From the NCBI GenBank assembly GCA_017556145.1, contig JAFZCU010000112.1, forward strand, positions 1 through 32,295: a stretch of DNA of 32,295 bases. The letters run 5' to 3'. This document shows, piece by piece, positions 1-32,295 of the stretch. The notes beneath the pieces were generated by a model that was given only the letters and a program-made list of their open reading frames with translations, was not told the origin of the DNA and searched no databases. Position 1 is the first letter of the stretch; every line of letters begins with the position of its first letter. The translations under genes and the position numbers were made by a program. This DNA is from Prevotella sp. (GTDB lineage: Bacteria > Bacteroidota > Bacteroidia > Bacteroidales > Bacteroidaceae).

Positions 1-420
1 GAACTTCGTGTACTGCTCCTGAAAAGCTTTCATGCCTCCCTTGAAATGAATCTTCAGCCACTTCCCGCTTTGAATGGGGAAGAGCTGCATACCCTCAGGC
101 ACATCGCCACCTTTATATATGCCACCAATAACGTAAGTAAAGGTATTTTTACAGCAAGCCCCGAAGTTTGCTTCCCAACAGGTGGCACAATTGTGGTTGG
201 GAATGTCGCAGGTACAGAGACCGAACTCACCTACGCCATTGTCGATGGCTGCTTTCTGAAAAGCATTGGGTTCTTGCTTCTCAAGAAACACTGGCTTAAC
301 AATCTTTTCCACAAACTCACCCCAAAACTTAGGGCATTCTTCCTTCGCCTCATTGAAGGTAATCTTCTTGGCCATGCCAATAATCTGCACATCGTGCAAT
401 TCAATAATCTCGTGTATCAT
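1..420 (-). CDS. GyrI-like / AraC effector-binding-domain protein (3' part missing)
   Basis: This reading frame is open from the ATG at 420 to the window edge, giving the first 140 residues with no stop. The opening (MIHEIIELHDVQIIGMAKKI), the following amphipathic helix with WGEFVEK, and the later FTYVIGGIYKGGDVPEGM and GKWLKIHFKGGM segments fit the GyrI-like small-molecule-binding fold (AraC effector-binding domain, without a DNA-binding domain). Where family members usually carry a short loop before the central strand, this one has six cysteines between residues 69 and 90 (C69-x-C71-x6-C78-x2-C81-x7-C89-C90), which suggests a metal site or disulfides. The start overlaps the stop of the upstream hydrolase gene as ATGA, so translation is probably coupled. 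The family call is by recalled pattern; the ligand is unknown. Confidence 0.7.
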   Translation of the reverse strand, partial: MIHEIIELHDVQIIGMAKKITFNEAKEECPKFWGEFVEKIVKPVFLEKQEPNAFQKAAIDNGVGEFGLCTCDIPNHNCATCWEANFGACCKNTFTYVIGGIYKGGDVPEGMQLFPIQSGKWLKIHFKGGMKAFQEQYTKF

Positions 421-1361
421 ATTGAAAGTCCTAATTTGTATGCTTCGTTTAGGGCAGCCTGCTTATTGAGCATTTGCGAAGCAATGAAAGCCTTTAACTT
501 GTCATTGAACATCTCAGGCTGCTCCATGTGGATGAAGTGTCCGCAAGTAGTCAGTTCCGTATAGTCGAGGTTGGGGTACAAACGCTGCATTTTCTGCTTG
601 TTGTCAGGATCAAGACCGCTGTTCTGCGTGCAGATGACCATCACTGGCTGAGAAATGCGACGATTCGTCCACCATTTTCTCTCCACAAGATGTTGCATCG
701 TGCTCGATGCTACATACTGTGGTGTCTCGGGCATCACTGACATGGCATAGTCGTTTATTTCCTGAGGAGTTTCTTTACCTGCCAATGACGACACAAAGCC
801 CGTGATGACATCGCGACATTCCGGACCATCGAAGGCATGACCGAACTGATTCACTGCCTCAACGTACTCTAGTGTCTCAGTACCATCGTAGAAACAATAT
901 ACACCGTCAACGTCCACCAATGTGCCTTTGTGACCTGTGGCCATCAGCGTCTGACGGCATACGGGCGTTCCAAGACTGTGACCTACAAAGACCGCATCCT
1001 TGATGCCGTTGGCATTTAAGACTTCATCTATGGCATGGGCAAAGAAATCAAGTGTGTATTCCACATGTGGCTTATCGCTTTGTCCGTATCCAGGCAGGTC
1101 AATGAATACAAGTTGCAGGTTTTTATTGTCTCGGAAAGCCTCGAACTGCTTCTCCCATGTGTTCATATCGCAGCCGAAGCCGTGAACGAAACAGATGGTC
1201 TTAGCATCTGAACCAGCCGACTCATTCCATATTTTATAATGTATGTGAATACTATCGTCGATAGTGGCGTATTCAGACTTCAGTTCGCTGAGCGTCTTCG
1301 GCTGGTTTCCACAACCTACCAGCAACAGGGCGAATAACAAATACAATACTATTTTCTTCAT
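417..1361 (-). CDS. alpha/beta-hydrolase lipoprotein
   Basis: This encodes a 314-residue secreted hydrolase. The N-terminus is a lipoprotein signal with Cys17 (LLLVGCGN), so the enzyme is probably membrane-anchored in the envelope. The alpha/beta-hydrolase fold is visible from the oxyanion-hole motif HGFG (residues 60-63), the nucleophile elbow GHSLG with Ser129, a probable acid at Asp251 or Asp253, and the catalytic His in CGHFIH (about 275). The frame stays open further upstream to 1586, but that stretch overlaps the acetyltransferase gene and lacks a signal peptide, so the start at 1361 was chosen. It begins in an ATGA overlap with the upstream gene and ends in another with the downstream gene. 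The substrate cannot be told from sequence. Confidence 0.88.
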   Translation of the reverse strand: MKKIVLYLLFALLLVGCGNQPKTLSELKSEYATIDDSIHIHYKIWNESAGSDAKTICFVHGFGCDMNTWEKQFEAFRDNKNLQLVFIDLPGYGQSDKPHVEYTLDFFAHAIDEVLNANGIKDAVFVGHSLGTPVCRQTLMATGHKGTLVDVDGVYCFYDGTETLEYVEAVNQFGHAFDGPECRDVITGFVSSLAGKETPQEINDYAMSVMPETPQYVASSTMQHLVERKWWTNRRISQPVMVICTQNSGLDPDNKQKMQRLYPNLDYTELTTCGHFIHMEQPEMFNDKLKAFIASQMLNKQAALNEAYKLGLSI

Positions 1362-1963
1362 ATAACTTCTTTTACCAATTTGACATTCTGTCTTATTACG
1401 TCGCGACTCGACAAAGCAGATGTGCACATCGCTTTGTACTCGCTGCTCTCTAATTTCATAACTTTGACTGGGCAGTCTGAGCCCACTTCCAGATTTGGAC
1501 ATAATGTTTCCTCGCCGGTATCTACAAAACCGCACTTTTCCATCACGCGACCAGATGCAGGGTTCGAAGGAAAGTAATCGCCCCAAAGTGTAATGAATCT
1601 CTTCTCATTGAAACAATAGTCTATGACCATCTGAAGTGCCTCCGTACAGATACCTTTACCCCAATACGGACGGGCTATCCAATATCCTACCTCCGCATGA
1701 TCTTCTGCAATCTTCAGGTTTGATGTGGATGCCGGGAGGTAGCCCACACATCCAATGGCTTCGCCTGAATCTTTCCATATTACCGCCCACATCCCTTCTG
1801 CGTTGAAGACTGTTCGAATAATGTCCAAACTTTCTTCCACAGACTTATGTGGTGGCCATCCTGCGCGAGGCCCAACTTCTGGGTCACTGGCGTATTTAAA
1901 CAGCGTCTCGGCATCACTATCCTGCCAAGGGCGTAATAATATTCTTTCTGTTTCCATCTTCAT
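1358..1963 (-). CDS. GNAT family N-acetyltransferase (RimJ/RimL type)
   Basis: This 201-residue protein opens with METERILLRPWQDSDAETLF, the standard start of the RimJ/RimL-type acetyltransferases (Acetyltransf_3). It continues with GCVGYLPA, VGYWIARPYWGKGICTEALQ, which is the acetyl-CoA pyrophosphate-binding loop (R/Q-x-x-G-x-G/A-like), and NPASGRVMEKCGF, the family's usual C-terminal motif. It should transfer an acetyl group from acetyl-CoA to an amine on a small molecule or protein. It is the first gene of a three-gene operon with a good Bacteroidetes promoter just upstream, and it overlaps the hydrolase gene by ATGA. An alternative start two codons in (MET) is possible. The acceptor is unknown. 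Confidence 0.9.
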   Translation of the reverse strand: MKMETERILLRPWQDSDAETLFKYASDPEVGPRAGWPPHKSVEESLDIIRTVFNAEGMWAVIWKDSGEAIGCVGYLPASTSNLKIAEDHAEVGYWIARPYWGKGICTEALQMVIDYCFNEKRFITLWGDYFPSNPASGRVMEKCGFVDTGEETLCPNLEVGSDCPVKVMKLESSEYKAMCTSALSSRDVIRQNVKLVKEVI

Positions 1964-1980
1964 TTTATCATTTGACGATG

Positions 1981-2011
1981 CAAAATTACTGATTGTTGCG
2001 GAATCTGCAAA
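1981..2011 (-). promoter_or_regulatory. promoter of the acetyltransferase operon
   Basis: On the minus strand TAATTTTG (1981-1988) is a -7 box and TTTG (2008-2011) a -33 box with 19 bases between TTG and TA. This matches the Bacteroidetes sigma-ABfr consensus. The inferred leader to the ATG at 1963 is about 14 nt. Confidence 0.7.
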
Positions 2012-2128
2012 ATATCTGGGATAAACTGCGGAAAAATGTGACGAGTGGTGACATATTTATAATGATACTATTTGAATATCTTTCCCAGCCAATGTGCAAA
2101 CCATAGGTTTATTGCTATGGTATCTCTC

Positions 2129-2278
2129 TTATTTGTTTATAAAATATACGAGAGTAATCTGAGCTAACAGAATCAGCGGAAGTCCATACTTGAACTTCTT
2201 ATGCATCGTCTTGTGGTGAAAGACTTGCATGCCTAACAATGCGCCGATGCTTCCACCGATGACAGCAAGTTTCTGCCG
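2129..2278 (-). pseudogene. DUF1294 membrane protein, C-terminal remnant
   Basis: A 49-codon open stretch reads LAVIGGSIGALLGMQVFHHK and ends with LPLILLAQITLVYFINK and a stop. This is the characteristic C-terminal half of small DUF1294 membrane proteins, which are usually about 85-110 residues. The N-terminal transmembrane half is gone: an in-frame TAA lies directly upstream (2279-2281) and no start codon precedes the conserved part. Upstream sequence belongs to a lipoprotein leader and an inserted repeat in a different frame, so a deletion or rearrangement probably joined them. Taken as a non-functional remnant. Confidence 0.75.
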
Positions 2279-2468
2279 TTATTTCACTCTTTGTGGTATT
2301 GGCTTCGCCTTCGTCCGTCACGACTCGGCCATCCAAGCGAGCTTCTTGCGTCCCTTCGGTAGCAAGCGGCATAGCCGAGCGGGCTCTGCTCTCGCTGCTC
2401 TGTCCGTTGCTGCCACATGAGCATAATAACGTAGCCATCAATATGAATGAAAAAGCGATATGTTTCAT
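2199..2468 (-). pseudogene. chimeric lipoprotein leader fused to coding repeat and out-of-frame DUF1294 sequence
   Basis: The 89-codon frame starts with a convincing lipoprotein signal (MKHIAFSFILMATLLCSCGS, lipid-attachment Cys16 or Cys18). It then runs straight into the coding repeat (SSESR ... RLDGRVVTDEGEAN) and finishes by reading the DUF1294 remnant in the wrong frame (CCHRWKHRRIVRHAS). No conserved mature domain is present. It looks like the 5' end of a lost lipoprotein gene, truncated by the same event that beheaded the DUF1294 gene. It could still be translated into a short lipopeptide, but there is no sign of selection on its tail. Confidence 0.5.
2299..2408 (-). repeat. coding repeat, copy A (long form)
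   Basis: On the minus strand this has a left block (2388-2408) matching copy B at 18 of 21 bases, a middle block of about 43 bases absent from copy B, and a right core (2299-2344) that is identical to copy B over all 46 bases. The core is translated as RLDGRVVTDEGEA in the same frame in both copies. Copies A and B lie about 0.75 kb apart in opposite orientation. Confidence 0.85.
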
Positions 2469-2540
2469 ATACAAATATGCGTAATACATAAATACACTTA
2501 AAACTATCGGCAAAGTTAGTGATAATTACGGAATTATCGC

Positions 2541-2548
2541 TAAATTTG
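2541..2548 (+). promoter_or_regulatory. -7 box upstream of the SDR remnant / secreted protein gene
   Basis: TAAATTTG fits the TAnnTTTG consensus and lies about 50 bases before the ATG at 2598. No clean TTG -33 box is seen at the expected distance, so the call is tentative. Confidence 0.4.
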
Positions 2549-2597
2549 CACCAAGAATTAGCATTGTTTATAAAGTAACCCAACAAAATCTGCGCTT

Positions 2598-2726
2598 ATG
2601 GATTCTTTTAAGGATAAAGTAGCCGTCGTGACGGGAGGTGCCATCGTCAACATCTCCTCATCGCGCGACCGCATGACCCATCAGATGATCTATCATGGCG
2701 ATAACGGCTGGAAGTTGGAAATATGA
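2598..2726 (+). pseudogene. short-chain dehydrogenase remnant with internal deletion
   Basis: A 42-codon frame reads MDSFKDKVAVVTGGA, the unmistakable first strand and glycine-loop start of a short-chain dehydrogenase/reductase, and then jumps directly to IVNISSS. That resembles the segment around the catalytic serine, normally about 120 residues later. The tail (RDRMTHQMIYHGDNGWKLEI) is not recognised as SDR. The deletion kept the frame open, and the stop overlaps the next ATG as ATGA, so the remnant may act as a leader that feeds ribosomes to the following gene. It lacks the Tyr-x3-Lys site and cannot be an active oxidoreductase. Confidence 0.7.
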
Positions 2727-3409
2727 AGAAGGGATTACTTATATCGATAGCGTTGATATTTTCAGTTGCAGTATCGGCACAGGATGTTGATGGATTCGTC
2801 AACAGACAGTTGCAAACCTATCCGAAGTCGCGGCTGCTTGACATTTACAAGTCGTGCTTCCAGGACTATATGGGTGCCGAACATCTGGTGTCGGACAGAC
2901 AAAGGGTTAAGGCATATTTGGATGAAGAGTTGAATACTACCAGCCTTGATGACCTCATGCCCTGGTACTACGAGCCATGCGGGATAGACAGCAGCTATTA
3001 TCGTGTCAGCATTCGAGCCATCAAGGAAAGTATTGTTTCAGAAGACCTGTTGCTTAATGCCTTCATCCGAAGTGCTAATGGACGGAGTAGCGAGAGCCGC
3101 CAAGCTCGCTTGGATGGCCGAGTCGTGACGGACGAAGGCGAAGCCAACTCTAAGAAGCGACCTTCTGTTGAGTCGTGGAGTGAACGATGGCACAAGATTA
3201 TTGGTACTATTGACCAAATGAAACTGGATATGCCCAACTATCAAGAGGACAAACAATTCATAGACAGCGTCCTTTCCGTCGGGAAATACGCCATCAGCCA
3301 CTCGCCAGACTACCGTGAGACCTATCATCCTCACTACAGAATCGTAGAGCGTAGCATCTTTGAAAAAGAAATCAAAAGTCTTATAGATAAGAAAAAAATA
3401 ACACAATGA
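2723..3409 (+). CDS. secreted conserved protein of unknown function carrying an in-frame repeat
   Basis: The 228-residue product has a clear signal peptide (MKKGLLISIALIFSVAVSAQ). The mature part has motifs I recall from an uncharacterised Bacteroidales family: YPKSRLLDIYKSCFQDYMG, GAEHLVSD, YYRVSIRAIKE, and HPHYRIVER with FEKEI near the C-terminus. The conserved text is interrupted around residues 119-142 by the coding repeat (copy B), after which the family sequence resumes in frame (PSVESWSERWHKI). The protein thus seems to have tolerated an insertion, probably in a surface loop. It starts inside the SDR remnant's stop and overlaps the nitroreductase remnant at its end, both as ATGA. Function is unknown. 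Confidence 0.8.
   Translation: MKKGLLISIALIFSVAVSAQDVDGFVNRQLQTYPKSRLLDIYKSCFQDYMGAEHLVSDRQRVKAYLDEELNTTSLDDLMPWYYEPCGIDSSYYRVSIRAIKESIVSEDLLLNAFIRSANGRSSESRQARLDGRVVTDEGEANSKKRPSVESWSERWHKIIGTIDQMKLDMPNYQEDKQFIDSVLSVGKYAISHSPDYRETYHPHYRIVERSIFEKEIKSLIDKKKITQ
3077..3147 (+). repeat. coding repeat, copy B (short form), inside the secreted protein gene
   Basis: The left block 3077-3097 matches copy A at 18 of 21 bases, and the core 3102-3147 matches copy A at 46 of 46. Only about 4 bases separate the blocks, against about 43 in copy A. It is read in frame as NGRSSESRQARLDGRVVTDE followed by GEAN, within an otherwise conserved protein. Confidence 0.85.
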
Positions 3410-3579
3410 AGATAGAAAAGTTTGTATTCGCTGCCTTAATTGACATTGCTATCGCTGTGGAGCATCTTTGTCTGGCTGCCACAAAGCAAGGTTTGGCTAC
3501 ATGCTGGGTATGCAACTTCGATGCTAACCTATGCAAGGAACTGTTTAGCTTGCCAGAGAATGACTACATCAACGAATGA
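3406..3579 (+). pseudogene. nitroreductase family remnant
   Basis: The 57-codon frame contains DIAIAVEHLCLAATKQGLAT followed by CWVCNFD and KELFSLPEN. This is the FMN-proximal C-terminal motif of nitroreductases (D-I/V-A-I-A-x-E-H-x-x-L-A-A-x-x-x-G-L-G-T-C-W). The roughly 100 N-terminal residues and the last strand of a normal enzyme are absent, and ten unrelated residues (MKIEKFVFAA) replace the N-terminus. It is joined to the preceding gene by an ATGA overlap. It cannot bind flavin as it stands and is taken as a decayed gene, possibly still translated. Confidence 0.75.
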
Positions 3580-3582
3580 AAA

Positions 3583-3608
3583 GGGGAACCTCATTATTGA
3601 GATTCCCC
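3583..3608 (+). terminator. hairpin after the nitroreductase remnant
   Basis: An 11-bp stem with one mismatch (GGGGAACCTCA / TGAGATTCCCC) and a TTAT loop begins 4 bases after the stop at 3579. No good U-tract follows, so it may be a stability element rather than a true terminator. The 50 bases after it hold nothing recognisable. Confidence 0.4.
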
Positions 3609-3659
3609 GGAGTCCTCTTTCAAGGCATATGATAGAGGCAAGTAAACAACCGGCATAAA

Positions 3660-3684
3660 AAAAGAGAACCGTGGGTTCTCTTTT
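3660..3684 (-). terminator. intrinsic terminator downstream of tRNA-Ser
   Basis: The stem AAAAGAGAACC / GGTTCTCTTTT has 11 bp and a 3-base loop. Read on the minus strand it is followed by a long T run, which makes a strong terminator for the tRNA-Ser transcript. It may also stop plus-strand transcripts from the remnant operon. Confidence 0.8.
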
Positions 3685-3716
3685 GGTGTTAATAGCGGAG
3701 AGTGAGGCTCCTTTTG

Positions 3717-3804
3717 CGGAAGGTGAGGGATTCAAACCCCCGATACCCGAAAGGGGTATACCGGATTTCGAGTCCAGCGCGATCGATCACTCTGCCAACC
3801 TTCC
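3717..3804 (-). tRNA. tRNA-Ser (anticodon CGA)
   Basis: The 88-nt gene folds as a type II tRNA: acceptor GGAAGGT/ACCTTCC, discriminator G, anticodon stem CTGGA/TCCGG around loop CTCGAAA (anticodon CGA, reads UCG), a long variable arm with a 6-bp stem ATACCC/GGGTAT, and a T stem GGGGG/CCCTC. CCA is not encoded. Three positions are unusual. The D loop has G18-A19 instead of G18-G19. The T loop is TTTGAAT, so position 56 is U rather than C. Position 23 is C opposite A12, a mismatch in the D stem. A19 and U56 could still pair with each other. It has its own promoter and terminator. Confidence 0.9.
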
Positions 3805-3821
3805 TCTTTCTTTAGCGTGTG

Positions 3822-3853
3822 CAAAGGTAAAGAGAAAAAATGAAATGACCAAA
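3822..3853 (-). promoter_or_regulatory. promoter of tRNA-Ser
   Basis: On the minus strand TACCTTTG (3822-3829) and TTTG (3850-3853) are separated by 20 bases between TTG and TA. The mature tRNA would begin about 12 nt after the start of transcription. Confidence 0.75.
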
Positions 3854-3886
3854 TTTTTCGAAAGAAATATTCAAGAAACGAATAAA

Positions 3887-4471
3887 CTACCCGAAAGAAA
3901 GTTTCGATAATCTGTTTCTCAGCTGCTCAGCTTCGGATTTGCGGATGCTGAGACGGATTTCGCAGGTGTTATCGTAGGTCTGGCTGACGATACGTGGCTG
4001 CATCTCTTTGACGATGCGCATCACATCGTTCATCATAGGGTAGGCGAACGTGTAGGTGATGATTTCCTCTATCTGACGTGTCTCGATCTCTGCGTGGGCA
4101 ATGGCATCGGCAGCGGCTTCGCGATAGGCGACGATGAGTCCGCTGGTACCGAGATTCACGCCACCGTAGTAACGCACTACGACAATAAGGATGTCGGTAA
4201 GTTCATTGGAGTTAATCTGTCCGAGAATGGGTTTGCCGGCAGTAGAGGAGGGCTCGCCGTCGTCGTTAGCTCTGAATTCAAGTCGCTCAGGACCGAGCAT
4301 ATAGGCGTAACAGACATGGCGGGCATCGTAGTATTTCTTACGGTATTCAGCCAATAAGTCCTTGATTTCGTCGACCGTAGACACATGATGAGCGAAGGCG
4401 AGGAACTTGCTACGCTTGTCGGTGTAGTAGCCCTCGCCTCCGGTCTTAATTGTGCGGTATTCGTCGAGCAT
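3887..4471 (-). CDS. yigZ: YigZ / IMPACT family protein
   Basis: The 194-residue product shows the IMPACT (UPF0029) N-terminal domain: YRTIKTGGEGYYTDKRSKF, HVCYAYMLG, then the hallmark DDGEPSSTAGKPIL and VVVRYYGGVNLGTSGL. A smaller C-terminal ferredoxin-like domain (DUF1949 type) covers about residues 130-194. Bacterial YigZ is linked to translation or ribosome-associated roles, but its exact biochemistry is not settled. A start at 4498 is also open, but the ATG at 4471 gives the usual family N-terminus (MLDEYRTI). It lies 33 bases downstream of carB on the same strand and is probably co-transcribed with it. Confidence 0.9.
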   Translation of the reverse strand: MLDEYRTIKTGGEGYYTDKRSKFLAFAHHVSTVDEIKDLLAEYRKKYYDARHVCYAYMLGPERLEFRANDDGEPSSTAGKPILGQINSNELTDILIVVVRYYGGVNLGTSGLIVAYREAAADAIAHAEIETRQIEEIITYTFAYPMMNDVMRIVKEMQPRIVSQTYDNTCEIRLSIRKSEAEQLRNRLSKLSFG

Positions 4472-4504
4472 AAAGAGGGTTGCTGTGCACAGCAACAAAC
4501 TTAA

Positions 4505-7500
4505 TTAGTTGTTATACTCCTGCCAGCTCTTGATCTTCACATCGTCGAGATTCATGGCGGTAAAGGCCTCAATGAAGGCCTTGGCCAGACGGACATTGGT
4601 CATCAGAGGAATATTGTGGTCGATGGCACCACGACGGATCTTGTAGCCGTTGGTGAGCTCGCGTGAGGTATGGTTCTTCGGCACATTAATGACGAGGCCT
4701 ACTTTATGCTGGGAGATCAGATCCATCACGTTGTTATCGCCATTCTCATCAGGCCATGCCACACTGATGGCCTTCACACCGTTATCGTTGAAGAACTTGG
4801 CCGTTCCACCTGTTGCGTAGATGGTATAGCCCTTCTTTGCCAGTTGCTGAGCGGGCTCGAGCAGAGAAACCTTACCTTTGGCACCACCTGACGAGATGAG
4901 CACGGCATCCTTCGGAATAGAGTAGCCTGTGGCAATCAGCGAGTTGAGCATTGCCTCGTTGAGGTCGTCGCCCAAACAGCCTACCTCACCCGTAGAACTC
5001 ATGTCGACACCAAGTACGGGGTCTGCGTTCTGCAGACGTGCAAACGAGAACTGTGAGGCCTTCACACCGATACGGTCGATGTCGAACTCACTCTTCTCCG
5101 GACGCTGATAGGGCGCATCGAGCATGATCTTCGTAGCCGTCTCGATGAAATTACGCTTCAGAATCTTCGATACGAAGGGGAACGAACGGGATGCACGGAG
5201 GTTACACTCAATGACCTTCACCTCGCGGTTTTTGGCGAGGAACTGGATATTGAACGGACCGCTGATGTTCAGTTCGGCAGCGATCTTACGGGCAATCTTC
5301 TTGATCTGACGGATGGTGGAGAAGTAGATGTGCTGGGCGGGGAACACCATCGTTGCGTCACCTGAGTGCACACCGGCATACTCCACGTGCTCAGAGATGG
5401 CGTACTCGATCACCTCACCCTTGTCGGCAACGGCATCGAACTCGATCTCCTTGGTCTCGGTCATGAACTTGGATACCACTACGGGGAACTCCTTCGACAC
5501 CTCGGTAGCCATATTGAGGAAGCGATGCAGTTCCTCTTCGTCGTAGCAGACGTTCATGGCAGCGCCGGAGAGCACGTAGGAAGGACGCACAAGCACGGGG
5601 TAGCCCACCTGCTCTACGAATTCCTTGACATCCTCGAAGCTGGTGAGCGCACGCCATGCGGGCTGGTCGATGCAGAGCTTGTCGAGCATAGCCGAGAACT
5701 TGTCGCGGTTTTCAGCGCGGTCGATATTCACAGGCGATGTTCCCAATACGGGCACACCCTGACGATAGAGCTTCATGGCAAGGTTGTTAGGAATCTGACC
5801 ACCCACGGAAACAATCACACCCTTGGGCTGTTCGAGGTCGATGACGTCGAGCACACGCTCCAGAGAGAGCTCGTCGAAGTAGAGACGGTCGCACATATCA
5901 TAGTCGGTAGACACCGTCTCCGGGTTGTAGTTGATCATGATCGACTTGTAACCCAGCTTGCGGGCGGTGTTGATGGCATTCACCGAACACCAGTCGAACT
6001 CAACAGATGAACCGATACGATAAGCACCTGAACCTAAGACAACTACAGACTTTTCATTATTGTAATAGTTGATATCGTGTGCAGGCTTATACTGCTCACC
6101 CTTGGAATCACCGAATGCAGGTGTGTGTGTATATGTGAAATAGAGGTAGTTCGTGAGTTCAGGATGCTCGGAGGCCACCGTGGGGATACGCTTCACGCTG
6201 GGTAGGATGCCCTTCTCCTTACGGTACTTGCGAACAGCCAGGTTCTCCTTCTCCATATTGCCACCCTCTGGCTTCAGCACGAAACGGGCAATTTGGAAGT
6301 CGCTGAATCCGCAACGTTTCACCTCAAGCAAGAGTTCGTCCGACAGATCCTCGAGTTTGTCGTACTTCTGCAGTTCGTGCTTCAGGTCGACGATGTGCTT
6401 CAGGCGCTCCAGGAACCAGATGTCGATCTTCGTCAACTGCTCAATGCGCTCGATGGTATATCCTTCTTCGAGGGCCTGGGCGATGGCGAAGATTCGCAGG
6501 TCGGTAGGATTAGCCAGTTCCTCCTCGAGGTTGTCGAACTTCGTGTGGTCGTTGCCCACGAAGCCGTGCATGCCCTGACCGATCATACGAAGACCTTTCT
6601 GCATCATCTCCTCGAAACTGCGTCCGATAGACATGATCTCACCGACGGACTTCATGGAAGAACCAATCTGACGGCTCACACCGGCAAACTTGGTGAGGTC
6701 CCAGCGGGGAATCTTACAGATCATATAGTCGAGGCTCGGTGCCACGTAAGCAGAAGAGGTGGTGCCCATCTCACCAATTTGGTCGAGGGTGTAGCCAAGG
6801 GCGATCTTGGCAGCGACGAAGGCGAGGGGATAGCCTGTGGCCTTCGAGGCAAGAGCTGAAGAACGTGAGAGACGGGCGTTGATCTCGATGATACGGTAGT
6901 CGTTGGTCTCTGCGTTGAAAGCGAACTGAATATTGCACTCGCCGACGATGCCGAGGTGCTTGACGCACTTGATGGTGAGCTCCTGCAGCATCTTGACCTG
7001 ATCCTCACGGAGCGAACAGGTGGGTGCTACGACAATCGACTCACCAGTGTGGATGCCGAGGGGGTCGAAGTTCTCCATCGAGGCCACCGTGAAGCAACGG
7101 TCGTTGGCGTCGCGGATGCACTCAAACTCAATTTCCTTCCAGCCCTTGAGGCTTTCCTCAACGAGGATCTGTGGCGCAAAGGTGAAGGCCGACTCTGCCA
7201 GTTCGATAAACCGCTTCTCGTCGGGGCAGATGCCTGAGCCGAGACCGCCGAGGGCGTAGGCTGAACGGATCATAATGGGGAAGCCGATCTCGTGGGCAGC
7301 CTTCAATGCATCCTCCATCGACTCGACGGCGTGGGATACAGGCACCTTCAGATCGACCTCAGCCAGCTTTTTAACAAAAAGGTCGCGGTCCTCAGTATTC
7401 ATGATGGCCTCGACACTTGTTCCTAATACTTCAACTCCGTATTCTTTCAGGGTACCATTCAGGTAAAGCTCCGTTCCGCAGTTCAGAGCGGTCTGTCCTC

Positions 7501-7765
7501 CGAAAGCCAAGAGGATGCCGTCGGGCCGTTCTTTCTTGATGATTTCTGTAACGAAATGTGTATTCACCGGCTGGAAATACACCTTGTCTGCAATACCTTC
7601 GCTGGTTTGGATGGTAGCGATGTTGGGGTTAACGAGTACGCTCTTGATGCCTTCTTCGCGAAGCGCCTTCAAAGCTTGTGAACCAGAGTAGTCAAACTCT
7701 CCTGCTTGTCCGATTTTCAAGGCGCCCGATCCGAGCACCAGCACCTTCTTCAGTTCTTTTTTCAT
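4505..7765 (-). CDS. carB: carbamoyl-phosphate synthase large subunit
   Basis: CarB makes carbamoyl phosphate from bicarbonate, ATP and ammonia supplied by the small subunit CarA, for pyrimidine and arginine synthesis. At 1086 residues it is close to the usual 1,070-1,080. The N-terminal motif GSGALKIGQAGEFDYSG is followed by a first ATP-grasp half with ALGGLGSG, an oligomerisation region, and a second half restarting at VVLGSGAYRIGSSVEFDWC. The C-terminal methylglyoxal-synthase-like allosteric domain contains TGGTAKFF. The frame extends upstream to 7852 but the family N-terminus begins at the ATG at 7765, about 40 bases after a good promoter. No carA is present in the window, so the subunits may be encoded apart or carA lies elsewhere. 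Confidence 0.97.
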   Translation of the reverse strand: MKKELKKVLVLGSGALKIGQAGEFDYSGSQALKALREEGIKSVLVNPNIATIQTSEGIADKVYFQPVNTHFVTEIIKKERPDGILLAFGGQTALNCGTELYLNGTLKEYGVEVLGTSVEAIMNTEDRDLFVKKLAEVDLKVPVSHAVESMEDALKAAHEIGFPIMIRSAYALGGLGSGICPDEKRFIELAESAFTFAPQILVEESLKGWKEIEFECIRDANDRCFTVASMENFDPLGIHTGESIVVAPTCSLREDQVKMLQELTIKCVKHLGIVGECNIQFAFNAETNDYRIIEINARLSRSSALASKATGYPLAFVAAKIALGYTLDQIGEMGTTSSAYVAPSLDYMICKIPRWDLTKFAGVSRQIGSSMKSVGEIMSIGRSFEEMMQKGLRMIGQGMHGFVGNDHTKFDNLEEELANPTDLRIFAIAQALEEGYTIERIEQLTKIDIWFLERLKHIVDLKHELQKYDKLEDLSDELLLEVKRCGFSDFQIARFVLKPEGGNMEKENLAVRKYRKEKGILPSVKRIPTVASEHPELTNYLYFTYTHTPAFGDSKGEQYKPAHDINYYNNEKSVVVLGSGAYRIGSSVEFDWCSVNAINTARKLGYKSIMINYNPETVSTDYDMCDRLYFDELSLERVLDVIDLEQPKGVIVSVGGQIPNNLAMKLYRQGVPVLGTSPVNIDRAENRDKFSAMLDKLCIDQPAWRALTSFEDVKEFVEQVGYPVLVRPSYVLSGAAMNVCYDEEELHRFLNMATEVSKEFPVVVSKFMTETKEIEFDAVADKGEVIEYAISEHVEYAGVHSGDATMVFPAQHIYFSTIRQIKKIARKIAAELNISGPFNIQFLAKNREVKVIECNLRASRSFPFVSKILKRNFIETATKIMLDAPYQRPEKSEFDIDRIGVKASQFSFARLQNADPVLGVDMSSTGEVGCLGDDLNEAMLNSLIATGYSIPKDAVLISSGGAKGKVSLLEPAQQLAKKGYTIYATGGTAKFFNDNGVKAISVAWPDENGDNNVMDLISQHKVGLVINVPKNHTSRELTNGYKIRRGAIDHNIPLMTNVRLAKAFIEAFTAMNLDDVKIKSWQEYNN

Positions 7766-7810
7766 AACAATCTTTTGCGTTGATTTTGGATTACTTCCTA
7801 AATTCGCGTG

Positions 7811-7841
7811 CAAAGGTAAAAAGAAAATCTGATTTGACAAA
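7811..7841 (-). promoter_or_regulatory. promoter of carB
   Basis: On the minus strand TACCTTTG (7811-7818) and TTTG (7838-7841) are separated by 19 bases between TTG and TA. The leader would be about 40 nt. The rest of the gap up to 7936 shows no gene. Confidence 0.75.
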
Positions 7842-7936
7842 CGATTCTTCACGGAAAATTGATTTCTATGCAGAATTTTTTGCCTTCCGTGAATATCTAT
7901 GCAAGTAAGATGACAAGAATTGCTGATTTGTTGGTC

Positions 7937-8464
7937 TTAATCGCTGTTGGTGGCCCTGAGGATAATGCTTGTGGCACCGATGGTGAAAAGCGTGCCATCG
8001 TCGATGATGCGCCGCTCCTTAGGCGAGAGCTCCACATTGTCGACGAAGGTGCCCGTATTGCTGTTGTTGTCCTTGAGGGTATAGCGCAGATTGCCGCGTT
8101 TGTCTCTCGACACGGTGATGGTGCAGTGGTTCAGATCTACGCTGGGGTCTACGGTCTCGAAGGTGCAATTGGCAGGATTGCCCTTCTGGTAGCGGCCTAT
8201 TACATTGTCGCCCATTCTCAGGGGAATCACTTGTTTGTAATGGAATACGTTTTCAATGACGACGACTGATCCGCAACCTTCCTCGTTTGCATTCTCGTCA
8301 GGGTTCTCGTCTTTCTGGCGGTTCTTCAGTTTGCTCACACCCATGCGGATGCCAAACTCCTTACCGCAATCCGGACACTTGAAGACCAGCGACTGTCCGG
8401 CTTCATACTGCGTTTCGTCGAAAGTGATGTATTGGTCGCACTTCGGGCACCGTACACGCTTCAT
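7937..8464 (-). CDS. FHA-domain protein with N-terminal zinc ribbon
   Basis: The 175-residue cytosolic protein begins with a zinc ribbon (CPKC at 6-9 and CPDC at about 30-33, MJ0042-like). After an acidic linker comes a forkhead-associated domain of about 95 residues: the GRYQKGNPANCTF strand, DLNHCTITVSRD in place of the usual S-R-x-H loop, LKDNNSNTGTFVDN with the conserved N-G/T-T pattern, and a final strand. FHA domains read phosphothreonine, so a kinase or phosphatase partner is expected; a PP2C-like gene does lie in this window (31651), but no link is shown. The gene starts 4 bases after the stop of the HU-SPOR gene and is surely in its operon. Confidence 0.85.
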   Translation of the reverse strand: MKRVRCPKCDQYITFDETQYEAGQSLVFKCPDCGKEFGIRMGVSKLKNRQKDENPDENANEEGCGSVVVIENVFHYKQVIPLRMGDNVIGRYQKGNPANCTFETVDPSVDLNHCTITVSRDKRGNLRYTLKDNNSNTGTFVDNVELSPKERRIIDDGTLFTIGATSIILRATNSD

Positions 8465-8468
8465 AGGC

Positions 8469-9491
8469 TCAGACCTTGTCTTTTAGTTTAAGTACCCAGG
8501 CGTCTTCGAATCCCTTATTGTTGCGGATGCGATTCAAGCGGTTGTAGGCTGCATTCATAGTTTCGAAATGGCCGCATACCACCCGCGTCACATTGTTGCG
8601 GATGAATACCTCAGCCTCTGTGAAGCCGCGCTGGTGCAACTCGTCGACAAAAGCCTGCGCATTCTTCTTCGATACATGACTGGCCAGCACGAGGCAATAG
8701 CCAGTATTCATCGTTTCGGGCTGGGCGGCAACAGTGTCTTTCTTCACCTCGGCTACAGTCTTGTCTGCAGCGGTAGTGTCAGGGGTGATCTTAATTGTCG
8801 TATCTGTCTTTACGGCGGGCTTATGGGTAGACACGAGCAGCGGATTGCTGAGGTTACCCATATTCACCTGCGTGGAATCGCTGTTGCTGACGGGTGTGGT
8901 CAGCAGGAAAAATGCTAATACGGCAGCAGCTACGGCAACGGTATTCCGGATCCACGACATCTTGATGACAAAAGCGCGGTCGTCGTCATCCTCGTCAGCC
9001 GTGAGGGATACCAGTACAGGAGCAGCTGTCTCCTTTATCTCTTTCTTCTCTTCAGCAACGGGAACGGCTGTTGCCATGGGTTTTATTTCAAAGCTGCTGA
9101 GTCCGTAGAGGTTTGGTGTCAGGATGCCGGCCTCGCAGGGGGCGAACAGGTATTTGCCTTCCTCATTTAGCGAGAGTACGCCGATATCGTTCAACTCATA
9201 GCTGCCTGCTGCGTCGATGTGCTGCTTCAGTTCTTCCACCTCACTCTCTATCCTGCGCAGGGCCTCGGGATAGCTGATGTCATAGGCTTCAATGTACGAC
9301 TGCACGAGCAGCGAGTCGTTCATCGTGAGCTGGGGATTAAAGCCCAAGGTGCGCAAGGGTGGGAGGAACATCTGGTCGTCTGCGTCATAGCGTGCCTCTA
9401 CGTGATGGGTCATGAATCCCCCCAAGCCAGGCACTATCACACAGTCATTGTTGAGCAGAAGTATCTCGATATGTCTATCTAATTCAATCAT
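8469..9491 (-). CDS. HU-domain / SPOR-domain membrane protein
   Basis: The 340-residue protein has three parts. The N-terminal 130 residues (MIELDRHIEILLLNNDCVIV, PGLGGFMTHH, LGFNPQLTMNDSLL, GVLSLNEEGKYLF) match the prokaryotic HU-related domain pair seen in Bacteroidetes SPOR proteins. A single membrane helix follows at about 183-199 (NTVAVAAAVLAFFLL). After a Thr/Lys-rich linker, a C-terminal SPOR domain (about 271-340) would bind glycan strands stripped of peptides at the division septum. The protein therefore joins a cytosolic HU-like module to a periplasmic peptidoglycan reader. The ATG at 9491 was chosen over an upstream one because the family starts at MIELD; the promoter's -7 box ends only 5 bases before it. 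Confidence 0.88.
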   Translation of the reverse strand: MIELDRHIEILLLNNDCVIVPGLGGFMTHHVEARYDADDQMFLPPLRTLGFNPQLTMNDSLLVQSYIEAYDISYPEALRRIESEVEELKQHIDAAGSYELNDIGVLSLNEEGKYLFAPCEAGILTPNLYGLSSFEIKPMATAVPVAEEKKEIKETAAPVLVSLTADEDDDDRAFVIKMSWIRNTVAVAAAVLAFFLLTTPVSNSDSTQVNMGNLSNPLLVSTHKPAVKTDTTIKITPDTTAADKTVAEVKKDTVAAQPETMNTGYCLVLASHVSKKNAQAFVDELHQRGFTEAEVFIRNNVTRVVCGHFETMNAAYNRLNRIRNNKGFEDAWVLKLKDKV

Positions 9492-9496
9492 GGTCG

Positions 9497-9528
9497 CAAA
9501 ATTAATGTTTTTTTCTGAGAAAAACAAA
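9497..9528 (-). promoter_or_regulatory. promoter of the HU-SPOR / FHA operon
   Basis: On the minus strand TAATTTTG (9497-9504) and TTTG (9525-9528) are separated by 20 bases between TTG and TA. The box ends 5 bases before the ATG, so the mRNA may be nearly leaderless. Confidence 0.7.
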
Positions 9529-9545
9529 TAAAAAGTGCCTTAAAA

Positions 9546-9578
9546 TTGCGCAGAAATGAATTTTTTGATGTAACTTTG
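9546..9578 (+). promoter_or_regulatory. promoter of the rfbC-ugd operon
   Basis: TAACTTTG (9571-9578) is preceded by TTG (9546-9548) with 22 bases between, slightly longer than the other promoters here. It diverges from the HU-SPOR promoter within a 105-base gap. Confidence 0.6.
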
Positions 9579-9595
9579 CATCCAAATTCGAAAAT

Positions 9596-10144
9596 ATGGA
9601 ATATATCAAGACTGAAATAGCTGGAGTGTATATTGTGGAACCACGCGTGTTCAGTGATGCCAGAGGCTATTTCCTGGAAGCTTGGAAAGAGGAGGAGTTT
9701 AATGAGCACATTGGTCCAGTGAAGTTCATACAGGACAATGAGTCGAAGTCGTCATATGGCGTTCTCCGAGGGCTGCATTATCAGAAAGGCGCCCTTTCCC
9801 AAGCAAAGCTTGTACGTGTCATCAAGGGCCGCGTGATCGATGTGGCTGTCGATATCCGCAAGTCCAGCCCCACCTTTGGCAAATATGTGATGGTAGAACT
9901 GAACGAAGACAACAAGCGCCAGTTCTTCATCCCTCGTGGGTTTGCACATGGATTCCTGGTGTTGAGTGAAGAGGCTGTCTTTACTTATAAGGTGGATAAT
10001 CCCTATGCGCCCTCTGAAGAGGCAGGCATCCGTTGGAATGATCCGGAGCTCGCCATCGAGTGGCCCATCGACCCTGCTGAGGTGCTGACGAGCGAGAAAG
10101 ATTTAAAGCAACCCTTTTTAAAAGATGCAGAATTGTTTGATTAA
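9596..10144 (+). CDS. rfbC: dTDP-4-dehydrorhamnose 3,5-epimerase
   Basis: RfbC (RmlC) epimerises dTDP-4-keto-6-deoxyglucose at C3 and C5 on the way to dTDP-L-rhamnose. The 182-residue length is standard. Visible motifs are GVYIVEPRVFSDARGYFLE, GVLRGLHYQ with the catalytic base His61, VDVRKSSPTFGK-like VDIRKSSPTFGKY, PRGFAHGFLVL, and YKVDNPYAPSEEAGIRWND containing the conserved Tyr and Asp of the active site. It stands without rfbA, rfbB or rfbD, which must lie elsewhere, and is followed after 15 bases by ugd. The pair points to surface polysaccharide precursor supply. Confidence 0.96.
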   Translation: MEYIKTEIAGVYIVEPRVFSDARGYFLEAWKEEEFNEHIGPVKFIQDNESKSSYGVLRGLHYQKGALSQAKLVRVIKGRVIDVAVDIRKSSPTFGKYVMVELNEDNKRQFFIPRGFAHGFLVLSEEAVFTYKVDNPYAPSEEAGIRWNDPELAIEWPIDPAEVLTSEKDLKQPFLKDAELFD

Positions 10145-10159
10145 TAACGAATTATCATT

Positions 10160-11479
10160 ATGAATATAGCAATAGTAGGAACCGGTTATGTAGGACTTGT
10201 ATCAGGCACTTGTTTTGCAGATACGGGTGCTAATGTGACTTGTGTCGACGTCGATACCAAGAAGATAGAGCGCCTGCAGCAAGGCAATATCCCCATCTAT
10301 GAGCCAGGCCTTGACGAGCTGGTGAAGAAGAATGTGGCAGCAGGACGACTGAAGTTCACCACAGATTTGGCATCGGTGCTGAATGATGTGGAGATTGTTT
10401 TCTCCGCTGTAGGTACTCCGCCCGACGAAGACGGTAGTGCGGATCTGAAATACGTGTTGCAGGTGGCCAAGACCATCGGCGAGAACCTGAATAAGTACGT
10501 GGTGGTGGTCACCAAGTCTACCGTGCCTGTGGGTACTGCCCGGAAGGTACGCCAGACCATCGAGGACGAATTGAAGAAGCGTGGTGTCGACATTGATTTC
10601 GATGTGGCCTCGAATCCCGAATTCCTCAAGGAGGGTAATGCCATCAAGGACTTCATGTCGCCCGACCGTGTGGTGGTAGGTGTGGAGAGCGAGCATGCCA
10701 AGAAAGTGCTCACCAAGCTCTACAAGCCTTTCCTCATCAACAATTTCCGTGTGATCTTCATGGATATCCCGTCGGCAGAGATGACTAAGTATGCCGCCAA
10801 CTCGATGCTGGCTACGCGTATCTCCTTCATGAACGACATTGCTAATTTATGCGAGCGCGTGGGCGCAGATGTTAATATGGTACGCGCGGGAATAGGTTCA
10901 GATACCCGTATCGGACGCAAGTTCCTCTATGCTGGCTGTGGTTATGGCGGCTCGTGCTTCCCCAAGGATGTAAAGGCTCTTATTAAAACAGCCGACCAGG
11001 CAGGCTATTCGATGGAGGTGCTCAAAGCTGTGGAGCGTGTGAATGAGAAGCAGAAGAGCGTGCTTTACGAGAAACTCATCAAGGCATACGGTAGTGAGGA
11101 AGCCCTGAAAGGTAAGACTATCGCCATGTGGGGTCTCTCCTTCAAGCCGGAGACGGATGATATGCGTGAGTCGACGGCATTGGTGATGATCGGGAAGTTG
11201 TTGGCAGCAGGCTGTCAGATCCGTGTCTATGACCCTGTGGCCATGGAGGAATGTAAGCGCAGGATTGGCGATGCCGTCATCTATTGCCGTGATATGTATG
11301 ATTGCGTGCTCGATGCCGACGCCCTGTTGCTGCTCACAGAATGGAAGGAGTTCCGTCTGCCTGGATGGGGTGTGATCAAGAAGGCGATGAAGCAACCGCT
11401 GGTCATCGACGGACGTAATATTTTCGATACGGAGGAGCTCGACGAGAATGGCTTTGAGTATCATTGTATAGGTAAATAA
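10160..11479 (+). CDS. ugd: UDP-glucose 6-dehydrogenase
   Basis: This enzyme oxidises UDP-glucose twice with NAD+ to UDP-glucuronate for capsule, exopolysaccharide or LPS sugars. The 439 residues contain the Rossmann loop GTGYVG (7-12), VGTPPDEDGSADL, STVPVGTA, NPEFLKEGNAIKDF, GIGSDTRIG, and the catalytic cysteine motif GYGGSCFPKD with Cys266. A C-terminal UDP-binding domain follows (GLSFKPETDDMRES). The next gene's ATG overlaps its TAA by one base (TAATG), so the three genes form one operon. A UDP-N-acetylmannosamine dehydrogenase is a less likely alternative. Confidence 0.95.
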   Translation: MNIAIVGTGYVGLVSGTCFADTGANVTCVDVDTKKIERLQQGNIPIYEPGLDELVKKNVAAGRLKFTTDLASVLNDVEIVFSAVGTPPDEDGSADLKYVLQVAKTIGENLNKYVVVVTKSTVPVGTARKVRQTIEDELKKRGVDIDFDVASNPEFLKEGNAIKDFMSPDRVVVGVESEHAKKVLTKLYKPFLINNFRVIFMDIPSAEMTKYAANSMLATRISFMNDIANLCERVGADVNMVRAGIGSDTRIGRKFLYAGCGYGGSCFPKDVKALIKTADQAGYSMEVLKAVERVNEKQKSVLYEKLIKAYGSEEALKGKTIAMWGLSFKPETDDMRESTALVMIGKLLAAGCQIRVYDPVAMEECKRRIGDAVIYCRDMYDCVLDADALLLLTEWKEFRLPGWGVIKKAMKQPLVIDGRNIFDTEELDENGFEYHCIGK

Positions 11480-12273
11480 TGAAACAACTGTCTATTATAA
11501 TCTATTTAGCCTTGGCGCTCTGCAGCTGTGGCAACCGTTCTGCCAACGTTCCTGTTGCGGAACAGGATGAGGATCGCGACGCAAAGACGATGCTGCAAGG
11601 TTTCTGGGTGGATGACGAGACCGAGGAGATGGCTGTGCTTGTCAAGGGCGACACCATTTTCTATTCCGACTCTACCAGTATGCCTGCCTATTTCCGCGTT
11701 GTGGGCGATTCGCTCGTTCTGGCATCGGGTGCCGCCTATAATATCGACAAACTCACCGAGAATCTGTTCTGGTTCCACAATCAGAACGGCGATCTTGTGA
11801 AGTACCGTCGGAGTAATAATCCTGAAGAGGATTCAATCTGGGTGCACGATACCCCGCGTATTATGACCTATACCCATCAGGTGAAGACGGATTCCATGGT
11901 GAGCTATGGCGGTGAGCGCTATCATTGGTATATTGCCATCAACCCCACAAAGTATAAAGTGATCAAGCACTCGTATAGCGATGATGGTGTCGAGGTCGAC
12001 AATGTCTACTACGACAATATCATGCATATTAGCGTCTATAAGGGTGCCCAGAAGCTCTATTCCAGCGATTTCCGTAAGAGTCAGTATAGCAAATTTGTGC
12101 CAGCCGATTTCCTGGAGCAGGCGGTGCTGGGAAACATGGAATATAGCAGTATCGATGCTGCGGGGCTGCACTTCAACGCCACTCTCTGCATCCCCGATGA
12201 CGCCAGTTGCTACCTTGTTGAGACCCTCATCTCCTTCAAGGGCGAATTATCCATGAAGACCATCGAGTACTAA
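11479..12273 (+). CDS. lipoprotein of unknown function (DUF4738-like)
   Basis: The 264-residue protein has a lipoprotein signal (MKQLSIIIYLALALCSCGN). An N-terminal part of about 80 residues (LQGFWVDDETEEMAVLVKGD ... SMPAYFRVVGDSLVL) looks like the beta-strand-rich lipocalin-like modules common in Bacteroidales lipoproteins. The C-terminal half (YHWYIAINPTKYKVIKHSYS ... CYLVETLISFKGE) resembles DUF4738 as I recall it. It is translationally coupled to ugd, which hints at a role at the envelope, but no function is known. About 20 bases after the stop the three-hairpin repeat begins. Confidence 0.75.
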   Translation: MKQLSIIIYLALALCSCGNRSANVPVAEQDEDRDAKTMLQGFWVDDETEEMAVLVKGDTIFYSDSTSMPAYFRVVGDSLVLASGAAYNIDKLTENLFWFHNQNGDLVKYRRSNNPEEDSIWVHDTPRIMTYTHQVKTDSMVSYGGERYHWYIAINPTKYKVIKHSYSDDGVEVDNVYYDNIMHISVYKGAQKLYSSDFRKSQYSKFVPADFLEQAVLGNMEYSSIDAAGLHFNATLCIPDDASCYLVETLISFKGELSMKTIEY

Positions 12274-12294
12274 ATTCACTCAGTTTTTTTTTAT

Positions 12295-12389
12295 TCACAC
12301 AGATCTCACAGATTTTTTAATCCTCTGGATTATTCCGAGTCAATTGTCGCTTGCGACAACTATCTGTGAGATCTGTGGGATCTGTGTGA
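12295..12389. repeat. three-hairpin repeat, copy 1
   Basis: Outer arms (12295-12313 left, 12362-12389 right) built from CACAGATCT/AGATCTGTG units enclose two small hairpins: AATCC-TCT-GGATT (12319-12331) and TTGTCGC-TT-GCGACAA (12344-12359). It shares layout and inner stems with copy 2 at 13186-13289 in the same orientation. The left arm is 9 bases shorter than in copy 2. Its right edge lies 17 bases from the stop codon of nudC on the minus strand. Confidence 0.9.
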
Positions 12390-12406
12390 CAAAATCTATC
12401 TGTGTG

Positions 12407-13171
12407 CTATTCGCCAGTCCAGGCATCGAGGAGCATGCGGGCGATGGAGAGTTTCTCGGGGATATCAGGCAGATTGTCTTTTCTGAACCATCCCCCTTTG
12501 GCTATCTCACTTTGTTGCAGGTGAATCTCGCCTGAGATATAGTCGGCATTGAAGCCTACCATCAGTCCGCAAGGATAGGGCCAGGGCTGAGAGCCGAAAT
12601 AGCGGATGTTGGTGATGGTGACGCCCGTTTCCTCAAGGGCCTCACGGGCCACGGCCTCTTCAAGGGTCTCACCTGTCTCCACAAATCCTGCCACCAGTCC
12701 GTAATAATCGCGTTTGAAGTTCTTGGCACGCACCAGGAGCACCTCATCGTCACGATGGATCAGCACGATGACGGCTGTAGCCAGCTGTGGCCAGATCTCC
12801 TTGCCACATTCCGTGCATTTCTTCGAGATGTCCGTATCCATGCGCATCGGCGCACCGCAGACGCCGCAATACTTCGTGTTCTGGTCCCAGTACAGCAGTT
12901 CCTTACATTTGCCTGCCTTCAGATAGAGGGCCTTCGGCAGTTTGAAATAGCTCTGCCTGAGTCCGCACATCTCGTAGCGGGGATTATCCGTCACAGGGGC
13001 ATCGATGCGGTATGTCTTCACCGCGATGCCTTCCAGCGGTGTGATGTTCATCACGTTCGTCCAGGGCTTCACCTGCGTAGGCGGCTCTTCCTGCAATGGT
13101 ATCGTGTAGCTGCCGTCGGCGCATTTCTCCAACAGCAGATCCTCCTTACAAAAAACGAAATAGTATCTCAT
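12407..13171 (-). CDS. nudC: NADH pyrophosphatase / NAD-cap hydrolase
   Basis: NudC cleaves NADH to NMNH and AMP and can remove NAD caps from RNA. The 254-residue protein has the typical order: a beta-rich N-terminal domain, a four-cysteine zinc ribbon (CGVCG at about residue 97, CTEC about 16 residues later), and a Nudix domain with a complete Nudix box (G-x5-E-x7-REALEETG). The signature SQPWPYPCGLM follows. The family consensus is SQPWPFPxSxM, so the usual Phe is Tyr and Ser is replaced near the end; substrate preference may be slightly altered. It follows the 5'-nucleotidase gene on the same strand with a three-hairpin repeat between them, and has no visible promoter of its own. Confidence 0.93.
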   Translation of the reverse strand: MRYYFVFCKEDLLLEKCADGSYTIPLQEEPPTQVKPWTNVMNITPLEGIAVKTYRIDAPVTDNPRYEMCGLRQSYFKLPKALYLKAGKCKELLYWDQNTKYCGVCGAPMRMDTDISKKCTECGKEIWPQLATAVIVLIHRDDEVLLVRAKNFKRDYYGLVAGFVETGETLEEAVAREALEETGVTITNIRYFGSQPWPYPCGLMVGFNADYISGEIHLQQSEIAKGGWFRKDNLPDIPEKLSIARMLLDAWTGE

Positions 13172-13185
13172 ATATATTTTTAACT

Positions 13186-13289
13186 CACACAGATCTCGCA
13201 GATCTCACAGATTTTTTAATCCTTCGGATTATTTCATAGCATTTGTCGCTTGCGACAACTATCTGTGAGATCCGTGAGATCTGTGTGAC
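13186..13289. repeat. three-hairpin repeat, copy 2
   Basis: 28-base arms (13186-13213 and 13262-13289) pair with only two non-matching positions and enclose AATCC-TTC-GGATT and TTGTCGC-TT-GCGACAA. Compared with copy 1, the inner stems are identical, while most differences fall in the small loop and in the linker between the inner hairpins. It fills the gap between the 5'-nucleotidase stop (17 bases away) and the nudC start. Confidence 0.9.
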
Positions 13290-13305
13290 ATAATTATTCT
13301 GCGTG

Positions 13306-15075
13306 TTATTTCTCTCCGAACAGGATCTTGTAATCGCGCTCGAGGGCGGGCTTTGTCCATTCCTCAGGCACGAACCTCCAGTTGTGATTCGGCTGCGGAT
13401 TTACCACACCCATCTTACGGATTTCCTCTGTCAGATAATGGCGCTGGTCCAGATCGGTGTGCCAGATGACGCGACGCTCCAGTTCATCCTTGGGGATGCC
13501 GGCTCCGACTGTCAGCAGCTCACCGCCACCATTGGCACGGTAGCTGTTCATCACCACCTTATACCATTTCTTCTCGTCGAAGGGCTCGCCGTTCGACATC
13601 CGGAGAATCTTCACTTTCTGGCCGTCAGGCTTCGTCACGTCCACTTCATAGTCGATGCCACAGGCAGAGTCGAAGTTAAAGGTGTAGTATTGGAATCCCG
13701 TACGCTGCTGGTCGCCCGTGGTCTTGTCATTCAGTCTGAGGGCATGATCCTCGGGCTTTGTCATCGTGTTGGTCCACATGTCGTAGCTGTACTCCAGATG
13801 CTTGCGCACCTCCTCACCAGTCAGTCGCAGCATGAACATCAGGTTCTCAAACCGGTAGAGCTTGAACATATCGCCCTGTGTCACATTGCCGGCCTGAATC
13901 ACGCTGTTGAAGGCCAACGGGGCATTGAATGAGATCTCGGCACCCGAAATTTTCATCTGCAGGTTGTGGATTAGGTCGGTGAAGGCGGAGTTCCCGAAAA
14001 AGCCCTCACGCGAATAGACGGGATTTTCAAAACGTCCTATCTTACGGCCTACGTATTGCTTCACGGCATCGATCTTGGGCTGAAAATAGCTGAGCATTTC
14101 TTCGTCAATGGCCTCGTTCTTCACGCTGACAATCTCGCCCTTGATATCCTTCTTCACCAGATGGCCGTTCTGATACGACAGTTCTATCTCGGCCTCTGCC
14201 ACATTCTCCACATGACAGCTGGGGTCGAGACAGAGCACTTTCTTGCCGGCCTTGTTGGTGATCCACTCCTTGTGCACCTGATGGTCGTGTCCGAAGAAGA
14301 TGATGTCGAAGCCGGGCACTTCTTTGGCGACGGTCTCCGTGCCGTCTTCCTCGTATTCATCCGTCTTGATGCCGCCGTTCAGGCCGGAATGGAAAAGACC
14401 GATTATCAGGTCGGGCCGCTCCACCTCCTGCACGTATTTCACCCATTTCCTGGCGCTGCTGGCCATCTCTTCGAAGGCCATGCCTTTCCAGATCGACTGG
14501 TTCAGCCAGTTGGGAATGGCAGGCGTTAGCAGACCGATCACGCAGATCTTCACGCCGTCGATATAGTGTGTGTAATAGGGTTGCAGCCCATCGTACACGT
14601 CCTTCGGATTAGCAGAATCCTCCTTAGATCCTTCTTTCACGATGTTGGCTCCCACCAATGGGCAGCGCACCTCACTGATCCATTTGTCGTAGACCTTGTG
14701 TCCAGGCTCGAAATCGTGGTTGCCGATGCCCTCCACGTCGTATTTCATATAGTTAATCACCGATGCGGCCAGGTTCTCTTCGTTGGGCATCACGTAGTTC
14801 GACCAATACACACAGGGCTGGCCTTGTAGGATGTCACCATTATCGATCAACAGCAGGTTCTTGCCATATTGCTGGCGCTGCTTCTTAATATAGGTATTGG
14901 CTCTGACGAGCGTTCCGTCGATGGGTTTGTTGTTCATGAAATCCCAGGGGAAGAAATGGCCGTGCACATCGCTCGTCTCAATCACTTTCAGCCTCACGGT
15001 CTTCGTGGCAGGCTGCGCTGTCGCTGTCATTATCATAGCCATTAAGGCTGTCGTTAGTAAGGTAAATCTTTTCAT
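13306..15075 (-). CDS. secreted 5'-nucleotidase / bifunctional metallophosphatase
   Basis: The 589-residue protein has a signal peptide (MKRFTLLTTALMAMIMTATA) and acts outside the cytoplasm on nucleotides or 2',3'-cyclic nucleotides. The N-terminal calcineurin-like domain shows all metal motifs: ETSDVHGHFFPWD, DNGDILQG, GNHDFEPG, GLFHSG and FGHDHQVH. The C-terminal 5'-nucleotidase domain has FGNSAFTDLIHN and NGGGELLTVGAG, which form the substrate pocket. The frame is open further upstream to 15192, but only the ATG at 15075 gives a signal peptide and it lies about 15 bases after the inferred transcription start. Co-transcription with nudC suggests combined nucleotide scavenging. Confidence 0.93.
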   Translation of the reverse strand: MKRFTLLTTALMAMIMTATAQPATKTVRLKVIETSDVHGHFFPWDFMNNKPIDGTLVRANTYIKKQRQQYGKNLLLIDNGDILQGQPCVYWSNYVMPNEENLAASVINYMKYDVEGIGNHDFEPGHKVYDKWISEVRCPLVGANIVKEGSKEDSANPKDVYDGLQPYYTHYIDGVKICVIGLLTPAIPNWLNQSIWKGMAFEEMASSARKWVKYVQEVERPDLIIGLFHSGLNGGIKTDEYEEDGTETVAKEVPGFDIIFFGHDHQVHKEWITNKAGKKVLCLDPSCHVENVAEAEIELSYQNGHLVKKDIKGEIVSVKNEAIDEEMLSYFQPKIDAVKQYVGRKIGRFENPVYSREGFFGNSAFTDLIHNLQMKISGAEISFNAPLAFNSVIQAGNVTQGDMFKLYRFENLMFMLRLTGEEVRKHLEYSYDMWTNTMTKPEDHALRLNDKTTGDQQRTGFQYYTFNFDSACGIDYEVDVTKPDGQKVKILRMSNGEPFDEKKWYKVVMNSYRANGGGELLTVGAGIPKDELERRVIWHTDLDQRHYLTEEIRKMGVVNPQPNHNWRFVPEEWTKPALERDYKILFGEK

Positions 15076-15093
15076 CGTCTGATTAATTTGGTG

Positions 15094-15125
15094 CAAAGAT
15101 ACATAATTTTCCCGATTTCTGCAAA
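15094..15125 (-). promoter_or_regulatory. promoter of the 5'-nucleotidase-nudC unit
   Basis: On the minus strand TATCTTTG (15094-15101) and TTTG (15122-15125) are separated by 20 bases between TTG and TA. No comparable promoter was found for the divergent chaperone gene in the same 110-base gap. Confidence 0.75.
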
Positions 15126-15185
15126 TCTTGGTATGGTTTTTGCTGCTTTTTAGTAAAGAATACATAAGAATAAGGAGGAAATGAT

Positions 15186-15881
15186 ATGGCATTTGTTGAT
15201 TATTACAAGATTTTAGGCGTCGACAAGACGATACCCCAGAAGGATGTGAAGAAGGCTTACCTGAAGCGAGCCAAGCAGTTTCATCCCGATTTGCATCCCG
15301 ATGATCCTAAGGCGCAGGCTAAGTTCCAGGCGCTGCAGGAGGCGTATAATGTGATTAGCGATCCCGAGAAGCGTAAGAAATACGACCAGTATGGTGAGCA
15401 GTGGAAACAGGCTGAGCAGTTCGGAGGATTTGGCGGAGGCGCAGCAGGCGGTGGCAATCCCTTTGGCGGCTTCGACTTCTCTGGTTTCGGCGCTGGCTCA
15501 GGTGCTGGCGGCTTCAGCGATTTCTTCGAGAGTCTCTTTGGCCGCAAAGGTCAGCAGGGTGGGGGCTTTGGTGGTTTCCAGGGTTTCGGAGGCTCCTCGG
15601 CGCGTACCAGTACGGGTGAGATGAGCGCCAACGTCACCATCGATCTTTATACGGCCTTGTTGGGTGGTGAGGTCATCCTGTCGCTCTCCAACGGTCAGAA
15701 GGTCAAGATGAAGGTAAAGCCTGAGACGCAGCCCGGTACGAAGGTCCGCCTGCGTGGCAAGGGCTATGACCGGGGCGACGGCACCTTCGGTGACCTTGTC
15801 ATCACCTATCAGGTCAAACTTCCCATCAACCTCACCGAGCAGCAGCGGCAGCTCCTCCGTCAGATGCAAGCTGCCCGCTAA
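15186..15881 (+). CDS. CbpA-like J-domain co-chaperone, one C-terminal domain missing
   Basis: The 231-residue protein starts with a J domain (residues 4-70; HPD at 33-35), which stimulates the ATPase of DnaK. A Gly/Phe-rich linker follows (about 80-140), with no zinc-finger cysteines, so it is CbpA-like rather than DnaJ. After the linker only one substrate-binding sheet domain remains: [40 protein letters not shown] and [12 protein letters not shown] correspond to the second C-terminal domain. The first, normally about 75-90 residues, is absent without a frameshift. AAGGAGGA lies at 15173-15180 just upstream of the ATG, an unusually strong Shine-Dalgarno site for this phylum. Confidence 0.9.
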
Positions 15882-15917
15882 CAATAAAGGCTTCCGGATT
15901 TGGAAGTCTTTATTGTT
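15880..15917. terminator. bidirectional terminator between converging genes
   Basis: AACAATAAAGGCTTCC pairs with GGAAGTCTTTATTGTT around a GGATTT loop (16-base arms, one mismatch). The stem includes the stop codon of the co-chaperone gene at one end and touches the stop codon of the opposite gene at the other. Flanking T and A runs suit both directions. Confidence 0.8.
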
Positions 15918-16804
15918 TATTGTCGGGTAATGGTAATGCTTGTACTGGTTCCCTGTTGCATGATCTTCATAGTGTTCTCCACACTCATCGTCTTTATCCA
16001 GCCGTCGTCAGCCAGTTCGTAGCTGGCCTTCTCCGAGCCCTCGGCCTTCAGCAGTCCGCTCTCCATCAGAGTGTCGATGTTGTCCTTCACCAGCTTAGCT
16101 TGCTCGGGGGCCATCTGCTCCACCTTCTCGATGATCAACTTCTTCATGTCGTCCTGCGTCATGTTCAACGTCGAGGTCGCAGTGATCTTCTTGCCGTTCA
16201 CCAGAAAGAAGCGCTTCATCTTCATGCCCTGATTGTTCACATACTCATCCTGTGCGCCCGAAGCGATGGTTTTGCCGTTCAGTGCCAGCACGCCGTTCGA
16301 CTCGAGGCTCCTGATGAGTTCTGCTTCGCTGGTGGCACCCGTTATCTGTTCCTTTAGCTGCTCTTTCGACAATACCTGTCCCACTTCGGGTATGTCCTTC
16401 AGTATGCCGTCGATCAGTGCGTTTGTACGCTCCGAAATCTTGGCCTTCACCTCGTCGTAGTTCTTGATGCTTTTTACCTTTCCGTTCTTGTCGGTTACGA
16501 GTCTGAAGTTGATGCCGTTCACCAGTTCGGTAGCCGCTACCAACAGCTGGGCCATCTTGTTGTCGGTGTCCACCTTCCAGTCGGAGCTTATCATATCCAC
16601 CACAAAGCCGTCTTTGGCCTCCTCGGTCACGGTGTACTTCGAGGTTTCCGTCACTGTCACATCCATGCCGCTGGCCTTATTGTTCGAGCTCGACTTGTAG
16701 GTCACCACGTTGCCCTTCTTTAGGGTCGGACTTACATTCAGAATTTGTGCCTTTACCAGGCATGTCATGAGCAGCAGGGTGCTCATCAGGATCATTTTTC
16801 TCAT
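15917..16804 (-). CDS. secreted protein of unknown function
   Basis: The 295-residue product has a signal peptide (MRKMILMSTLLLMTCLVKAQ). The mature part starts with LNVSPTLKKGNVVTYKSSSN and alternates strands and helices: VTEEAKDGFVVDMISSDW, LVTDKNGKVKSIKNYDEVKA, and a helical middle (EVGQVLSKEQLKEQ, DDMKKLIIEKVEQMAPEQAK). It ends in DDGWIKTMSVENTM and TSITITRQ. The overall pattern recalls the uncharacterised Bacteroidetes secreted family DUF6263 (K-G-x-x-Y/T ... G-x-V ... I-x-x-Y-D/N), but the match is by impression only. Its transcript would have a leader of about 170 nt that includes a spaced direct repeat (16908-16942). Confidence 0.75.
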   Translation of the reverse strand: MRKMILMSTLLLMTCLVKAQILNVSPTLKKGNVVTYKSSSNNKASGMDVTVTETSKYTVTEEAKDGFVVDMISSDWKVDTDNKMAQLLVAATELVNGINFRLVTDKNGKVKSIKNYDEVKAKISERTNALIDGILKDIPEVGQVLSKEQLKEQITGATSEAELIRSLESNGVLALNGKTIASGAQDEYVNNQGMKMKRFFLVNGKKITATSTLNMTQDDMKKLIIEKVEQMAPEQAKLVKDNIDTLMESGLLKAEGSEKASYELADDGWIKTMSVENTMKIMQQGTSTSITITRQ

Positions 16805-16907
16805 ATCAATACTATCTGTTTGTTAATAATTTTATTAATTTCCTCGATGTCATCTGGAATCTCCTCAAAACCTGCTATTAAGGAAAAATCATGCTACTAT
16901 TAATTCG

Positions 16908-16942
16908 CGCAATTTTTAGATTTAATCCTCGCAATTTTTAGA
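16908..16942. repeat. 13-base direct repeat in the leader of the secreted protein gene
   Basis: CGCAATTTTTAGA occurs at 16908-16920 and 16930-16942, exactly 22 bases apart, about two helical turns. It sits 40-75 bases downstream of the minus-strand -7 box, where a bound regulator would act as a roadblock. Confidence 0.6.
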
Positions 16943-16980
16943 CAAAATGCCTGCCTCTAAAACTCCTTCATTTGACACTG

Positions 16981-17012
16981 CAAAGATACGAAAATTTTAT
17001 CGTATTTCCAAA
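16981..17012 (-). promoter_or_regulatory. promoter of the secreted protein gene
   Basis: On the minus strand TATCTTTG (16981-16988) and TTTG (17009-17012) are separated by 20 bases between TTG and TA. The ATG is about 175 bases downstream, the longest leader in the window. Confidence 0.7.
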
Positions 17013-17063
17013 TAATTTTGCAAAAAAAACACGCAAATAAACACATCCTCTAAAAAAGCCCGC

Positions 17064-17312
17064 GATTTCAGATTTCAGATTTCAGTTTAATTTTTGCTAC
17101 CCCCATCTATCATACGTCCGGTCTGAATATTGATTTATATATAATTATAATTATATATAAATTTAATATATTATTTATATAATAATACTATTCTCTTTCT
17201 CTCCAACGACACATGCCCCCCGATATAAAAACTGAAATCTGAAATTACTGAAATCTTAGATATTCTCATTGCTCAAAAATCGCATTTTTGAGAATGTTTA
17301 TTTCAGTAATTT
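17064..17312. repeat. nested inverted-repeat island
   Basis: A triple GATTTCA repeat (17064-17084) continues into ATTTCAGATTTCAGTTT (17072-17088), whose perfect 17-base reverse complement lies at 17229-17245. AAATTACTGAAA (17242-17253) is the reverse complement of 17301-17312. Between them, CTCAAAAAT/ATTTTTGAG (17272-17292) forms a hairpin with loop CGC. The arms enclose the AT palindrome. Confidence 0.8.
17133..17162. repeat. 30-base perfect AT palindrome
   Basis: Positions 17133-17162 are a perfect palindrome made only of A and T, centred on ATTATAAT. It would extrude or melt easily. Confidence 0.85.
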
Positions 17313-17314
17313 AT

Positions 17315-17344
17315 TTGGATATTTGATTTTTTTATGTAACTTTG
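17315..17344 (+). promoter_or_regulatory. promoter of the DUF3298-type lipoprotein gene
   Basis: TTG (17315-17317) and TAACTTTG (17337-17344) are separated by 19 bases. The ATG lies about 28 bases downstream, preceded by GGGAG. Confidence 0.75.
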
Positions 17345-17372
17345 CAGCATCATTAAATGAGGGAGATATCGT

Positions 17373-18233
17373 ATGAAGAGAATACTGATTCTGGCTATAG
17401 CAGCCTTGATAATGGCGGCCTGCGGCAATAAGACCGAGAAGGGTGGCGATAATGACTCTACGGCTACGGCGGAAACCGCAGGGGCTGAGATGAGTGATAG
17501 TGTTCGTATGTCTTCGCTTAAGACTGATTCTTTGTCGTATGAAAAGGTGGAGGATATTTACAAGCTAAGTTATTTCGTGGACTATCCAGTGGAAGGTAGC
17601 GACAGTTTGGTCAAGTCGGTTCGTGCGTTTATCAACGACTATCTGGGCGGGGCGTATGAAGGGCCGTTGGACAACGGTCCTGATATGCTGAAAAGAAACG
17701 GCGAGATAGAGTTTGGCAACTTCTTGGAAACGTGTGGCGAAAAGGATGATGAGGATGTCAACGAAATGTTCATGAAGAAAATGGTGAACATGCGTTACGA
17801 AACGAACACTTTCGTGACTTTCAGGGCTTTTACGAGCCAGTACTTTGGTGGCTTGCATGGCATTGCCTTTGAGTCAGGGCATACCTTCAGCAAGATCAAC
17901 GGAAAGATGTTCGGTTACGACATGATGAAGAGCCTCGACAGCCCAGCGTTCAAACAACTGATTAAGGAGGGACTGCGAAAGTTCTTCAGTAAAGAAGATG
18001 ATGAGCAGGGTATGAGCGACGAGGATCTGAAGAATGAACTGATTGCATTTAATGGCAGCATCGATGAACTACCTCTTCCCGATACAGAGCCGTATATGAC
18101 GGAACAGGGCGTCACGTTTATCTATCAGCCTTATGAGATTTCATACTATGCAGCAGGAAGACCAGAGTTCACGATACCTTTCAACGACGTAAGGCCTTAT
18201 CTGAAACCGCAGGCGATAGAACTGTTTCTCTAA
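17373..18233 (+). CDS. lipoprotein with DUF4163/DUF3298 (RsiV-like) domains
   Basis: The 286-residue protein has a lipoprotein signal with Cys17 (ALIMAACGNK) and a low-complexity Asp/Thr/Ala linker. Two paired domains follow. The first (KLSYFVDYPVEGSDSLVKSV, FINDYLGG) fits DUF4163. The second (YETNTFVTFRAFTSQYFGGL, GHTFSKINGKMF, VTFIYQPYEISYYAAGRPEF, IPFNDVRPYL) fits DUF3298, the fold of the anti-sigma factor RsiV that binds lysozyme. No anti-sigma cytosolic part is present, so it is a surface or periplasmic lipoprotein whose ligand is unknown. The helicase gene follows 21 bases later but with its own promoter. Confidence 0.85.
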   Translation: MKRILILAIAALIMAACGNKTEKGGDNDSTATAETAGAEMSDSVRMSSLKTDSLSYEKVEDIYKLSYFVDYPVEGSDSLVKSVRAFINDYLGGAYEGPLDNGPDMLKRNGEIEFGNFLETCGEKDDEDVNEMFMKKMVNMRYETNTFVTFRAFTSQYFGGLHGIAFESGHTFSKINGKMFGYDMMKSLDSPAFKQLIKEGLRKFFSKEDDEQGMSDEDLKNELIAFNGSIDELPLPDTEPYMTEQGVTFIYQPYEISYYAAGRPEFTIPFNDVRPYLKPQAIELFL

Positions 18234-18242
18234 TTTTATTCG

Positions 18243-18250
18243 TATCTTTG
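18243..18250 (+). promoter_or_regulatory. -7 box directly before the helicase start
   Basis: TATCTTTG is a perfect -7 box ending 4 bases before the GTG start at 18255. No TTG is found at the usual -33 distance; only a TTT lies nearby. If used, transcription would begin at or within a base or two of the start codon. Confidence 0.55.
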
Positions 18251-18254
18251 CAAC

Positions 18255-20600
18255 GTGAATACTGATATATTGCAACAATTGAACGAGAGTCAGCAGCAAG
18301 CTGTGGTCTATTGTGATGGGCCGTCGCTTGTTATTGCTGGTGCCGGATCAGGAAAGACGAGGGTGCTGACATATAAGATTGCGTGGCTGCTGTCTCAGCA
18401 AGAGTCGATTCGGCCCTGGAACATCCTCGCGCTGACGTTTACCAACAAGGCAGCACGCGAGATGAAGGAACGCATAGGCCGTTTGGTAGGCGAAGAACAG
18501 GCAAGATACTTGCAGATGGGTACTTTCCACAGTGTATTTGCGAGGATCCTTAGGGCGGAGGCAGAAGTGATAGGCTTTAACGCGAACTTCACCATTTACG
18601 ACCAGAGCGACGCCCGTTCGTTGGTCAAGACGATTACCAAGGAGATGGGGCTTGACGACAAGGTGTACAAACCAGCTTCGGTGGCCGACAGAATTTCGAT
18701 GGCAAAGAACCACCTGGTGCTGCCTCAGGCCTATGCCCAGAGTGCTTGGGCAAGGGATGACGCCAGTCAGAAGCGTCCGCAGGTGGCTACAATATATATA
18801 AGGTACGCGGAAAGGTGCCGCCAGGCGAATGCGATGGACTTCGACGACCTGCTGGTACAGACATGGCTATTGTTCCAGAACCACGAAGAGGTGCGACGAA
18901 AATATGTGGAGAAATTCCACTATGTATTGGTCGATGAGTATCAGGACACCAATTTTGCCCAGCAGGCGATAGTCTATCAGTTGACGAAGGAGCGCCAGAA
19001 GGTGTGCGTGGTGGGTGACGATGCACAAAGTATTTACTCTTTTCGCGGCGCTAATATCGACAATATCCTGAACTTCCAGAGCCAGTATACGGATGCCAAG
19101 CTTTTTAAACTGGAGCAGAACTACCGCTCTACGCAATTGATTGTGCAGGCAGCGAACTCGCTCATCAGAAGAAACGAACGGCAGATACCGAAGAACGTGT
19201 TCTCGAAGAATGAGCACGGAGAACGATTGCAACTGAAGCCGGCATTCTCTGACCGTGAGGAGGCGATGATCGTGACGCAGGACATCATGCGCCTGCGCCG
19301 ACAAGACCGCTGCAATTGGAGTGACTTCGCCATCTTGTATCGTACGAATGCCCAGAGCCGCAGCTTCGAGGAGCAGATGCGCAAGGACAATATTCCATAC
19401 CGCATCTATGGCGGACTGAGCTTCTACCAGCGCAAAGAGATTAAGGATGTGATTGCCTATTTCCGACTGATTGCCAACCCCAACGATGAGGAGGCCTTCA
19501 AACGCATTGTGAACTATCCCGCCCGTGGCATTGGCGATACGACGGTGGGCAAAATTATCCAGACGGCGCAGACCTATGGCGTGAGTCTCTGGCAGGTGAT
19601 CAAGGAACCTGTGCTCTTCCCGATGGATATCAGCAAAGGCACGATGACGAAGATACAGGCCTTCCGAGAGCTGATAGAGGGATGGATAGGCCGTGTGACG
19701 ACTGAGGATGCCTATACTCTCGGCCACGATATCATCATGAACTCCGGTATCAGCAAGGATATCTACAGCGGACGGAATCCGGAAGATATCTCGCGACAGG
19801 AGAACCTCGAAGAGTTTCTGAGTGGTATGCAGGACTTCGTGGAGAGTCGCAAGGAGGAGGATATGGGCAATGAGGTGTATCTGCCGGATTTCCTACAGGA
19901 GGTGGCGCTACTGACCGACCTCGACAGCGATGAGGGCGATTCGAACGACAAGGTGACGCTGATGACCATCCATTCGGCAAAGGGACTGGAGTTTCCGACG
20001 GTATTCATCGTAGGACTTGAAGAGAATATCTTCCCCAGTCCGATGTGCACCAACTCGATGCGGGAACTGGAAGAGGAGCGAAGGCTGTTGTATGTGGCTA
20101 TCACCCGTGCCGAGAAGCATTGTATCCTGACATGCGCACAGAATCGTTTCCGCTATGGTCGCATGGAGTATGATACGCCTTCGCGATTCATCAAGGATAT
20201 TGATCCGGAGTTATTGGATATCGAGGGCGAATCCCGGGGACATGATTCTTTCGGTGGCAGCCGGAGTCCGGAGTGGATGCAGAATCCCCGTCCGGTGGCC
20301 ACGCAGTTTAAGGCTGATCCCAAGCCGAGAGCCGTTGCGCCCCGTCTGCCGGAGAAACCAGTGGATCCCTTTGGCCCTAATTTCAAACGCCTGTATAAGG
20401 CGGTGGCGCCACGACCGATGGCTTCCGATCCCAGTGCCAGCGAATTGCATGAGGGTTGTCAGATAGAGCACCAGCGGTTTGGCGTGGGTACCGTCATCAA
20501 GATTGAGGGCTCTGGCGAGAATACCAAGGCCACTGTGACTTTCCGCAATGCAGGCACTAAACAGCTGTTGCTGAAGTTCGCGAAGTTCAAAATAATCTAA
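18255..20600 (+). CDS. uvrD: UvrD/PcrA-type superfamily 1 DNA helicase
   Basis: This 3'-5' DNA helicase acts in nucleotide-excision and mismatch repair and in clearing proteins from DNA. All motifs are present in the 781 residues: Q motif LNESQQQAV, motif I GAGSGKT (29-35), Ia LTFTNKAAREMKERI, II VDEYQDTN, III VVGDDAQSIYSFRGA, IV LEQNYRS, V MTIHSAKGLEFPTVFI, VI EERRLLYVAITRAEK. The last 50 residues (HEGCQIEHQRFGVGTVIKIE ... LLLKFAKFKII) form the PcrA-type Tudor-like domain that contacts RNA polymerase. The start is GTG; the next ATG is inside the helicase core, so GTG must be used. A promoter box lies immediately before it. Confidence 0.95.
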   Translation: MNTDILQQLNESQQQAVVYCDGPSLVIAGAGSGKTRVLTYKIAWLLSQQESIRPWNILALTFTNKAAREMKERIGRLVGEEQARYLQMGTFHSVFARILRAEAEVIGFNANFTIYDQSDARSLVKTITKEMGLDDKVYKPASVADRISMAKNHLVLPQAYAQSAWARDDASQKRPQVATIYIRYAERCRQANAMDFDDLLVQTWLLFQNHEEVRRKYVEKFHYVLVDEYQDTNFAQQAIVYQLTKERQKVCVVGDDAQSIYSFRGANIDNILNFQSQYTDAKLFKLEQNYRSTQLIVQAANSLIRRNERQIPKNVFSKNEHGERLQLKPAFSDREEAMIVTQDIMRLRRQDRCNWSDFAILYRTNAQSRSFEEQMRKDNIPYRIYGGLSFYQRKEIKDVIAYFRLIANPNDEEAFKRIVNYPARGIGDTTVGKIIQTAQTYGVSLWQVIKEPVLFPMDISKGTMTKIQAFRELIEGWIGRVTTEDAYTLGHDIIMNSGISKDIYSGRNPEDISRQENLEEFLSGMQDFVESRKEEDMGNEVYLPDFLQEVALLTDLDSDEGDSNDKVTLMTIHSAKGLEFPTVFIVGLEENIFPSPMCTNSMRELEEERRLLYVAITRAEKHCILTCAQNRFRYGRMEYDTPSRFIKDIDPELLDIEGESRGHDSFGGSRSPEWMQNPRPVATQFKADPKPRAVAPRLPEKPVDPFGPNFKRLYKAVAPRPMASDPSASELHEGCQIEHQRFGVGTVIKIEGSGENTKATVTFRNAGTKQLLLKFAKFKII

Positions 20601-20627
20601 TTTTACAAAGCTCTCACAGATATAAAA

Positions 20628-20759
20628 TTAGAGCGACTCGTCATCGGGTCGCTTTATATTTATTTGCTTTGCCTTGGGCAGATGCTTTTTCTTACGGAGC
20701 CATGCAGCCTTGCGGGCCTCATAGTCCTCTTGATGTTTTTCGAGATATCCGTCAGCCAT
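20628..20759 (-). CDS. 43-residue conserved small basic protein
   Basis: The frame encodes MADGYLEKHQEDYEARKAAW followed by a run of Lys/Arg and ends PDDESL. It resembles the short, highly charged MADxYLE-type proteins I recall from Bacteroidetes genomes, sometimes mislabelled dehydrogenases. The start overlaps the upstream DUF4270 stop by one base (TGATG), which argues for real, coupled translation as the last gene of the glycogen synthase-DUF4270 operon. Nineteen of its last 24 bases belong to the helicase terminator hairpin read from the other strand. Function unknown. Confidence 0.75.
   Translation of the reverse strand: MADGYLEKHQEDYEARKAAWLRKKKHLPKAKQINIKRPDDESL
20632..20653 (+). terminator. 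terminator of the helicase gene
   Basis: AGCGACTCG / CGGGTCGCT with loop TCAT gives a 9-bp stem with one G-U pair, followed by TTATATTTATTT. It begins 31 bases after the helicase stop and lies inside the 3' end of the small gene on the opposite strand. Confidence 0.65.
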
Positions 20760-22225
20760 CAGTTGTTGAATTTGGCATAGATGACGCGCAACTTGATCGG
20801 ACTCTGGGACGTACCACGCTTCATTCTGGTGGTGGTCAGCCCCATCTCATTGGTAAGAGCGATAGGAGTGCTGCTTGTTGAGGTGGAGTTATTAATAGTG
20901 ATCTCACTAACGGGGACCAACAGCGCCTTATTCCAGTCAGGATGTTTTTCCACCCAATTCGGATCGTGCTTCAGACCTTCAATTCGGTCATTATACATCT
21001 TGACGATGAGATTGTTGATATCGCTACTATTGGAAAAACTGTAGGCATTCTTGGAAAGCGAGGTATAGAATGCATACTTGTTGTTGTAGTTCTGATTCTG
21101 CTCAAAGAACGTTTTCAAGCTGTCTTTCTGAATCAGTAAGACCTTCTTCGGCGCTGAGAAGGTGTACTGCGTTAGAGGCTTAATGTTGTTGATACGGTTA
21201 AAGTCGACAGAAACGGAAAGCAGCGAGTCATTCATGTGAGCCGACTTGATTTCTTCAACGGGGAATGTCACTTCCGTGAAGATACCAGCGGGCGATTTCA
21301 AATAGGTACACTGGTCGTCTGATTCCACCAGTTTACTGAGAGCCGCTTTGTCGTTTTTCACCGTGATGGTCTGAAGAACCTCATCCGTTGACGACATTAA
21401 CAGATAACTGTTATACTCTTCGTCGTTTTCCTTGAAGGTATAATACACGCAGATTTGTGCCGAAAGGAAATAGGACATCATGCCTTGGCCGTCGGTTGTC
21501 TCGATATAGAATCCAGGGCACATCTGGTGAATAAAGGTATAGGAGTTTCTGAAATACTCCGGATGCTCATAATAGTTGCGCAAGAGATAGGTGCCGTAGT
21601 TTTTGTAACTAACGCCGTTCTTATCGGTATAGGGCTTGTCGAGCCGGATCGTGATATGCGGGTCATAATCCGACGAAGTTCTGATACTGTCTAAGATGGT
21701 CAGGTCATCATAGGTATACATGTAAGACTGTGAAAGTCCCCCCTCGCGGATAAAACCTTCTTTCACCGGGTCGAAACTCGTATAGTGGACACCGTCTGCC
21801 ACAGGATGACTGAGCTCAGAAATCCTGAGTTTCATGGCTGTGGTGGAACTGCCAAACGATTTGTTCGTATCGAAGAAAAGATAGATGTTGCAGGAATCGG
21901 CGATGACCTTACCATCCTCAAGGCTGGTAATCTGCCCTATATCGGGCAGGTGGGTCTCTTCCATCATATTGAACTGCATCATGAAACTGCTGGCAACAGT
22001 CGTATTGGTCTCAGGATCGGTTACGCATCCCAGATAGAGTTCATTATTGTAGGTATAGACAGAGTCAGGGATGAAAGAAGCTGTCAGCACATCGAATTCC
22101 TTGGTAGTGACATTAATGTTATCATTACTGCTTGTGAGCGACATACCGATATTTCCGGTACCTTCGTCGCAAGAACAGATTGCCATTGCAAAACCAGCAA
22201 TCGCTAAACAATATTTGAGTTTCAT
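20759..22225 (-). CDS. DUF4270 lipoprotein
   Basis: The 488-residue protein has a lipoprotein signal (MKLKYCLAIAGFAMAICSCD) and the DUF4270 pattern: GTGNIGMSLTSSNDNINVTT at the start of the mature part, VYTYNNELYLGCVTDPETNT, SCNIYLFFD, and an extended middle of mainly beta strands, ending in KLRVIYAKFNN. The family is restricted to Bacteroidetes, is probably exported to the outer membrane, and has no known activity. It follows the glycogen synthase gene by 17 bases and its stop overlaps the small gene downstream. Confidence 0.9.
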   Translation of the reverse strand: MKLKYCLAIAGFAMAICSCDEGTGNIGMSLTSSNDNINVTTKEFDVLTASFIPDSVYTYNNELYLGCVTDPETNTTVASSFMMQFNMMEETHLPDIGQITSLEDGKVIADSCNIYLFFDTNKSFGSSTTAMKLRISELSHPVADGVHYTSFDPVKEGFIREGGLSQSYMYTYDDLTILDSIRTSSDYDPHITIRLDKPYTDKNGVSYKNYGTYLLRNYYEHPEYFRNSYTFIHQMCPGFYIETTDGQGMMSYFLSAQICVYYTFKENDEEYNSYLLMSSTDEVLQTITVKNDKAALSKLVESDDQCTYLKSPAGIFTEVTFPVEEIKSAHMNDSLLSVSVDFNRINNIKPLTQYTFSAPKKVLLIQKDSLKTFFEQNQNYNNKYAFYTSLSKNAYSFSNSSDINNLIVKMYNDRIEGLKHDPNWVEKHPDWNKALLVPVSEITINNSTSTSSTPIALTNEMGLTTTRMKRGTSQSPIKLRVIYAKFNN

Positions 22226-22242
22226 GTTTTCTTTACTAGTGT

Positions 22243-23073
22243 TTATTCGTCTTCACTTTCTTCTGAAATACAGGGGCATACTGTATTGTAGAAAGCCTTG
22301 ATTATATCTCCTAAGTTATCCTTTGAATATTTTAATACAGGAATGTTCTTTTCATTGGCATAATCGAGCAGGTCTTTGTTCACACCCTTCACAGCCTCTA
22401 CGATACCGTCGCTGTAGTCGACTGCCAGCTTGCCCAGCTCGTCGAAATCAAACTGGTCGTTATAGGGCTTGAGAAGCTCTGCTGTAGCATCGCGGAATTC
22501 CAGGCAACGCTTGAAATTAGGATCCAATCCGCTCTCCAGACTCTTTGCAAAGAGAGAGGTCACCACTTTCGTGTTGGCAAACGATGGCTCGTCGTGATAG
22601 GCCGTTTTGATATAGAAAGGTATGACGGCACTCATCCATCCTTGGCAATGGATAATGTCAGGTACCCAACGGAGCTTCTTGACTGTCTCAAGCACGCCTC
22701 TTGCGAAGAAGATGGCACGCTCGCCATTATCCGCATAGTCTTTTCCCGTTTCGTCTTTTTCCATCTGACGCTTGTTGAAATAGTCATCATTGTCGATGAA
22801 ATATACCTGGACTTTCACCGATTGTATGGTGGCTACCTTAATGATAAGCGGATGGTCGGTCTCATCAATAATCAAGTTCATGCCCGACAGGCGAATCACT
22901 TCATGCAACTGTCCGCGGCGCTCGTTGATATTACCCCACTTGGGCATGAAGGTACGGATTTCAAAACCTTGTTCTTGAATAGAATGCGGAAGGTCTCTAC
23001 CTAAAAGCGACATTTCGCTATCTGGTACATAAGGAGCAATCTCCTGATTAATGAAAAGTATCTTTTTAGCCAT
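22243..23073 (-). CDS. glycogen/starch synthase, N-terminal catalytic domain only
   Basis: The 276-residue protein corresponds to the N-terminal GT5 domain of glycogen synthases: KILFINQEIAPYVPDSEMSL, MPKWGNINERRGQLHEVIRL, VQVYFIDNDDYF, and ADNGERAIFFARGVLETVKK then PDIIHCQGWMSAVIP. The C-terminal nucleotide-sugar domain of a full GT-B enzyme (about 200 residues more) is absent, and the usual K-x-G-G loop is replaced by SLLGRDLP. This short form is the normal state of the Bacteroidetes family I recall, so it is probably not a truncation. Whether it makes glycogen alone is unclear. It ends in an acidic tail (CPCISEESEDE) and leads an operon with DUF4270. Confidence 0.85.
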   Translation of the reverse strand: MAKKILFINQEIAPYVPDSEMSLLGRDLPHSIQEQGFEIRTFMPKWGNINERRGQLHEVIRLSGMNLIIDETDHPLIIKVATIQSVKVQVYFIDNDDYFNKRQMEKDETGKDYADNGERAIFFARGVLETVKKLRWVPDIIHCQGWMSAVIPFYIKTAYHDEPSFANTKVVTSLFAKSLESGLDPNFKRCLEFRDATAELLKPYNDQFDFDELGKLAVDYSDGIVEAVKGVNKDLLDYANEKNIPVLKYSKDNLGDIIKAFYNTVCPCISEESEDE

Positions 23074-23092
23074 TCTTTGATGAATTACGTTG

Positions 23093-23100
23093 CAAAGGTA
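23093..23100 (-). promoter_or_regulatory. -7 box of the glycogen synthase operon
   Basis: On the minus strand TACCTTTG lies about 20 bases before the ATG at 23073. No TTG is visible at the expected -33 distance. The 305-base gap up to 23378 otherwise holds only this, the AraC-type gene's promoter and AT-rich sequence. Confidence 0.55.
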
Positions 23101-23315
23101 CTAAATAATCCCCGAAAAACCGCTATTTATATTGGGTTTTTAGCAAAAAGTGACACATTTTCACCCGTTTTTTTATTTTTTATGATTCTTTTGTCCCACA
23201 AGTGCTGTATGAAGGATAAATGAATCAAAACAGGTAAAAATATGTCCTAGATTAGCCTGAAAATGCATATTATCAAGAAAAATGATGCTTTTTGTGCAAA
23301 AAAATTAAATAAAAG

Positions 23316-23346
23316 TTGGAAGTATCAATAATAATTTGTATATTTG
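23316..23346 (+). promoter_or_regulatory. promoter of the AraC-type regulator gene
   Basis: TTG (23316-23318) and TATATTTG (23339-23346) are separated by 20 bases. The leader to the ATG at 23379 is about 28 nt. Confidence 0.75.
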
Positions 23347-23378
23347 CAAAAATATTTAGAAATTAACCATTGGAAGCC

Positions 23379-23840
23379 ATGGCTAAGTACAACATTACAG
23401 AAAAGAAAGAAAAAGAGGCGGCTTACCGTAGTTTGGTGAGTCCCAAACTGATGGACGAGATGCAGGAGAAGATTATGAACATCATTGTCATGCAGAAAAA
23501 GTATCGTGACAAGGATTATTCTGCCAAGAAATTAGCTGAAGATCTTGGTACCAACACCCGCTATATCTCGGCTGTGGTAAATGTACGTTTTCATATGAAT
23601 TACACTTCATTTGTGAACAAGTACCGCATTGATGAGGCAATGTCAATTCTGGTAGACAAGCGTTATCAGGATCTCCGTATGGAGGAGGTCAGTGATATGG
23701 TAGGCTTTGCCAACCGCCAGTCATTCTATGCCTCATTCTACAAAATCATGGGCATTACTCCACGAGAGTACAGGCTTACCCACTTGGCCCAGCATCCGTC
23801 GTTGAAGAAGAGTGCTAAGGGGTCCAAGAAAGAAAAATAG
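23379..23840 (+). CDS. AraC-type helix-turn-helix regulator without sensor domain
   Basis: The 153-residue protein consists of a short charged N-terminus and an AraC/XylS DNA-binding domain (about 45-140): DYSAKKLAEDLGTNTRYISA is the first helix-turn-helix, and MEEVSDMVGFANRQSFYASF with GITPREYR is the second and the family signature. The tail is lysine/serine rich. No ligand or receiver domain is attached, so activity must be set by expression or a partner. A TTG start three codons upstream is possible, but the ATG at 23379 is preferred. The peptidase gene follows 12 bases later, so the two are probably co-transcribed. Confidence 0.88.
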   Translation: MAKYNITEKKEKEAAYRSLVSPKLMDEMQEKIMNIIVMQKKYRDKDYSAKKLAEDLGTNTRYISAVVNVRFHMNYTSFVNKYRIDEAMSILVDKRYQDLRMEEVSDMVGFANRQSFYASFYKIMGITPREYRLTHLAQHPSLKKSAKGSKKEK

Positions 23841-23852
23841 GAGGACTGTTTC

Positions 23853-25802
23853 GTGGAATTTGTTTACCAAGACGAGCGCTTCGCTGACTTGCAGCTTCTG
23901 CGTTATCGTCTGAATGGTTTTGACGAATTGTCGCTTCGACAGAAGACGTTGATCTACTATTTGTCGAAAGCGACAATTTTCGGAAGAGACATCACTTTTG
24001 ATCAGTATGGCCAATATAACCTCCGCATCCGAAAGATGTTGGAGGTCGTTTATTGTAATCAAACCATCTCTCACGACAGTGCGGATTTCCGGGCTTTGGA
24101 AACATACTTAAAGCGCGTATGGTTTTCCAATGGCATTTATCATCACTACGGTTGTGAGAAATTCATTCCAGGCTTTTCTGAAGATTATCTGCGTGAAGTC
24201 GTCAGAAAGACTGATGCCAGTAAGTTGCCTTTGAAAGATGGTGAGAGCGTGGAAGAGATGTGTCGGGAACTCTTCCCCGTGATCTTCGATAAGGATGTCT
24301 TGCCCAAACGTGTCAATAAGGCTGATGGCGAGGATCTGGTCCGGACTTCCGCCTGTCATTTCTATGAAGGGGTGACACAGCAGGAGGCAGAGGATTTCTA
24401 TGACAGGATGAAACGGCAAGATGCAGGAACCGACACACCCATCTCTTATGGTCTGAACTCGACGCTGGTGAAGGAAGACGGCCATCTTAAGGAGTGCGTA
24501 TGGAAGGCTGATGGCCTCTATGGGAATGCAATCCGTCATATCATCTATTGGTTGAGAAAGGCGATTGAGGTGGCGGAAAACGATGCCCAGAAGTCGTATA
24601 TCTCACTCTTGATAAATTATTATGAATCAGGCGATTTGAATGTTTTCAATCAATATTGCATTGAATGGGTCGGAGAGCACGACTCATCTGTTGATTTCAT
24701 TAATGGTTTCATTGAAGTTTACGGTGATCCCTTAGGCCTGAAAGGAACATGGGAGGGACTCGTTGAATATATCGATAAGGAGGCCACTCATCGCACGCAG
24801 ACCATCTCGAACAACGCACAGTGGTTTGAAGATCATTCGCCTGTAGATGACAGATTCAAGAAAACTGTTGTGCAGGGCGTTTCTGCTAATGTGATCTGTG
24901 CAGCCATGCTGGGTGGTGAGGAATATCCCTCAACAGCCATCGGCATTAACTTGCCGAATGCAGACTGGATAAGGGCGCAATATGGCTCAAAGAGCATCAC
25001 CATTAGCAATATCACCGATGCCTATAATAAGGCTGCAAAAGGAAATGGCTTTAAGGAAGAATTTGTCATCGACGAGGAAACGCTTCAATTGATAGAGAAA
25101 TATGGCGATGTCTGTGATGACCTGCATACCGACCTCCATGAATGTCTTGGACATGGGAGCGGACAGTTGTTGCCAGGCGTTGATCCTGATAGTCTGAAGG
25201 CCTATGGAAACACAATTGAGGAGGCACGGGCAGATCTTTTCGGACTCTATTATATCGCAGATGCCAAATTGGTGGAACTGGGTTTGACACCCGATATGGA
25301 AGCGTATAAGTCGCAGTATTATACTTATATGTTGAATGGTCTGATGACACAGTTGATACGTATTACACCTGGTCATCAGATAGAAGAGGCCCACATGCGT
25401 AACCGAGCTCTCATTGCCCATTGGTGTTATGAAAACGGTGATGCCATCAGGCTTGTCGAGCGTAATGGCAAGACCTATGTTGAAATTACGGATTATGTGC
25501 AGTTACGTTCGCTGATAGCCCGTTTGTTGGCAGAAGTGCAGCGTATCAAGAGCGAGGGCGATTATGAGGCTGCTCGCTATCTGGTGGAGACGTATGCCGT
25601 AAAGGTTAACGAAACACTCCATCAGGAAGTATTGGAGCGCTATCAGAAACTCAATCTCGCTCCCTATAAAGGCTTTATCAATCCGATGATGCTGCCCGTT
25701 CTTGACAAAAACGGGGATATCTGTGACATCCAGCTGAACTACAGTGAGAGTTATGCGCATCAGATGCTGCGTTACAGTACGGAATACGGAACGTTGATTT
25801 AG
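23853..25802 (+). CDS. dipeptidyl-peptidase III family (M49) metallopeptidase
   Basis: The 649-residue zinc peptidase removes dipeptides from peptide N-termini. The M49 signature HECLGHGSG is at 429-437 (zinc ligands His429 and His434, catalytic Glu430), and EEARADLFGLYYIAD about 30 residues later supplies the third ligand. Further family motifs are NTIEEAR and HMRNRALIAHWCYENG. There is no signal peptide, so it looks cytosolic, unlike some Bacteroidetes relatives with lipoprotein leaders. The start is GTG, preceded at 7 bases by AGGAGGA overlapping the previous stop. The AlkD-like gene follows after 4 bases. Confidence 0.93.
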   Translation: MEFVYQDERFADLQLLRYRLNGFDELSLRQKTLIYYLSKATIFGRDITFDQYGQYNLRIRKMLEVVYCNQTISHDSADFRALETYLKRVWFSNGIYHHYGCEKFIPGFSEDYLREVVRKTDASKLPLKDGESVEEMCRELFPVIFDKDVLPKRVNKADGEDLVRTSACHFYEGVTQQEAEDFYDRMKRQDAGTDTPISYGLNSTLVKEDGHLKECVWKADGLYGNAIRHIIYWLRKAIEVAENDAQKSYISLLINYYESGDLNVFNQYCIEWVGEHDSSVDFINGFIEVYGDPLGLKGTWEGLVEYIDKEATHRTQTISNNAQWFEDHSPVDDRFKKTVVQGVSANVICAAMLGGEEYPSTAIGINLPNADWIRAQYGSKSITISNITDAYNKAAKGNGFKEEFVIDEETLQLIEKYGDVCDDLHTDLHECLGHGSGQLLPGVDPDSLKAYGNTIEEARADLFGLYYIADAKLVELGLTPDMEAYKSQYYTYMLNGLMTQLIRITPGHQIEEAHMRNRALIAHWCYENGDAIRLVERNGKTYVEITDYVQLRSLIARLLAEVQRIKSEGDYEAARYLVETYAVKVNETLHQEVLERYQKLNLAPYKGFINPMMLPVLDKNGDICDIQLNYSESYAHQMLRYSTEYGTLI

Positions 25803-25806
25803 TGAT

Positions 25807-26424
25807 ATGACGGATATAAAGGAGCAAGTAAAGGAAATCAAGCAGTCGTTTCGTCAGATGATGGACGGGGCTGTTGCCAAGTCCATGCGCGATAAAGGGT
25901 TGTCGTACAAGCTGAATTGGGGGGCAACCCTCCCCAGACTCCGTGAGAAGGCTGACGCCTACGGCAAGAACTATGATCTTGCCATTGCCCTTTGGAAAGA
26001 GGATGTGCGTGAGTGCAAGATTCTGGCAACGATGATCATGCCTGCTGATCAGGTACTTCCAGAGGTGATAGATATCTGGATGGAACAGATTACCTCGCAG
26101 GAGATTGCAGAACAGGCTGTTTTCAATCTCTTCCAACATTTGCCGTATGCCCCAGAGAAGGCCTATACCTGGATGGCTTCCGACCAAGAGCTTTATCAAT
26201 ACTGCGGCTTTCACATCCTTGCCCGTCTTTTTATGGAGAAACGTGAGCCTAATGAACGAGGTATCAATGAGTTTCTGGATCAGGCATTAGCCGCTCTTCA
26301 GGGCAAGAGTCTCGGTGTCAGAAAGGCGGCCATGGCGGCTGTCCGTCGTTTCTCAGAACTGGGGTTGGTCTACGAACGCTTAGCCAAAAGCGCATTAAAA
26401 CGCACTAATTTAGATTTTTTATAA
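25807..26424 (+). CDS. DNA alkylation repair (AlkD-like HEAT) protein
   Basis: The 205-residue all-helical protein has the AlkD/AlkC-like pattern: YGKNYDLAIALWKEDVRECK (with the W-x-x-x-x-x-E-x-R/K helix), ILATMIMPADQVLPE, VIDIWMEQITSQEIAEQAVF and GVRKAAMAAVRRF near the end. Family members flip or sense alkylated bases, some as glycosylases. The N-terminal helix and the conserved Trp/Asp positions of an active glycosylase were not checked residue by residue, so catalytic status is open. It starts 4 bases after the peptidase stop and is the last gene of that operon. Confidence 0.85.
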   Translation: MTDIKEQVKEIKQSFRQMMDGAVAKSMRDKGLSYKLNWGATLPRLREKADAYGKNYDLAIALWKEDVRECKILATMIMPADQVLPEVIDIWMEQITSQEIAEQAVFNLFQHLPYAPEKAYTWMASDQELYQYCGFHILARLFMEKREPNERGINEFLDQALAALQGKSLGVRKAAMAAVRRFSELGLVYERLAKSALKRTNLDFL

Positions 26425-26455
26425 ATAATATCTCTTTTATCTCATCGAAAGTTTG

Positions 26456-26463
26456 TACCTTTG
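26456..26463 (+). promoter_or_regulatory. -7 box of the fur-purA-hisS operon
   Basis: TACCTTTG lies 39 bases before the ATG at 26503; the -33 region shows TTTT rather than TTTG. Confidence 0.6.
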
Positions 26464-26502
26464 TGCGGTTTTTGGAATAACGATTATCCGACTCCCGCAG
26501 AT

Positions 26503-27003
26503 ATGGTAAAAATAGACGTTTGGCAAGCTGTTTTGCGAATCCTTGACAGTTATCTTGAGATGAACAATCATCGCAAGACTCCAGAACGCTATACCATTCT
26601 GAAAGCCATCTATAAGACTGACGGGCATTTTACACTCGATGAGTTGAGTGAACGTCTGGTGACAGATTATAACTTTCGTGTCAGCCGAGCCACTCTTTAC
26701 AACACATTGAATCTGTTTCTTCAACTTAGACTTGTCGTTCGGCATCGTTTCCAGAATTCGACGGTCTATGAGGCTTGTTATGACAATATGAGTCACAGCC
26801 ATCAGATCTGTACAGAATGTGGCAAGGTGACGGAATTAAAGACGCCACTGATTTCCAAAGCCATTGAAGATACCCATCTGAAACGTTTCCGTAAGGAAGG
26901 TTATACGCTTTATATTTATGGCGTGTGCAGCACGTGTCAGGCAAAGTTGACAAAGAAGAAAAAACAGCAAGTGAAAAATAGTAAAAAAACAGATAAGAAA
27001 TGA
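26503..27003 (+). CDS. Fur family transcriptional regulator
   Basis: The 166-residue protein has the Fur layout: an N-terminal winged helix (NNHRKTPERYTILKAIY, HFTLDELSERL, RVSRATLYNTLNLFLQLRLV) and a C-terminal dimerisation domain with the regulatory metal motif HSHQICTECGKV. A second CxxC (VCSTC) completes a structural Cys4 zinc site. It ends in an unusually lysine-rich tail. Whether it senses Fe, Zn, Mn or peroxide cannot be decided from the sequence. A TTG start at 26461 is possible, but the ATG at 26503 lies behind the promoter. Its stop overlaps the purA start as ATGA, which couples metal-responsive control to purine synthesis. Confidence 0.92.
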   Translation: MVKIDVWQAVLRILDSYLEMNNHRKTPERYTILKAIYKTDGHFTLDELSERLVTDYNFRVSRATLYNTLNLFLQLRLVVRHRFQNSTVYEACYDNMSHSHQICTECGKVTELKTPLISKAIEDTHLKRFRKEGYTLYIYGVCSTCQAKLTKKKKQQVKNSKKTDKK

Positions 27004-28271
27004 ACAAAGGAAAAGTTGATGTCCTGCTGGGTTTGCAGTGGGGCGATGAAGGTAAAGGTAAGGTGGTCGACGTGCTGACCCCGAATTATGACGTGATTGC
27101 CCGTTTCCAGGGTGGTCCGAATGCTGGTCACACCCTTGAGTTCGAAGGCCAGAAGTATGTCTTGCGCTCTATTCCCTCTGGTATCTTTCAAGGCGGCAAG
27201 GTGAATATCATCGGTAACGGTGTTGTATTGGCTCCCGATCTCTTTATGGACGAGGTGAAAGCGCTCGAAGCCAGCGGTCACGACCTCCATGCCCGACTGC
27301 ATATCTCCAAGAAGGCTCACCTCATCATGCCTACCCATCGTGTGCTCGATGCAGCCTATGAGGCCCAAAAGGGCAAGGACAAGGTTGGCACCACCGGTAA
27401 AGGCATTGGTCCTACATATACTGATAAGATCAGCCGTAATGGTCTGCGTGTAGGTGATATCCTTGAGAACTTCGACGAGAAATATGCCAAGGCAAAGGCA
27501 CGTCATGAAGCCATCCTGAAGTCGCTTAACTTTGACTACGACATTACTGAGGTGGAAAAGAAGTGGCTGGAGGGTGTCGAATATCTTCGCCAGTTCCCCA
27601 TCGTTGACTCTGAGCATGAGATCAACAATATTCTGAAGAGCGGCAAGAGCGTGCTCTGCGAAGGTGCTCAGGGTACGATGCTCGATGTTGACTTTGGCAG
27701 CTATCCTTTCGTGACCTCATCGAACACTATCTGCGCCGGAGCCTGCACAGGTCTCGGTATCGGCCCCAACAAGATTGGCGAGGTCTATGGTATAATGAAG
27801 GCTTACTGCACGCGTGTCGGTGCAGGTCCGTTCCCCACGGAACTCTTCGACGAGACTGGAAAGAAGATTCGCGACTTAGGTCACGAGTATGGTGCTGTGA
27901 CAGGACGTGAGCGTCGTTGCGGATGGATCGACCTCGTTGCATTACGCTATTCAATCATGGTCAATGGCGTTACCCAGCTTATCATGATGAAGAGCGATGT
28001 GCTCGATGGCTTTGACACCATCAAGGCCTGCGTTGCTTATAAGCATCATGGTACTGAAATTGACTATTTCCCCTATAATATTGAAGAGGGCATCGAGCCC
28101 GTCTACGAGGAATTGCCTGGCTGGAAGACTGATATGACGAAGTTCACTTCCGAGGACCAGTTCCCGAAGGAGTTCAAGGACTATATCTCATTCCTTGAGG
28201 CTCAACTCGAAACGCCGATTAAGATTATCTCCATCGGTCCTGACCGCGACCAGACAATTGTTAGAAAGTAA
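27000..28271 (+). CDS. purA: adenylosuccinate synthetase
   Basis: PurA joins IMP and aspartate using GTP to give adenylosuccinate, the first step from IMP to AMP. The 423 residues start with the phosphate-binding motif [16 protein letters not shown] (GDEGKGK at 15-21) and include [52 protein letters not shown] and TGRERRCGW. Length and motifs are standard. It is translationally coupled to the upstream Fur gene (ATGA) and the downstream hisS (TAATG). Confidence 0.97.
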
Positions 28272-29638
28272 TGGCACAGAAACCCAGTATACCTAAGGGA
28301 ACGCGCGACTTCTCTCCAATGGAGATGGCCAAGCGCAACTATATCTTCGACACCATCAAGCAGGTTTATCAGCTTTACGGTTTCCAGCAGATTGAGACTC
28401 CTGCTATGGAAACCCTCAGCACGCTGATGGGTAAATATGGCGAGGAGGGCGATAAGTTGCTTTTCAAAGTGCTCAATTCTGGTGATTATCTTACGAAGGT
28501 GACGCCCGAGGAGCTGGCAGAGCGCAATAGCCTCCATCTCGCAGCCAAACTCTGTGAGAAAGGTCTTCGCTACGACCTTACTGTTCCCTTTGCCCGCTAT
28601 GTGGTGATGCATCGCGAGGAGCTGCAGCTGCCTTTCAAGCGTTATCAGATGCAGCCGGTATGGCGTGCAGATCGTCCGCAGAAGGGTCGCTATCGTGAGT
28701 TCTGGCAGTTCGATGGCGACATCGTAGGTTCTGACTCCTTGCTAAACGAGGTAGAACTGATGCAGATTGTCGATACTGTTTTCACCCGCTTTGGCGTTCG
28801 TGTTCAAATCAAGATCAACAACCGCAAGATCCTTTCTGGAATTGCTGAGGTCATCGGGGCTGCTGAAAAGATAGTAGATATCACTGTTGCTATCGATAAG
28901 CTTGACAAGATCGGTCTCGACAATGTGAATCAGGAATTGCGTGAAGACGGCCTCAGTGAAGACCAGATTCAGAAGCTTCAACCGATCATTTCGCTCGACG
29001 GGTCAAACGATGAGAAGTTGAACACGATTGCTGAGGTGCTCAAGGACAGCGAGATTGGCTTGAAGGGTGTCGAGGAAATCAGATCTATTCTGAGTACTCT
29101 GAGTTCTCTGAATACGCTGAAGAACGAGATTCAGTTGGATCTCACTCTTGCTCGTGGATTGAACTATTATACGGGAGCAATCTTCGAAGTGAAGGCATTG
29201 GATGTTCAGATCGGTTCTATTACAGGTGGTGGCCGCTACGATAACCTGACGGGTATCTTCGGTATGCCGGGAATCTCAGGTGTTGGAATCAGCTTTGGCG
29301 TAGACCGTATCTTCGACGTGCTCAATGCCCTTGATTGCTATCCGAAGGATGCTGTTAATGGTACCCAGTTGTTGTTTATCAACTTCGGTGAGAAAGAGAC
29401 GACCTATTGTCTGCCTGTTGTAGCAAAAGCCCGTGCAGCTGGCATCCGTACAGAGATCTTCCCTGATACATCCAAAATGAAAAAGCAGATGTCGTATGCC
29501 AATGCCAAGGAGATTCCTTATGTTGCACTGGCTGGTGAGAATGAGATAGCCGAAGGTAAACTGACACTGAAGAATATGACATCGGGCGAGCAGAAATTGG
29601 TGACACCAGAAGAACTCATCGAGATTATCAAGGCGTAA
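28271..29638 (+). CDS. hisS: histidyl-tRNA synthetase
   Basis: HisS charges tRNA-His. The 455-residue class II synthetase shows motif 1 ([13 protein letters not shown]), motif 2 ([20 protein letters not shown] then [10 protein letters not shown]), the histidine-specific [15 protein letters not shown] and [10 protein letters not shown], motif 3 (GISFGVDRI), and a C-terminal anticodon-binding domain ending [12 protein letters not shown]. The ATG overlaps the purA stop by one base. Confidence 0.97.
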
Positions 29639-29639
29639 G

Positions 29640-30644
29640 ATGAAAGTCAAGCTGCTGTTCCTGATGGTGTTTGCACTGTTGATTCTGACAGCTGCAACCA
29701 CTGATAAAACCACCACTATCTTTGTCATTGGCGATTCGACAGCTGCCAACAAAGACATTTCAGGCGGTAAGCAGGAGCGCGGCTGGGCGATGGCCCTTCA
29801 GGCCTATTTCGATGACAATATCATTATCGATAACCATGCTGTCAACGGACGTTCCTCGAAGAGTTTCATCGATGAGGGCCGTTGGGACAAGGTCCTTGAG
29901 AAAATGAAGCCAGGTGATTACGTCATTATCCAGTTCGGACATAATGATGAAAAGCCCAAGGCCGATCGTCATACCGACCCGGGTTCCACGTTCGACTATA
30001 ATCTCGCCAAGTTTGTGCGCGAGACGCGTGAGCATGGTGGTATCCCTGTGCTGATGAACTGTGTGGTGCGCCGTAACTTCTTCGTGAAGGCTCCGGATAA
30101 TGATGATGACGAGAAACTCCGAACACAGACTTTTCAGGATGGCGTGAAGATGGTAGAGGGCGACTCACTGATCGATACACATGGTCTCTATCGTCAGGCT
30201 CCGCGCGATGTCGCTCAGCGCATGAACTGCTACTTCGTCGATGCCAATCAGATTACCCACGACCTCGAGCAGGGCTTGGGTCGAGAGGCCTCGAAGCGTC
30301 TCCATATGTGGTTCCTTCCTGACACGGAGCCTTCGGAGCCAAAGGGCAAGCAGGACAATACACATTATAATATATATGGAGCCCATCAGGTGGCCAGATT
30401 ATTGGCCGATGCACTTTGTCGTGAAATTCCTGTGCTGAAGGCCTATCGGACTGAGGCTGACATCACCGTTGATGCTAAGGGTCGCGGACAGTATCTCGAC
30501 CTCGCATCCGCTATTGCTACAGCGCAAGCCAGTAGCAAACAGGAAACTACCATTCAGATTCTCGGAGGCGAGTGGGAGAGACCTCAACTTCCCAAGAAAT
30601 CCCATATCCGGTTTATCCTCCGTCAAGGAGCTTCGTGGAAATAA
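29640..30644 (+). CDS. rhamnogalacturonan acetylesterase (CE12) with truncated pectinesterase stub
   Basis: The 334-residue protein has a signal peptide (MKVKLLFLMVFALLILTAAT) and an SGNH-hydrolase domain of the CE12 type: FVIGDSTAAN (block I, Ser nucleophile), GWAMALQAYF, NHAVNGRSSKSF, VIIQFGHNDEKP, and DNTHYNIYGA with the catalytic Asp and His. It should remove acetyl groups from pectic rhamnogalacturonan. After about residue 260 comes ADITVDAKGRGQYLDLASAI then a further 40 residues, which looks like the opening of a CE8 pectin methylesterase (D-I-x-V-x-x-D-G-x-G-x-Y/F-x-x-x-x-x-A-I) cut off after its first strands. The gene starts one base after hisS, an unusual place for a polysaccharide-degradation gene. 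Confidence 0.88.
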   Translation: MKVKLLFLMVFALLILTAATTDKTTTIFVIGDSTAANKDISGGKQERGWAMALQAYFDDNIIIDNHAVNGRSSKSFIDEGRWDKVLEKMKPGDYVIIQFGHNDEKPKADRHTDPGSTFDYNLAKFVRETREHGGIPVLMNCVVRRNFFVKAPDNDDDEKLRTQTFQDGVKMVEGDSLIDTHGLYRQAPRDVAQRMNCYFVDANQITHDLEQGLGREASKRLHMWFLPDTEPSEPKGKQDNTHYNIYGAHQVARLLADALCREIPVLKAYRTEADITVDAKGRGQYLDLASAIATAQASSKQETTIQILGGEWERPQLPKKSHIRFILRQGASWK

Positions 30645-30650
30645 AAAATT

Positions 30651-30676
30651 GAAGGTTGCCCGATTGGGCAACCTTC
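30651..30676. terminator. terminator between the acetylesterase gene and tRNA-Arg
   Basis: GAAGGTTGCCC / GGGCAACCTTC is a perfect 11-bp stem with loop GATT. Read on the minus strand it is followed by AATTTTTTATTT, so it best serves tRNA-Arg; it starts 6 bases after the esterase stop and may act both ways. Confidence 0.85.
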
Positions 30677-30686
30677 TTGATTCAGG

Positions 30687-30760
30687 TGATTCGGTTGGGG
30701 CTCGAACCCAAGACCTACTGCTTAGAAGGCAGTTGCTCTATCCAGCTGAGCTACCGAACC
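30687..30760 (-). tRNA. tRNA-Arg (anticodon UCU)
   Basis: The 74-nt gene folds normally: acceptor GGTTCGG/CCGAATC with one G-U pair, discriminator A, D arm GCTC/GAGC with G18-G19, anticodon stem ACTGC/GCAGT around loop CTTCTAA (anticodon TCT, reads AGA and AGG), T stem TTGGG/CCCAA with loop TTCGAGC. CCA is not encoded. It has its own promoter and terminator. Confidence 0.96.
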
Positions 30761-30788
30761 TTCCTTGCATCCTTTCGATTTGCGGCTG

Positions 30789-30819
30789 CAAAGGTAACCA
30801 TTTTTTTGGAAACCACAAA
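30789..30819 (-). promoter_or_regulatory. promoter of tRNA-Arg
   Basis: On the minus strand TACCTTTG (30789-30796) and TTTG (30816-30819) are separated by 19 bases between TTG and TA. It lies directly behind the stop of the PP2C-like gene. Confidence 0.75.
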
Positions 30820-30823
30820 ATTT

Positions 30824-31651
30824 TCATACCAAAAATCTTATATAAGTACGGTCGTCGAAGGAGAGATTTCCCAGGACAAGTGATTTTGTGGCTTTGAAAT
30901 CCCCGATATTGAGCGGGTCGTTCTCCAGATGTTGCCTGAGTCTGGCCTCTGACTCATCGAGGGTGTTACAAAGAAACGGATAGCCGTCGCTGGCAAGGAC
31001 AATCTCATGAGGGTTGAAGTCAAGGTTGATGACCGGTACCAGCTGTTCAGGGATGCGGAAACCATCGATGACAGAATAAGTGACATTCTGATTCTTCATC
31101 TCTTCGAGCATTCGGGGAATGATAGAGGCTCTCGCTTCATCGTTAATCTGAATCTCTTCTTTCGTCTTGCCCTGCGCCAAGAGTTCTTGCACTTTGACAG
31201 CACGCATCTCGGCCAATGTCTGTTCGTAGGGCTTGGGATTCTCGAAGAGGCTGCCGTCGATCAGGCACTGGCAATCGCCGATTAGCCAGATCTCGCGTCG
31301 CAGACGTGAGAAGATGATAGCCGAGGCGGTAAGCCGCTCTTCGGGATGCTCTTTCAGATTATTGATGACATCAGTCTTGTGGGGTTTCCATATAGGAACG
31401 TAGACCTTCTGGATGGCTCGTGTGACACCGAGGCAAAACTCGTGGCAGGTATTACGTGGCGACATGCGACGGATATAGGCGGCTACAATGCGCATGGCGC
31501 ACTCGCCGTTGCTCATCAGGGGATGAAAGCGACGTTTGGCCTTTGAAGTAGAACCATCGATGACGGCGATGAAATCATTTGTGATGACCAGGCCGTCTTC
31601 GCTTTTCTTTTTTGGGTTCTTCGCGATGAGACTTTGCTCTATTATTTTCAT
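30824..31651 (-). CDS. PP2C-like protein phosphatase family protein
   Basis: The 275-residue protein shows a degenerate PP2C pattern: NDFIAVIDGSTSK matches the metal-binding D-G motif near the N-terminus, TASAIIFSRL the T-A strand, WLIGDCQCLIDG the G-D-S-R strand with Cys instead of Ser, and IVLASDGYPFL the late A-S/T-D-G motif. The middle (about 150-200) is a helical insert rich in Glu and Lys. It may dephosphorylate serine/threonine or be an inactive relative. The ATG at 31651 lies inside the 3' end of the YgiQ gene, giving a 77-base overlap; no later start would keep the first metal-binding motif. Confidence 0.7.
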   Translation of the reverse strand: MKIIEQSLIAKNPKKKSEDGLVITNDFIAVIDGSTSKAKRRFHPLMSNGECAMRIVAAYIRRMSPRNTCHEFCLGVTRAIQKVYVPIWKPHKTDVINNLKEHPEERLTASAIIFSRLRREIWLIGDCQCLIDGSLFENPKPYEQTLAEMRAVKVQELLAQGKTKEEIQINDEARASIIPRMLEEMKNQNVTYSVIDGFRIPEQLVPVINLDFNPHEIVLASDGYPFLCNTLDESEARLRQHLENDPLNIGDFKATKSLVLGNLSFDDRTYIRFLV

Positions 31652-32295
31652 TCTTGAAGTTCGGATTATAGGATTGGGGCTTGTTGACACCAAAAGATAA
31701 GGGTGTACCGCTATATAGCTTCGGAATGAGGTCAGGACGGCCTATGCGACGGAGGCTCTGTTCGATGCCACGACGCTCCTCGGGCTTATACCAGAAGAAA
31801 TACTGACGTTGGGCAAGTTTCTCACGTTGACTCTTTGCAGAGAAGACGGGCTCAAGCGTATAGGGGTCATAGCCTGTATACCACATCTCGGTGGCAACCG
31901 TCATAGGGGTAGGGGTGAAATCCTGTACCTGTTCGAGGTGGAAGTCTAACTGTTTGGTGATGACGGCCAATTCTGCCATATCCTCTTCCTGGCATCCGGG
32001 GTGCGAGGAGATGAAGTAAGGAATAATCTGTTGTCGCAGATTCTCCTCATGATTGATGCGGTCGAAGATGCGCTTGAACTCATAGAACTGCTGGAACGAC
32101 GGTTTGCGCATCAGTTTCAGTACCCGGTCGCTGGTATGCTCTGGAGCTACTTTCAGTCGACCGCTGACATGGTGACGAATCAGTTCGCGGGTATATTCCA
32201 TCGCAGCCTGGTTGCTGGCCTCATCCTTGTAACGATGAAGCAGCAGGTCGTATCGTACTCCGCTACCGATGAAACTCTTCTTGATACCTTTGACC
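31575..32295 (-). CDS. YgiQ family radical SAM protein (5' part missing)
   Basis: The last 239 residues are present and the frame runs off the right edge (VKGIKKSFIGSGVRYDLLLH at the cut). The sequence HHVSGRLKVAPEHTSDRVLK, IPYFISSHPGCQEEDMAELA, VQDFTPTPMTVATEMWYTGY and the basic tail match the C-terminal part of YgiQ proteins (radical-SAM barrel end plus DUF3362). The CxxxCxxC cluster would lie outside the window. The last 25 or so residues (NNRAKSHREEPKKEKRRRPG) are disordered and basic, and overlap the start of the PP2C-like gene. Confidence 0.92.
   Translation of the reverse strand, partial: VKGIKKSFIGSGVRYDLLLHRYKDEASNQAAMEYTRELIRHHVSGRLKVAPEHTSDRVLKLMRKPSFQQFYEFKRIFDRINHEENLRQQIIPYFISSHPGCQEEDMAELAVITKQLDFHLEQVQDFTPTPMTVATEMWYTGYDPYTLEPVFSAKSQREKLAQRQYFFWYKPEERRGIEQSLRRIGRPDLIPKLYSGTPLSFGVNKPQSYNPNFKNENNRAKSHREEPKKEKRRRPGHHK

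What the first reader, a model, noticed from the sequence alone, without database searches (positions are those of the whole stretch)
2299..3147. Short repeat that keeps an open frame, two inverted copies 0.75 kb apart
Copy A (2299-2408, minus) and copy B (3077-3147, plus) share a 46-base core with no mismatch and a 21-base left block with three. They differ in the middle (about 43 bases against 4). Both cores are read in the same frame, giving RLDGRVVTDEGEA, although the host genes are unrelated. A repeat that can land in coding sequence and stay translatable resembles the Rickettsia palindromic elements (RPE) in behaviour, but the sequence is different and I know of no described element with it. 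The variable middle suggests a modular element with long and short forms.
Basis: partly seen in the sequence, partly recalled or inferred. Interest (0 to 1): 0.78.

Follow-up and report, generated by a model that had tools for sequence, protein, structure and literature searches.

The report
Mobile in-frame hairpin in Prevotella genes
A roughly 70-base mobile DNA hairpin is scattered through the genomes of rumen and gut Prevotella-like bacteria, and about a third of the copies examined sit inside genes, nearly always in the readable direction and with a length that lets the host protein still be read, with about 25 extra amino acids.

Summary
The two copies are real and belong to a dispersed family, here called F1. 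A third copy (1380-1456, minus) was missed. F1 is found in 51 of 60 genus genomes searched, with 130 hits in one. It is one long imperfect hairpin plus a small 3' hairpin, both with compensatory changes. It sits directly 3' of an AA and itself ends in (T)CAA; 11 of 15 own copies sent as joined flanks have junction-spanning homologues without it. Of 185 copies with enough flank, 62 lie inside called genes, 60 sense and 2 antisense; 56 of 62 have the frame-keeping length, against 45 of 107 intergenic ones. Copy B adds 23 residues to a protein; 11 of 14 relatives that cover the site lack them. F1 behaves like Rickettsia palindromic elements; kinship was not tested. No cis transposase was found, and REP/RAYT linkage was tested and not met. 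The mover is unknown; single-strand transposition in trans is my guess. Eight paper searches found no description.

The parts
2299..2408 (-). F1 copy A (short-stem subtype), interrupted by F2
   Evidence: ortholog without F2 in L184
2343..2381 (-). F2 repeat (39 nt; CGCTCGGCTATGCCGCTTGCTACCGAAGGGACGCAAGAA) nested in copy A
3077..3147 (+). F1 copy B, in frame in ORF 2723-3409; adds 23 residues (GRSSESRQARLDGRVVTDEGEAN)
1380..1456 (-).
   Evidence: same site filled in G032 (L324); homologues without it in L292, L314
2723..3409 (+). host ORF of copy B, 228 aa, signal-peptide-like start by eye; no Pfam match
2199..2468 (-). ORF holding copy A; lipoprotein-like start by eye (MKHIAFSFILMATLLCSCGSN), diverges from its L184 relative after TTKSEITA; no Pfam match
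1358..1963 (-). host ORF of copy C, GNAT acetyltransferase (PF13302, PF00583)

Best explanation
F1 is a non-autonomous mobile palindromic element of Bacteroidales, most abundant in Prevotella-like genomes. Shown: it is a 69-77 nt unit counted from AA to CAA; a long imperfect hairpin (its outer pairs start two bases after the left AA, and it carries G.A/A.G double mismatches) followed by a small hairpin; base pairing is kept through compensatory changes; it stands directly 3' of an AA and ends in (T)CAA, so that head-to-tail copies follow each other with 0-2 nt between; copies inside genes are almost only in sense orientation, and their length keeps the frame, so the host protein would gain about 23-25 mostly hydrophilic residues. 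Inferred: copies in the wrong orientation, length or frame are removed by selection, so what remains is a set of tolerated in-frame insertions; the hairpin is kept because it is what the mobilising machinery, or an RNA-level function, recognises; the element is moved in trans by an enzyme not identified here. My most likely mover is a single-strand (HUH/Y1, IS200/IS605-like) transposase, because the element is a hairpin joined to a fixed short target sequence with no longer target duplication; I put that step alone at about 0.35.
For: Structure: 12 copies, 94.5% of cells paired, 41 double changes against 10.8 in shuffles; 44 thinned ungapped copies, 83.6% paired, 179 double changes against mean 54, maximum 75 in 500 shuffles, slid versions 34-46. 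Target: left AA 90%/84% and right AA 98%/95% of 215 copies; empty sites. Genes: 60 sense / 2 antisense, 56/62 frame-keeping against 45/107 intergenic, Fisher 1.8e-10; without a hand-listed set of loci, nearly all G049, 55/61 against 45/90, 1.9e-7. Flank-only codon test at W=150, threshold 3: 20 in frame, 4 shifted on the sense strand. Copy B at protein level. Head-to-tail arrays: 32 of 33 close pairs direct, 18 of 33 with 0-2 nt between.
Against: No transposase is linked: of 31 Y1_Tnp stretches only one has a strong F1 hit and one a weak one; 7 genomes with 12 or more F1 hits had no PF01797 hit; Y1 presence and F1 abundance are not significantly associated (25/38 against 10/22, p 0.18). An IS605-type guide pairing with the CAA end is not evident (TTG near the foot of the small hairpin in 7 of 231; the window is only approximate for lengths other than 73). 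Stop codons alone do not explain the lack of antisense in-gene copies: two antisense frames are open in 50 and 53 of the 62 in-gene elements. Other settings of the flank-only test are weaker (29:11 and 24:12; strictest 14:2). Translation of the insert was not shown.
Confidence: 0.6

Rival explanations
1. F1 is kept mainly as a structured RNA module of transcripts (stability, termination or processing), and its presence in genes is a by-product.
For: Sense bias also outside genes: intergenic copies between co-directional genes 54 sense / 27 antisense, p 0.0036; one-sided flank+41 sense against 8+9 antisense; antisense frames are mostly open yet antisense in-gene copies are nearly absent; a pair that is G-T in 34 of 44 copies; RNA folding z mean -2.6 in 80 copies, mononucleotide shuffles; a gene (cupin-like by eye) has the insert in 5 records with the element 92-97% identical while upstream host DNA is 62-84% identical, with compensatory changes in the stem.
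Against: The intergenic bias fades without the hand-listed G049 loci (42/26, p 0.068). Copies A and B themselves fold no better than dinucleotide shuffles (z -0.55 and 0.09). No Rfam family. Gene conversion or selection on the peptide could also explain the slow change.
Confidence: 0.2
2. F1 is a REP element moved by a RAYT (Y1) transposase of these genomes.
For: Hairpin repeats in the same genomes as RAYT-type genes; PF01797 in 35 of 60.
Against: RAYT stretches lack F1 (1 strong, 1 weak of 31); a search with the own-genome RAYT protein gives nothing at E <= 1 in F1-rich G049, G019, G027, G035, G043, G047 and only fragments in G032 and G020; GTAG or CGTC near the ends in 15 and 50 of 231; F1 pairs are direct, not inverted.
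Confidence: 0.1
3. F1 moves through an RNA copy (SINE-like, reverse-transcribed by an enzyme in trans).
For: Sense bias with respect to genes; RNA-like pairing; insertion at AA with an element ending in CAA.
Against: No reverse transcriptase search was made; no A-tail; no long target duplication seen in the alignments.
Confidence: 0.12
4. Ordinary repeats or artefact: contamination or assembly joins produce the pattern.
For: The own genome is a draft, 82.7% complete, 5.0% contamination, 242 contigs.
Against: F1 is in 51/60 genus genomes and in isolate records (Phocaeicola coprophilus DSM 18228, Prevotella sp. khp7); covariation and empty sites cannot come from assembly.
Confidence: 0.02

Closest known systems
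Rickettsia palindromic elements (RPE), and the similar Wolbachia elements
   Same: Hairpin-forming repeats in unrelated genes, in frame, as well as between genes; no autonomous mover found here. As described in passages of PMC10969869 and PMC3733652; the original papers (Ogata 2000, 2002) were not available and not read.
   Different: Other phylum; about 70 nt instead of about 150 bp reported for RPE; two-hairpin anatomy with compensatory changes, AA target and (T)CAA end measured here. Sequence kinship to RPE was not tested.
Intragenic REP elements (GTAG/CGTC-tagged repeats, PMC3733652; section 15 and part 1 of 4 of section 4 read)
   Same: Small palindromes, some inside ORFs; compensatory stem changes within families.
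   Different: REPs there are 20-40 bp with one stem-loop and a terminal tag, mostly intergenic, often inverted dimers; F1 is longer, has two hairpins, no consistent tag, and direct arrays.
MITEs (review PMC10969869, passages seen)
   Same: Small, non-autonomous, dispersed.
   Different: No terminal inverted repeat of a parent IS, no longer target duplication and no parent found.
PARCELs (PMC2996958, abstract and outline seen)
   Same: Palindromic DNA that encodes about 25 residues, in tandem.
   Different: PARCELs are repeat domains of particular surface-type proteins; F1 is inserted singly in unrelated genes. Sequences were not compared.
IS200/IS605 element ends (recalled)
   Same: Hairpin beside a short fixed target, no long duplication.
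   Different: No guide pairing evident, no cis tnpA.

Membership tests
Rickettsia palindromic elements | palindromic/hairpin-forming dispersed repeat | tested here: met
Rickettsia palindromic elements | in-frame presence in unrelated protein genes | tested here: met
Rickettsia palindromic elements | sequence kinship with RPE families / found in Rickettsiales | not tested
   RPE sequences were not compared; all records found are Bacteroidales or unclassified by title
Rickettsia palindromic elements | translated in vivo | not testable with these tools
   needs proteomics
REP (GTAG/CGTC) elements | 20-40 nt, one stem-loop with a terminal tetranucleotide tag | tested here: not met
   69-77 nt, two hairpins; GTAG 15 and CGTC 50 of 231 near an end
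REP (GTAG/CGTC) elements | linked RAYT transposase flanked by the repeat (recalled) | tested here: not met
   1 strong and 1 weak F1 hit in 31 Y1 stretches; RAYT protein not found in F1-rich G049
REPIN | two REPs in inverted orientation forming one unit (recalled) | tested here: not met
   32 of 33 pairs under 200 nt are direct
MITE | terminal inverted repeats and target duplication shared with an autonomous IS | tested here: inconclusive
   only AA is repeated at the junctions; no recurrent transposase by eye in the 25 largest ORF clusters near F1, Pfam not run on them
IS200/IS605-type end | insertion 3' of a fixed short sequence without longer target duplication | tested here: met
IS200/IS605-type end | guide sequence at the hairpin foot complementary to the cleavage site (recalled) | tested here: not met
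   TTG in 7 of 231, TTGA in 1 of 231 (approximate window)
IS200/IS605-type end | Y1 transposase acting on it | tested here: inconclusive
   Y1 in 35 of 60 genomes, association with F1 p 0.18; trans action cannot be tested
Rfam RNA families | match to a known RNA family | tested here: not met
   only two tRNAs in the window at gathering scores; nothing at E <= 1 for the F1 copy in L042

The most novel reading that the evidence does not exclude
F1 is a mobile hairpin whose structure stays under selection after it has become part of a protein-coding gene: one sequence acting at once as a mobile DNA, a structured RNA and a translated, frame-fitted peptide, moved by a mechanism other than RAYT. The hyperconserved insert in the cupin-like gene of five records (element 92-97% identical, other in-gene copies of the same length 74.7% on average, upstream host DNA 62-84%), with compensatory stem changes, is what this predicts; gene conversion is the main alternative.
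Probability: 0.25. Interest if true: 0.87.

Novelty: new variant of a known kind. Interest (0 to 1): 0.68.

Why it matters
[quoted passage not shown] Here is an unrelated-looking family in gut and rumen Bacteroidales, a group that can be cultured and in part genetically handled, with many copies, clean empty sites, a defined target and measurable covariation. That makes the open questions testable: how such elements move, whether the inserts are translated and tolerated, and whether the structure is selected inside coding sequence. It also warns annotators: about 25-residue inserts in Prevotella proteins can be mobile DNA (in one response regulator the receiver-domain match begins only at profile position 29).

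Tried and rejected
RAYT/REP origin: flanks of 31 Y1_Tnp stretches, four further G049 stretches (the one F1 there is about 4.5 kb from the gene), co-occurrence and a protein search gave no link. RAYT loci carry other inverted repeats of their own.

Cis-encoded mover: clustering of ORFs within 1.5 kb of F1 gave ordinary genes in the 25 clusters printed (by eye).

Known RNA: Rfam negative. Single-copy folding of A and B was uninformative; the alignment was decisive.

'F1 copies a piece of its target in the 3' hairpin arm': looked at by eye (L055 shows GTCAA on both sides), not general; dropped.

'All sense frames are kept open': not borne out as a rule; over 185 copies the three frames counted from AA are stop-free in 89, 107 and 86.

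Orthologous-pair comparison by flank identity is noisy: many of its 136 pairs, and some of its 18 in-gene pairs, are not orthologous; I use only the checked genes.

Sampling limits: copies come from an exact-pattern scan and from best model hits, so they lean to intact copies; 257 distinct copies, 185 with at least 400 nt on both sides and a model length of 55-82. Copy A is left out by that length rule and copy C counts as 'inter?'. Genes were called with a home-made codon model, not a published caller. The hand-listed G049 set wrongly held one locus of another genome (L140).

Not done: structure prediction, reverse-transcriptase search, replication-strand test, naming of the window genome.

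Full report
Observation. Its limits coincide with a unit that begins with AA and ends with CAA. A third copy lies at 1380-1456 on the minus strand.

Two repeats, not one. With copy A as query the own genome (a 3.46 Mb draft, 82.7% complete, 5.0% contaminated, 242 contigs) gives 39 matches at E <= 10, 25 at E <= 0.001. Nineteen of the 25 match only A's middle. That middle is F2, a 39-nt repeat (2343-2381) whose 24-nt core pattern occurs in 33 of 100 genus genomes, 17 times in the own genome, with no match of the reversed control pattern. The other matches are F1. The relative of copy A's ORF in an uncultured rumen Prevotella (L184) is a lipoprotein-like ORF with F1 but no F2 right after the lipobox-like start. 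So A is F1 with F2 nested in its hairpin.

Structure. Twelve own-genome copies align as one long imperfect hairpin (alignment columns 3-54) and a small hairpin (61-71). Of 22 pairs, 17 have changes on both sides; 94.5% of cells are paired, with 41 double changes against 10.8 in shuffles and 2-8 in slid controls. In 44 thinned, ungapped 77-nt copies from many records, 24 core pairs give 83.6% pairing and 179 double changes, against a shuffle mean of 54 (maximum 75) and 34-46 when slid. The stem reaches to two bases after the left AA (75% and 84% paired). G.A/A.G double mismatches recur: columns 5-6 with 51-52 in 39 of 44, columns 12-13 with 44-45 in 35-36 of 44, columns 1-2 with 55-56 in 25-26 of 44, the last often replaced by normal pairs. 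No Rfam family matches.

Distribution. Model R1 hits 51 of 60 genus genomes at E <= 0.001; nine have none. G049 alone gives 130 hits at E <= 0.01, with 150 of 2025 candidates scored. In an order-wide sample, 10 of 198 genomes, the own one included, have hits at E <= 1e-6, with only 24 candidates scored per genome; the nine others are in nine other families, with 39-55 bits, and look like diverged relatives.

Insertion site. In 215 copies the left flank has A 90% and A 84% at the two AA positions, and the element ends in A 98% and A 95%. Joined flanks of 15 own copies (of 19 assembled) were searched in 299 genus genomes; 205 had some match. In the stretches I aligned, 11 of the 15 copies have homologues that run across the junction without the element; one (L058) matched only an own-genome filled copy, and three gave none. 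The cleanest alignments show a net insertion of 75, 72, 70 or 69 nt directly after an AA that remains single in the empty site. Close neighbours stand head to tail (32 of 33 pairs under 200 nt), 18 of 33 with 0-2 nt between, as expected if an element's own TCAA is a target.

Genes. With a codon model trained on 412 long ORFs, 185 of 257 distinct copies could be placed: 62 inside genes (60 sense, 2 antisense, from 58 loci), 16 across a gene end (15 sense, 1 antisense), 107 intergenic. Frame-keeping length: 56 of 62 inside, 45 of 107 outside, Fisher 1.8e-10; without a hand-listed set of loci, nearly all G049, 55 of 61 against 45 of 90, 1.9e-7. The independent flank-only test, which ignores the element, gives 20 in frame and 4 shifted on the sense strand, 2 and 1 antisense, at W=150 and threshold 3; other settings range from 14:2 to 29:11 and 24:12. 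Frames of the 60 sense in-gene copies: first A of AA at codon position 1, 2, 3 in 21, 34 and 5 cases, against 30.4, 18.4 and 11.1 expected from AA counts in long ORFs, p 5.9e-5. The favoured frame is the most hydrophilic (mean hydropathy -1.46, against -0.93 and -0.33 for the rare one). Against a simple stop-codon explanation of strand bias, two antisense frames are open in 50 and 53 of 62 in-gene elements. Intergenic copies between co-directional genes also lean to sense, 54 to 27 (p 0.0036), weaker without the G049 set, 42 to 26 (p 0.068).

Examples. Copy B: 15 of 150 genus genomes have the gene; 14 cover the site; the own genome, G013 and G063 carry F1 there and 11 do not (10 read as protein, G019 judged from its two-part match). 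Filled: FIRSAN-GRSSESRQARLDGRVVTDEGEAN-SKKRPSVESW; empty: FIRSAN-SETRPSVESW. The GNAT gene of copy C has in another record (L115) a different F1 insertion in mid-protein, TGE-PMEQRELSDAGISSAESRQRSTEGQ-PIGCVGY. A LytTR response regulator (L042) has F1 after residue 22; its Pfam receiver match starts at profile position 29. The element is identical in G013 (73 of 73) although 19 of 150 and 37 of 150 flanking bases differ. A cupin-like gene (named by eye) holds F1 at the same site in five records: the element is 91.8-97.3% identical in all ten pairs, upstream host DNA 62-84%; 368 other pairs of equal-length in-gene copies average 74.7%, and 1.9% of them reach 92%. Stem changes there include T-A to C-G and T-A to A-T on both sides. 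This fits one old insertion that changes more slowly than its host gene. Constraint and gene conversion cannot be told apart here.

Mover. PF01797 is present in 35 of 60 genomes but is not significantly associated with F1 (25 of 38 with five or more F1 hits, 10 of 22 with fewer; p 0.18), and seven genomes with 12 or more hits have none. Thirty-one Y1 stretches contain one strong and one weak F1 hit. The own RAYT protein finds nothing at E <= 1 in G049, G019, G027, G035, G043 and G047, and only fragments in G032 and G020. No mover was identified.

Literature. Searches (open PMC papers only) listed no description of such an element in Bacteroidales. In one search the sequence strings were found only in papers whose titles concern other organisms and topics; those papers were not opened. 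PMC3733652: section 15, part 1 of 4 of section 4, and passages read. PMC10969869: passages. PMC2996958: abstract and outline. The original RPE papers were not available.

Verdict. A real, widespread, structured mobile element with an in-gene life style like that of RPEs; a new variant of a known kind by the evidence held. The mobilising enzyme and any benefit to the host are open.

Noticed in passing
window 2343-2381 (minus) and own-genome loci L003, L005-L011, L013-L019, L021-L023, L025, L027: F2: a separate small two-hairpin repeat, in 33 of 100 genus genomes; by eye some copies have 5-7 nt direct repeats at their ends (L010, L016) and L019 looks like an in-frame insertion.
   Followed up: partly
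own-genome loci L058-L061, L063, L064: F1-like subfamily with AAGGCTGCGATT(G/A)AGCGAGAGC at the left and GAGCGTGAGCAGGCTCGACC before the small hairpin; some in frame (AAIEREQ...EREQARPKV).
   Followed up: partly
own contig C101, 31-50 kb (L040): Cluster of F1, F2 and longer repeated segments (for example around GGCTCGCAAGCCTGTGCCC) and CACAGATCTCACAGAT arrays; an island of nested small repeats.
   Followed up: no
window 12287-12411 and 13177-13310: 85% direct repeat of 117 nt with CACACAGATCTCACAGAT motifs and inverted arms; similar motifs on contig C101.
   Followed up: no
window 2199-2730: Looks like gene remnants by eye: a lipoprotein-like start with F1, then a stretch whose L184 relative differs, and a short dehydrogenase-like start at 2598. 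Not tested beyond Pfam, which gave no match for 2199-2468.
   Followed up: partly
Y1_Tnp stretches L250-L274: Many RAYT/IS200-type genes carry their own inverted 14-mers on both sides, unrelated to F1 and F2: other REP systems in the genus.
   Followed up: no
L017 (own contig C125 near 31920): An F2 copy between inverted flanks AAAGTACACAAAA...TTTTGTGTACTTT.
   Followed up: no
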